A DNA stretch of 47,981 nt from Nocardioides pocheonensis. GTDB taxonomy: Bacteria > Actinomycetota > Actinomycetes > Propionibacteriales > Nocardioidaceae. The stretch covers positions 40,501-88,481 of the forward strand of contig NZ_RJSF01000037.1 in assembly GCF_003725535.1 (NCBI RefSeq). The letters are read 5' to 3'. Under the pieces are notes generated by a model. It did no database searches. It was not told the DNA's origin and saw nothing but the letters and a program-made list of their open reading frames with translations. Positions 1 through 47,981 of this stretch are shown here, in pieces. Numbering within the stretch: position 1 is the stretch's first letter; each line of letters opens with the position of its first letter. The position numbers and the translations under genes are program-made.

Positions 1-1
1 G

Positions 2-172
2 CCCGTCTACGCGCGCATGCGCCAGGAGGAGGCGCGTCACGCGAACGCCCGCGAGGCCGCCCAGGCGTCGGCCGACCTGCTGGCCGCACAGCTCGCGGAG
101 CACGGCCTGACCTACGGCGAGTTCGTGTGGTCGCTGATCGTGGACCACCAGGAGGTCGCGGTCGCGCACTGA
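2..172 (+). CDS. C-terminal fragment of an unrecognised protein
   Basis: An open frame enters from the left edge and stops at TGA 170-172. The 56 visible residues are Ala/Glu-rich and probably helical (a run of Glu, Ala, Arg and Gln), then continue into a hydrophobic-aromatic stretch (LTYGEFVWSLIVDHQ) and end VAVAH. I do not recognise the family. The upstream part lies outside the window, so neither length nor function can be given. The downstream oxidoreductase starts 51 nt later on the same strand. Confidence 0.55.
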   Translation, partial: PVYARMRQEEARHANAREAAQASADLLAAQLAEHGLTYGEFVWSLIVDHQEVAVAH

Positions 173-223
173 CCAGCGTGGGCACGCGCGTCAAACCGGC
201 GCATCGGGGAACAGGGTGGGGAC

Positions 224-1294
224 ATGTTCGCGATGCGCAGGAGGACGAGAGTGGACCCCAGGGTCGTGGTGGTGACCGGAGCGAGTGCCGGCGTGGGTCG
301 TGCGACCGCGATCGAGTTCGCTCGTCGAGGCAGCAAGGTCGCGTTGCTGGCTCGCGGAGTCCGCGGTCTCGAGGCTGCGGCGCGCGACGTCGAGGCGGCC
401 GGTGGCACGGCGCTGGCGATCCCCACCGACGTGGGCGACTACGACCAGGTCGAGGCTGCGGCGGCGCGGGTGGAGGCCGAGCTCGGTCCGATCGACGTCT
501 GGGTCAACAACGCCTTCTCCGCAGTGTTCGCGCCCTTCACGAAGATCTCCATGGACGAGTTCCGTCGCACCACCGAGGTCACCTACCTCGGCTACGTGTA
601 CGGCACGAAGGCGGCGCTGGACCGGATGGTGCCCCGCGACCGCGGCACGCTGGTCCACATCGGCTCCGCGCTGTCCTACCGCGGCATCCCTCTGCAGAGC
701 GCCTACTGCGGCGCCAAGCACGCGATCCAGGGTTTCCACGAGTCGTTGCGCTGCGAGCTCCTGCACGACGACAGCAACATCCGCACCACGATGGTCCAGC
801 TGCCGGCGGTGAACACCCCGCAGTTCGACTGGGTGCTGAACAAGCTGCCCGAGCACCCGCAGCCGGTGCCGCCGATCTTCCAGCCCGAGGTGATCGCGCG
901 CCAGGTCGTGTATGCCGCGGACCATCCCCAGCGTCGCGAGTACGTCGTGGGCGGCAGCGCGGTCGCCACGATCTTCGGCAACCGGGTGGCCGCCGGCGTG
1001 CTGGACCGCTACCTCGGCTTCACCGGCTACAAGTCGCAGCAGACCGGCGAGCCGGCCCGCCCGGACCAGCCCTCGAACCTCTGGGAGCCGGCCGACGGCG
1101 AGGACGGGCACGACTTCGGCGCGCACGGGTCGTTCGACGCCTCGGCGTCCAGCTCCTCCGCGCAGGCGCGCCTCACCCGCACGGGCCTGAGTCCCTTGCT
1201 GGTGAACCTCGGCGCGGCTGTGGGTGCGGGCGCGAAGATGGTGGCGGCCGACCCGAAGGCCTTCATGAAGGCCCTCCTGGCACGTCCGGCGTGA
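224..1294 (+). CDS. SDR family NAD(P)-dependent oxidoreductase
   Basis: A classical short-chain dehydrogenase of 356 residues, longer than the usual 250 because of a C-terminal extension. The Rossmann cofactor motif TGASAGVG is at residues 18-25, a variant NNAF (normally NNAG) at 95-98, and the catalytic Ser148, Tyr161 and Lys165 form the usual S...YxxxK set. The extension (about 270-356) is Ser/Ala-rich and ends in an Ala/Lys helix. ATG 224 is preceded by GGTGGGG; ATG 233 or GTG 251 are possible alternatives. The substrate cannot be told from sequence. A GH13 glycosidase begins 20 nt downstream on the same strand, so co-transcription is likely. Confidence 0.88.
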   Translation: MFAMRRRTRVDPRVVVVTGASAGVGRATAIEFARRGSKVALLARGVRGLEAAARDVEAAGGTALAIPTDVGDYDQVEAAAARVEAELGPIDVWVNNAFSAVFAPFTKISMDEFRRTTEVTYLGYVYGTKAALDRMVPRDRGTLVHIGSALSYRGIPLQSAYCGAKHAIQGFHESLRCELLHDDSNIRTTMVQLPAVNTPQFDWVLNKLPEHPQPVPPIFQPEVIARQVVYAADHPQRREYVVGGSAVATIFGNRVAAGVLDRYLGFTGYKSQQTGEPARPDQPSNLWEPADGEDGHDFGAHGSFDASASSSSAQARLTRTGLSPLLVNLGAAVGAGAKMVAADPKAFMKALLARPA

Positions 1295-1314
1295 CGTCGG
1301 GGCAGACTGCACGC

Positions 1315-3003
1315 GTGACCGAGACCGAGTGGTGGCGCTCCGCCGTCGTCTACCAGATCTACCCGCGCAGCTTCGCCGACAGCAACGGCGACGGCGTGGG
1401 TGATCTCGACGGCATCCGCGGCCACCTCGACCACCTCGCGACCCTCGGCGTGGACGTCGTCTGGCTCTCGCCGGTGTACCGGTCGCCGATGGACGACAAC
1501 GGCTACGACATCAGCGACTACCAGAACATCGACCCGCTGTTCGGGTCGCTGGCGGACCTCGACGCGCTGGTCGACGAGGTCCACGCCCGCGGCATGAAGC
1601 TGGTGATGGACCTCGTCGTGAACCACACCTCCGACGAGCACCCGTGGTTCACCGAGTCGAGGTCGTCGAAGGACAACCCGAAGCGCGACTGGTACTGGTG
1701 GCGCCCCGCCCGCGACGGCACCGTCCCGGGTGAGCCGGGCTCGGAGCCGAACAACTGGGGCTCGTTCTTCTCCGGATCCGCGTGGGAGTACGACGAGACC
1801 ACCGGCGAGTACTACCTGCACCTGTTCTCGCGCAAGCAGCCCGACCTCAACTGGGAGAACCCCGAGGTCCGCCAGGCGGTGTACTCGATGATGAGCTGGT
1901 GGCTCGCCCGCGGCATCGACGGCTTCCGCATGGACGTCATCAACCTGATCTCGAAGGACCCGGCGCTGCCGGACGGCGAGGTCCGGCCGGGGGAGGAGCA
2001 CGGCCAGCTCGGCCGGTCGGTGATCGACGGTCCGCGGGTGCACGAGTTCCTCGCCGAGATGCACCGGGAGGTCTTCGCCCCCCTCGACCGCGAGCTGCTG
2101 CTCGTCGGCGAGACCCCCGGGGTGACGATCGAGGAGGCGCGAAAGTACACCGATCCCGCCAGCCGCGAGGTCGACATGGTCTTCCAGTTCGACCACGTGC
2201 AGGTCGACCGCGGCGCGTCCAAGTGGGACGTGCTGCCCTTCGACATGCGTGTCCTCCGCGCCGACCTCGTGCAGTGGCAGGAGGGGCTGGCCGAGGTCGG
2301 CTGGAACTCCCTCTACTGGGACAACCACGACCAGCCGCGTGCGGTCTCGCGCTTCGGTGACGACGGGGAGTGCCGGGTCGAGTCGGCCAAGCTGCTCGCG
2401 ACGATCCTCCACCTCCAGCGCGGCACGCCGTACCTCTACCAGGGCGACGAGCTCGGGATGACGAACTACCCGTTCCGCACGATCGAGGAGTTCGACGACA
2501 TCGAGTCGGTCAACTACTTCCACGAGTCCGTGCGGCAGGGCGAGGACCCCGACGACGTCCTCGCCCGGCTCCGGGCGATGAGCCGCGACAACGCCCGTAC
2601 GCCGATGCAGTGGGACGACTCGCCGCAGGCCGGGTTCACGACGGGCACGCCGTGGCTGGCGGTGAACCCGAACCACGTGGAGATCAACGCTGCCCGCCAG
2701 GTCGGCGTGCCGGGGTCGGTGTTCGAGCACCACCGCGCGCTGATCGCGCTGCGCCACGAGGAGCCGGCGGTCGTGCACGGCGACTTCACGATGCTGGTCC
2801 CCGACGACGACCAGCTCTTCGCCTTCACCCGCCGTCACGAGGGCACCGAGATGGTCGTCGTCGCGAACTTCTCGGGCAAGCCGGCCGAGCTGCCCGGCGT
2901 CCTGGCCGACCGGTGCGAGGGCGCGGAGCTCGTGATCGGCGACCGGACCTCGACCGACCTGCTGCCGTGGGAGTCGCGGGTCTACCGACGCGCGGTCAGC
3001 TAG
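1315..3003 (+). CDS. GH13 alpha-glucosidase / oligo-1,6-glucosidase
   Basis: A 562-residue cytoplasmic glycoside hydrolase of family 13 expected to release glucose from the non-reducing end of alpha-glucosides. The N-terminus shows the typical VVYQIYPRSF and DSNGDGVGDL segments. Conserved region I is DLVVNH; the nucleophile is Asp207 in GFRMDV; the acid/base is Glu266 in LVGETPG; the transition-state stabiliser is Asp339 in WDNHDQPR. Size and motifs fit the alpha-glucosidase/trehalose-6-phosphate hydrolase group; which linkage is cut is not decidable here. GTG 1315 is chosen because family homology begins there; the same frame is open far upstream without resemblance to the family. Its 3' end overlaps the convergent ASRT-like gene by 8 bp. 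Confidence 0.9.
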   Translation: MTETEWWRSAVVYQIYPRSFADSNGDGVGDLDGIRGHLDHLATLGVDVVWLSPVYRSPMDDNGYDISDYQNIDPLFGSLADLDALVDEVHARGMKLVMDLVVNHTSDEHPWFTESRSSKDNPKRDWYWWRPARDGTVPGEPGSEPNNWGSFFSGSAWEYDETTGEYYLHLFSRKQPDLNWENPEVRQAVYSMMSWWLARGIDGFRMDVINLISKDPALPDGEVRPGEEHGQLGRSVIDGPRVHEFLAEMHREVFAPLDRELLLVGETPGVTIEEARKYTDPASREVDMVFQFDHVQVDRGASKWDVLPFDMRVLRADLVQWQEGLAEVGWNSLYWDNHDQPRAVSRFGDDGECRVESAKLLATILHLQRGTPYLYQGDELGMTNYPFRTIEEFDDIESVNYFHESVRQGEDPDDVLARLRAMSRDNARTPMQWDDSPQAGFTTGTPWLAVNPNHVEINAARQVGVPGSVFEHHRALIALRHEEPAVVHGDFTMLVPDDDQLFAFTRRHEGTEMVVVANFSGKPAELPGVLADRCEGAELVIGDRTSTDLLPWESRVYRRAVS

Positions 3004-3370
3004 TCGACCAGGCCACCGTGCTCAGCAGCGCGAGCTCGGCCTTCCGGCTGTCCAGGCGGGTGTGCTGCACGACCACCGGCACGTCGCTGACCAGCACCGA
3101 GGCGTAGTCGGTGTCGCGGGGGACCGGCTCGGGGTCGGTCAGGTCGTTGAACCGCTGGTGCACGGTCCGGCGGGCCGGCACGGTGAACCGGTAGGGCCCG
3201 ACCGGCTCCTGGTCGGTGAAGTAGAGCGTGACCTCGACGTGGGCGTCCTGGTCGCCGGCGTTGAGGACGCACGCGGTCTCGTGGCTCTCGAACGCGCGTC
3301 CGGAGCCGGTGCTGTCGCCGGGGATGTAACCCTCCGCGATCACCCACGTGGTGCTGCCGAGCGGGTCCAT
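2996..3370 (-). CDS. Anabaena sensory rhodopsin transducer (ASRT) family protein
   Basis: This 124-residue protein matches the soluble Anabaena sensory rhodopsin transducer (PF07100) almost end to end: WVIAEGYIPG near the start, SHETACVLNAGDQDAHVEV, the EPVGPYRFTVPARRT segment, and VVVQHTRLDSRKAE near the C-terminus. The family forms small beta-sandwich tetramers and has been proposed to bind small molecules, perhaps sugars; only the cyanobacterial member is tied to a rhodopsin. The ATG (3368-3370) abuts the TGA of the upstream trehalose-synthase-like gene (3371-3373), so the two are very likely translationally coupled. No rhodopsin gene is in the window. A role in sensing or handling the GH13 product or substrate is inference. 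Confidence 0.9.
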   Translation of the reverse strand: MDPLGSTTWVIAEGYIPGDSTGSGRAFESHETACVLNAGDQDAHVEVTLYFTDQEPVGPYRFTVPARRTVHQRFNDLTDPEPVPRDTDYASVLVSDVPVVVQHTRLDSRKAELALLSTVAWSTS

Positions 3371-5023
3371 TCAGTCTCCTTCCGGGTGCAGGGCGTCGCT
3401 GAACGGGTCCTCGCGCCTCCGCAGCCAGCGGTAGCCGTGGCCGCCGAGCACGAACTTGACCGGGTCGTCTCCGGGAGGCGGGTACTCCCGGTCGGAGAGG
3501 ACGTCGACGAGCCCCGAGAGGCGGACGTCGGCCAGCTCGCAGGTGACGTCCTCGCCGGCGAGGTTCACCGCCGCGACCAGGTGCCGGCCGTCGAGCTCGT
3601 GGCAGAGGCACAGCACGCTCGGTACGCCGGTCTCGAGCACGGTGCACGTGCCCGCGCCGATCTCCTCGGCCCCGAGGCGGGTTCTCGTCAGGTGGCTGAC
3701 CTGCGCCATCAGGCTCTCGCGGTTGCACGCCTGGGCAGCCACGTTGACCCGCTCGTAGCCGAACCGGCCTCCGCTGATCGGCGCTGCGGCGAGCCGGTCG
3801 GCCGGAGCCAGCGAGAAGCCGCCGTTCTCCGCGTCGGTCCACTGCATCACCGTGCGGACCGCCTTGCGCTCGGGCCGGGACAGGTCCTCGCCCATGCCGA
3901 TCTCGTCGCCGTACAGCAGCACCGGCGTGCCGGGCAGGCTCATCAGCAGGGCGTGGGCCATCGCGATGCGGCGGGTGTCACCGTCGAGCATCGGCGCCAG
4001 GCGCCGCCGGATCCCGCGGTCGTAGACCCGCATCTCGTCCTTCGGCGCGAACCGGTCGAGAACCTCGGCGCGGTCCTCCGTGCCGAGCTGCTCGAGGTCG
4101 AGCTCGTCGTGGTTGCGCAGGAACGTCGCGTACTGGCCGTGCCGGTGCGGCGTCGGGCGCCGGGCGATCGCTCGGGCCAGCGGCTCGGACTTCTCTCGAG
4201 CCAGGCTCAGGAAGGTGTTGTTGTTCAGCCAGAAGTCGATCAGCATCGAGAGCCGGTCGGGCGGGCCGATGTAGTCGGCGTACTTCTCGGGCGGCACGTC
4301 GACCTCTCCCAGGAGTACGGCGTCCGGGTGGTGGAGCGCGGCGAACTCGCGGAGCTCGGCGAGCAGCCAGTAGCCGTCGTCGCGCGGGTCGGCCGCCCGG
4401 GCGCGCTCGACCATGTAGGGCACCGCGTCGATGCGGAACCCCGAGACGCCCATACGGAGCCAGAACGCCATGATCCGGCGGATCTCCTCGCGCACCTTCG
4501 GGTTGCCGAGCTCGAGGTCCGGCTCGAAGTCGTAGAAGACGTGCCGGTAGAACTGCTGCGCCTCGTCGTCCCAGGTCCAGACGCTGTCCTCGACGGTCGG
4601 GAAGACCGGCTCCACGTCGGTGTCGTGGGGCTCGTCGGCCCAGACGTAGTAGTCCCGGTACGGCGACGTCCGGTCGCGGCGGGCCTCCTGGAACCAGCGG
4701 TGCTGGATCGAGGTGTGCTGCGGCACCAGGTCGACGATCACCCGCAGGCCCAGCGACTCGGCCTTGTTCAGCAGCATCGCCAGGTCGGCCACGTCGCCGA
4801 ACCGTGGATCGACGGCGAGGTGGTCGGTCACGTCGTACCCGCCGTCGTCGTACGGGGACTGGTAGAAGGGCAGCAGCCAGATGCAGCTGGCTCCCAGGCC
4901 ACGGATGTGCTCGAGCCGCTCGGTGACGCCACGCAGGTCGCCCCAGCCGTCGCCGTCGGAGTCCAGGAAGAACGCGACGTCGACCTGGTAGATCACCGCG
5001 TTGCGGTACCAGAGCGGCTGCAT
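3371..5023 (-). CDS. Trehalose-synthase-like GH13 glycosidase
   Basis: A 550-residue GH13 enzyme most like the trehalose synthase subgroup (maltose-trehalose transglucosylation): LWYRNAVIYQVDVAFFLDSD at the start, ASCIWLLPFYQSPYDDGGYD, and FLRNHDELDLEQL. Catalytic residues are present: nucleophile Asp199 in GFRIDAVPY, acid/base Glu240 in LLGEVDV, Asp306 in NHDE. It lacks a fused maltokinase. Region I reads DLVPQHTS where TreS usually has NHTS, so the usual Asn is Gln, and the activity may differ from true TreS. ATG 5023 is the only start that keeps the family N-terminus. It is first in a two-gene unit with the ASRT homologue and lies downstream of tRNA-Lys on the same strand. Confidence 0.82.
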   Translation of the reverse strand: MQPLWYRNAVIYQVDVAFFLDSDGDGWGDLRGVTERLEHIRGLGASCIWLLPFYQSPYDDGGYDVTDHLAVDPRFGDVADLAMLLNKAESLGLRVIVDLVPQHTSIQHRWFQEARRDRTSPYRDYYVWADEPHDTDVEPVFPTVEDSVWTWDDEAQQFYRHVFYDFEPDLELGNPKVREEIRRIMAFWLRMGVSGFRIDAVPYMVERARAADPRDDGYWLLAELREFAALHHPDAVLLGEVDVPPEKYADYIGPPDRLSMLIDFWLNNNTFLSLAREKSEPLARAIARRPTPHRHGQYATFLRNHDELDLEQLGTEDRAEVLDRFAPKDEMRVYDRGIRRRLAPMLDGDTRRIAMAHALLMSLPGTPVLLYGDEIGMGEDLSRPERKAVRTVMQWTDAENGGFSLAPADRLAAAPISGGRFGYERVNVAAQACNRESLMAQVSHLTRTRLGAEEIGAGTCTVLETGVPSVLCLCHELDGRHLVAAVNLAGEDVTCELADVRLSGLVDVLSDREYPPPGDDPVKFVLGGHGYRWLRRREDPFSDALHPEGD

Positions 5024-5106
5024 GGCCGCAGGTACCCCTGCGGCAGTGCGCCCATGCCACGCCCCAGCGGCGACAGCTCACTGACCGCCTCGACGCACCG
5101 GCTACG

Positions 5107-5179
5107 TGGGCCCCGTGGGTCTCGAACCCACAACCCGCGGATTAAAAGTCCGCTGCTCTGCCAATTGAGCTAGAGGCCC
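5107..5179 (-). tRNA. tRNA-Lys (anticodon UUU)
   Basis: Read on the minus strand, a 73-nt cloverleaf can be folded: acceptor GGGCCTC pairing with GGGGCCC (one T-G pair), discriminator A, D-arm GCTC with loop AATTGGCA, anticodon stem GCGGA/TCCGC around the 7-nt loop CTTTTAA, giving anticodon TTT, and T-arm GTGGG-TTCGAGA-CCCAC. The CCA end is not encoded. No second tRNA is seen beside it. Confidence 0.95.
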
Positions 5180-5274
5180 CGCGGGTCAGGCTTGTGGTGA
5201 GAACCCTCGGACAGTGCGACGGGTCCCACCAGCTTCACCGCGTGCCGAGGGTACCCGGTGAGGGCGGAGCGGTC

Positions 5275-5550
5275 TCAGCTCGCGACGGCGCGCACGACTT
5301 CCTGCTCGACCGGCTCGATGAGGATCCGGATCTGGCTCGACCCCGCGCACGGAAGGGCTCGGGCGCGCAACGGTGTGCGCAGCGCGCGCCCGGCGATCTG
5401 CACGGCCCAGCGCAGGTCGGCGAGCTGCTGGTCGGTCAGCCGATCGACCGTGGCGACCATCTGCCCGCAGCGGCGTACCGACTCCGCGACGCGGGAGACC
5501 AGAGCCTCGCGGTTCTCGTACGAGGGCGGTCCATCGACTCCCAGACCCAT
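5275..5550 (-). CDS. Small hypothetical protein (91 aa)
   Basis: ATG 5548-5550 is preceded by a strong GGAGGAGG ribosome site 4 nt upstream, which decides this start over a longer frame reaching 5655. The product is a soluble, probably helical protein: a segment SRVAESVRRCGQMVATVDRL, then DQQLADLRWAVQIAGRALRT, ending in ILIEPVEQEVVRAVAS. There is no signal peptide or membrane segment. I do not recognise the family. It sits alone between tRNA-Lys and the NlpC/P60 gene, on the same strand as both. Confidence 0.6.
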   Translation of the reverse strand: MGLGVDGPPSYENREALVSRVAESVRRCGQMVATVDRLTDQQLADLRWAVQIAGRALRTPLRARALPCAGSSQIRILIEPVEQEVVRAVAS

Positions 5551-5769
5551 CTGGCCTCCTCCCGGTCCAGTTGCTTCGCCTGTCGAGGACCCGTCATGTC
5601 CTCCGCCTTCACATCGTCCGGATCGGCGGCAAGGTGAGACGAATCGGGCTGTCATCGGGATTCGAACATGAATCCATGGCCGGCCGGCGTGGCGCGTCGG
5701 TGGATCGCCGCAGGTGGCCGGTCGCGCGCACCGGGTACGGCACGCGACGACCGGCCGACCGAGGCGTCG

Positions 5770-6366
5770 TCAGACGACGCGGCCGTAGGTGACCGCCGAC
5801 GTCCAGATCCGCTCCCGCTTCACCCGCTGGCCCGGGTACGGCGCGTGCACGATCGTGTGGTGGCCGGCGTAGATCGCCACGTGGTAGACGTGACCGCCGT
5901 CGTGGAAGAAGACCAGGTCGCCCGGACGGGCCTCGCGGGCCGAGATCCGTCGGGTCCAGCCCTGCTGCGCCGACGAGTTGTGCGGCAGGTGCTTGCCGGT
6001 GGCGATCCGGTAGGCGTAGGCGGTCAGGCCCGAGCAGTCGAACGCGTTGGGGCCGATCGCGCCGTACACGTACCGGTCACCGGACTGTGCCGCGGCGACC
6101 CGGAGGACGTGCAGGCCCTGCGCGGCGGTGATCGCGTGCCGGTGGTGGTGCCGGCGGTGGTGCCGGCGGTGGGCGGTCGTGGTGGCCGCCGCCAGCGAGA
6201 GGTCCGGGGCTGTGGCCTGGACGGGGGACGTCGCGGCGGGCGTCGACGTGGCGTCGGGCGCCGTGCTGCCGAACGTCGAGCCGCCGAGCACTGCCAGCGT
6301 GGCGACGGTGGCCGCCATCGTGGTGTTCAGGGCAGGGCGCAGCAATCCACGGGTCAGTGGGGACAT
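5770..6366 (-). CDS. Secreted NlpC/P60 peptidoglycan endopeptidase
   Basis: A 198-residue cell-wall hydrolase that should cut gamma-D-Glu-diaminopimelate bonds in peptidoglycan stem peptides. An N-terminal hydrophobic segment (about residues 16-28, TMAATVATLAVLGG) acts as a secretion signal, followed by a Ser/Thr/Ala/Pro linker and an unusual His/Arg cluster (about 66-77). The C-terminal NlpC/P60 domain has the catalytic Cys111 in FDCSGL, His162 in HVAIYAG and polar residue His174. There are no LysM, SH3 or coiled-coil domains. The 5' leader carries a ydaO-type riboswitch, so expression should respond to cyclic di-AMP. The His cluster could bind metal or wall polymers; that is inference. Confidence 0.92.
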   Translation of the reverse strand: MSPLTRGLLRPALNTTMAATVATLAVLGGSTFGSTAPDATSTPAATSPVQATAPDLSLAAATTTAHRRHHRRHHHRHAITAAQGLHVLRVAAAQSGDRYVYGAIGPNAFDCSGLTAYAYRIATGKHLPHNSSAQQGWTRRISAREARPGDLVFFHDGGHVYHVAIYAGHHTIVHAPYPGQRVKRERIWTSAVTYGRVV

Positions 6367-6382
6367 GACAGTTCTCCTCGGT

Positions 6383-6560
6383 ACGCCTGCGAAGGTCGAC
6401 CTGTCGGATTAGGCCCCTTGGTTGGCCTCCACCGGTGCTGGTGGTTCACCCCGAGCCGCGGCACGTGGCCTCGGCGTCCTGCTTGGTTTCTCCGCCCTCG
6501 CCGCAATACGGCTTTCGCTCGGTCTGCACCTGGGCCCGCGGCGAGGTTCGGCGTGATCCA
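6383..6560 (-). ncRNA. ydaO/yuaA c-di-AMP riboswitch
   Basis: The minus-strand leader of the NlpC/P60 gene carries the conserved blocks of the ydaO class in order: ATCACGCCGAACC (6545-6557), GGCGGAGAAACCAAG, GGGGTGAA, then CCTAATCCGACAGG and CGCAGGCG at the 3' end (6383-6391), about 17 nt before the start codon. The terminal CGCC...GGCG pairing closes the fold. This class binds cyclic di-AMP and in actinobacteria commonly precedes cell-wall hydrolase genes. It probably turns expression off when ligand is bound. The rest of the gene-free stretch to 6739 shows no other feature I can support. Confidence 0.88.
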
Positions 6561-6739
6561 GGTCGCCCCACGGCTCTGGCACGCGGGGACTTCGCAATTC
6601 AGTGTGCAGACGCCCGCACGCTGCTCGGACGGCTCCCGGGGGCGCTGTGAGTCAGCCCACGGTCGATCGTGAGCGGCTTCACACGGGCTCCGGGCGCGGC
6701 ACCGCGACAGCGGCGCAGCGATCGGCTACAGGACGACGC

Positions 6740-9700
6740 TCAGTCCGCGGACTCGGGACCGGCGGCCTGGTAGTGCTTCACGATCTCGACGAACTGGGTG
6801 GGATCGACCTGACGGGCAGAGATCGTGACGGGCTTGCCGCCGTCGCCGCGGAGCACCGCCTTCCAGGAGCGGGAGGACGGTCGGCCGCGGAAGGTGATCT
6901 CCGTGGCGGGGTCGCGCAGATCCCAGCCGAGCGTCCGGTTGCCCTCGGCGATCTCCAGCAGCCCGTTGCTGATCGACACGATCGGCGGCGACCAGCTCAG
7001 CAACGCCCACCACGACACCATGGCGAGCGAGGTCAGCCCGGCAGCACCGAGGACGGCGTCCTGCGTTCCCTCGGAGACGGCCCAGAAGATCGCGATGACG
7101 GCTCCGGCGGCGAACACGGTGAAGAGCGCACCGAAGACGTAGCTCATCACGTTGCCGGGCCGGAACTCGACGAAGCGGGGGACGGGCTCGGTGTCGGCCG
7201 GGCGCGGCGTACGGGCGTGCGTGGGTACGCCGCTGCGGGCCGCGGCGGGAAGGGGGCCCTCCGTGGACGGCGTCGACGGGCTCTCGGGGGCGCGACCCGG
7301 CGCGCGCGGTGCGGCGGCCTTCGCGGCCCGCTCGCGTGCCTGGCGCTCCCACTCGGCGCGCTCGGCGGCGATCCGCTCCTTCTCCGCGCGCTGCGCGGCG
7401 ATCCGTTCCTGCTGCTCCTGGAAGGCCGCCAGTCGACGCTGCTCGCGCTCCTCGGCCTCCAGGCGCTGGCGCTCGGCCTGCTCCTCGGCGAGGCGCTCCT
7501 GCTCGCGCAGTGCGGCCTGACGGCGCTCCTCGAGCGCCGCGATGCGCTCGGCCTCGGTCTGCTCCCGCGCGAGCCGCTCGGCCTCGGCCTGTTCGGCGGC
7601 GGTCTGCTCGGCGGCCAGACGCTCGGCCTCGATCCGCTCCGCCTCGGCGCGCTCGGCGGCGATCTGCTCGGCCTCGGCCTGCTCCCGCGCGAGCCGCTCG
7701 GCCTCGGCCAGCTCGGCGGCGATCCGCTGCCGCTCGGCCATCGCGGCCTCGAGGCGGGCGTGCTCGGCCCGCTCGGCCGCGAGCCGCTCGGCCTCCGCCT
7801 GTTCGGCGGCGGTCTGCTCGGCGGCCAGACGCTCGGCCTCGATCCGCTCGGCCTCGGCCTGCCTCGGCCTCGGCGGCTCGGCCTCGGCCTGCTCGGCGGC
7901 GATCCGCTGCCGCTCGGCCATCTCGGCCTCGAGGCGGGCGTGCTCGGCCTGCTCGGCCGCGAGCCGCTCGGCGGCGATCCGCTCGGCCTCCGCCTGCTCC
8001 GCCGCAGCCCGCTCGGCCGCCAGCCGCTCGGCCTCGGCCTGCTCGGCGGCGATCCGCTCGGCCTCCGCCCTCTCGTGGGCGCGGCGCTCCTCCTCGACCC
8101 GCAGTGCTGCCAGGCGCTCTCGCTCGGCCTGCTCGGCCGCGGATCGGATCGCCTCGAGGCGCTCACGCTCCGCCTGCTCGGCCGCACGCCGCTCCGCCTC
8201 GAGCCTGACCTGCTCCAGCCGCGCGTCCTCGGCGTGCTGGGCGGCGGCCCGTTCGGCCTCGATCCGCTCGGCCTCGGCGCGCTCGGCGGCCAGTCGCTGC
8301 TCCTCGGCCTCGATCGCCGCGCGACGCAGGTTCTCCAGGCGCGTCTCCTCGGCGTGCTGGGCGGCGGCCCGTTCGGCCTCGATCCGCTCGGCCTCGGCGC
8401 GCTCGGCCGCCAGTCGCTGCTCCTCGATGGCCAGCGCGGCGAGCCGGAGGCCCTCGATGCGGGCCTCCTCGGCGTGCTGGGCGGCAGCCCGCTCGGCCTC
8501 GATCCGCTCGGACTCCGCGCGCTCCGCAGCGAGGCGTTGCTCCTCGGCCTCGATCGCGGCGATCCGCGCCGCCTCGAGCCGCTCGGCCTCCGCCTGCTCG
8601 GCGGCGAGCCGCTCCGCCTCGAGGCGCTCGGCCTCGGCGGCCTCGGCGGCCAGCCGGACCTGCTCGGCGTGGAGCGCGGCCCGACGAGCCCGCTCGCGGT
8701 CGGCGGCCTCCTGGCGTGCCCGCTCGAGGCGCTCGGCCTCGGCGCGCTCGAGCGCAGCCTGCTCGGCCGCGCGGAGCTCCTCCTCGACCTTGAGGGCGGC
8801 GAGCCGGGCCTCCTCGCGCCGCTGCGCTGCCTCACGGATGGCCTGGAGCCGCGCGCGCTCGGCCTGCTCCGCCGCGAGCCGCTCCTGCTCGGCCCGTGCG
8901 GCGGCCTGGCGGGCGATCTCGGCCGCCTCGGCCGCGACCCGCTGGCGCTCGGCCTCGTCGGCAGCGGCCCGTTCCCGGTCGGACTGCTCCGCCGCGAGAC
9001 GCTGCTCCTCGGCCAGGCGGGCCGCGTGCTGCTCCGCCTCGGCCGCGGTCTGCTCCGCGGCGAGACGGTCAGCCTCCGCCTGCTCGGCCGCCCGCTCGGC
9101 AGCCACCTGCTCGTCCTCGGCCAGGTCGGCTGCCTGCTGGGCGGCGAGGCGCTCCTCCTCGGCCCGCTGCGCCGCCAGGCGCGCGCGCTCGGCCATCTCG
9201 GCCTCGTCGCGCTCCCGGTCCAGCCGGCGACGCTCGGCGCTCTCCGCCGCGAGCCGCTCGTGCTCGCTGGCCTCCGCCTCCGCGACCTGCGGATCCAGGT
9301 AGGCCGTGAGGAAGTCGGCCGGGGGCTCGCCGCCGTCGACCTCGAGGTCCCAGCGGGGGTCGTCGACGACGTGCTCGACCGGGGCCGCCTGCCCGGAGTC
9401 GTCGAGCGGCACGTCCAGGTAGGTCCCGAGGAACTCGGTCGGTTCGTCGGTCGGCGTCGCGACGAGCTGATCGGTGGTGTCGTGCACGGCGGGAGCGAGC
9501 TCTGCGGACACAGGCGCGGAGTCGTCGTCGACCTGCTCGGCCGCCGGGGCCTCGACCGTCGCCTCGACCGGGTCGGTGCCGCGACGGCCGGCCTTGCGCC
9601 GACCGCGGCGACGTCCGGCACGGCGTACGCCGGCCTCGGGCGCCTCCGTGGGCTCCTCGGTCGTTGCTCCCTCGTCGACGGCGTCGTGCAGCTCACCCGC

Positions 9701-10162
9701 CGTGCGCTCGGTGATCGCCGGCCAATCACCGGTCGCCCAGGGCTGCTCGGCGAAGTCCTGGGCCAACGTGGTCACGCGGGGCTCGTCGTCGGCCGGCGTC
9801 GGCTCATCGGCCGGAGCATCTCCGTCGCTGGCCTCGTCCGGGGCCGGCTCGTCCGTGGGCGCCGTCGGAGCGTCCGCGCCACGGTTGCGGGCGAGCCTTC
9901 CGAGCAGCCGGCGGCGAGGCGCGACCTCGTCGAACGCGTCGCCGTCGTCGATGGAGAGACTGAGCACGGCGAGCGGATCGCGGGACTCCTCGTCCGCGTC
10001 CGAAGGGGCGGTGGCGCGCTCGGCGCCGTCCTCCTCCTCGACCTCCTCCAGGCCGTCGGAGGCGATCCGGAGCGGATCGATCAGCTCGGTGTCAGCAGGC
10101 ACGCCGAGCCGGGGGTCGAGCTCGTCGGCGGAAGCGGATCGCGTGCGGCGAATACGTGCCAC
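6740..10162 (-). CDS. Giant Ala/Glu/Arg coiled-coil membrane protein
   Basis: A 1140-residue protein starting at GTG 10160-10162, preceded by GGAAGGGG; the frame is open to 10621 but the extension has no sensible composition. Layout: residues 1-290 acidic, Asp/Glu/Pro-rich and probably disordered; about 290-945 an almost unbroken run of AERxxAEQAEAERIEAERLA-type repeats, charged helix of the TolA/single-alpha-helix style; a short Pro/Ala linker; two membrane segments at about 1004-1027 and 1037-1059; then a C-terminal cytoplasmic-type domain (ISNGLLEIAEGNRTLGWDL to IVKHYQ) that may be a PH-like fold. I do not know the family. Internal DNA repeats (120-bp and 180-210-bp units) show it grew by duplication. 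A scaffold or polar/septal role is speculation. Confidence 0.75.
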   Translation of the reverse strand: MARIRRTRSASADELDPRLGVPADTELIDPLRIASDGLEEVEEEDGAERATAPSDADEESRDPLAVLSLSIDDGDAFDEVAPRRRLLGRLARNRGADAPTAPTDEPAPDEASDGDAPADEPTPADDEPRVTTLAQDFAEQPWATGDWPAITERTAGELHDAVDEGATTEEPTEAPEAGVRRAGRRRGRRKAGRRGTDPVEATVEAPAAEQVDDDSAPVSAELAPAVHDTTDQLVATPTDEPTEFLGTYLDVPLDDSGQAAPVEHVVDDPRWDLEVDGGEPPADFLTAYLDPQVAEAEASEHERLAAESAERRRLDRERDEAEMAERARLAAQRAEEERLAAQQAADLAEDEQVAAERAAEQAEADRLAAEQTAAEAEQHAARLAEEQRLAAEQSDRERAAADEAERQRVAAEAAEIARQAAARAEQERLAAEQAERARLQAIREAAQRREEARLAALKVEEELRAAEQAALERAEAERLERARQEAADRERARRAALHAEQVRLAAEAAEAERLEAERLAAEQAEAERLEAARIAAIEAEEQRLAAERAESERIEAERAAAQHAEEARIEGLRLAALAIEEQRLAAERAEAERIEAERAAAQHAEETRLENLRRAAIEAEEQRLAAERAEAERIEAERAAAQHAEDARLEQVRLEAERRAAEQAERERLEAIRSAAEQAERERLAALRVEEERRAHERAEAERIAAEQAEAERLAAERAAAEQAEAERIAAERLAAEQAEHARLEAEMAERQRIAAEQAEAEPPRPRQAEAERIEAERLAAEQTAAEQAEAERLAAERAEHARLEAAMAERQRIAAELAEAERLAREQAEAEQIAAERAEAERIEAERLAAEQTAAEQAEAERLAREQTEAERIAALEERRQAALREQERLAEEQAERQRLEAEEREQRRLAAFQEQQERIAAQRAEKERIAAERAEWERQARERAAKAAAPRAPGRAPESPSTPSTEGPLPAAARSGVPTHARTPRPADTEPVPRFVEFRPGNVMSYVFGALFTVFAAGAVIAIFWAVSEGTQDAVLGAAGLTSLAMVSWWALLSWSPPIVSISNGLLEIAEGNRTLGWDLRDPATEITFRGRPSSRSWKAVLRGDGGKPVTISARQVDPTQFVEIVKHYQAAGPESAD
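8226..8585 (-). repeat. Tandem 120-bp (40-aa) units inside the coiled-coil gene
   Basis: Three successive units begin at 8226, 8346 and 8466, exactly 120 bp apart, each opening with tcctcggcgtgctgggcggc and encoding RIEAERAAAQHAE and a Glu/Leu/Arg-rich remainder. The first two units are nearly identical over their first 55 bp. A second repeat pair (starts 7591 and 7801) lies nearer the C-terminal end of the coil. Confidence 0.85.
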
Positions 10163-10323
10163 GACCCCACCCCTTCCTCGTTCCTGCGATGCCCTGGTCT
10201 CCGCCCGCTCGTGCGCGCAGAACCCTTGCACGTCTCCGGCTCGCGCGTCGGCGGTTCGCGACGAATTGTCGCATCCCTGCTCCCGATATCCACCCAACGA
10301 GCCAGGGCACGAATCGGCACGCT

Positions 10324-10377
10324 CCGAGCGCGCTCGGGCGCCCGAGCGCCGAAGCCCGGTACGGCGCGCCGTACCGG
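10324..10377. repeat. Cluster of perfect palindromes
   Basis: Three perfect palindromes lie within 54 bp: a 14-bp one at 10324-10337 (CCGAGCGCGCTCGG), a 20-bp one at 10330-10349 overlapping it, and a 22-bp one at 10356-10377 centred on GGCGCGCC. The first two share arms, so CCGAGCGC appears as a direct repeat with an inverted copy between. They could be operators or cruciform-forming sites. Confidence 0.8.
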
Positions 10378-10452
10378 TTGACCCGGCAACCCTGCGGTCG
10401 CCTCGCTCCGGGTCCGATCCGCGGCGATCCACACGAAGTCGGCCGCACCCAT

Positions 10453-10480
10453 GTGACAAGGGGGACCGAGTTGGTACTGT
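10453..10480 (+). promoter_or_regulatory. Candidate promoter of the cold-shock gene
   Basis: GTGACA (10453-10458) and TACTGT (10475-10480) are 16 bp apart. Transcription would start near 10486 and give a leader of about 150 nt, the length usual for cold-shock mRNAs. The match is fair, not strong; TTGACG at 10554 lacks a well-spaced -10 partner. Confidence 0.4.
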
Positions 10481-10638
10481 CGGTCCTGCAGATGCAAGTT
10501 CCAGCAGTACACCAACGCTTGTTGGAGTTTGTGATCCAACGGCGTTTCTTCTCTTGACGAGGCGGGACGACGTATCACTGCATCTGCGCTGAGACAACCG
10601 AGGTGGTCGTCTCTCGCCCAATAAGGAGAAACAGCAGC

Positions 10639-10842
10639 ATGGCTCAAGGCACCGTGAAGTGGTTCAACGCTGAGAAGGGCTTCGGATTCATCGCCCAGGA
10701 GAACGGCGGCGACGACGTCTTCGTTCACTACTCGGCCATCCAGACCCAGGGCTACAAGTCGCTCGACGAGAACCAGAAGGTCGAGTTCGACGTCACGCAG
10801 GGCCCGAAGGGCCCGCAGGCGGAGAACGTCCGCCCCATCTGA
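10639..10842 (+). CDS. cspA: Cold-shock protein (CspA family)
   Basis: A 67-residue single cold-shock domain, full family length. RNP1 is KGFGFI and RNP2 is VFVHYSAI, the two nucleic-acid-binding motifs of the OB fold; the start [14 protein letters not shown] is typical of actinobacterial CspA. ATG 10639 follows AAGGAG at a good distance, while the frame upstream of it (to 10603) has no such site. It binds single-stranded RNA and DNA as a chaperone. It is monocistronic, followed by a clear terminator. Which paralogue it is cannot be said. Confidence 0.95.
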
Positions 10843-10857
10843 TCGAGTAGACCAGCG

Positions 10858-10898
10858 CAAGGGGCTTCGACCATTCGGTCGGAGCCCCTTGTGTTTTG
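10858..10898 (+). terminator. Rho-independent terminator after the cold-shock gene
   Basis: CAAGGGGCT...CGACC pairs with GGTCG...AGCCCCTTG around an ATTC loop (10858-10891), followed by TGTTTTGGG. It begins 15 nt after the stop codon. Confidence 0.85.
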
Positions 10899-10981
10899 GG
10901 TGTAGGAAGTTTCCACGACAGTGGCGGGGGCACACTGGCAGCAATCGCGAAGGCCGGGGGAGAGACGAGGGAAGGCACGTC

Positions 10982-11128
10982 GTGTCCACTGACCCGTTCG
11001 ACGTCGAGCTCGAAGACCCCGAGCTCCTCGACGAGGTCGGCCTGACCGCCAGTCTGATGGTGGCCGCGAACCAGTCCGACGGCCCGCTCCCTCTGGCGGA
11101 GATCGACCGCCTCCTCGGCCTCGGCTGA
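10982..11128 (+). CDS. Small acidic hypothetical protein (48 aa)
   Basis: GTG 10982 is preceded by GGGAAGG 6-7 nt upstream; the longer frame from 10889 runs through the terminator and has no ribosome site. The product is short and acidic (about ten Asp/Glu in the first half), with a central SLMVAANQ and a C-terminal AEIDRLLGLG helix. There is no membrane segment. I do not recognise it. Composition and ribosome site support it as a real gene; function unknown. Confidence 0.55.
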   Translation: MSTDPFDVELEDPELLDEVGLTASLMVAANQSDGPLPLAEIDRLLGLG

Positions 11129-11211
11129 TCCCGCTGCAGGCCCGCGCCGACCGCGCAGCGGGACCGGTACGCTCAGGCGTGGCCTGCCCGGCGCCGAGGT
11201 CGGGTCCCGGC

Positions 11212-11242
11212 TTGCCGGGCGGTGCGGTCCACCGCCTAGCAT
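11212..11242 (+). promoter_or_regulatory. Possible promoter for the DUF47-pit operon
   Basis: TTGCCG (11212-11217) and TAGCAT (11237-11242) with a 19-bp spacer lie 37 bp before the GTG of the DUF47 gene. The spacing is a little long, so this is tentative. Confidence 0.3.
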
Positions 11243-11278
11243 GTGTGCCGTTCTGATCCTGCTCTCCAGGAGTTCACC

Positions 11279-11896
11279 GTGGCGTTGAGGTTCAAGCCAG
11301 TCGACACTGCCTTCTACACCCTGTTGACGACGTCGGCGACGCACCTCGTCGACGGCGCCGCGCTCCTGGCGGAGATGCTGGGTGACGGCAACGATCGGCA
11401 GGGGATCGCCGCGCGCATGCGCGACGCCGAGCATCACGCCGACGAGACCACCCACGAGATCATCCGGCGGGTCAACAGCACGTTCGTCACGCCGTTCGAC
11501 CGCGAGGACATCTACTCCCTCGCGTCCGGCCTGGACGACGTCATGGACTTCATGGAGGAGGCCGTCGACCTGACCCTCCTCTACGAGGTCGAGAGTCTTC
11601 CCGCCGAGCTCGCCGAGCAGGTCGAGGTGCTGCAGCGGTGTGCCGAGCTCACCGCGGAGTCGTTGCCGCGGCTGCAGGCGATGAAGGACCTCGAGGAGTA
11701 CTGGATCGAGATCAACCGCCTCGAGAACGCCGGCGACAAGAGCTACCGGCGCATCCTCGCCAAGCTCTTCAGCGGGTCGTACGAGGCCCTCGAGGTGCTC
11801 AAGCTCAAGGACATCGTGGACTCGCTCGAGCACGCCATCGACGCCTTCGAGCGGGTGGCGAACATCATCGAGCAGATCCACGTCAAGGAGTCCTGA
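11279..11896 (+). CDS. DUF47 / PhoU-like phosphate transport regulator
   Basis: A 205-residue all-helical protein of the DUF47 (PhoU_div) family, which partners PiT transporters and modulates phosphate uptake. Typical features are LLAEMLGDGNDR, AEHHADETTHEIIRRVNSTF, DREDIYSLASGLDDVMDFME and the C-terminal VDSLEHAIDAFERVANIIE, rich in acidic residues that coordinate metal in PhoU-like folds. GTG 11279 is preceded by CAGGAG and is chosen over a frame start at 11243. It ends 3 nt before the pit start, so the two are one operon. Confidence 0.92.
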   Translation: MALRFKPVDTAFYTLLTTSATHLVDGAALLAEMLGDGNDRQGIAARMRDAEHHADETTHEIIRRVNSTFVTPFDREDIYSLASGLDDVMDFMEEAVDLTLLYEVESLPAELAEQVEVLQRCAELTAESLPRLQAMKDLEEYWIEINRLENAGDKSYRRILAKLFSGSYEALEVLKLKDIVDSLEHAIDAFERVANIIEQIHVKES

Positions 11897-11899
11897 CCG

Positions 11900-12904
11900 G
11901 TGGATCTTGCGATCGTGGTGACGGTCGTCGCCGTCGCCCTCGCGTTCGACTACACCAACGGCTTCCACGACGCGGCCAACGCGATCGCCACCTCGGTGTC
12001 CACCCGTGCGCTCACGCCGCGCCTGGCGCTGACGCTCGCGGCGATCATGAACTTCGTCGGCGCGCTCCTGGGTCAGCAGGTCGCCCACACGGTCAGCGAC
12101 ACGATCGCCGTACCGTCGGGCAACCACGGCCTGGTGATCGTCCTCGCCGCGCTGCTCGGCGCGATCACCTGGAACCTCATCACCTGGTACTTCGGGCTCC
12201 CCTCGTCGTCCTCGCACGCCCTCATCGGCGGGTTGGGCGGGGCTGCGCTGGCGGCGGGCGCCACGGTGCACTGGAAGACGATCCTGGACAAGGTCGTCAT
12301 CCCGATGGTCCTGTCGCCGGTCGTCGGCTTCATTGCGGCGTTCCTGGTGATGCTGCTGATCATGTGGGTCTTCCGCCGCCGCAACCCGCACAAGGTGCAG
12401 CGGGGCTTCCGGCTGATGCAGACGGTGTCGGCCGCAGCGCTCGCGCTCGGTCACGGGCTCCAGGACGCCCAGAAGACGATGGGCGTGATCCTGCTGGCCG
12501 TGATTGCGGCCGGCTACTACCCGAGCACCCAGGAGAGCCTCCCGCTCTGGATCGTGATCAGCGCGGCGTCGGCGATCTCGCTCGGCACGTACGCCGGCGG
12601 CTGGCGGATCATGCGGACGCTCGGCCGCAAGATCATCGCGCTCGACCCCCCGCGCGGCTTCTCCGCCGAGTCGGTCGGCGCGGCCGTGCTCTACACGACG
12701 GCGTTCGTCTACCACGCGCCGATTTCCACGACCCACACGATCACCTCGGCGATCATGGGCGCCGGAGCCACGCGGCGCTTCTCCGCCGTGCGCTGGGGCG
12801 TCGCGCGGAGCATTGTCACCGCCTGGGTGCTCACCTTCCCGGCGGCCGGCCTGGTCGCCGCCGCGGTCTACATCGTCATGAAGTTCATCTTCCAGCTGCC
12901 CTGA
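11900..12904 (+). CDS. pit: PiT family inorganic phosphate transporter
   Basis: A 334-residue integral membrane carrier importing metal-phosphate with protons. Both halves of the PiT signature are present: FDYTNGFHDAANAIAT near the N-terminus (about residues 16-31), GLPSSSSHALIGGLGG in the first half, and HGLQDAQKTMG and STTHTITSAIMGAG in the second. About ten hydrophobic segments fit the family. GTG 11900 follows the DUF47 stop by 3 nt; coupling is likely. It gives low-affinity uptake beside the high-affinity Pst system encoded on the opposite strand 1.3 kb away. The two systems converge, with the AbiEi-like gene between them. Confidence 0.95.
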   Translation: MDLAIVVTVVAVALAFDYTNGFHDAANAIATSVSTRALTPRLALTLAAIMNFVGALLGQQVAHTVSDTIAVPSGNHGLVIVLAALLGAITWNLITWYFGLPSSSSHALIGGLGGAALAAGATVHWKTILDKVVIPMVLSPVVGFIAAFLVMLLIMWVFRRRNPHKVQRGFRLMQTVSAAALALGHGLQDAQKTMGVILLAVIAAGYYPSTQESLPLWIVISAASAISLGTYAGGWRIMRTLGRKIIALDPPRGFSAESVGAAVLYTTAFVYHAPISTTHTITSAIMGAGATRRFSAVRWGVARSIVTAWVLTFPAAGLVAAAVYIVMKFIFQLP

Positions 12905-12950
12905 GCCGGCCGGGCGCCGGCGTACGGCGGTCCCGGGGTGGTCCTCGCGC

Positions 12951-13000
12951 GCGTCGTACGGGGACGTGGGACTCCGCGTCGTACGGGGACGTGGGACTCC
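12951..13000 (+). repeat. 25-bp tandem repeat, two full copies
   Basis: Two identical 25-bp units (12951-12975 and 12976-13000; gcgtcgtacggggacgtggg plus actcc) are followed by a third that keeps the first 15 bases and then becomes the left arm of the palindromic element at 13012. The unit therefore looks like a partial, degenerate copy of that arm. Confidence 0.9.
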
Positions 13001-13011
13001 GCGTCGTACGG

Positions 13012-13080
13012 GGACATGCGAATGTCGCGCCCCGGTCACGTGGTGCGCACACCAGCCCCTTCCGCGACATTCGCATGTCC
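13012..13080. repeat. 69-bp bipartite palindromic element, upstream copy
   Basis: Outer arms of 18 bp are perfect inverted repeats (GGACATGCGAATGTCGCG at 13012-13029 and its complement at 13063-13080). Each arm is itself a small hairpin, GACAT-GCGA-ATGTC. The 33-nt spacer contains an inner hairpin TGGTG-CGCA-CACCA. A second copy of the same length lies at 14026. Confidence 0.9.
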
Positions 13081-13167
13081 GGCTACGACGGGAGATGCCC
13101 CGCAGGCTCGCCACGGGGCTGTGGACGGCGCCAGCGGCGGCAGCGACCGATCGGCCACCCTCGGCGG

Positions 13168-14070
13168 GTGGACCTGATCAGCCACGTCACGCTGCTCGGC
13201 GGCGCGTGCACGAGAGCCGTGCTCGTCGAGCGCTGCGGGCGTGCCGCGGTCGATCGCGCGCTGCGTGCGGGCGTGCTGGTGCGGGTGGCGCGTGGGCGGT
13301 ACGCCCTCCGCACCGCCAGTACGGCGGTCACGGCGGCCGCGACCCTCGGCGGGGTGGTCTCGATGAGGAGCGCCGCCCAACGACACGGGTGGGGGCAGAA
13401 GCTCGTGCCGGAGCGGCCGGACGTCACGTTCCCGCGCACCCGCCGGCTGCCGCTCGAGGCCCGGGAGCTGGTCGTGCCGCACTGGTCCGACATCGCCCCG
13501 GAGGACGTCGTCGAGGGGATGACCGGGGTGCGCCGGACCCTGGTCGACTGCATGAGGATGCTGCCGCTCGAGGAGTCGGTCCCGATCGTGGACAGCGCCC
13601 TCCGGGCGGGCGACGTGACCCACGAGGAGCTGAAGGCGATCGCTGCCGGCATGCGTGGGCGCGGACGCACCCGCGCGATCCTCGTGGCTGAGCGGGCGAC
13701 CGCGCGGGCGGCCAACCCCTACGAGTCGACCCTCCGCGCGATCGCCTCGACGATCCCCGGGCTGGACGTGATGGCCCAGCACCCGGTCGAGGTGTCGCCT
13801 GACCTCGTCCTCCACCCCGATCTGGCCGATCCCGTCCTGGGGATCGTGATCGAGGCCGAGAGCTTCGAGTGGCACGGCCGGCGCGCCGCGCTCACGCGGG
13901 ACTGCGTGCGCTACAACACCTTCGCCTGCCGCGGCTGGATCGTGGTGAGGTTCAGCTGGGAGCAGGTGATGTTCGACCCCGCCTACGTCGTGACCGTGCT
14001 GGTGGACGCCGTCGCGCTCGCACGGGGACATGCGAATGTCGCGCGTGGGTCGCCTGCGGCCGCCGCGTGA
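13168..14070 (+). CDS. AbiEi-type N-terminus fused to DUF559/Vsr-like nuclease domain
   Basis: A 300-residue protein. Residues 1-55 form a winged-helix like the AbiEi antitoxin N-terminus (TRAVLVERCGRAAVDRAL, then LVRVARGRYAL). The middle is a linker seen in this group (RPDVTFPRTRRLP; MTGVRRTLVDCMRMLP). The C-terminal third resembles DUF559/Vsr-type PD-(D/E)XK nucleases: Pro-Asp-Leu, then VIEAESFEWHGRRAALTRDC and GWIVVRFSWEQVM. GTG 13168 has only a weak ribosome site, but homology begins there. The last residues (RGHANVARGSPAAAA) are encoded by the left arm and spacer of the downstream 69-bp palindrome. No partner toxin gene is adjacent. Such proteins are annotated as type IV TA antitoxins, but that function is not shown. 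Confidence 0.8.
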   Translation: MDLISHVTLLGGACTRAVLVERCGRAAVDRALRAGVLVRVARGRYALRTASTAVTAAATLGGVVSMRSAAQRHGWGQKLVPERPDVTFPRTRRLPLEARELVVPHWSDIAPEDVVEGMTGVRRTLVDCMRMLPLEESVPIVDSALRAGDVTHEELKAIAAGMRGRGRTRAILVAERATARAANPYESTLRAIASTIPGLDVMAQHPVEVSPDLVLHPDLADPVLGIVIEAESFEWHGRRAALTRDCVRYNTFACRGWIVVRFSWEQVMFDPAYVVTVLVDAVALARGHANVARGSPAAAA

Positions 14071-14094
14071 CCCGACAGCGACATTTGCATGTCC
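14026..14094. repeat. 69-bp bipartite palindromic element, downstream copy
   Basis: The left arm (14026-14043) is identical to the left arm at 13012, and identity extends over 23 bp including flanks (14022-14044). The right arm (14078-14094) differs by one base. Spacer sequence differs from the first copy but holds its own inner pairing GGGTC...GACCC. The element overlaps the end of the AbiEi-like gene, whose TGA is in the spacer. Confidence 0.9.
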
Positions 14095-14240
14095 GGCTAC
14101 GCGGCGGCCACGCGGGGGCACGCCGGCTACGCGGCGCCTGCGCGGCGCCTGCGCGGCGGCACGCCGGGCACGCCGGGTACGCGGGGGGACGCGGCGTACG
14201 CCGGCCAGGGCGCCGACCCGCCGGCGCAGCACGCCGGCCG
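14095..14240. repeat. GC-rich short-repeat tract downstream of pstB
   Basis: The tract between the palindrome and the pstB stop contains ggctacgcggcg twice (14095-14106, 14125-14136), gcggcgcctgc twice in tandem near 14131-14153, and cacgccggg twice near 14159-14177. No coding signal is seen. Confidence 0.6.
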
Positions 14241-14247
14241 CCCCCGC

Positions 14248-15027
14248 TCAGCCGAAGCGGCCGGAGATGTAGGCCTCGGTGGCCTCTTCGTCCGGGACGC
14301 TGAAGATCTTCTTGGTCGGGTTCATCTCGATCAGGCGGCCCGGCTTGCCGGCGCCGGCCAGGTTGAAGAACGCCGTGTCCTCGGAGACCCGGGCGGCCTG
14401 CTGCATGTTGTGGGTGACGATCACGATCGTGTAGTCGGACTTGAGCTCGTGGATCAGGTCCTCGATCGCGGAGGTCGAGATCGGGTCGAGGGCCGAGCAG
14501 GGCTCGTCCATCAGCAGCACCTGCGGCTCGACGGCGATCGCCCGGGCGATGCACAGCCGCTGCTGCTGACCACCCGAGAGCCCCATGCCGGGCTTGTTGA
14601 GCCGGTCCTTGACCTCGTTCCAGAGGTTGGCGCCCTGCAGCGCCCGCTCGACCGTCGCGTCGGCGTCGGAGCGAGACAGCCGCTTGTTGTTCAGCCGCAG
14701 CCCGGCGAGGACGTTCTCGTAGATGCTCATCGTGGGGAACGGGTTCGGGCGCTGGAAGACCATGCCGACCATCCGGCGGACCTCCACCGGGTCGACCGCC
14801 GCGTCGTACAGCGACTGCCCGTCGACGCTGACCTTGCCCTCGACGCGGGCTCCCGGGATCACCTCGTGCATCCGGTTCAGCGTGCGCAGGAAGGTCGACT
14901 TGCCGCAGCCCGAGGGACCGATGAGGGCCGTCACGGAGCGTGCCGGGATGGTCATCGTGACACCCTCCACGGCGAGGAAGTCGCCGTAGTAGATGTTCAG
15001 GTCGGAGATGTCGATGCTCTTGGCCAT
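14248..15027 (-). CDS. pstB: Phosphate ABC transporter ATP-binding protein PstB
   Basis: A 259-residue ABC ATPase driving high-affinity phosphate import. Walker A is GPSGCGKST, the Q-loop [11 protein letters not shown] is diagnostic for PstB, the signature is LSGGQQQR, Walker B is [12 protein letters not shown], and the H-loop is [14 protein letters not shown] 15025-15027 begins [16 protein letters not shown], the family start; the longer open frame upstream is a shadow of pstA. It lies 11 nt downstream of pstA and is last in the pstSCAB operon. Confidence 0.97.
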
Positions 15028-15038
15028 GGTCTTCCCTC

Positions 15039-16109
15039 TCAACGCCCGCGCTTGGGGGCGAAGAACTTTCCGGCGAGGCGCGCGATCAGGTTCAGCGCCA
15101 TCACGATGATGATCAGGATCAGGGCGGCTCCCCAGGCCATGCCCTTGAGGATCTCCGGGTTGGTGCCCGGCTGGGTGTAGCTGGAGTAGATGAACACCGG
15201 CAGGCTCGCCATCTGGCCGTTGAAGAGGTTGAAGTTCACAGAGTCCGTGCTGCCGCAGATGATCAGCAGCGGCGCCGTCTCGCCGATCACCCGGGCGATC
15301 GCGAGGGTCACTCCCGTGATGATGCCCGCCATCGCCGTCGGGAGCACGACCTTGACGATCGTGCGCCACTTCGGCACGCCCAGCGCGTACGACGCCTCGC
15401 GCAGGTCCGCGGGCACGAGCTTGAGCATCTCCTCGGCCGAGCGGACCACGATCGGGATCATCAGCAGGGAGAGCGCCACGCCGCCCCCGAGGCCGAGCTG
15501 CGTGCCCGGCCCGATGATCAGCGAGAAGAGCGCGTAGGCGAAGAGGCCGGCGACGATCGAGGGGATGCCGGTCATCACGTCCACCAGGAAGCGGATCCAG
15601 CCGGCGAGGCGGGACTGGCCGCCGTACTCCACGAGGTAGATCGCGCTGAGCAGCCCCACCGGCACGGAGATCACGGTCGCCGCCAGCGTGATCAGGAGCG
15701 TGCCGACGATGGCGTGGTAGATGCCGCCCGGCTCCCCGACCACGTTGCGCATCGACCAGGTGAGGAACCGGCCGTTCAGCTCGGCGGCACCCTCGGTGAC
15801 CACCTTGAGCACGAGGGAGACGAGGGGGACGAGCGCGATGGTGAGCGCCACCCAGACCAGCGAGGTGACCAGCCGGTCGGTGGCCGCGCGGGCGTTCTCC
15901 ACCGCGCGCGACCAGACGGTGAGACCGACGACGTGCAGCACCATCGCGAGCACGACGATGCCGGTCAGGCTCCAGCCGAGGGTCAGCCCCACCAGGGCGG
16001 CGGCCGCGGCGGCGAGCCCGACCACGAGCCAGGGCGCGTACGACGGCAGCCGCGGGTGCCGCAGCGGCACGTGCGCGTGCGTCTCGGGAGGCGTGGCGAG
16101 GTCGGTCAT
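15039..16109 (-). CDS. pstA: Phosphate ABC transporter permease PstA
   Basis: A 356-residue inner-membrane permease. A long N-terminal part with two hydrophobic segments (about 25-75) precedes a further segment and the BPD_transp_1 domain with the family motifs [33 protein letters not shown] and the EAA-type loop [23 protein letters not shown] 16107-16109 overlaps the pstC stop by 4 nt (ATGA), which fixes the start. The extended N-terminus is usual for actinobacterial PstA. Confidence 0.96.
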
Positions 16110-17041
16110 CGAGGACTCCCCGTCTCGTAGCGCGCGACGACCGAGCGTGCGCCGAAGTTCACGGCGAAGGTGATCACGAAGAGCACCAGGCCCGACGCGA
16201 TCAGGGCGTTGCGCTGCACGCCGGTCGCGTCGGCGAAGGTGAGGGCGATGTTGGCCGCGATCGTCGACGGGTTGGTGTTCGAGATCAGGTCCCAGGTGAC
16301 GATGCCGCTGGCGGAGAGCACCATCGCGACCGCCATGGTCTCGCCGAGCGCCCGGCCGAGGCCGAGCATCGCCGCGGAGACGATGCCGGAGCGGGCGTAG
16401 GGCAGCACGGCGAGCCGGATCATCTCCCAGCGGGTGGCGCCGAGCGCGAGGGCCGCCTCCTCGTTGAGGCGCGGCGTCTGGACGAAGATCTCCCGCGAGA
16501 TCGCGGTGATGATCGGCAGCACCATGATCGCGAGCACGATCGAGGCGGTCATGATCGTCCGGCCGGTGTTCGACGCGGGACCGGAGAAGAACGGGATGAA
16601 GCCGAGGTGATCGGCCAGCCACTGGTAGACCGGGACCAGACGGGGCCCGAGGAAGCCGATGCCCCAGAGGCCGTAGACGACCGAGGGCACCGCCGCCAGG
16701 AGGTCGACGAGGTAGCCGATCACGATCGACACGCTGCGCGGTGCGTAGTGGGAGACCGAGAGCGCGACGCCGATCGCGAGGGGGAGCGCGATCAGCAGCG
16801 CGATGACGGCGGCGAGCAGGGTGCCGAAGACCAGCGGGGCGACGTACCCGAGGAAGTTCGCGTGGCCCTTGAGGTCCGCGGGTCCCGCGGTGAGGCCCGG
16901 GATGCCCTGGATCGTGAGGAACAGCGCGACGCCGGCCAGCGTGACCAGGATGGTCAGGCCGGCCGCTCGCGTGAGGTTCGCGAAGACCAGATCGCCCAAG
17001 CGGCGCTTGGGCGATCCGGTCTCCGTCGGTGTGGTGCTCAC
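16106..17041 (-). CDS. pstC: Phosphate ABC transporter permease PstC
   Basis: A 311-residue permease that forms the membrane channel with PstA. About six hydrophobic segments are visible; the first is [19 protein letters not shown]. Family landmarks are [36 protein letters not shown] and the EAA loop [20 protein letters not shown]. It follows pstS by 19 nt and overlaps pstA by 4 nt, so translation is coupled. Confidence 0.96.
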
Positions 17042-17060
17042 GGGGTGGGTGTCCCCCGAC

Positions 17061-18155
17061 TCACTTGGCCGAGATCGAGTCGATGATCGTCTCGGCCTTC
17101 TGCTGCAGCGAGCTGGGGAGCGGGGCGGAGCCGGCGTTCTTGGCCGCGTCCTGCTGGCCCTGCGTGCTGACGATGTACTTCAGCAGGCCCTTGACGAGGT
17201 CGGCCTTGGCGCCGGAGTACGTCGGGCAGGCGATCAGGTACGACGTCAGCATCAGCGGGTAGGCACCGGCCTCGGTCGTGGTGCGGTCCACCTTGACGGC
17301 GAGGTCGCCCTTGGTGCGGGTGTCGTCGACCGGCGAGACCTCGAGGGCCTTGGCAGCGCCGTCGGCGGACGGGGCGACGTACGCGTCGCCGACCTTGATG
17401 GCGGCGACCGAGAGGTCCCCGACCTGGCTCTCGTCGGCGTAGCCGATGCTGCCGGCGCCGGACTTCACCGCGGCGATCACGCCGGAGGTGCCGTTGGCGG
17501 CCTCACCGGACGAGATCGGCCACACCTTGTCGGCCGGGTGCGGCCAGCCGCCCTCGGCGGCCTGGGCGAGGTAGTCGGTGAAGTTCTTCGTGGTGCCCGA
17601 CTCGTCGGACCGGTGCACCGGCGTGATCGCGGTGCTCGGCAGCTTCGCGTCGGGGTTCTCGGCCTTGATCGCGGCGTCGTCCCACTTGGTGATCTTGCCG
17701 TCGAAGATCTCGCCGACGGTCTTGGCCGACAGGTTCAGCTTGTCGACGCCGTCGAGGTTGTAGACGACCGCGATCGGGCTGACGTAGTCGGGGACCTCGA
17801 GCGCGTTGGCGCCGCAGCGCTTCTTGGCTGCGTCGACCTCGCCCTTGGTGGGGTCGAGCGCGGCGTCGGAGCCGGCGAAGTCGATCGCGCCGGCGTTGAA
17901 CTGCTCGACGCCGGCACCGGAGCCGGAGGGGTCGTAGTTGACGGTCACGCCGGAGTTGGCCTTCTGGAAGCCGGCGCGCCAGGCGTCCATGGCCGCCTCC
18001 TGCGCGCTGGAGCCGGCACCCTTCAACGTGCCGCTGAGGCCGCTGCCGGACGTGCTGCCGGACTCGTTGCCGGCGCCACAGGCGGTCAGCGCGAGGCCCA
18101 GGGCAAGCGCGGCAGCGCCAGGGGCGGCGATGCGGCGGAGGGCAGTGCGGTTCAC
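17061..18155 (-). CDS. pstS: Phosphate-binding lipoprotein PstS
   Basis: A 364-residue periplasm-facing lipoprotein that captures phosphate for PstCAB. The lipobox LALTACGAG gives acylation at the Cys near residue 25. Phosphate-binding segments are GAGSSAQ, FAGSDAAL and HRSDESGTTKNFTDYLA. GTG 18153-18155 follows AGGAG at good spacing (GGAGATCGAA), preferred to an in-frame start further upstream that would add an unlikely leader before the signal peptide. A PHO box lies upstream at 18227-18248, so PhoP control under phosphate limitation is expected. Confidence 0.96.
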   Translation of the reverse strand: MNRTALRRIAAPGAAALALGLALTACGAGNESGSTSGSGLSGTLKGAGSSAQEAAMDAWRAGFQKANSGVTVNYDPSGSGAGVEQFNAGAIDFAGSDAALDPTKGEVDAAKKRCGANALEVPDYVSPIAVVYNLDGVDKLNLSAKTVGEIFDGKITKWDDAAIKAENPDAKLPSTAITPVHRSDESGTTKNFTDYLAQAAEGGWPHPADKVWPISSGEAANGTSGVIAAVKSGAGSIGYADESQVGDLSVAAIKVGDAYVAPSADGAAKALEVSPVDDTRTKGDLAVKVDRTTTEAGAYPLMLTSYLIACPTYSGAKADLVKGLLKYIVSTQGQQDAAKNAGSAPLPSSLQQKAETIIDSISAK

Positions 18156-18226
18156 TTCGATCTCCTGTTGTCTTAAGCGACTGGACATCCCCGAAGGTAG
18201 GAATCCGAAGTGACGCGCCCGCCCTC

Positions 18227-18248
18227 CACGGGTGAACGTGAGGTGAAC
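18227..18248 (-). promoter_or_regulatory. PHO box upstream of pstS
   Basis: On the minus strand two adjacent 11-bp direct repeats read GTTCACCTCAC and GTTCACCCGTG. Both carry the full GTTCACC core of actinobacterial PhoP sites. A TACCTT that could serve as -10 lies about 27 bp downstream (18195-18200). Confidence 0.88.
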
Positions 18249-18310
18249 GGCTGCCGCCATTTGCGCCTGATTCAGGCGTGGTGAGACACGCGTCACGGGC
18301 GAGGCGGCCC

Positions 18311-19210
18311 TCAGTACGCCGTGTGCCGCTCCACCGCGACGATCCGGCCCTTGCGGTGGTGGCAGACCACCATCTCGCCGGGGGCCAGCGGCTCCTCATC
18401 GATGCCGAGTGCGGTGAGGATCTCCGGCAGCACGGGGCGATGGCTGCACAGGACGGCGCTCTCCTTGCCCGACAGCAGGTCGGCCAGCACTGCGCGTACC
18501 GATGTGGGCGTCCACTCCTCCTCGTTGAGCCCTGCCTCGGCCTCGACGGGCAGCACGTGGTCGTCGGCGTACGGCTGCACGGTCTGGCGGCAGCGGGCGC
18601 TGTCGGAGGAGACGACCCGGGTGACGCCGTACGCCGAGAGCAGCGGGATCAGCTTCTCGGCATCGCGCCCGCCGGGTCCGGTGAGCGGGCGGTCGGCGTC
18701 GTCGCCGGCCCAGTCGTCGCGCTTGCGCGCCTTGGCGTGGCGCAGCACCACGAGTGCGCTGGTGCGCTTCGGGTGCTTCGCAGCCTGCTCGAGGAGCGCG
18801 ACGTCGTCGGCGTAGGTCAGCATCCGGCGGGCCTTGTCGAGGCCGACCCAGGCGACCTGGTCGATCTCGGAGTTCGCGGCGTACCCGGACACGTCGGGGT
18901 CGCCGAGCACCCACCCGGTCCAGTAGTGCACGTGCTTGGCCCGGCCGCCCGAGACCAGGTACAGCTGGCGGGGCAGCGGCCGGCCGAGGCGGATCTCCAC
19001 GCCGGTCTCCTCGACCACCTCGCGCACCGCCGTCACCGCCACGTGCTCACCGGGGTCCTGCTTGCCCTTCGGCCAGGCCCAGTCGTCGTACTTGGGTCGG
19101 TGGACGAGCAGCACCTCGCCGCCGTTGGTGCGGCGGAGCACGACCGCTCCGGCGGCGACGACGTCGGGACCGGCGGCGGTGTCGGACGCGCCCGAGTCAG
19201 TGGACCCCAT
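18311..19210 (-). CDS. mutT1: Nudix hydrolase - histidine phosphatase fusion (MutT1-like)
   Basis: A 299-residue two-domain protein. Residues about 20-140 are a Nudix domain with the box GKQDPGE...REVVEETGV; residues about 150-299 are a histidine-phosphatase (RHG) domain with catalytic LRHAKA and a distal CSHRPVL His. The same fusion in mycobacterial MutT1 hydrolyses 8-oxo-(d)GTP and diadenosine polyphosphates, cleaning the nucleotide pool. ATG 19208-19210 is chosen since the frame upstream encodes the reverse of another gene. It is near ppk, as mutT1 is in mycobacteria, which supports the assignment. The unknown anchored protein is transcribed divergently 42 bp away. Confidence 0.9.
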   Translation of the reverse strand: MGSTDSGASDTAAGPDVVAAGAVVLRRTNGGEVLLVHRPKYDDWAWPKGKQDPGEHVAVTAVREVVEETGVEIRLGRPLPRQLYLVSGGRAKHVHYWTGWVLGDPDVSGYAANSEIDQVAWVGLDKARRMLTYADDVALLEQAAKHPKRTSALVVLRHAKARKRDDWAGDDADRPLTGPGGRDAEKLIPLLSAYGVTRVVSSDSARCRQTVQPYADDHVLPVEAEAGLNEEEWTPTSVRAVLADLLSGKESAVLCSHRPVLPEILTALGIDEEPLAPGEMVVCHHRKGRIVAVERHTAY

Positions 19211-19252
19211 GCGGCTAGTCTCTCGGGCAGCCGAGCAATTGGGAAAGCAGAC

Positions 19253-20332
19253 ATGGGCAGAGGTCGTCGCCGGATCGCGGTCGTCGCGGTCGTGGTGGTG
19301 GTCGCGTGCGTGCTCGGGTTCGTCGGGTTCCGCACCGTCTGGCGCGACACCCACCGCACCGACTTCAGCAGGGCGCTCGACGTCGTCCCACGCTCCACCC
19401 TGCGCCTGGCGTTCACCGACTGGTCCGCCGTACGCCAGAAGCTCGGTGTGCCCGACCAGGCGCACCCGTCCGACGCGACGATCCAGAAGCTGACCAGCAA
19501 GGCCTACGACAGCGACCTCTCGGCGGCCTCGAGCATCGACGAGTCGACCGCGGCGCTGCAGAAGAACTTCGGGTTCTCCCCGGCCACCGCCCAGTGGGAG
19601 GCCTACGCGCAGTCGCGCGCGGGCGCCACCATGGTGCTGCGCATGCCCGACGGGTTCGACATGAGCAACGTGACCGGCCACCTCGACGACCTCGGCTTCA
19701 CCCGGCCCAGCAAGGCCGCCGGCGTGTGGAAGGGCGGCGTCGACCTGGTCGCGGCCATAGACCCCACGATCACGCCCGAGCTCCAGTACGTCGCGGTGCT
19801 GGCCGACCGCCACCTCATCGTCACCAGCGACGAGGAGTCCTACGCCCAGGAGGCCGCGGCGACCGCCCTGGGCGACCGCTCCTCGCTCGGCGACGTCGGG
19901 TCGACCCGCGCGCTGGTCGACAAGCTCGACGAGCCGGCCGCCGCGATGGTGTGGTCACGCGACTTCGCGTGCAGCGACCTCGCCATGTCGCAGGCCGACC
20001 AGGACGGCCAGGACCAGGCGGAGTCGCTGGTCAACGAGGCGGGCGGGGTGTCACCGCTGAACGGTCTGGTGATGGCGCTGGCGCCCGACCGCGGGCTCAC
20101 CGTGGCCGAGCTGTTCGAGAGCTCGAGCCAGGCCAAGCAGAACCTTCGTCCGCGGGCCCGGCTGGCCGTCGGGGACGCGCCGGGTCGCGGCGGGAGCTTC
20201 AGCGACGACCTGAAGCTGACCGTCTCGCGCACCGACGGTGCGGCGGTGATCCTCCGGCTGCAGCCCAAGGAGCGCACCGGCTACGTGCTCTCGGCTCTCG
20301 ACAACGGACCGGTCCTGTTCGCGACCTGCTGA
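19253..20332 (+). CDS. Membrane-anchored hypothetical protein (359 aa)
   Basis: ATG 19253 is preceded by GGGAAAG. An N-terminal signal anchor (basic MGRGRRR, then IAVVAVVVVVACVLGFVGF, residues 8-26) is followed by an extracellular domain of about 330 residues. Two Cys are present, one mid-protein (FACSDLA) and one as the last residue (LFATC). Segments such as LRLAFTDWSAVRQKLG and DLVAAIDPTITPELQYVAVLADRHL suggest an alpha/beta fold. I do not recognise a named family. It is divergent from mutT1 and convergent with the acyltransferase gene. A surface role is inferred from topology only. Confidence 0.75.
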   Translation: MGRGRRRIAVVAVVVVVACVLGFVGFRTVWRDTHRTDFSRALDVVPRSTLRLAFTDWSAVRQKLGVPDQAHPSDATIQKLTSKAYDSDLSAASSIDESTAALQKNFGFSPATAQWEAYAQSRAGATMVLRMPDGFDMSNVTGHLDDLGFTRPSKAAGVWKGGVDLVAAIDPTITPELQYVAVLADRHLIVTSDEESYAQEAAATALGDRSSLGDVGSTRALVDKLDEPAAAMVWSRDFACSDLAMSQADQDGQDQAESLVNEAGGVSPLNGLVMALAPDRGLTVAELFESSSQAKQNLRPRARLAVGDAPGRGGSFSDDLKLTVSRTDGAAVILRLQPKERTGYVLSALDNGPVLFATC

Positions 20333-20341
20333 GGTCCGGCG

Positions 20342-21091
20342 TCAGCGGCCGCTGTCGAGTGCGTCCTCGACCTCGGCCTCGAGCTCGGCCTCGACCGCGC
20401 GCTGCCGCCGCGGGACGACGGCACCCTCGCTCGAGTCGTCCTCGAGCGAGCGGTACCAGTAGCGCAGCGTGTCCGGCAGTGGCCTGACCGCCTTCGCGGG
20501 GTTGCCCCGGTAGAAGGTCTGCTCGGCGCTGAGCCGGGTGTTCACCACGGAGCCGGCAGAGACGATGCCCCGCCGCGGCACGCTGGTGCCGTTCTGCAGG
20601 ATGCAGCCCGACATCACCGCGGCCTGCTCGCCGAGGAAGACGGGCGCCACGGACCAGCGGTCGCGCACCAGGTCGAGGCTGTGGGTCAGGACCTGCGTGC
20701 CGAATCCGGCGATGCGGGCCTGGTCGGCGAGCTCGACGCGGTCGGAGCAGTCGATCTCGTGGTTGACCGTGATCATCGCCCACTTGCCCATGATCAGCGC
20801 CGGGTGCCGGTCGGGGAAGCTGGTGAACAGCGCCGGAGCCCCGGGCGGGCAGGCGATCCAGTTGCGCGTGGCGATGTTGGCCCCGACGTCCATCCGGAGC
20901 TCGTCGAGGCCGCGGATCACGTTGAACGACCCGATGCTCGCGCGCGGACCGAGGGTGACCTTGCGGGCGAGGATGATGCTGCGGCCGATGTGCGCAGTGG
21001 GGTGCACGTCCCACCCGAGCAGCCACCGGCCGAGGTGGCGACGGAGACGCCCGGGAGCCAGCGCGACCAGCAGCGCCAAGACGGACCTCAT
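20342..21091 (-). CDS. Hexapeptide-repeat (LbH) acyltransferase
   Basis: A 249-residue left-handed beta-helix transferase of the WcaF/LacA type that would move an acetyl or other acyl group from CoA to a sugar or similar acceptor. The repeat-like region runs from HPTAHIGRSIILARKVTLG to GSFNVI, with a long insertion holding NHEIDCSD, then VMSGCILQNGTSVPRRGIVS and the closing FYRGNPAKAVR. ATG 21089-21091 is preferred over TTG 21097 because AGGGG precedes it. An acidic tail (AVEAELEAEVEDALDSGR) is unusual. The divergently transcribed ACP gene nearby raises the possibility of an ACP donor; that is inference. Confidence 0.82.
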   Translation of the reverse strand: MRSVLALLVALAPGRLRRHLGRWLLGWDVHPTAHIGRSIILARKVTLGPRASIGSFNVIRGLDELRMDVGANIATRNWIACPPGAPALFTSFPDRHPALIMGKWAMITVNHEIDCSDRVELADQARIAGFGTQVLTHSLDLVRDRWSVAPVFLGEQAAVMSGCILQNGTSVPRRGIVSAGSVVNTRLSAEQTFYRGNPAKAVRPLPDTLRYWYRSLEDDSSEGAVVPRRQRAVEAELEAEVEDALDSGR

Positions 21092-21232
21092 GCTCAAACC
21101 CCTGGCTGTCGACGGCGAGAACGCCCGGAGTCTAGCCCTGCGCTCTCGCGGCCGTGGACGTTCCGCAGTGTGGTCCTCGGGCCACGCCTATCCTTGGCGG
21201 CGTCCCGCCCGAACGACCCACGGAGTCACGCC

Positions 21233-21484
21233 ATGGCCAGCGCCCGCACCCGCGCCGAGCAGGTGATCCGGACCTTCCTCCAGCGAGCCGACAAGGACGC
21301 CGAGGTCGGCCTGGACGTCCCGATCTTCGGAGAGGGGCTCGGGCTCGACTCGCTGGAGACGGCCGAGCTGTCCGCCACGCTCGAGGACGAGATCGGCTCC
21401 GACCCGTTCAGCGCCGGGCTGATGCCCGAGACGATCCGCGAGATCCTCGACTTCTACGGCGAGACCGACCCGGTCGCGTCCTGA
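21233..21484 (+). CDS. Acyl carrier protein
   Basis: An 83-residue acyl carrier protein. The phosphopantetheine Ser is in GLGLDSLE, preceded by DVPIFGEG and followed by the acidic recognition helix ETAELSATLEDEIG. ATG 21233 has GGAG upstream. It is not part of a fatty-acid or polyketide cluster here: its neighbours are an LbH acyltransferase (divergent) and ppk (convergent). It probably serves a specialised acyl transfer, with partner unknown. Confidence 0.87.
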   Translation: MASARTRAEQVIRTFLQRADKDAEVGLDVPIFGEGLGLDSLETAELSATLEDEIGSDPFSAGLMPETIREILDFYGETDPVAS

Positions 21485-21502
21485 GCCGTCCCGGTCGGGC
21501 GC

Positions 21503-23692
21503 CTACTTCGCGCGCCGGCGGCTGTGCAGCGAGATCAGCGACTCCTGAAGGTCGACCATCGGGGCGTCGTCCGGCGACGTGCTGCGGGTCCACGTGCCGT
21601 CGGCGGCGAGCTCCCACGCCGACGTGTGCGGGTCGAACGCCAGGTCGAGCAACCGGGTGACCTGGTCGACCGACTGCTCCGTGGGGAGCTTGACGAGCAC
21701 CTCGACCCGGCGGTCGAGGTTGCGGTGCATCATGTCCGAGGAGCCGATGTGCACGCTCGGCGTACCGGCGTTGGCGAACCAGTAGATCCGGCTGTGCTCG
21801 AGGAACCGGCCGAGGATCGAGCGCACGTGGATGTTCTCCGACAGCCCCGGTACGCCGGGCCGCACGGCGCAGATCGCCCGGATCAGCAGGTCGATCCGCA
21901 CGCCTGCCTGTGACGCCCGGTAGAGCTCGTCGATGACGGCCTCGTCGACGATGGAGTTGGCCTTGATCCGGATGCCGGACGGCAAACCTGCCTGGTGGTT
22001 GGCCACCTCGGCGCGGATCTGCTCGACCAGACCGCTGCGCACCGAGTCGGGCGCGACCATCAGCTGGTCGTAGGACGGGTTGCGCGAGAAGCCGGAGAGG
22101 TTGTTGAACAGGTGGGCGACGTCCTCGCCGATCGCGTCGTTGGTGGTGAGCAGGCCCAGGTCCTCGTAGAGGCGCGCGGTCTTCGGGTTGTAGTTGCCGG
22201 TGCCGATGTGGGTGTAGCGCCGGATGCCGTCGGGCTCGTCGCGGACCACCATCGCCAGCTTGCAGTGGGTCTTCAGCCCGACCAGGCCGTAGACGACGTG
22301 GCAGCCGGCCTGCTCGAGCTTGCGCGCCCAGCGGATGTTGGCCTCCTCGTCGAAGCGGGCCTTGATCTCGACGATCACCAGCACCTGCTTGCCGGCCTCG
22401 GCGGCGTCGACGAGGGCGTCGATGATCGGGGAGTCACCGGACGTGCGGTAGAGGGTCTGCTTGATCGCGAGCACGTGCGGGTCCGCGGCGGCCTGCTCCA
22501 GGAACCGCTGCACCGACGTGCTGAAGGAGTCGTAGGGGTGGTGCAGCAGCACGTCGGAGCGGCCCAGGGCCTTGAACACGTCGACCGGTGACGCGGACTC
22601 GACCGGGGCGAGCGACGGGTGGGTCGCGGCGAGGAACGGCGGGTACTTGAGGTCCTGGCGGTCCAGGTCGGCGATGTCGTGCAGGCCGCGCAGGTCCAGC
22701 GGCCCCGGCAGCCGGAACACCTCGGCCTCGCTGATCCCGAGCTCGGAGACCAGCAGGTCGAGCACGTGCTCGTCGATCGACTCCTCGACCTCGAGCCGCA
22801 CGGGCGGCCCGAAGCGACGGCGGAGGAGCTCCTTCTCGAGGGCCTTGAGGAGGTTCTCGGCGTCGTCCTCCTCCACCTCGAGGTCCTCGTTGCGGGTGAC
22901 CCGGAAGGTGTGCACGTTGAGCACGTCCATGCCGGGGAAGAGCCGCTTGAGGTGCTCGCCGATGACGTCCTCCAGCGGCACGAACCGCTGGTTGCCCAGG
23001 GGGACGAACCGGCTGAAGATCGGCGGGACCTTCACCCGGGCGAAGTGCTCCTTGCCCGTCTTCGGGTTGCGCACGAGCACGGCGAGGTTGAGCGAGAGAC
23101 CGGAGATGTAGGGGAAGGGGTGCGCCGGGTCGACGGCGAGCGGCGTGAGCACCGGGAACACCCGGTCCTTGAAGACCTTCTTCGCGGCCCGCTGCTCGTC
23201 CTTGTTCAGCGACTCCCAGCGGACGATCTCGATGCTCTCCTCGCACAGCGCGGGGATGATCCGGTCGCGGAAGACGCGGGCGTGCCGGGTGGCGAGGTCG
23301 GCGGTCTTCTCCAGGATCTGCTGGAGCACCTCGCGCGGCATCAGGCCGGAGGCGGCCTTCACGGCGACCCCTGCGGCGATGCGGCGCTTCAGGCCGGCGA
23401 CCCGCACCATGTAGAACTCGTCGAGGTTGCTCGCGAAGATCGCCAGGAAGCGCACCCGCTCGAGCAGCGGCAGCGTGTCGTCCTCGGCGAGCTCCAGCAC
23501 ACGCTGGTTCAGCCGCAACCAGGACAGCTCGCGGTCGAGGAAGCGGTCGGGGAAGAGGGCGTCCAACTCGTCGGTGTCGGGCAGGTACGGCGGGTCGACG
23601 TCGAAGGCGTCCGCGACGACGCGGAGGCCGGCGTCCAGGGGGCCCTCCTCGGTGCTGGCGCCGACCGTCGACGGGAACGATTCGCTGGCCAT
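21503..23692 (-). CDS. ppk1: Polyphosphate kinase
   Basis: A 729-residue PPK1 making polyphosphate from ATP reversibly. Domain order is normal: N-terminal helical domain ([19 protein letters not shown]), head domain, and two PLD-like catalytic domains with [13 protein letters not shown] and the phospho-histidine site [14 protein letters not shown]. The C-terminus has [20 protein letters not shown] 23690-23692 has no ribosome site just upstream and CAGACT lies 6 nt before it, so a leaderless mRNA is possible. A PHO-like box lies at 23710-23731. Nearness to pst and pit fits phosphate-storage control. Confidence 0.97.
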
Positions 23693-23709
23693 GTGAGCAG
23701 TCTGACAGG

Positions 23710-23731
23710 GTCGGTTGAACAACAGGTGACG
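23710..23731 (-). promoter_or_regulatory. Possible PHO box upstream of ppk
   Basis: On the minus strand two 11-bp units read CGTCACCTGTT and GTTCAACCGAC. Against GTTCACC they match at 5 of 7 and 6 of 7 positions, in the correct 11-bp phase. The ppk start is 17 bp beyond, which fits a site standing in for the -35 of a leaderless promoter. Confidence 0.45.
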
Positions 23732-23744
23732 TAAGTTCTCGACC

Positions 23745-24842
23745 ATGTCCCTTGCCCCCACCAGCGCCGCACCCCCGACCCGCGCGATGGCCGCCCACGC
23801 TGCGCGCACCGCGGTGGAGACGGCGCTCGCGCGCGCCGCGATGGTGCTCCCCGAGCGGGCGCAGCGCGCGCTCCTGCGCCGGCCGGTCGTCCTGGACGGC
23901 CAGCGGCTCTCCACGGAGATGCAGATGATGCTGGCCCTGCAGCGGCTCGCGCGGCAGCCGGAGCTCGGTGTGCTGCCCCTGCCGCAGTCCCGCGAGGTGG
24001 TCGTGCGCCAGGGGCGCATGGTCGCCGGCCGGCAGCCGATCGGCGCGCTGCGCGAGCTCACCGTCGACGGGGCCGGCGGCCCGCTCGCCGCCCGGCTCTA
24101 CATCCCCTCGTCGCGCCTCGGCGCCGACCCGGTGCCGACCCTGCTGTTCCTCCACGGCGGCGGCATGTGCCTGGGCGATCTGGACAGCCACGACGGTGCG
24201 TGCCGGCACCTGGCCGAGCGCTCCGGTGTCCAGGTCCTGTCGGTGGACTACCCGCTGGCGCCCGAGCACCCGTTCCCGGCTCCGGTGGAGGAGTGCTTCG
24301 CGGCGTACCGGTGGCTGGTGGAGAACGCGCACGCGGTCAACGCCGATCCGGAGCGGCTCGCCGTCGGCGGTGACTCCGCCGGCGGCTACCTCGCCGCCAC
24401 CACCGCGATCCGCGCGGCCGAGGCCGGCCTGCCGATGGCCTTCCAGCTCCTGGTCTACCCCTGCACGGACTTCGTGAACCGGTCGCGCAGCAAGGAGCTG
24501 TTCGACGGCGGCGGCTTCTACCTCAGCCGTGAGGGCATGGACCGGCTGACGGACTGGTACTTCGCGGACCCGGCGACGCGCGCCGACCCGCTCGGCTCGG
24601 TGCTGCTGCGCGACGCCTTCCCCGAGGGGCTGGCCCCCGCGCACGTCGTGACGGCCGGGTTCGACCCGCTGCGCGACGAGGGCGAGGCGTACGCCGACCT
24701 GCTCGCCGCCCACGGTGTGCCGGTCACCCGGAAGCGCTACCCGTCGATGATCCACGGCTTCTTCAACGTCGTCGGCGTCGGGCGCGAGGCCCGAGCGCAC
24801 AGCGCCGAGATCGCCGGCGTGCTGGGTCGCGCGCTGCCGTAG
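23745..24842 (+). CDS. Alpha/beta hydrolase, hormone-sensitive-lipase family
   Basis: A 365-residue esterase-type hydrolase. The oxyanion-hole motif HGGGMCLGD follows LLFLHGGG, the nucleophile Ser is in [10 protein letters not shown], the acid is Asp in [11 protein letters not shown], and the catalytic His is in SMIHGFFN. The first 100 residues are an Ala/Arg-rich helical cap. No signal peptide is evident, so it is probably intracellular; substrate unknown. It is divergent from ppk with a 52-bp gap that holds the ppk PHO-like box. Confidence 0.92.
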
Positions 24843-25030
24843 CAGAGGTCGGACCGCCCCACAACGGCCTTTCGGATCGCATTCGGACCGTATTTCGGTC
24901 GCCTGGTCCCCGCACGAACTGGACATACGGAGTAAACGCGCCGACCTTCGGTGTTTCCCCCATTTGACGGCGCGATCGGCACTAGGTTCGCGGGCGATAC
25001 ACACACTCACAAGTGATCCAAGGGGGATCC

Positions 25031-26308
25031 ATGAAGTCAGTTATGTCCCGATCGGCTCTCGGCCGTCGGGTAATCCCGGGAACTGTGCTCGCGCTTGCCG
25101 GCGCCGCGCTGAGCCTCGGCGTCGCCGCACCGGCGAACGCACTCGCAGGCCACGACCTTGAAGGCACGGTGACCGGCGTCGGCGGCGCTCCCGTGAACGA
25201 CGTCTGCGTGGACGCGTACGACGCGGCCGACGGCAGCTACCTCGGAGAGTCGTGCACGGGCGTCGACGGCGCCTACTCCTTCGACGGGCTCGGCGCCACG
25301 GCCAACCAGGTGAAGCTGTTCTACTACGACGACAGCAGCTTCAGCTACGCCGGTGACACCCAGTACGTCTCCACGTGGGTCGGCTCGAAGTTCAAGCCGA
25401 ATGCCACCGTGCTCACCTACACGCCGGCCGGGGACACGGTCGTCAACATCTCGGCGACCCCGGACGCGATCATCAGCGGCACGCTGGCCGCGGCCGACGG
25501 GCACGCGCTGACCGGCTCCTACTGGTTCGACGTCGTGGACTCGGACGGCTACTGGCCCAACTACTCCATCGCCCGTGACGGCATCAACTTCAAGATCGCG
25601 GTCGAGCCCGGCACGTACCGAGTCGGCGGCTACGGGTACGACAACCCGGCGACCGGTGACGACATCAACTACCTCGAGAAGTGGTGGGTCGACAGCGACT
25701 CGATGTTCACCGCCACGCCGGTGACGGTGACGGCAGCGGGTGTCGGCGGGATCAACTTCCGGCTGACCGACCAGCTCGCCGCCCGTCAGGCGCCGTCGAT
25801 CAGCGGCTTCGCCGCGGTGGGTCGTCCGCTGGTTGCCTCGCCCGGCACCTGGGCGCGCAGCGCGGGCACCGAGTTCAGCTACCAGTGGAAGCGTGGCACG
25901 ACCGTGGTCGGCACCGGTGCGATGTACACGCCGACGGCTGCGGACTTCGGTCAGCGCCTGAACGTCGTGGTGCGTGCCGTGAACGGCACCAACGCCGGTG
26001 AGGCCGCCTCCGCCGCGACCGACCCGGTTCGCTGGCCGTCCGACGCCAGGGGCCGGGCCAAGGCGCTCGCCGGTCACAAGGCGCGGTTCGCGGTCAAGAT
26101 CGTCTCGGCGAAGCAGTCCCCGGTGCGCGGCAAGGTCGTCGTGCTCCGTGGCACCAAGGTGGTCCACAAGGCGGTCAAGCTCGTCAAGGGCAAGGCCGTG
26201 ATCATCGTGAAGGGTCAGCCGAAGGGCAAGCAGACCTACACGGTGCTCTACAAGGGCAACAGCCTCCTCGCGAAGTCGGCGAAGAACTTCACGGTTCGGA
26301 TCCACTGA
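25031..26308 (+). CDS. Secreted protein with carboxypeptidase-regulatory-like and Ig-like domains
   Basis: A 425-residue exported protein. The signal peptide (RRVIPGTVLALAGAALSLG) ends at about residue 39 (ANALA). Residues about 43-135 form a CarboxypepD_reg-like beta-sandwich (LEGTVTGVGGAPVNDVCVDA; DGAYSFDGLG), followed by a second similar domain (ISGTLAAADGHALTGSY). About 255-340 is the PSISGFAAVGRPLVASPGTW module common in actinobacterial surface proteins, and about 345-425 an Ig-like domain rich in Lys (RGKVVVLRGTKVVHKAVKLV). ATG 25031 follows AAGGGGG; a GTG 18 nt upstream is less likely. There is no catalytic or sorting motif; an adhesive or structural role is a guess. Confidence 0.85.
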   Translation: MKSVMSRSALGRRVIPGTVLALAGAALSLGVAAPANALAGHDLEGTVTGVGGAPVNDVCVDAYDAADGSYLGESCTGVDGAYSFDGLGATANQVKLFYYDDSSFSYAGDTQYVSTWVGSKFKPNATVLTYTPAGDTVVNISATPDAIISGTLAAADGHALTGSYWFDVVDSDGYWPNYSIARDGINFKIAVEPGTYRVGGYGYDNPATGDDINYLEKWWVDSDSMFTATPVTVTAAGVGGINFRLTDQLAARQAPSISGFAAVGRPLVASPGTWARSAGTEFSYQWKRGTTVVGTGAMYTPTAADFGQRLNVVVRAVNGTNAGEAASAATDPVRWPSDARGRAKALAGHKARFAVKIVSAKQSPVRGKVVVLRGTKVVHKAVKLVKGKAVIIVKGQPKGKQTYTVLYKGNSLLAKSAKNFTVRIH

Positions 26309-26337
26309 CACCGGGCTGACAGCCCGACAGACAACGA

Positions 26338-26365
26338 GCGGCCTCCGGGAAGTCCCGGGGGCCGC
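26338..26365. terminator. Bidirectional terminator hairpin
   Basis: GCGGCCTCCGGG and CCCGGGGGCCGC pair with one mismatch around AAGT, followed by TTCGTCGT. It lies between the convergent secreted-protein and mshD genes. Confidence 0.75.
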
Positions 26366-26383
26366 TTCGTCGTCCCGGATGGA

Positions 26384-27310
26384 TCAGTGCGTGGCGCCGC
26401 GGTACTGCACCTCGGTGCGCACGGTGGTGAACCCTTGCCCCTCGTAGACCGCGATCGCGGGATCGTTGTCGCCGTCCACGTAGAGGATCACCTCGTCGAC
26501 GCCGCGGGTCGCCAGGTGGCGCAGGCCGACGTTGGTGAGCAGGGTGCCGAGGCCGCGGCCGGCGGCCTTGGGGTTGGTCGCGACGACGTACACCTCGCCG
26601 TACGGCGGGCGCTCGTCGCGGTGCACCTTGGTCCAGTGGAAGCCGAGCACCTGCATCTCGGGGTCGGCCGCGAGCTCGAGGTCGGTCTCCTCGTCGGGCA
26701 CCGCGAGGAACAGCCCGTCCGGGTCGAACCAGGGCTCGCCGACCCGCTCCTGGAAGTCCTCGTGGGTCATGTGCCCCTGCTCCGGGTGGTGGGCGAACGC
26801 CGCCGCGTTGACCTCCAGGAGGGCCTGCTCGTCGGACGGCAGGAACGTCCGGATCCGTACGCCGGGAGGCACGACCGCCTTGCCCAGGGGCAGTGACGTC
26901 GGCCGGCTCATGATCCGCAGCTCCCGCTCGCGCGGGATGCCGAAGCGCTCGGCGATCCGCGCGGCGCCCGGGTGGTCGGCGTGCGACCAGGCCTCGACCC
27001 GGTCGGTCGCGGCGAGCGCCCGCCGGGCCAGCTCGGTGCCGACGCCCTGCCCGCGCGCGTCCGGGTGCACGGCGAGGTCGAGGATCTGCCCGTGCAGCAG
27101 GGCGAAGCCGCCGGCGCCCAGCCAGAGCGAGGCGTCGCGGAGCCCGCGGTACTTCAGCTGCAGGCAGGCCTGCTCGTTCAGCGTGATCACGCCGTCCGCC
27201 TCGTCGCACGCCTCGGCGATCCGCCGGACCTCGGCCGCCGGGCCGTCCGTCGGGGAGGCCGCGAAGGCCTCGGGGGTGACCTGCTGGATCTCGGCCTCGA
27301 TCTGCGACAT
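26384..27310 (-). CDS. mshD: Mycothiol synthase
   Basis: A 308-residue tandem GNAT acetyltransferase that acetylates Cys-GlcN-Ins in the last step of mycothiol synthesis. The acetyl-CoA loops of the two GNAT domains are VHPDARGQGVGTELARRAL and TNPKAAGRGLGTLLTNVGL; FHWTKVH and ILYVDGDNDPAIAVYEGQGF are typical of MshD. ATG 27308-27310 begins MSQIEAEIQQ; the frame extends upstream without homology. It is divergent from the GT61 gene and near glnR, as in other actinobacteria. Confidence 0.95.
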   Translation of the reverse strand: MSQIEAEIQQVTPEAFAASPTDGPAAEVRRIAEACDEADGVITLNEQACLQLKYRGLRDASLWLGAGGFALLHGQILDLAVHPDARGQGVGTELARRALAATDRVEAWSHADHPGAARIAERFGIPRERELRIMSRPTSLPLGKAVVPPGVRIRTFLPSDEQALLEVNAAAFAHHPEQGHMTHEDFQERVGEPWFDPDGLFLAVPDEETDLELAADPEMQVLGFHWTKVHRDERPPYGEVYVVATNPKAAGRGLGTLLTNVGLRHLATRGVDEVILYVDGDNDPAIAVYEGQGFTTVRTEVQYRGATH

Positions 27311-27350
27311 GCACAGCAGGGTAGGGGATCCGCGGGTACAGTCACGCCGC

Positions 27351-28559
27351 GTGAGCCGCCTGCCTCCGACGCTGCAGCCGATCTGGCCGCTGGCCAAGAG
27401 GCTGCACCGGCTGGCGTCGCTGCTGCTGGGCCTCGTGGGCCGCCGCACCTCGGTGGTCTGGGGCGACCGCCGGCTGCCGCGCACCGCGGGCGCGAACTCG
27501 GCCGCGACCGCGGCGGCCGAGCCGGAGGCGGTGCGGCTGCACCCCGGCCCGCAGGGGGAGACGATGCGGCGGAGCATGCCCGACGGCGACCCGCCCGGGC
27601 ACTGGACCTTCCGGCACGCGACCCGGGCGGACCTCCCCCAGCAGTTCACCCTGGAGATCCGCGAGGGCGTGGTGGTCGGCGACTACGGCGCGATCATCAC
27701 CCCGGGGAACCGTCTCGACCAGGAGACCAGCGAGTACTTCGGCATCGACGGCTGGCGCGAGCACCCGATCTTCCTGCGCCCGCGGCTGCCGCGGATCGAG
27801 GACGTGAGCGGCAGCCTGGCCGTCCTGGCCACGCGCGGGGGCAGCAACAACTACTACCACTTCCTGCTCGACGTGCTGCCCCGGCTGGCGGTGCTCGACG
27901 CCTGCGTACCGGACGCCAAGCCGGACGCCCTCTACCTGCCGACCGCGACCCGCTACCAGCAGGAGCTGCTGGCCCTCCTCGGCCTGGACACCGCCACGGT
28001 CGTGGAGACCCGGAAGCACCGGGCGGTGCGGGCGGAGACGTTGCTGGTGCCCTCGCTGCCCAACCCCGACGAGCTCGCGCCGGGCTGGCTGGTGGCCTGG
28101 CTGCGCGAGCGGCTGCCGGCGATCGACACCACCGACAAGCCGCGGCGGATCTTCGTCACGCGGGGGGACCGTCCGCACACCCGCCGGCTCGAGAGCGAGC
28201 CGGCGCTCTGGCCGCAGCTGGAGGCTCGCGGCTTCGCGCGGATCGACCCGGGCACGATGAGCGTCCGCGACCAGATCGACCACTTCGCCGCGGCCGAGAC
28301 GATCATCGGGGTCCACGGGGCCGCGCTGACCAACCTGGTGTTCGCGCGCCCGGGCGTCCGGGTGCTCGAGCTGTTCGCGCCGGCGTACCTCAAGCACTGC
28401 TTCTGGTCGATCACGCAGAGCATCCCCGGCGCCGAGTACCGCTACCTCGTCGGCGACGGCGACCCGGTGCCGGAGGGCGGCTGGATGAAGGGCGTGCAGG
28501 ACGACATCGCGATCGCACCGCAGCGGGTGCTCGACCAGCTGCCCTGGCTGCTCGGCTGA
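27351..28559 (+). CDS. GT61 (DUF563) family glycosyltransferase
   Basis: A 402-residue protein of the GT61/DUF563 group, often tied to capsule or glycan synthesis. Diagnostic segments are GGSNNYYHFLLDVLPRLAVL in the middle and IIGVHGAALTNLVFARPG followed by VLELF near the C-terminus; RRIFVTRGDRPHTRRL is the usual intervening basic stretch. GTG 27351 begins just after the mshD upstream region. No membrane segments are evident. It lies outside the main glycan island by about 1.6 kb and could contribute to the same product; linkage and acceptor are unknown. Confidence 0.87.
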   Translation: MSRLPPTLQPIWPLAKRLHRLASLLLGLVGRRTSVVWGDRRLPRTAGANSAATAAAEPEAVRLHPGPQGETMRRSMPDGDPPGHWTFRHATRADLPQQFTLEIREGVVVGDYGAIITPGNRLDQETSEYFGIDGWREHPIFLRPRLPRIEDVSGSLAVLATRGGSNNYYHFLLDVLPRLAVLDACVPDAKPDALYLPTATRYQQELLALLGLDTATVVETRKHRAVRAETLLVPSLPNPDELAPGWLVAWLRERLPAIDTTDKPRRIFVTRGDRPHTRRLESEPALWPQLEARGFARIDPGTMSVRDQIDHFAAAETIIGVHGAALTNLVFARPGVRVLELFAPAYLKHCFWSITQSIPGAEYRYLVGDGDPVPEGGWMKGVQDDIAIAPQRVLDQLPWLLG

Positions 28560-28566
28560 GCGCCGG

Positions 28567-29283
28567 TCAGAGCGAGGCGTCCTCGCGGTCGCGCACCTGG
28601 TCCTTGGGCGGCAGCACGAACCGGTAGCCGACGTTGCGGACCGTGCCGATCAGCGACTCGTTCTCCGGGCCGAGCTTGGCCCGGAGCCGGCGTACGTGCA
28701 CGTCGACGGTGCGGGTGCCGCCGAAGTAGTCGTAGCCCCACACCTCCTGCAGCAGCTGCTCGCGGGTGAACACGCGACCGGGGTGCTGGACGAGGTACTT
28801 GAGCAGCTCGAACTCCTTGAAGGTGAGGTCGAGCACCCGGCGACCCAGCTTCGCGGTGTACGTCGCCTCGTCCACGACCACCTCGCCGCCGCGGATGATG
28901 TGCGCCTCGGGGTCGTTCGGGTCCTTGGCGGCGTCGAGGCGGCCGACGGCGATGCGCAGGCGCGCGTCGATCTCAGCGGGGCCGGCGTCGTCGAGGATCA
29001 CGTCGTCCATGCCCCAGTCGGCGGCGACGACGGCCAGGCCGCCCTCGGTGACGATCAGCAGGACGGGCTGGTCGGAGCCGGTGGTCCGGATCAGCCGGCA
29101 CAGGTCGCGCGCGTGGGCGAGCTCGCGCCGGCCGTCGATGAGCACCAGGTCGGAGGCCGGTGCCTCGAGCAGCGCGCTCCCCTCGGCGGGGAGGATCTTC
29201 ACCTGGTGGGGCAGCAGGGCGAGTCCGGGCAGCACGTCGGCCGAGGGCTGCGTCGTGCTCGTCAGCAAGAGCAGGGTGCTCAA
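28567..29283 (-). CDS. glnR: GlnR, orphan OmpR-type nitrogen regulator
   Basis: A 238-residue response regulator with a winged-helix output domain. The N-terminal receiver (about 1-120) begins [20 protein letters not shown] and has [19 protein letters not shown] and [20 protein letters not shown], all closely like Streptomyces GlnR. It keeps the central Asp but lacks the N-terminal acidic pair needed for phosphotransfer. The DNA-binding domain has [15 protein letters not shown] and [20 protein letters not shown] 29281-29283 is the start, since GGAGGAGGTG lies 7 nt upstream. GlnR controls nitrogen assimilation genes; no cognate kinase is adjacent, as expected. Confidence 0.95.
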
Positions 29284-29334
29284 GAGGGAACACCTCCTCC
29301 GGGCGGGCGTCTGCGATGAGGCAGGATATCGGAG

Positions 29335-29637
29335 ATGAGCGCGCTCACACCGCAGACCGACTCAACAGCCGGACAAGTCCGGTTGCGGTACTGGGCGTCC
29401 GCGCGCGCGGCGGCCGGTGTCGAGGAGGACCTGGTGGACGTCGCGGGACCGGTCTCGCTGGCGGACCTGCGCGACCGCGCCTGCGATCTGCACGCCGGAT
29501 CGGCCCGCTTCTCAGCCGTGGTCAGCACCTGCTCGGTGCTCGTGGACGACCGGCCGGTGGCCTCGAAGGACCCGGGCGAGGTGCTCGTCGAGCCGGGCCA
29601 GACAGTGGAGTTCCTGCCGCCGTTCGCGGGCGGATGA
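29335..29637 (+). CDS. MoaD/ThiS family sulfur-carrier protein
   Basis: A 100-residue beta-grasp protein ending in Gly-Gly (FLPPFAGG), the C-terminus that becomes a thiocarboxylate in sulfur carriers. Family segments are [18 protein letters not shown] and [15 protein letters not shown] 29335 has AGGA 8 nt upstream. No other molybdopterin or thiamin genes are in the window; the thioredoxin gene follows 58 nt later on the same strand. Partner and pathway (Moco, thiamin or cysteine) cannot be told. Confidence 0.88.
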
Positions 29638-29695
29638 GCGCTCGCGCTCGTCGAGCCCGGCGGAATGTTCCGGCCGGCGTGAGGTTGAACCAGTC

Positions 29696-30154
29696 ATGAG
29701 CAGCGGTGGCTACGTCCTCCTCGTCGCGGTGCTGGCCGCGCTCGCGTTCGGGGTCTACCGCGCGATGGTCGACGGCCGGTTCCGCGGCACGCACCGCATC
29801 CGCGGCGCGGTCGAGGCGGAGCGCGAGATGTCCGCGGACGTCACCTCGGTGCTCGCGGGCACTCCGTGGTCGGAGCAGCTCGGCGAGCGCGCGACGTTCC
29901 TGCAGTTCTCCTCGGCGTTCTGCGCGCCGTGCCGGGCCACCCGGCGGATCCTCGAGGACGTCGTCGCGGAGACGCCGGGAGTGGCCCACGTCGAGGTCGA
30001 CGCCGAGCACCACCTCGAGCTGGTCCGCCGCCTCGGCGTCCTCCGTACGCCGACCACCCTGGTGCTCGACGGTGCCGGCGTCGAGGTGACCCGCGCCGCG
30101 GGTGCGCCGACGAAGGCCCAGGTGCAGGCGGCGATCGCGGCGCTCACCGGCTGA
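29696..30154 (+). CDS. Membrane-anchored thioredoxin-like protein
   Basis: A 152-residue protein: one N-terminal membrane segment (YVLLVAVLAALAFGVY, about 6-21), then a thioredoxin fold with active site Cys76-Ala-Pro-Cys79 in SSAFCAPCRAT and the cis-Pro in LRTPTTLVL. It resembles the ThiX-type thioredoxins that neighbour rhodanese genes in actinobacteria. Here the rhodanese operon lies 15 kb away beyond the glycan island. It is likely extracytoplasmic-facing or membrane-tethered; the redox partner is unknown but DUF4395, which also has a CxxC, is a candidate. Confidence 0.87.
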   Translation: MSSGGYVLLVAVLAALAFGVYRAMVDGRFRGTHRIRGAVEAEREMSADVTSVLAGTPWSEQLGERATFLQFSSAFCAPCRATRRILEDVVAETPGVAHVEVDAEHHLELVRRLGVLRTPTTLVLDGAGVEVTRAAGAPTKAQVQAAIAALTG

Positions 30155-30157
30155 GGA

Positions 30158-30928
30158 TCAGGCGCCCGGGTCCTTCTGCACGAAGATCATCAGCGTCGGC
30201 TCCAGGGCCGGCGGGGTGAGCCGCCCGAGGAACGCGGCCGCCCGCCAGGCGACCTTCGACTGGCCGAAGTAGGTCGGCTCCGAGGTGTGGCCGTAGACCA
30301 CGACCTTGCTGGGCGCGGGGAACAGCCGGCGCAGCTGGCGACGCGTGTTCATGTGGTACTCGACCGGGAAGACGTCCTCGTCCTTGCGGCCCGGCTGGAG
30401 CCGGTGGAGGAACCGCGTGTGCAGCTTGTTCGGCACGGCCCGGGCGCCGAGCCCGATCATGCCCCACTTGTTCGGGGTGCGGGCGGCGAGCCAGCCGCCC
30501 GGCTTGAGCACCCGCAGGATCTCCGCGGCGACCCCGGGCGCGTCGGCCGCACTGACGTGCTCGAGCACGTAGTCGGCCAGCACCAGGTCGAAGGAGGCGT
30601 CCGGGTAGGGGATCGGGTCACCGGGCGCGACCACCTTCGCCTCGGCGAGCGCAGCGTTCTTCAGGACCGCGTCGTCGACGTCGATCCCGACGACGCGGGC
30701 GACCCGCTCGTGGAACGCGCGGAGGTTGCGGGAGTACTCGGCCAGCGGCTCGGTCATCCAGAGCCCCCGCCCGGCGCCGAAGTCGAGGACGGTGCTCGAG
30801 GGATCGAGGAGCGCGTTCACGCGCGTGTAGAACTCGACGAACCCGTCATAGCGGGTGAATCCGCCGACCGTGGACTCCGGGTAGAGGTCGCGGAGGGTCT
30901 CGCTCGGCCGGAAGGGATCAGTCGGCAT
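30158..30928 (-). CDS. Class I SAM-dependent methyltransferase
   Basis: A 256-residue methyltransferase. Motif I is VLDFGAGRGLWM, motif II region VVGIDVDDAV, motif IV region DLVLADYVLEHV, then LRVLKPGGWLAART. These place it in the Methyltransf_11/UbiE-like group. ATG 30926-30928 is chosen by the MPTDPFRPSETLRDLYPEST start, with GAGAGG upstream. It is the first gene of the glycan island, convergent with the thioredoxin gene (3-bp gap), and probably methylates a sugar or lipid intermediate; the acceptor is not known. Confidence 0.85.
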   Translation of the reverse strand: MPTDPFRPSETLRDLYPESTVGGFTRYDGFVEFYTRVNALLDPSSTVLDFGAGRGLWMTEPLAEYSRNLRAFHERVARVVGIDVDDAVLKNAALAEAKVVAPGDPIPYPDASFDLVLADYVLEHVSAADAPGVAAEILRVLKPGGWLAARTPNKWGMIGLGARAVPNKLHTRFLHRLQPGRKDEDVFPVEYHMNTRRQLRRLFPAPSKVVVYGHTSEPTYFGQSKVAWRAAAFLGRLTPPALEPTLMIFVQKDPGA

Positions 30929-31061
30929 GGCCGCCTCTCGTGGGTCCCAGGCTCTCGTCAGGGTGGCGCGATCATAGCCACCACCGAGGGCCGGGATCTC
31001 GGATATGGTCACGCCCTGATCGCACCTCCCGCGTTGCACCCGCAGGAAAGGCACGACAACG

Positions 31062-31943
31062 ATGGCTCCCACGCTCGGCGACCTGGCTTCGCGTCTGCGA
31101 CTCGCGCTCTACCTGCGGCTTCCCGACCGGCCGGTCCGCCGGCGTGTGCGGGGCATCGAGATGCTGCTGCCGCGTCGACACGCGCTCCCGCACTTCACCC
31201 GCGGCAGCTCGCCGTACGCCGTCAACCTCGTCGAGCTCGCCCGACTGATCGCGGAGGCCGAGGACGGGCTGTGCCTGCTCGACATCGGCGCCAACGTCGG
31301 CGACTCCGCCCTGCTCGTGCTCGACAAGACCCACGCGGACGTGGTCTGCGTGGAGCCCGACCCGCAGTGGATCGACTACCTCGAGCACAACGTCGGGGCG
31401 CTGCCACACGTCGCGGTCGAGCCCTCCGTGCTGGTCGGTCCCGAGGACGCCGGAGCCTCGATGGAGCTGGTGCACGAGTCGGTGGGCACCAGTCACGTGC
31501 AGCGCAGCACCGACGGCTCGGGACTGCCGTCCCTGACCACCGACGAGCTGCTCGCGAAGTACCCCCAGCTGGCCGACGTGCGGCTGGTGAAGTCCGACAC
31601 CGACGGGTACGACGTGCAGCTGGTCCCCGCACTTGCCCGCACGTTCCTGCCGTCGAAGCCGGTGCTGTTCTTCGAGTTCGACCCGCGACCCACCGCGGTC
31701 GCCACCCCCGAGCTCGAGCCGAACGACATCTGGGACGTGCTGGTCGACCTCGGCTACGAGCACGCCCTCGTGTGGGACAACGGCGGCCGTCTCATCGGAC
31801 CCGCCGCGACGGCCGAGCTCCGGGAGAAGAGCGCGGTCCTCGACCTGCCGGAGAAGGAGCGCGGCTACGGGTTCTGGGACGTCGCGGTGGCGCACCGCGA
31901 CGACGCGGTCGGACGCAAGGTCCTCGACCAGCTCTCAGTCTGA
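31062..31943 (+). CDS. FkbM family methyltransferase
   Basis: A 293-residue SAM-dependent O-methyltransferase of the FkbM group, common in glycan clusters. SAM-binding motif is LLDIGANVGDSALLVL, followed by VVCVEPDPQWIDYLEHNV; VRLVKSDTDGYDVQLV and VLFFEFDPRP are the family's central strands. ATG 31062 follows GGAAAGG. Its 3' end overlaps the convergent sulfotransferase gene by 9 bp. Confidence 0.88.
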   Translation: MAPTLGDLASRLRLALYLRLPDRPVRRRVRGIEMLLPRRHALPHFTRGSSPYAVNLVELARLIAEAEDGLCLLDIGANVGDSALLVLDKTHADVVCVEPDPQWIDYLEHNVGALPHVAVEPSVLVGPEDAGASMELVHESVGTSHVQRSTDGSGLPSLTTDELLAKYPQLADVRLVKSDTDGYDVQLVPALARTFLPSKPVLFFEFDPRPTAVATPELEPNDIWDVLVDLGYEHALVWDNGGRLIGPAATAELREKSAVLDLPEKERGYGFWDVAVAHRDDAVGRKVLDQLSV

Positions 31944-32807
31944 GGGGTAGCCGAGCCGCTCGGCCAGACCGGGCGCGATCGCCTCGAGTGCGGCGTGGTG
32001 CTCGGGCTTGAAGACGTCGCGGAAGGTCTTCCGGTCGACCCGGTAGTGCGACTCCGACCCGGCCTCGCGCTGAGCCAGGTCGCGCGCCTGCAGGGCCTCG
32101 CGGGACACGTCGTGCAGGACGGTCTCGAGCTCGTCGGGCGAGAGGCTGACCCCGCAGTGCTTGAGCATCAGGGCCACCCAGTGCCGCGGATCGGCGTTCA
32201 CGTCCTCGAGCCGGAAGCTGGCGACGTCGGGGTCGTCGACGTCGACCCACGTCTCGATCTCGCGCAGTCGCGGAGCGGCGTCCTCGATCAGCAGCAGCAG
32301 GCCCTCGTCGAAGGGGAGCGCGCGGATCTCGTCGCGCACCCGCTCCACCTCGGCGAGGTGGGTCGGCCGGTGCGTCTTCACGGCCGAGTAGTAGCCGGAC
32401 ACGACGAGGTCACGCGGGTCGCGGAACATGTAGACGACCCGCCGGGGCCGCAACCGCGGGATCTCGAGGAACTCGTCGTAGCCGGCGTAGATGCCCGGGA
32501 CGAAGGTGCCCGCGGGGAACCGCTTGTGCGGGGTCTGCTGGTAGTCCAGCTGGGGCAGGGTGAACAGGCCGGTGTGCGAGCGCACGACGGGGTGGTCGAA
32601 CAGCGCCTTCATCCACTGGCTGCCGGCCTTGGGCGAGGAGGCGGCGAAGATGTTGCCGATCTCGGGGACCCGGCCGGTGAGCTGGAGGCCGCGGCCGCGC
32701 GCTGCGGCGTACGCGTGCACGCCGCGCTTGACCGCCGTGCGTGCGGGATTCCACTGCACGGCCTGCGTTGCCCATTCCCGCGCTCGGGCGCTTGGTGCCG
32801 CTGACAT
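31935..32807 (-). CDS. Sulfotransferase
   Basis: A 290-residue PAPS-dependent sulfotransferase. The 5'-phosphosulfate loop is FAASSPKAGSQWMKALF and the 3'-phosphate site is VYMFRDPRDLVVSGYYSA; the C-terminal part (KTFRDVFKPEHH) resembles the usual RKG region loosely. ATG 32805-32807 follows AGAGGAG, better than the in-frame start 33 nt upstream. Its place among methyltransferases, glycosyltransferases and a flippase suggests it sulfates the glycan; the acceptor is unproven. No PAPS synthesis genes are in view. Confidence 0.87.
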   Translation of the reverse strand: MSAAPSARAREWATQAVQWNPARTAVKRGVHAYAAARGRGLQLTGRVPEIGNIFAASSPKAGSQWMKALFDHPVVRSHTGLFTLPQLDYQQTPHKRFPAGTFVPGIYAGYDEFLEIPRLRPRRVVYMFRDPRDLVVSGYYSAVKTHRPTHLAEVERVRDEIRALPFDEGLLLLIEDAAPRLREIETWVDVDDPDVASFRLEDVNADPRHWVALMLKHCGVSLSPDELETVLHDVSREALQARDLAQREAGSESHYRVDRKTFRDVFKPEHHAALEAIAPGLAERLGYPSD

Positions 32808-32920
32808 GGTGATGACTCCTCTGCTCGAGCGTGCGCGCACGGTCCTTGCTTGAGGTCAACGAGGAGTCGGCCGTTCGGCTACCCTACGAGGTCGAAGATC
32901 CTCATGCCGAGCGGAGCGTC

Positions 32921-34228
32921 TTGAGCCAGAGCAAGCAGTCTGCGGGGCGCCGGCTGAGCACGATCACGATCGACCAGGCAATCGCCGGAGCGTCGAACGT
33001 GCTGATCGCGATCCTCGCCGCACGCGCCCTCGGCGTCGCGGCGTTCGGCCTTTTCGGCATCGTCTTCATCGTCTACGTCACGGCCCAGGGTGCCTCCCGC
33101 GCGTTGATCGGCGAGCCCCTGCTGGTGCACCCCGCCGAGGCCGAGGAGCGACCCGGTGACGCGATCGGCACCGGGGCCGTGCTGGGTGTCTCGCTCGGTG
33201 GCGTGGTCGCCCTCGCCGGAGCGGTCGCGCACGTGTGGGACGGGCGGCTCGGCAACGCGCTGCTGGTGCTGGCCGTCTGCCTGCCCTTCCTGGTGCTGCA
33301 GGACCTCGGTCGCTACCTCGGCTTCGCGACCCACCGGCCGTCGTACTCCCTCGTGCTCGACCTGGTCTGGCTCGTGCTCGTGGTCGTCGCGGTCGGGGTG
33401 CTGTCGGTGACCGACCGCTCCACGCTCACCTGGTTCATCGCCGTGTGGGGCGGGTCCGGCGCCCTGGCCGGCCTGCTGGTCCTGCCGCAGCACCGGATCA
33501 CCCGGTTGCGCTTCTCGCTGTCGTGGCTGCGCGAGACCTGGGCCTACTCCTGGCGCTACCTGGTGTCGTTCACCGCGACCCAGGGTGCGGCGCTGGTGAC
33601 CTCCATCGGCGTCGGCGCGGTCGCGGGCGCCCGTGCCCTCGGCGCCGTGCGCGGCGCGATCCTGCTGACCCGGCCGGTCGGGATGGTCCAGGCCGCGTCG
33701 ATCGCCGCGGGCACCGCCGAGATCTCGCGGCTCGAGCCGGGCAGCCCGCAGGTACGCCGGCACGTCAACCGGACCACCGCCCTCACCACGGGTCTCGCCC
33801 TGGCCAACATGGTCGTGCTGCTGTTCCTCCCCGACGTGCTCGGGCGCCTCGTCCTCGGCGCCACCTGGGAGCCCACGCAGCGACTGCTGCTGCCGGCCAC
33901 CGTGCAGATCGTGATGCTCGGCCTGATCTGCGGCACCCGCGCGGGCCTGACCGGCATGCGCGCGGTCCGCAAGACCGTGCGGATCGACGTGGCCAGCACG
34001 GTGATCATCAGCGCCTCGACCGTGACCGGCGCGGTGATCGACGGCGCGCTCGGTGCCTACTGGGCGCTGGTGGTCGGCCAGGCGGTCTGCGCGGTGATCT
34101 GGTGGAGCGTGTACCTCACCCACGACCCGCACTCGGAACCTCAGGCGCGGACGCGCGTTGTCCCCGACGGGGCCGCGGCCTCCGCCGAGCCCGCCACCGA
34201 GGGTTCCGAACCCGCCGAAAGGAACTGA
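32921..34228 (+). CDS. Polysaccharide flippase (Wzx/MATE-like)
   Basis: An integral membrane protein of about 435 residues with twelve or so hydrophobic segments, beginning TITIDQAIAGASNVLIAILA and continuing FGLFGIVFIVYVTAQGASRA, in the pattern of oligosaccharide flippases that move lipid-linked repeat units outward. TTG 32921 is chosen because CGGAG precedes it and the first membrane helix follows; a GTG at 32831 would add 30 polar residues and has no ribosome site. The tail (about 30 residues) is Ala/Glu/Pro-rich. It is followed 8 nt later by the acetyltransferase gene. Confidence 0.8.
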   Translation: MSQSKQSAGRRLSTITIDQAIAGASNVLIAILAARALGVAAFGLFGIVFIVYVTAQGASRALIGEPLLVHPAEAEERPGDAIGTGAVLGVSLGGVVALAGAVAHVWDGRLGNALLVLAVCLPFLVLQDLGRYLGFATHRPSYSLVLDLVWLVLVVVAVGVLSVTDRSTLTWFIAVWGGSGALAGLLVLPQHRITRLRFSLSWLRETWAYSWRYLVSFTATQGAALVTSIGVGAVAGARALGAVRGAILLTRPVGMVQAASIAAGTAEISRLEPGSPQVRRHVNRTTALTTGLALANMVVLLFLPDVLGRLVLGATWEPTQRLLLPATVQIVMLGLICGTRAGLTGMRAVRKTVRIDVASTVIISASTVTGAVIDGALGAYWALVVGQAVCAVIWWSVYLTHDPHSEPQARTRVVPDGAAASAEPATEGSEPAERN

Positions 34229-34236
34229 CCGCGTCG

Positions 34237-34938
34237 ATGAAGATCCTGCTCCTCCACCTCTGGCACGCGCTGCTGCGGATCCGCAACGTGGTCGTCGGCG
34301 AGAACCAGGCCACCTACAACCGGCTCAAGCGGGCCGGCCGGATCAGCGTGGGCGCCCACACCTACGGCATCCCGATCCTCAAGGACTACGTGTACGACGA
34401 GACCAAGCTGATCGTCGGCAAGTACTCCGCGCTGTCGGAGACCTCGATCGTGATGCTCGGCGGCGAGCACGCCATGGACCGCGTGACCACCTGGCCGCAC
34501 CGGATCGTGTGGCGGATGGAGGGTGCCGGGCAGGACGGCATCCCGGTGCACACCGGCGACACCGTGATCGGCAACGACGTGTGGCTGACCCAGCGCACGT
34601 TCGTGCGCAGCGGTGTCCACATCGGTGACGGCGCCGTGATCGCAGCGGGAGCCGTCGTGACGAAGGACGTCCCGCCGTACGCCATCGTGGCGGGCAACCC
34701 CGCCAAGGTGATCCGCTTCCGGCACACCGAGGAGCAGCGCGCCGCGCTGCTCGAGATCAAGTGGTGGGACTGGTCCGACGAGCAGGTGCGTGCGGCCGTG
34801 CCGTTGCTGGCCGGCTCGGACATCGACGCGTTCATCGCCTACGCACGCGAGAAGCAGGCGGCCGGCGAGGTGCCGGTGTTCAGCACCGAGCCCACCGGGC
34901 CCGGGTACGCCGAGCGTCAGGCGGACTTGCGCCAGTAG
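34237..34938 (+). CDS. CatB-like hexapeptide O-acetyltransferase
   Basis: A 233-residue left-handed beta-helix acetyltransferase of the CatB/Vat type. Key features are LIVGKYSALSETSIVMLGGE and HAMDRVTTWPHR in the first half, TVIGNDVWLTQRTFVRSGVH, and AIVAGNPAKVIRFR closing the helix; the HAMD His aligns with the catalytic base region. ATG 34237 follows AAAGGA of the flippase end. Likely it O-acetylates a sugar of the island's product. Its end overlaps the convergent TylF-like gene by 22 bp. Confidence 0.88.
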   Translation: MKILLLHLWHALLRIRNVVVGENQATYNRLKRAGRISVGAHTYGIPILKDYVYDETKLIVGKYSALSETSIVMLGGEHAMDRVTTWPHRIVWRMEGAGQDGIPVHTGDTVIGNDVWLTQRTFVRSGVHIGDGAVIAAGAVVTKDVPPYAIVAGNPAKVIRFRHTEEQRAALLEIKWWDWSDEQVRAAVPLLAGSDIDAFIAYAREKQAAGEVPVFSTEPTGPGYAERQADLRQ

Positions 34939-35777
34939 GCACCGAACGGGTCGATCTGCACGATCTCGTCGGTGATCCCGTGCTGGTCGCGGTAGTCGTG
35001 CACCGCCTGGCCGGCCTGCGAGGAGTGGCTGCCGAAGTCGTCGATGATGCAGAACCCGCCGGGCGACAGCTTCGGGTACAACGCCTCGATCGCCTGGATC
35101 GTCGACTCGTACATGTCACCGTCGAGCCGCATCAGGGAGAGCCGCTCGATCGGCGCGGTCGGGAGGGTGTCCTTGAACCACCCGACGAGGAACTCGACGT
35201 TCTCGTCCAGCAGGCCGTAGCGCTCGAAGTTCCGCCGGACCTGCTCGGCTCCCACGGCGAGGCCGGTCTGGGTGTGCAGCCGGTCGCCCGCGTCCGCCGG
35301 GAACTCGGTGGCGTTCGGCTTGGGCAGCCCCTGGAAGGAGTCGGCCAGCCACACCTTGCGGGTGTGGTCGCCCCAGGCCCGGAGGTTCGCCTTCATGAAG
35401 ATGCACGCACCGCCGCGCCACACACCGGTCTCGATCAGGTCGCCGGGCACCTCGTCGGCGACGATGGCCGCGATGCACTCCTGGATGTTGGTCATCCGGC
35501 GCAGGCCGATCATCGACTCGGCGCGCGACGGCCAGTCCAGGCCGTTCTCCCGGAGCTCGGCGTCGTAGGGCTTCTTGTAGGCGATCTCGAAGTTGAACCG
35601 TGACGCCAGCTGCCCGACCGAGCTCGCCACGCGACGCTTCAGCGTGGTCGCCCCCTGGGTGCGCACGCCGCCCAGGATGGAGTCGTTGTCCTCGGCCAGA
35701 GCCCCCGTCAGGCTGCGCTTCACGAGGTCGAGGTAGAGCCCGCGGAGCTCGTCGGTGGAAACGTCGATGGTGGTCAC
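34917..35777 (-). CDS. TylF/macrocin-type O-methyltransferase
   Basis: A 286-residue SAM- and metal-dependent O-methyltransferase of the TylF group (PF05711), which methylates sugar hydroxyls. Segments DELRGLYLDLVKRSLTGAL, GDLIETGVWRGGACIFMKA, VWLADSFQGLP and LSLMRLDGDMYESTIQAIEA (metal-binding Asp residues) and FCIIDDFGS are diagnostic. GTG 35775-35777 starts VTTIDVSTDEL, the family N-terminus; the frame runs further upstream without homology. The likely substrate is a deoxy-sugar of this glycan; unproven. Confidence 0.9.
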   Translation of the reverse strand: MTTIDVSTDELRGLYLDLVKRSLTGALAEDNDSILGGVRTQGATTLKRRVASSVGQLASRFNFEIAYKKPYDAELRENGLDWPSRAESMIGLRRMTNIQECIAAIVADEVPGDLIETGVWRGGACIFMKANLRAWGDHTRKVWLADSFQGLPKPNATEFPADAGDRLHTQTGLAVGAEQVRRNFERYGLLDENVEFLVGWFKDTLPTAPIERLSLMRLDGDMYESTIQAIEALYPKLSPGGFCIIDDFGSHSSQAGQAVHDYRDQHGITDEIVQIDPFGAYWRKSA

Positions 35778-35877
35778 GCGGCCGAACGCTAGCAGCCGTC
35801 CGAGGCGGTTGCGGGCGCATCCAAATTTCGGTCCGGCCATGCTCTGGAAGCCACTCTCACCGGGGTCTACTCGTCGG

Positions 35878-35883
35878 TACCCT
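35878..35883 (+). promoter_or_regulatory. Candidate -10 for a leaderless glycosyltransferase mRNA
   Basis: TACCCT lies 6 nt before ATG 35890 and no ribosome site is seen there, the arrangement expected of a leaderless transcript. No good -35 is visible. Confidence 0.35.
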
Positions 35884-35889
35884 GTGCCA

Positions 35890-37098
35890 ATGCCCGCGAC
35901 CTCGACCCGCACGATCTACTTCACGATCCTGGCGCGCAACTACCTGGCCAAGGCCGTCGCTCTCGCGGACAGCCTGCGTCGGCACCACCCCGACGCCGAG
36001 CTCGTCGTCGTCTTCATCGACGTCCTGCGCGAGCAGGACCTGCCGTCCCTGCCCGACCTGCCGGGCGGCGTGCGCCTGGCCAGCACGGAGGTGCTGGGAC
36101 TGCCCGAGCGGCAGGTGCTCCGGCTCGCCACCATCTACAACCTCGTCGAGTTCGCCACGGCGATCAAGCCGGTGCTCTTCCGCCGCTTCCTCGAGGAGGC
36201 CGAGCAGGCGGTCTACCTCGATCCGGACACCTACGTCACCTCGCCGATGGTCGAGCTGCCGGTCGACCTCGCGGCCACCGAGGGCGGCATCCTGCTCACC
36301 CCCCACTACCTGGCGCCGGTCGACGGCGAGGGCGAGCTCGGCGAGGGCCACCTGCTGCACGTGGGCTTCTACAACCTCGGCTTCTGCGCGGTCGACCGAC
36401 GGGCGCGGGCGTTCCTCGACTGGTGGTGGGGCCACTTGGAGTGGGAGTGCCTGTGGGACCCGATGTCCGGACTGTTCGTGGACCAGAAGTGGGTGGACCT
36501 CGGGGCGGGGTACTTCGCCGCGGGCAACTGGCGGCACGCCGGCTACAACGTCAGCATCGCCAACCTGCACGAGCGGCCGGTCGCGTCGGACGACGAGGGC
36601 TACTACATCGCCTCGACCGGTGACCGGCTGCGGCTCTTCCACTTCCACGCCTTCGACACCAGCGCACCGACCGAGCTCTCCACCAGGTTCGCCTCGACCG
36701 CGCACCTGCGCACCGACAACGCGGCTCTGGACTCCCTGTGCGTCGAGTACGCCGAGGCGCTGATCAAGAACGAGCAGATGCTGCCCGAGGCGCCGCCGTA
36801 CCCCTACTTCAACGACACGCGCGGCCGCCGCATCTCGCGCCAGCTGCGCCGGGCCTACCGGCTCGAGTCGGAGGGCGGAGCCGACCTTCCCTCGCCCTTC
36901 GTCGCCGCCGAGGCGGACGCCTTCGACGCCTGGCGCCGCCATGCCCGGCGCCTGATGGCCCGCGAGCTCGTGGGCGACGCGGCGAAGAGCTTCCGGCTGG
37001 CGCTGCCCGAGGAGTACACCCGCATGAAGGGGCGCTTCCCGGCGGTCGCGAACCGCGTGCGCTCGCGGTTCGTGCGCAGCTCCGGCATCTGGAGCTGA
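35890..37098 (+). CDS. Glycosyltransferase (GT-A, GT8-like)
   Basis: A 402-residue protein. Start IYFTILARNYLAKAVALADS is like the N-terminal strand of GT8-type enzymes; the metal-binding DxD motif is AVYLDPDTYV and the product-side motif is HVGFYNLGFCAVDR. The later part has WVDLGAGYFAAGNWRHAGYN and FHFHAFDTS. The C-terminal 100 residues are helical and Arg-rich. ATG 35890 is the only start consistent with homology. Donor and acceptor are unknown. Confidence 0.8.
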   Translation: MPATSTRTIYFTILARNYLAKAVALADSLRRHHPDAELVVVFIDVLREQDLPSLPDLPGGVRLASTEVLGLPERQVLRLATIYNLVEFATAIKPVLFRRFLEEAEQAVYLDPDTYVTSPMVELPVDLAATEGGILLTPHYLAPVDGEGELGEGHLLHVGFYNLGFCAVDRRARAFLDWWWGHLEWECLWDPMSGLFVDQKWVDLGAGYFAAGNWRHAGYNVSIANLHERPVASDDEGYYIASTGDRLRLFHFHAFDTSAPTELSTRFASTAHLRTDNAALDSLCVEYAEALIKNEQMLPEAPPYPYFNDTRGRRISRQLRRAYRLESEGGADLPSPFVAAEADAFDAWRRHARRLMARELVGDAAKSFRLALPEEYTRMKGRFPAVANRVRSRFVRSSGIWS

Positions 37099-37122
37099 GC
37101 AGACCAGGGCCCGGAGCAGGGC

Positions 37123-38151
37123 CTAGAGGATGCCCTCCTCGAGCGCGTGCCGGATCCACGGCACCAGCTCGTCGATCATCTCGTCCAGGGTGACCTTGGC
37201 CTCGAAGCCGAGCAGGTCGCGGGCCTTGTCGACCGACGGGATGCGCTTCTGCACGTCGTTCTCGAACGGCTCGTCGCTGACGTAGCGCAGCGGCTCGTCG
37301 GGACCCTTGATCTTGCGCCAGATGACGTCGGCCAGCTCGAGCACGGTCGTGTGCACCGGCGTGGAGATGTTGAAGTCCTGGTTGGTCGCCGCCTCGTTCT
37401 CGAGCGTCGCGACGATGCCGGCGGCCAGGTCGGAGCCGTGGGTGTAGCAGCGGACCTGCGAGCCGTCGCCGAGGATGTGCAGCGGGTCCTGACCCTTGAG
37501 CAGCTTCTGGATCAGGTCGGGCACCACGTGGCTGAGCGCCAGCTTGACGTTGCCGGACTCCTCCTCGACGTCGCCCAGCGCGCGCTGCTCACCGACCCCG
37601 ACGGCGTTGAACGGGCGCACGATCGTGTAGGGCACCTTGTACTGCTGGTACGCCGCGCGTGCCCAGTACTCCACCGCCAGCTTCTGGAACCCGTAGCTCG
37701 ACGGCGGCGGCGGGATGGTGAGCTCGTCACCCTCCACCGAGGGCCAGCGGTCGGTCGAGCCGTAGGCCATCGAGCTGGAGACGTAGGTGACCTTCTTCAG
37801 CGGCCCGCCGCTCTGGAAGACCTTGATCGCAGCGTCGCAGGAGGCGCCCATGATCGCCTCGTTGATCGCCATCAGGTCGTAGGCGTGCTTGTTGAAGTAC
37901 GAGATGCCGCCGATCATCGCGGCCGCCGCGATGAAGTGGTCGCAGCCCTCGAGGAGCTTCTCGACCAGCAGCGGGTCGCGGGCGTCACCCTCGGTGAAGT
38001 GGTAGTTCGGGTGGTCGTCGTACGACCGCTTGATCGGGCCGTACTTGGAGTAGTTGTCGACGCCGACGACCGTCCAGCCCTGGTCCAGCAGCATCTCCAC
38101 CAGGTAGCCGCCGATGAAGCCGGCGGATCCGGTCATGAGCACCTTGGGCAT
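37123..38151 (-). CDS. NAD-dependent nucleotide-sugar epimerase/dehydratase
   Basis: A 342-residue extended SDR. The cofactor motif is TGSAGFIGGYLV, the active-site Ser is in VSSSMAYGSTD and the YxxxK motif is YGFQK; IVRPFNAVGVGEQ and HILGDGSQVRCYTHGSDLA are standard for nucleotide-sugar modifying members. AAAMIGGISYFNKHAYDL sets it apart from GalE. The exact reaction (4-epimerase, dehydratase or reductase) is not clear. It lies 36 nt downstream of the nucleotide-sugar dehydrogenase on the same strand, so it may act on that enzyme's uronic acid product. Confidence 0.85.
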   Translation of the reverse strand: MPKVLMTGSAGFIGGYLVEMLLDQGWTVVGVDNYSKYGPIKRSYDDHPNYHFTEGDARDPLLVEKLLEGCDHFIAAAAMIGGISYFNKHAYDLMAINEAIMGASCDAAIKVFQSGGPLKKVTYVSSSMAYGSTDRWPSVEGDELTIPPPPSSYGFQKLAVEYWARAAYQQYKVPYTIVRPFNAVGVGEQRALGDVEEESGNVKLALSHVVPDLIQKLLKGQDPLHILGDGSQVRCYTHGSDLAAGIVATLENEAATNQDFNISTPVHTTVLELADVIWRKIKGPDEPLRYVSDEPFENDVQKRIPSVDKARDLLGFEAKVTLDEMIDELVPWIRHALEEGIL

Positions 38152-38187
38152 GCCATTCCTCTCAGGATCGCGTGGTTGACGCGAAGG

Positions 38188-39390
38188 CTAGATGCGAACG
38201 CCCTGGCCGAAGACGTTCCAGACGTCCGCGACGGGCTGGGTGACCTCGAGATTGCGGTACTCCGGGTGCGGCGTGGCCAGGATCAGCAGGTCGGCCCGGT
38301 CGAGCACCTCCTCGAGCGGGAGCAGCTCGGCGTCGGTGGTCACGTAGGGGTCGGTGGTGAGGACCTCGTGGGCCTTGAACCGCAGGATCCGCTTGAGCTT
38401 GTAGGACAGGCTCTCCCGGGTGTCGTCCGAGCCGCCCTTGAAGGACATGCCGAGGATGCCGACGGTCATCTTCGGGAGGTCGTAGCTGCGCTCGAGCCGG
38501 CTCACGACGTGAAGCGGGAGCCCCTCGTTGACGAGCATCGCAGCGTGGCCCAGCGCGAAGTTGTTGTTGTTGAAGGCACCGAGCTGCATGGTGTCCTTGA
38601 ACAGGCAGGGACCGGCGGCGAAGCCGGGGCCGGGCATGTCCTTGGCGCGGTCGTAGTCCTGGGTGATCGCGTTGCGGATCTCCTCGAAGTCGAGGCCGCG
38701 GTCGTTGGCGATCATGTAGAACTGGTTGACCGTCGCGAACTTCACGTAGCGCCAGACGTTCGTGAACAGCTTGGCGAGCTCGGCCTCCTCGGGGCCGGTG
38801 TGCACGAGCTTGTCGGCGAGGGTGCCGAAGAGCTCTGCGGCGCGGACGCGTGCGGACTCGCTGCTGGCGCCGATGATCTGCGGCAGCGAGTAGAGCTCCT
38901 CCATGGCGTGGCCCTCGAGGATGCGCTCGGGGCAGAACGCGACGTCCACGTTCACGCCGGCGTCGGCGAACAGCCGCTCGACCATGTGGGTGACGCCGGG
39001 GTAGACCGTGCTGCGCAGCGCGACCAGCTGGCCGTCGCGGAAGTACTGGAAGCAGCCGGCGAGGGCGCGCGGCAGGGAGTTCGGGTCGGGGTTGAGGTGC
39101 TCGTCGACCGGCGTACCGATCACCACGACGACATTGGCGGCGCTGCCGACCGCAGCGGGGTCGGTGGTGGCGACGAGACGACCCGAGTCGACGGCGTCGC
39201 GCAGGACCTCCTCGGCGCCGGGCTCGGCGAAGGGCATCGTGCCGTCGTTGACGATCTTCACGGTGGCTTCGTTCAGGTCGTACGCCGCCACCTTGAGCCC
39301 CGCGCCCGCGAAAGCGATGGCCAGGGGGAGGCCGACGCGGCCGCAGCCGCCCACGACGACGACATCGCGCTCGAACCCAGTCTCAGTCAT
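38188..39390 (-). CDS. UDP-sugar dehydrogenase (WecC-like)
   Basis: A 400-residue NAD-dependent nucleotide-sugar 6-dehydrogenase, which oxidises a UDP-hexose to a UDP-uronate. The N-terminal Rossmann motif is VVVGGCGRVGLPLA, the linker helix is EAELAKLFTNVWRYVKFA, the catalytic Cys is in GPCLFKDT and the C-terminal domain has LGMSFKGGSDDTRES. Length and GMSFKGGSDDTR fit UDP-N-acetylmannosamine or UDP-glucose dehydrogenases. The first Gly-rich loop reads GGCGRVG instead of GxGYVG. The product would give the glycan an acidic sugar. Confidence 0.88.
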   Translation of the reverse strand: MTETGFERDVVVVGGCGRVGLPLAIAFAGAGLKVAAYDLNEATVKIVNDGTMPFAEPGAEEVLRDAVDSGRLVATTDPAAVGSAANVVVVIGTPVDEHLNPDPNSLPRALAGCFQYFRDGQLVALRSTVYPGVTHMVERLFADAGVNVDVAFCPERILEGHAMEELYSLPQIIGASSESARVRAAELFGTLADKLVHTGPEEAELAKLFTNVWRYVKFATVNQFYMIANDRGLDFEEIRNAITQDYDRAKDMPGPGFAAGPCLFKDTMQLGAFNNNNFALGHAAMLVNEGLPLHVVSRLERSYDLPKMTVGILGMSFKGGSDDTRESLSYKLKRILRFKAHEVLTTDPYVTTDAELLPLEEVLDRADLLILATPHPEYRNLEVTQPVADVWNVFGQGVRI

Positions 39391-39482
39391 GGCGCATACC
39401 GTAGACCGTCGGTCGAACCATCGCTGTAGGGTTCACGCAATTTGGATGGGCCCGGCGGGCCCGCGCCTGGAGGAGTGAGCCT

Positions 39483-40559
39483 GTGCACGTTGTGTTCGAT
39501 GCGTTCGCGGTGAAGCCAGGCAGCGCGGCCATCACTCTCGAGAACCTCATGCGGGGCTGGACGGAGCTCGAGCCGACGGACCGGCTCACCGTGCTGTGCG
39601 TGGACGAGCCGCCGTTCCAGCTGCCCGAAGGTGCGGACTTCCACGCCGTGACCTCACCCCGGGGAGGCAAGGCCGGTGACCTCTGGTTGCGCACCGTCGG
39701 CGTACGCCGGGAGGCACGCCGCCTCGGTGCCGAGGGACTCGTGTCCGGTGTGCCCGCGAGCGCGTTGATGGGCGCGCCGTGCCCGCGCGGGACGATCCTC
39801 TACGACCTGCGCCACGAGCTCAGGCCGCATCAGTTCTCGCGCTCGCGCCGGATCGCGCGGCGCTCGTCGTACGGCTGGACCTTCCGGACCACCGGCGGGA
39901 TCTACTGCATCTCCCACCGCACGCGCGACGACCTGCTCCGCACGCGACCGCGGCTGGAGTCGAAGGCGGTCCTCGCACGCTACGGCGCCGACCACGTGGA
40001 CCGGTGGCCGGCAGCCGAGAGCGCGCCGGCGCCGTACGCGCTCGCGTTCGGGCAGTTCGCCAACAAGAACGTCAATGCGGTGCTCGACGCGTGGGCCGTG
40101 TTCTGCCGTGAGGACGAGACGCTCACCCTGCGGCTGGTCGGGATGGGCCGGGCAGACCGTGCCGCGGCGACCGATCGGGTTGCGCGGCTGGGCATCGGGG
40201 AGCGGGTCGAGCTGATGCCGTGGCTCGACGACGACCAGTTCGTGCAGTGCTTCGCGGGAGCCTCGCTCGTGGTGTTCCCCTCCGACTTCGAGGGCTTCGG
40301 GCTGCCCGCGGTGGAGGCCCTGCGCCTGCGCATCCCGCTCGTGGTCTCCGACGACGTCGCCCTGGCCGAGGTCACCGGGGGCCACGCCGTCGTCGTCGAG
40401 GACGTCGAGCCCGACACGGTGGCGAAGGCGATGCGGGTCGCCCTGGAGCAGACCGACGCCGAGCTCGATGCGGGCCGGGAGTACACCGAGCAGTTCAAGT
40501 GGCGTCACATGGCGGCCGCGATCCGCGCGGACCTCGCCGCTCAGGCCGGGTCGAGGTAG
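39483..40559 (+). CDS. GT4 family glycosyltransferase
   Basis: A 358-residue GT-B retaining glycosyltransferase. The C-terminal nucleotide-sugar site has YALAFGQFANKNVNAVLDAW, LRLVGMG and the E-x7-E motif in DFEGFGLPAVEAL. The N-terminal domain (MHVVFDAFAVKPGSAAITLE) is typical of GT4. GTG 39483 follows GGAGGAG. Its 3' end overlaps the convergent Rmd-like gene by 19 bp. Confidence 0.88.
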   Translation: MHVVFDAFAVKPGSAAITLENLMRGWTELEPTDRLTVLCVDEPPFQLPEGADFHAVTSPRGGKAGDLWLRTVGVRREARRLGAEGLVSGVPASALMGAPCPRGTILYDLRHELRPHQFSRSRRIARRSSYGWTFRTTGGIYCISHRTRDDLLRTRPRLESKAVLARYGADHVDRWPAAESAPAPYALAFGQFANKNVNAVLDAWAVFCREDETLTLRLVGMGRADRAAATDRVARLGIGERVELMPWLDDDQFVQCFAGASLVVFPSDFEGFGLPAVEALRLRIPLVVSDDVALAEVTGGHAVVVEDVEPDTVAKAMRVALEQTDAELDAGREYTEQFKWRHMAAAIRADLAAQAGSR

Positions 40560-41527
40560 TTCGCCGACTCGGCGACGCCGGTGCGCAGCCGGGCGAGCTC
40601 GGTGCGCACCATCTGCTCGACCTCCTGACGGATCGTCCTCGTCGGTGACCAGCCCAGCACGTCGGCCGCCTGCCGCGGATCGCCGCGGACGTTGTCGAAG
40701 TCGTGCGGCCTGCCCGCGTCGCCTGATGCGGTGACCGCGGCGTCAGGGGCGCCGGCGGCGTCCAGTGCCCACCGGCCGAGCTCCTCCAGGGTGTGCAGCG
40801 CTCCGGTTGCGATCACGAAGTCGCCGGCCGGCGACTCTGCGGCTGCGGCGAACGCCCTGACGAAGTCGGGCGCCGAACCCCAGTCGCGCCGGGTCGCCGG
40901 GTTGTGCAGCGCCACGCAGTCGCGCCGGCCGAGGCCGACCTCGGCCGCCTGCCGCGCGAGCGACGGGATCGCGAACCGCACCGGGTGCAGCGCGCTCGTG
41001 TGCCCGAACAGCACCAGGTTGGTCGCGTGCAGCCCCTCGGCCCGGGCCGCCCGGACCGCGTCGTGGGCTCGGGCCTTGGCCTCGCCGTAGGGGCTCACGG
41101 GCTGGATCGTCGTGCGCTCGTCCACGAGCCGCGCCGGATCCGCCGGGCCGAAGATCTCCGAGCTGGAGGCGTGCACGAACACGGGTGCGCGGTCGCCGTG
41201 ATCGCGCAGCACGTCGAGCATCCGGACGACGGCGTCACCGTCGACGTCGGCGACCTCCTCTGCCGCCTGCCAGCTGGCCCCCACCGACGTCATCGCGGCG
41301 AGGTTGTGCACGACGTCCGGGCTCACCTCGTCGAGGATCTTCGCGAACGAGTCCTGGTCGCGCACGTCGAGCGCGGCCAGCTCCACGCCCTGCAGGTAGC
41401 AGCCCCGGTCACCGCCGGAGCCGTCCCGGCTGGTGCCGACGACCCGGTCGCCCTGCCTGACCAGCAGCCGGCTGAGCCAGACGCCGTCCTGTCCCGTCAC
41501 GCCGGTGACGAGGTGGGTGCGCCTCAC
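40541..41527 (-). CDS. GDP-4-keto-6-deoxy-mannose reductase-like SDR
   Basis: A 328-residue extended SDR next to gmd. Cofactor motif [15 protein letters not shown] is close to Gmd itself; the Ser site is [12 protein letters not shown] and the YxxxK is [24 protein letters not shown] echoes the Gmd family. With gmd upstream it probably reduces GDP-4-keto-6-deoxy-mannose to GDP-rhamnose (Rmd role), or makes a related 6-deoxy sugar; a second dehydratase is possible. GTG 41525-41527 overlaps the gmd stop by 4 nt (GTGA), showing coupling. Confidence 0.78.
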
Positions 41528-42498
41528 GAGTCGAGCAGACGGCGCATCTGCTCGATGTCCGCGTCGACCATGATCCGGGCGAGCTCCCCGGCCTTCGTGC
41601 GCGCCTCCCAGCCCAGCAGCTCCCGCGCCTTGCTCGCGTCGCCGATGAGTGCGTCGACCTCGGTGGGTCGCTCGTACTGCTTGTCGTAGCGCACGTGGTC
41701 CTCCCAGTGCAGACCGGCGTGGGCGAACGCCGCCTCGCAGAACTCGCGCACCGTGTGCCCCTCACCCGTGGCGAGCACGCAGTCGGTGGGCTCGTCCTGC
41801 TGGAGCATCCGCCACATGCCCTCGACGTACTCGGGGGCGTAGCCCCAGTCGCGCACGGCGTCGAGGTTGCCGAGGTCGAGGTGGTCGGTCACGCCGTGCT
41901 TGATCGCGGCCACGCCGAGGGTGATCTTGCGGGTCACGAAGCTCTCGCCGCGACGGGGTGACTCGTGGTTGAACAGGATGCCGGACACGGCGTACAGGTC
42001 GTAGGCCTCGCGGTAGTTCACCGTCACCCAGTGCGAGTAGAGCTTCGCGGCGGCGTACGGGGAGCGCGGGTAGAAGACCGTCGACTCGTCCTGGGGCGGC
42101 GGAGTCCGGCCGTACATCTCCGAGGTGGAGGCCTGGTAGAAGCGGCAGTCGATCCCGGCAGCGCGGATCGCCTCGAGCAGGCGGAGCGTGCCGCTCGCGT
42201 CGGTGGACGCGGTGTACTCCGGCATCTCGAAGGACACCTTCACGTGGCTCTGCGCACCGAGGTTGTAGACCTCGTGCGGCTCGATCGCGTAGATGAGGTT
42301 GACCAGGCTGACGCCGTCGGTCAGGTCGCCGTAGTGCAGCTTCAGCTGCGGGTTCTGGTGCAGGTGGTCGATCCGGCCGCGGTTCAGGGTCGACGCGCGA
42401 CGCACCAGGCCGTGGACCTCGTACCCCTTCTCCAGGAGGAGCTCGGCCAGGTAGGAGCCGTCCTGGCCGGTGATCCCGGTGATCAGAGCCCGCTTCAT
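41524..42498 (-). CDS. gmd: GDP-mannose 4,6-dehydratase
   Basis: A 324-residue Gmd converting GDP-mannose to GDP-4-keto-6-deoxy-mannose. Motifs are [47 protein letters not shown], the active-site ASTSEMYG, and YxxxK as [23 protein letters not shown] is diagnostic for Gmd. ATG 42496-42498 is fixed by homology. It is first in a two-gene operon with the reductase-like gene and divergent from the GDP-mannose-epimerase-like gene. Confidence 0.96.
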
Positions 42499-42613
42499 GA
42501 CGCGGACTCTAGGCCACCGGTGACCAGCGTGACTCCTGAGCCGTCCGTTCGTTCATCTGAGCGGGGAGTCGCGAAGGGCGGCGCCTCGCATCTTCCTGGG
42601 GAAAGGCTCGGAC

Positions 42614-43591
42614 GTGAGCAACGTGGACGTACTCGTCGCAGGTGGCGGCGGCTTCATCGGGGGACACCTGGTCGGCGACCTGCTGGCGCAGGGGCTCTCC
42701 GTGCGCTCGGTCGACATCAAGCCCACCTCGGAGTGGTACCAGGTCCACCACGACGCCGAGAACGCGCAGGCCGACCTCTCGCTGCTGGAGAACGCGCTCG
42801 AGCACACCGACGGCGCCCGACAGGTCTACATGCTGGCCGCCGACATGGGCGGCATGGGTTTCATCGAGAACAACAAGGCCCTCTGCATGCTCACCGTGCT
42901 GACCAGCACCCACATGCTGCAGGCCGCGCAGAAGGCCGGCGTGGAGCGCTACTTCTACTCCTCCTCGGCCTGCGTGTACGCCGCGGACAAGCAGACCGAC
43001 ACCCACATCACCGCCCTCAAGGAGTCCGACGCCTACCCGGCGATGCCCGAGGACGGCTACGGCTGGGAGAAGCTCTTCACCGAGCGCATGTGCCGCCACT
43101 TCCTCGAGGACTTCGGCCTGACCACCCGGGTCGCCCGCTACCACAACGTCTACGGCCCGAACGGCACCTGGACCGGCGGTCGCGAGAAGGCGCCGGCGGC
43201 CGTCTGCCGCAAGATCGCCACCGCGGTGATCACCGGCAAGCACGAGATCGACATCTGGGGCGACGGCGAGCAGACCCGCTCCTTCATGTACATCGACGAC
43301 TGCGTCAAGGGCTCGCAGCTGATCATGCACGGCGACAGCCCGGAGCCGGTCAACCTCGGCAGCGACGAGCTGGTCAGCATCAACCAGCTCTACTCGATCG
43401 TCGAGGAGATCGCGGGCATCAAGTGCACCCGCAACTACCAGCTCGACGCCCCGCAGGGCGTGCGTGGTCGCAACAGCGACAACACCCAGATCCTCGACAC
43501 CTACGGTTGGGCGCCGTCGACGTCCCTGGCCGACGGGATGGCGAAGACCTACGCGTGGGTGTACGACGAGGTCAAGCGCTCGCTCGGCTGA
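42614..43591 (+). CDS. GDP-mannose 3,5-epimerase-like enzyme
   Basis: A 325-residue extended SDR strikingly like plant GDP-mannose 3,5-epimerase. Shared landmarks are LAADMGGMGFIENNKA, YSSSACVYAADKQ, LKESDAYPAMPEDGYGWEKL (catalytic YxxxK as YGWEK), YHNVYGPNGTWTGGREKAPA, GDGEQTRSFMYIDDCVKG and VRGRNSDNTQI. Plant GME makes GDP-L-galactose and GDP-L-gulose. GTG 42614 follows GGGGAAAGG. The frame continues into the glycosyltransferase gene after a 25-nt gap. The Cys in SSACVYA and the Lys in GREKAP align with GME catalytic Cys and Lys. The product should be a GDP-L-hexose; exact stereochemistry is unproven. Confidence 0.88.
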   Translation: MSNVDVLVAGGGGFIGGHLVGDLLAQGLSVRSVDIKPTSEWYQVHHDAENAQADLSLLENALEHTDGARQVYMLAADMGGMGFIENNKALCMLTVLTSTHMLQAAQKAGVERYFYSSSACVYAADKQTDTHITALKESDAYPAMPEDGYGWEKLFTERMCRHFLEDFGLTTRVARYHNVYGPNGTWTGGREKAPAAVCRKIATAVITGKHEIDIWGDGEQTRSFMYIDDCVKGSQLIMHGDSPEPVNLGSDELVSINQLYSIVEEIAGIKCTRNYQLDAPQGVRGRNSDNTQILDTYGWAPSTSLADGMAKTYAWVYDEVKRSLG

Positions 43592-43616
43592 TCGCCGGCC
43601 GACCGAGTCCACGCCC

Positions 43617-44831
43617 ATGCGGATCCTGCTGCACGACTACAGCGGCCACCCGTTCCAGGTGGAGCTGAGCCGTGAGCTGTCGCGGCGCGGCCACGACGTC
43701 ACGCACTCCTACTGCGACGCCTACACCTCGGGCAAGGGACACCTGCGGACGGAGCCGGGCGAGACCCTGCGGTTCGAGCCGATCGGCGTCGGGGTGGTCA
43801 TCGCGAAGATGAGCTTCGGCAAGCGCCTGGTCCAGGAGCTGCGCTTCGGCGTCGAGCTGGCCCGCCAGGCCCGGCGTACGCGCCCTGACGTGGTGATGGC
43901 CTCCAACGTGCCGATCCCGACGCTGGTGATCCTCGCTGCCGTGCTGCGGCTCAGCGGCATCCCATGGGTGCTGTGGCACCAGGACGTGCAGGCCGTGGCG
44001 ATCCGGTCGTTCGCCGGCAAGAAGCTCTCCCGTGCCTTCACCGTCGTCGCGACCCTCATCGGTGCGGGGGAGAAGTGGTGTGCCCGGCGCGCTGCCGCGG
44101 TGGTGGTGATCGCGGACTCGTTCGTCGACGTCCACCGGCGCTGGGGCACCGCGGGCAAGACCACCGTGATCCCGAACTGGGCGCCGCTGGAGGAGATCCG
44201 GCCGGTCACCCGCACCAACGCCTGGTCGCACGAGCACGGGCTCGACGAGACCAGGACACTGCTCTACTCCGGCACGCTCGGCCTCAAGCACAACCCGGGG
44301 CTCCTGGTCGGGCTCGCGCGCCAGGTGATCGACGCCGGCCAGCCGGTGCGGCTGGTCGTGGTCAACCAGGGCCCGGCGGAGGAGGTGCTCCGCGAGGAGG
44401 CGGCGCGCCTCGACGTACCGCTGCTGCTGCTGCCGTTCCAGCCCTACGAGCGGCTCTCCGAGGTGCTCGGCAGCGGTGACGTGCTCGTGGTCCTGCTCGA
44501 GCAGGACGCCGGCGCGTTCTCGGTGCCGTCGAAGACGCTGAGCTACCTGTGTGCCGGCCGTCCCGTGCTCGGCCTCATGCCGGCCGAGAACCTCGCCGCC
44601 ACGCTGGTCGCGAGCGTTGACGGCTGCGTCCTGCCCCCGAACGAGACCTCGCTGCCCGAGGCCGCGGACTGGGTACGCCGCGTGCTCACCGACGACGAGC
44701 ACGCCGCCACGCTCGGCAAGGCCGCGCGGGCGCTGGCCGAGGAGGAGTTCGCACTGGCCCGCTGCGCGGACTCCTTCGAGCAGATCCTCACGACCAGCGG
44801 CGGCGTCGAAACGCTCGCCCTCACGCGGTGA
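43617..44831 (+). CDS. GT4 family glycosyltransferase (WcaI/WbuB-like)
   Basis: A 404-residue GT-B glycosyltransferase. MRILLHDYSGHPFQVELSR starts the N-terminal domain; IPWVLWHQDVQAVA and ADSFVDVHRRWG lie in the middle; the donor domain has LLYSGTLGLKHNPGLLVGLA and GAFSVPSKTLSYLCAGRP in the place of E-x7-E. These match the WcaI/WbuB group that adds fucose or related 6-deoxy sugars. ATG 43617 lies 25 nt after the epimerase gene, suggesting that the sugar made there is transferred here. This is the last gene of the island. Confidence 0.87.
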   Translation: MRILLHDYSGHPFQVELSRELSRRGHDVTHSYCDAYTSGKGHLRTEPGETLRFEPIGVGVVIAKMSFGKRLVQELRFGVELARQARRTRPDVVMASNVPIPTLVILAAVLRLSGIPWVLWHQDVQAVAIRSFAGKKLSRAFTVVATLIGAGEKWCARRAAAVVVIADSFVDVHRRWGTAGKTTVIPNWAPLEEIRPVTRTNAWSHEHGLDETRTLLYSGTLGLKHNPGLLVGLARQVIDAGQPVRLVVVNQGPAEEVLREEAARLDVPLLLLPFQPYERLSEVLGSGDVLVVLLEQDAGAFSVPSKTLSYLCAGRPVLGLMPAENLAATLVASVDGCVLPPNETSLPEAADWVRRVLTDDEHAATLGKAARALAEEEFALARCADSFEQILTTSGGVETLALTR

Positions 44832-44840
44832 ATCTCATAT

Positions 44841-44885
44841 CGCGGACGGTCGTCTCAACATTCGGTATAGCGGTTTCCGTCCGCG
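44841..44885. repeat. Inverted repeat upstream of the leader peptide
   Basis: CGCGGACGG (44841-44849) and CCGTCCGCG (44877-44885) are perfect 9-bp inverted repeats 27 bp apart. The right arm ends 13 bp before the predicted -10, so it covers the -35 region of the sulfur operon and could be a regulator site; it could also be the terminator stem of the preceding gene. Confidence 0.6.
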
Positions 44886-44898
44886 TTGCACCGACCCC

Positions 44899-44904
44899 TA
44901 ACCT
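44899..44904 (+). promoter_or_regulatory. Predicted -10 of a leaderless sulfur-operon transcript
   Basis: TAACCT lies 6 bp before ATG 44911, and no ribosome site precedes that ATG. Transcription would start at the A of the start codon. Confidence 0.65.
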
Positions 44905-44910
44905 CTTCAC

Positions 44911-44988
44911 ATGAGCTCGACCTGGCTGACCAAGCGGCGCGCGGTGGATCACTGCCGCGTGCGCTCGTCGCTGTGTCGAATGTCCTGA
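44911..44988 (+). CDS. Cysteine leader peptide (25 aa)
   Basis: The 25-residue frame runs ATG 44911 to TGA 44986-44988; its product is Arg-rich with RRAVDHCRVRSSLCRMS at the C-terminal end. This fits the actinobacterial leader peptides of the RR-hydrophobic-D-x-x-R-V-x-S-x-L-C type found before sulfur-metabolism operons. Cys codons are at 44953 and 44971. The start seems leaderless (see the -10 at 44899). Immediately after the stop lies a set of alternative stems ending at the ribosome site of the DUF4395 gene, so translation of this peptide probably senses Cys-tRNA and tunes the operon. That mechanism is inferred from the fold and from known cysteine-responsive short ORFs in mycobacteria. 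Confidence 0.78.
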   Translation: MSSTWLTKRRAVDHCRVRSSLCRMS

Positions 44989-45087
44989 CCGGACGTCAGT
45001 CGCCGCTCCTGCGGCCTCTCTGATCGCACGTCGTCGTCGACGCGTGTCCTGACGTCCCGAGCGCCCACCTCCCGCCGAGTCAGGAAG
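44983..45087 (+). promoter_or_regulatory. Predicted attenuator of the sulfur operon
   Basis: GGACGTCAG (44991-44999) can pair perfectly with CTGACGTCC (45049-45057), enclosing hairpins GCCGC-TCCT-GCGGC and CGTCG-TCGT-CGACG. Alternatively TCCTGAC (45047-45053) can pair with GTCAGGA (45079-45085), which overlaps the ribosome site AGGAAG. A second TCCTGAC copy is at 44983-44989, over the leader stop. The two folds are mutually exclusive. Confidence 0.55.
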
Positions 45088-45094
45088 CATCGTC

Positions 45095-45589
45095 ATGACC
45101 ACTGCCCGTTCCCAGATCGATCCCCGCGGTCCGCGGTTCACCGCCGCGGTGACGCTGGCCGTCTTCGCCGTCGTCCTGCTCGCCGCTCCGGCGCCGCTCG
45201 GCATCGCGCTCCTCGCCGTGCAGACGGTGTTCTTCGCGATCGGCGCGGGCCGCGGCGTGCAGCACACCCCGACGGCGTACGTCTTCAGGAAGCTGATCCG
45301 TCCCCGCCTCGCCGCGCCGGACCACCTCGAGGACCCGGAGCCGCCGCGGTTCGCCCAGAGCGTGGGCCTGGTCTTCGCCGCGGTCGCGCTGGTCGGCTAC
45401 CTCGCCGACCTGACCCTGCTGGGCCAGGTGGCCGCAGGGTTCGCGCTCGCGGCGGCCCTGCTCAACGCAGTCTTCGGCTTCTGCCTGGGCTGCGAGATGT
45501 ACCTGCTGATCGGCCGCCTCCGGGCGGCCACCACCCACCGGAACCTCACCATCACCACCGAATCACACAAGGAAGAAGTGACCGCATGA
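45095..45589 (+). CDS. DUF4395 membrane protein with CxxC
   Basis: A 164-residue integral membrane protein of the DUF4395 family with about four hydrophobic segments (FTAAVTLAVFAVVLLAA; IALLAVQTVFFAIG; SVGLVFAAVALVGYLA; AGFALAAALLNAVFGF) and a redox-type motif Cys130-Leu-Gly-Cys133. ATG 45095 follows AGGAAG by 7 nt. The stop overlaps the rhodanese start (ATGA), giving coupling. In actinobacteria this family sits with a thioredoxin and rhodanese; a sulfur or thiol transfer role is inferred. The ribosome site can be masked by the attenuator upstream. Confidence 0.88.
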   Translation: MTTARSQIDPRGPRFTAAVTLAVFAVVLLAAPAPLGIALLAVQTVFFAIGAGRGVQHTPTAYVFRKLIRPRLAAPDHLEDPEPPRFAQSVGLVFAAVALVGYLADLTLLGQVAAGFALAAALLNAVFGFCLGCEMYLLIGRLRAATTHRNLTITTESHKEEVTA

Positions 45590-46434
45590 GCCGCGAAACC
45601 GCTCTCGTCTCCGCCGACTGGGTCGAGGAGCACCTCGACGACCCGAAGGTCGTCCTGATCGAGGTCGACGAGGACACCACGTCGTACGCCAAGGGCCACA
45701 TCCGTGGCGCGATCAAGCTCGACTGGACCACCGACCTGCAGGACCAGGTGCGCCGCGACTTCGTCAACAAGGAGCAGTTCGAGGCTCTCTTGTCCGACCG
45801 TGGCGTGTCCAACGACCACACCGTCGTGCTGTACGGCGGCAACAACAACTGGTTCGCCGCCTACGCGTACTGGTACTTCAAGCTGTACGGCCACCAGGAC
45901 GTCAAGCTGCTCGACGGCGGCCGCAAGAAGTGGGAGCTGGACAGCCGCGAGCTGACCGACGCCCTGCCGACCCGCGAGAAGACCAGCTACACGGCGCAGG
46001 AGCAGGACCACTCGATCCGCGCCTTCCGTGACGAGGTCGTCGCGGCCATCGGCGCGCAGAACCTGGTCGACGTGCGCAGCCCCGACGAGTACGCCGGCCG
46101 GCTGCTCGCCCCGGCCCACCTGCCCCAGGAGCAGGCGCAGCGCGCCGGGCACATCCCGACCGCCGCGAACGTGCCGTGGAGCAAGGCGGCCAACGACGAC
46201 GGCACCTTCAAGTCCGACGACGAGCTCAAGCAGATCTACACCGAGGCAGGCGTCGACTGGAGCAAGGACACCATCGCCTACTGCCGGATCGGCGAGCGGT
46301 CGAGCCACACCTGGTTCGTGCTCAAGGAGCTGCTCGGCGAGGAGAACGTCAAGAACTACGACGGCTCCTGGACGGAGTACGGCTCGCTGGTCGGCGTGCC
46401 CGTGGCGCTGGGCGACGAGGCGGGCGAGGCCTGA
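45586..46434 (+). CDS. cysA: Thiosulfate sulfurtransferase (two-domain rhodanese)
   Basis: A 282-residue tandem rhodanese like mycobacterial CysA2/SseA-type enzymes, moving sulfane sulfur from thiosulfate to an acceptor. The inactive N-terminal domain has VVLIEVDEDTTSYAKGHIRG and VLYGGNNNWFAAYAYWYF; the C-terminal domain has LVDVRSPDEYAG and the active-site loop Cys233-RIGERSSH. ATG 45586 overlaps the DUF4395 stop. The DUF1416 gene overlaps its own stop (TGATG), so three genes are coupled. Confidence 0.94.
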   Translation: MSRETALVSADWVEEHLDDPKVVLIEVDEDTTSYAKGHIRGAIKLDWTTDLQDQVRRDFVNKEQFEALLSDRGVSNDHTVVLYGGNNNWFAAYAYWYFKLYGHQDVKLLDGGRKKWELDSRELTDALPTREKTSYTAQEQDHSIRAFRDEVVAAIGAQNLVDVRSPDEYAGRLLAPAHLPQEQAQRAGHIPTAANVPWSKAANDDGTFKSDDELKQIYTEAGVDWSKDTIAYCRIGERSSHTWFVLKELLGEENVKNYDGSWTEYGSLVGVPVALGDEAGEA

Positions 46435-46730
46435 TGTGCGGCGCGACTGAAGGCGGGCTGTCCCTCGACGGGATCGACGTCGCCAAGGAAGCCATCATCC
46501 AGGGCCAGGTGGTCAAGGGCGGCGAGCCGGTCGGCAACGCCTACGTCCGGCTGCTCGACCGTACCGGCGAGTTCACCGCCGAGGTGCCCACCTCGGCGAC
46601 CGGCCACTTCCGTTTCTTCGCCGGCCCGGGGGAGTGGACCCTGCGCACCCTGGCGCCGAAGAGTGACCCCGTGGACAAGACGGTCACCGCTGCGACCGGT
46701 GTCGTGGCGGAGGTCGCGGTCGCCCTCTGA
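46434..46730 (+). CDS. sseC: DUF1416 protein (SseC-like)
   Basis: A 98-residue protein of the DUF1416 family, called SseC in mycobacteria and always placed after the rhodanese gene. It starts MCGATEGGLSLDGIDVAKE with Cys2 and has a beta-sandwich body (IIQGQVVKGGEPVGNAYVRL; GHFRFFAGPGEWTLRTLAP). ATG 46434 shares its A with the rhodanese stop. Function is unknown; the conserved N-terminal Cys and linkage suggest sulfur handling. A strong terminator follows. Confidence 0.93.
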   Translation: MCGATEGGLSLDGIDVAKEAIIQGQVVKGGEPVGNAYVRLLDRTGEFTAEVPTSATGHFRFFAGPGEWTLRTLAPKSDPVDKTVTAATGVVAEVAVAL

Positions 46731-46748
46731 CCGCGGCTCGAACCCTGT

Positions 46749-46784
46749 GCCTCGCCCTCGCACCCTGCGGTGCGAGGGCGAGGC
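46749..46784 (+). terminator. Terminator of the sulfur operon
   Basis: A perfect 16-bp stem (GCCTCGCCCTCGCACC and its complement) closes on a CTGC loop, 18 nt after the sseC stop. There is no long T-run, as is common in high-GC actinobacteria. Confidence 0.8.
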
Positions 46785-46822
46785 CGTTCGTGCCCAGGTC
46801 GTGAGCTACGCTCAGCCGCGTC

Positions 46823-47749
46823 ATGCCGGGCCCTGAGTTCCCCGACGCTCCTCCGCCGGAAGTGCCTGAGGAGTTCGCTGCCGCCTACCGCGACGCCTAC
46901 CAGCGCGCCCTGGAGACCGGGCACGTCGACGACGCCGGCTCCGCGCTCGGGGTGGTCGCTCCCGAGGTTCCGGTCGAGCACACGCAGGTCATCCCGGAGC
47001 CGTCGGACGGCGTCGTCGCGGCGACCAGCGGACCGCTCGACCGCTGGCGCGCGTCGCGGTGGTTCCTCGTCTCGGTGGTGACCGCGGCGGCCGCAGTGCT
47101 GGTGGCCGCGGCGTACGCGGTGGGCACGACGGTCTCCCACGGCGACGACCACGGCACGTCCGGAGTGGCCGTGCCGCAGTCCAGCCGCACCACCGGCCCG
47201 GCCCGCTCCGGCTCGCCGTCCAAGGTCACGCCGACCCACAGGTCGACCGCCCACGTGCCGAACGCCTGGGACGGCCCGGTCCGGCCCGTGAGCGTCGACG
47301 CGATCGCTGCGGACTGCACGGCTCCTCCGGGCACCGACTCGGCCGGCAACAAGGTCACCTACGTGCCGGAGAACGCCACCGACGGCCGAGCCCAGACGGC
47401 GTGGCGCTGCGACGGCGCGGCGACCGGCCAGAAGCTCACGCTGCGGCTCTCCGGCGCGACCGACATCGCCGAGGTGGGGCTCGTGCCCGGCTACGCGAAG
47501 ACCGACCCGGCGAGCGGCACCGACCGGTACGCCGAGAACAACCGGATCACCAAGGTGCGCTGGACCCTCGCCGACGGCGTCACCGTCGTGCAGCGACTGG
47601 ACCCGGACCCGTCGTCGCGGGCGATGCAGGTCCTGCGCGTGCCGCGCACCACCACCGACACGGTCACCCTGCAGATCCTCGCGGTCGCCCACGGCCCGCG
47701 CGACACCACGGCGATCAGCGAGATCAGCCTCGCCGAGGCTGCGTCCTAG
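46823..47749 (+). CDS. Membrane-anchored protein with discoidin-like glycan-binding domain
   Basis: A 308-residue protein. The N-terminal 75 residues are Pro/Glu-rich and cytosolic, then one membrane segment (WFLVSVVTAAAAVLVAAAYAVG, about 80-101), a Ser/Thr/Pro linker, and an extracellular domain of about 160 residues. The latter has NATDGRAQTAWRCDGAATGQ and LTLRLSGATDIAEVGLVPGY, typical of the discoidin-like (NADase-type glycan-binding) modules, with two Cys (DCTAPP; WRCDG) probably bridged. ATG 46823 begins the frame. It may bind glycan at the cell surface; no partner enzyme is fused. Unrelated to the sulfur operon by orientation only. Confidence 0.82.
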   Translation: MPGPEFPDAPPPEVPEEFAAAYRDAYQRALETGHVDDAGSALGVVAPEVPVEHTQVIPEPSDGVVAATSGPLDRWRASRWFLVSVVTAAAAVLVAAAYAVGTTVSHGDDHGTSGVAVPQSSRTTGPARSGSPSKVTPTHRSTAHVPNAWDGPVRPVSVDAIAADCTAPPGTDSAGNKVTYVPENATDGRAQTAWRCDGAATGQKLTLRLSGATDIAEVGLVPGYAKTDPASGTDRYAENNRITKVRWTLADGVTVVQRLDPDPSSRAMQVLRVPRTTTDTVTLQILAVAHGPRDTTAISEISLAEAAS

Positions 47750-47821
47750 GGCCTGCGGCCGGCGCCGCCCGTCGGCCTGGCCGGCTCTCGGGCCGGTAGG
47801 TGTGCCCGGGCACGCCACTGG

Positions 47822-47839
47822 CCCGGCGCGTGCGCCGGG
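47822..47839. terminator. Possible terminator hairpin between convergent genes
   Basis: CCCGGCGC and GCGCCGGG form a perfect 8-bp stem around GT, lying between the ends of the membrane protein gene and the right-edge gene. There is no T-run. Confidence 0.45.
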
Positions 47840-47854
47840 TGCGGGGCGGGGTGG

Positions 47855-47981
47855 CTACTGGTCGGGCGGCTCGACCGGTGGCGGGCTCAGGTCGGTGGTG
47901 CCGGTTCGGTCGCGCAGCCAGGCATGTCCGTGGGGACTGTGCCAGAGGTACTCGCCGGGGGTGAGCATCGTGTAGGTCCAG
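47855..47981 (-). CDS. C-terminal end of a DUF222/HNH-endonuclease-type protein
   Basis: Only the last 41 residues are in view, ending at TAG (47855-47857). The visible YTMLTPGEYLWHSPHGHAWL and RDRTGTTDL are the usual C-terminus of actinobacterial DUF222/HNH proteins, which occur in many copies in Nocardioides. The rest lies beyond the edge, so whether the gene is intact is unknown. Confidence 0.65.
   Translation of the reverse strand, partial: WTYTMLTPGEYLWHSPHGHAWLRDRTGTTDLSPPPVEPPDQ

Follow-up and report, generated by a model that had tools for sequence, protein, structure and literature searches.

Palindromic elements bracketing an AbiEi–Vsr fusion gene in Nocardioides suggest a cognate pairing of a putative nuclease with its DNA sites

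Why should a gene for a putative nuclease lie between two palindromes of the same family, and does the pairing reach beyond one chromosome? The question is raised by a stretch of 47,981 nucleotides from Nocardioides pocheonensis (contig NZ_RJSF01000037.1, positions 40,501 to 88,481), here called the window, in which a first, sequence-only reading had described a cassette-like unit of a nuclease gene and two 69-bp palindromic elements, set between convergent pit and pstB genes. Both elements proved to be placed exactly as described (Table 1), and the neighbouring genes are confirmed by their PHO4 and ABC_tran matches; the one on the right we take to be pstB.

Table 1. Features of the bracketed locus, as positions in the window, with contig coordinates (C37) for the two elements
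Feature	Position	Strand	Description
pit-type phosphate transporter	11900..12904	+	Pfam PHO4; left neighbour, junction kept in relatives
25-bp tandem copies	12952..13001	+	two copies of CGTCGTACGGGGACGTGGGACTCCG, read directly
Left element	13005..13087		about 83 bp as a full inverted repeat; core of 69 bp at 13012-13080; C37:53505-53587
300-aa gene	13168..14070	+	GTG start; residues 1-178 AbiEi-like, 181-287 Vsr/EDxHD-fold nuclease
Right element	14019..14101		69-bp core 14026-14094; overlaps the 3' end of the gene; C37:54519-54601
pstB-type ABC ATPase	14248..15027	-	Pfam ABC_tran; right neighbour, convergent

The protein matches the Pfam entries MTES_1575, AbiEi_4 and DUF559, each below its cut-off, and a sequence-profile search of solved structures gave no match. 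Fold comparison with the PDB places the N-terminal 178 residues in the AbiEi fold (Streptococcus agalactiae AbiEi, 6y8q; Rv2827c, 1zel), with both the winged helix and the AbiEi C-terminal domain present, and the nuclease part beside the homing endonuclease I-Bth0305I, with the EDxHD catalytic fold and its conserved acidic and histidine residues. The Vsr-like domain reported by the sequence-only reading is thereby borne out, and the protein joins an AbiEi-type DNA-binding module to a putative nuclease of the Vsr/I-Bth0305I fold. Further PDB matches, neither AbiEi nor Vsr-type nuclease, were read as common nuclease or winged-helix folds. Public sources label its relatives variously as AbiEi-family antitoxin, DUF559 protein or very-short-patch-repair endonuclease, as though they served in defence or repair, and a profile match at E 1e-15 or better, weak in some cases, occurs in 126 of 197 genomes of the family. 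There is no AbiEii toxin gene beside the gene in the window, where its neighbours are pit and pstB. At its other end the stop codon (14068-14070) falls inside the right element, so that the element supplies roughly the last 15 codons.

In the left element, the arms GACATGCGAATGTCGC and GCGACATTCGCATGTC are offset by 51 bp from start to start and enclose a spacer of 35 nt. The right element belongs to the same family, with the same arms and spacing and a different spacer; the left arms of the two are identical and the right arms differ at one position. Outward from the 69-bp core the inverted repeat extends to about 83 bp, with the family consensus CGTAC...GTACG. Terminator hairpins are frequent in convergent intergenic gaps, and the elements might be taken for terminators or for chance hairpins in G+C-rich intergenic DNA. 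We hold this to be very improbable, as it is already contradicted by shuffles (with up to three mismatches, the pattern GGGACATGCGAATGTCGCG matches four times in the window, against 0.04 expected), by the bracket and co-occurrence controls described below and by the fixed spacing. Beside the left element, a diverged third copy of the 25-bp tandem unit starts at 13002 and merges into the outer left arm; the repeated unit (copies within 12952-13004) contains the sequence of that outer arm, CGTCGTACGGGGAC.

Proteins of the window gene's own clade, here clade A, are those with 57% identity or more. With arm offsets of 38 to 69 bp permitted, a script found 31 clade-A elements, and in all 31 of the aligned sequences the arms are offset by 51 bp; one of them, L068, has an overlapping second reading at 69. 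The spacers differ, but their likeness to one another (51%) is above that of shuffles (34%), an indication that elements descended whole from a common source. The two arms co-vary: 12 of 24 pairs are altered on both sides, and 85% of cells are paired, a share that is 81% after shuffling and never above 45% in slid versions. This covariation supports the long inverted repeat and, more weakly, two small hairpins. The GNRA-type arm hairpin (GACAT-GCGA-ATGTC), to which the sequence-only reading had drawn attention, stands for the window clade; as the key feature or a general rule it fails, being peculiar to that clade, since other clades mostly lack small hairpins. By a crude test on 21 arm clusters, the mean length of the longest intra-arm stem is 3.4, while shuffled arms give 3.7; three clusters have a stem of 5 bp or more. 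On this comparison, the conserved feature is a pair of inverted arms at fixed spacing. GTAG stands at the outer end of some arms and is absent from others (heads judged by eye). Three sub-threshold matches to RNA families were all read as chance.

A covariance model of the clade-A element, searched over 24 same-genus genomes with counts halved because both strands match, ties the element to the gene. It is present in all ten genomes that hold a clade-A gene, against five of the 14 that lack one (Fisher p 0.0015), so the palindrome is not spread at random without a link to the gene, and the association first proposed for one locus holds across species. Copy numbers are low, from 1 to 14 in genomes with the gene: 14 in G015, 10 in G007, 9 each in G006 and the window genome (where the family has about nine copies), 7 in G001 (where L029 and L053, on two contigs, could represent a single site), 6 in G011, 5 in G019, 4 in G021, 3 in G018 and 1 in G014. 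In the window genome, a further right arm of the family (L021, C37:36518) adjoins a run of N, so that at least one copy is not readable whole. Elements without a clade-A gene number 11 in G017, 3 in G009, 2 in G008 and 1 each in G016 and G004. The main exception is G017, from whose assembly the gene is absent; its pit match covers residues 1-148 only and the locus then ends, short of a readable pit-pstB junction, so that G017 is a tentative exception. Where both flanks can be read, the script finds a bracket on both sides at eight of nine clade-A loci, and in the ninth (G011) degenerate flanking elements are seen by eye only, so none of the nine holds the gene at its locus without elements; the tenth locus (G014) stops at a contig edge.

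Among 24 pit loci, the gene lies between pit and pstB in eight and adjoins pit in inverted orientation in one (G006), whereas pit and pstB are adjacent without it in three (G016, G004, G022); the empty junction in relatives, which the sequence-only reading had suggested looking for, thus exists. Another reading frame intervenes in five (L337, L346, L347, L351 and L352, in G010, G013, G003, G009 and G008), and the two of these frames that were scanned have weak matches to AbiEi models (best E 1e-4 and 5e-5), which suggests that the junction may attract such genes. The remaining seven are unreadable or show neither gene. Gene-less junctions and the fold match to a homing endonuclease would both fit a composite unit, in which element, gene and element move whole, as an IS or a free-standing homing cassette, and solo elements are excision relics. 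We nevertheless regard this as improbable: the nearest paralogue in the window genome is only 47% identical, clade A keeps to pit-pstB in eight of the nine genomes with the gene beside pit and is inverted in the ninth, by eye none of the three empty junctions carries a clade-A element, and a search confined to 34 elements of a second clade, B, found no target-site duplication, which in copies of great age may no longer be visible. Homing proceeds by copying of the gene into a target that is intact; here, unlike in EDxHD/Vsr-like homing endonucleases such as I-Bth0305I, intact sites flank the gene and are dispersed. Two of the empty junctions, L341 (G016) and L343 (G004), hold a different hairpin of about 65-75 bp with arms GGTAGTCCGGAGC..., which may be a terminator or belong to another class of element.

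Other clades have palindromes of their own. The nearest paralogue in the window genome (C43) is bracketed by GAACGGGCRCAACCC arms, of which there are no dispersed copies beyond chance, and the other paralogue (C3) has no bracket. In G002, G003 and G009, the clade-B gene stands at another locus between CGCAGACGCGCGGACACAAGT arms. For a broader view, 60 full-length homologues from outside the genus, taken in E-value order rather than at random and including three with an internal stop, were combined with 25 same-genus loci, that is, 30 less five with a contig-end flank or partial gene (L066, L077, L078, L085, L086). A direct-match test detected brackets at 25 of the 60 out-of-genus loci, against 1.4% of 708 control window pairs, all bracket controls being drawn from these same 60 loci. 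Matched inverted-repeat pairs scored above a threshold of 47 (the 99th percentile of 236 control pairs, exceeded by two of them) in 49 of the 85 homologues (13 of 25 within the genus, 36 of 60 outside it). The bracket is therefore not universal, as the other 36 have no matched pair above threshold.

For the comparison of arms, proteins and spacing, L084 was dropped as a likely false pair, leaving 48 loci. The upstream and downstream elements have equal spacing within 1 bp in 45 of these, against 10 of 178 unselected controls, although spacing was not scored; of the three exceptions, two show a difference of 11 or 12 bp and the third a difference of 2. Arms are alike where proteins exceed 60% identity and near background below 55%, and over all pairs arm and protein similarity correlate with a Spearman coefficient of 0.44, a value reached in none of 5,000 permutations. 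Pairs of the clade-B arm, 34 elements in all, are confined to the three genomes with a bracketed clade-B gene; none of the other 21 same-genus genomes has more than a single unpaired match. A third arm, GCGTCGGACGACCAGAAGTC, forms pairs 62-64 bp apart in G208, G226, G161, G186 and G121, where it brackets the genes; pairs away from the gene are found in the first four, single arms only in G121, and unpaired matches only in seven other genomes. Comparison shows that each clade has its own locus for the AbiEi–Vsr fusion gene, which in many instances is flanked by two elements; every such element consists of two inverted arms whose sequence and fixed spacing are the protein clade's own. As judged from these genomes, a cognate palindrome rarely reaches multiple copies in the absence of its gene, G017 being the main exception, and the sequence evidence for a cognate protein–site pairing is good.

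How the protein might engage its sites is suggested by their geometry. In the 34 clade-B elements, with offsets of 30-120 bp allowed, the arms are offset by 61-63 bp in 24 and by 72-73 in ten, with none from 64 to 71. This step is close to one turn of the double helix, about 10.5 bp, which favours half-sites in duplex DNA over hairpins. According to the available text of PMC7319586, AbiEi antitoxins autoregulate through paired inverted repeats bound in duplex DNA, the AbiEi operator having two of 23 bp set 3 bp apart and Rv2827c a spacing of 13 bp; in the accessible portion of PMC3943268, I-Bth0305I is said to bind, apparently as a dimer, a target of nearly 60 bp. Together with the helical-turn step and the hairpin-less arms of most clades, these precedents lead us to prefer a dimer in which the AbiEi parts would occupy the arms, and the nucleases the space between the arms or next to them. 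Such a dimer would sit on two inverted half-sites of duplex DNA, with the arms read by its AbiEi-like part and the nuclease placed over the spacer or next to the element; cleavage at an existing element or close to it, with repair copying, would then spread new elements, while the bracketed gene would be retained by vertical descent.

Elements carrying A, B or third arms are scattered in small numbers and are mostly intergenic; by rough gene calls, nine of 80 lie between divergent genes, 30 between convergent and 41 between tandem ones. Their positions in clades A and B differ between species. Around the gene, G003 and G009 have about 85% identity, yet only four of 13 G003 element positions are common to both, two of them the bracket; the element at C1:3180444 of G003 is absent at the aligned position of G009, where the flanks match at 85-87%, giving one filled/empty pair. 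A flank comparison of 53 clade-A elements from six genomes puts 29 of the 41 non-bracket elements at positions found in only one of the six (a hand count). One site, C23:105446, is common to G000 (the window genome), G001, G007 and G015, and three other sites are each common to two genomes. By sequence comparison, then, some copies are old; many are not, or have been lost elsewhere, and presence or absence could reflect loss rather than movement. By hand count among the positions listed (without G011 and some of those in G019, G008 and G016), 13 of the 40 clade-A elements outside the bracket, from seven genomes, are no more than 40 kb from the gene, where 0.7 would be expected. The count for clade B is one of 28, so clustering near the gene is a feature of clade A only.

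These positions bear on the main rival to a mobile system, which is that the protein acts as an AbiEi-like repressor, with the upstream element as operator, the others as further sites in a regulon or for looping across the gene, an unrelated role for the nuclease domain and spread by ordinary duplication. The autoregulation of AbiEi antitoxins through paired inverted repeats (as far as described in PMC7319586), the AbiEi fold of the N-terminal 178 residues, the place of the upstream window element some 80-165 bp 5' of the gene and some sites kept across species all speak for it. The likeness to AbiEi antitoxins is close in fold and in the paired repeats; the differences are the added nuclease domain, the missing toxin partner beside the gene, the sites on both sides of the gene and elsewhere, and arms much further apart. 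We consider regulation alone unlikely, because so few elements lie between divergent genes, the upstream element has a downstream counterpart, most positions are not the same from one species to the next and the window has no adjoining AbiEii gene.

Dispersed, intergenic inverted repeats also look like MITEs and REPINs, and the elements could be ordinary members of such classes, moved by a conventional transposase, with the bracketing a case of hitch-hiking. We find this quite improbable. A search for Y1_Tnp (PF01797, RAYT-type), the only transposase sought, is negative in all ten genomes and positive in five of 14 control genomes; the 34 clade-B elements show no target duplication; and arm sequence tracks the nuclease clade. 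The sequence-only reading had been reminded of REP elements by the GTAG beside the right-end hairpins; kinship with REP/RAYT is likewise left unsupported, given that none of the ten genomes has a Y1_Tnp gene.

The resemblance to REP/REPIN–RAYT systems is rather one of organization. As described in the available parts of PMC2817692 and PMC3116915, these systems consist of a gene flanked by repeats, inverted doublets with spacers conserved mainly in length, dispersed intergenic copies, and co-variation of repeat and gene. Here too, two repeats flank the gene (at the eight scripted clade-A loci, in G011 by eye and at 49 of 85 loci overall), repeat and gene co-occur and co-vary (with G017, G009, G008, G016 and G004 as exceptions), and inverted doublets with spacers conserved mainly in length are dispersed. 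The enzyme, by contrast, is an AbiEi plus Vsr-fold nuclease and not a Y1/HUH transposase; the arms have no general hairpin with a GTAG/GTGG head, such as defines a REP; the spacing follows helical turns; and genomes contain 1-14 elements, compared with 37-427 perfect copies in Stenotrophomonas (in the text available from PMC2817692). Because enzyme, arm structure and copy number differ, the AbiEi–Vsr pair is not a member of that group. We think it somewhat probable, from sequence comparison, that gene and palindromes form a cognate protein–site pair that follows the REPIN/RAYT logic with unrelated parts. Counting against this reading are the lack of target duplications in clade B, the few old sites common to several species, the elements in G017 and four further genomes without the gene, the 36 homologues below the bracket threshold, the C43 arms with no dispersed copies beyond chance, and the low copy numbers. 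We infer mobilization of the elements by the nuclease, and a more ambitious proposal, with chances a little short of even, is that these are miniature mobile DNAs of a new bacterial class, REPIN-like in form and copied by an AbiEi–Vsr fusion nuclease that dimerises on two phased duplex half-sites, evolved independently of HUH-based REPIN/RAYT and switching specificity repeatedly as the nuclease diverges.

If the nuclease does move the elements, the REPIN/RAYT logic would have arisen twice, from unrelated enzymes, and the clades would offer a naturally occurring range of nuclease specificities, each with a long predicted target. For dozens of these proteins (48), a predicted DNA target can be read from the gene's own flanks, which makes their biochemistry directly testable. 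In open-licence papers, among the matches listed, no link was found between DUF559, MTES_1575 or AbiEi–Vsr proteins and dispersed palindromes, and the occurrence of bracketed nucleases with palindromes of their own across species suggests a so far undescribed partnership of a nuclease with small mobile DNA sites. The elements themselves also vary in arrangement. Some stand in close tandem pairs, at C37:14921-15164 and C37:32198-32402 in the window genome and at C9:196463-196655 in G006. In the first of these pairs, the elements at C37:14921 and C37:15082 have the first half of the spacer in common, while the second halves are little alike, as if the two had recombined inside the spacer.
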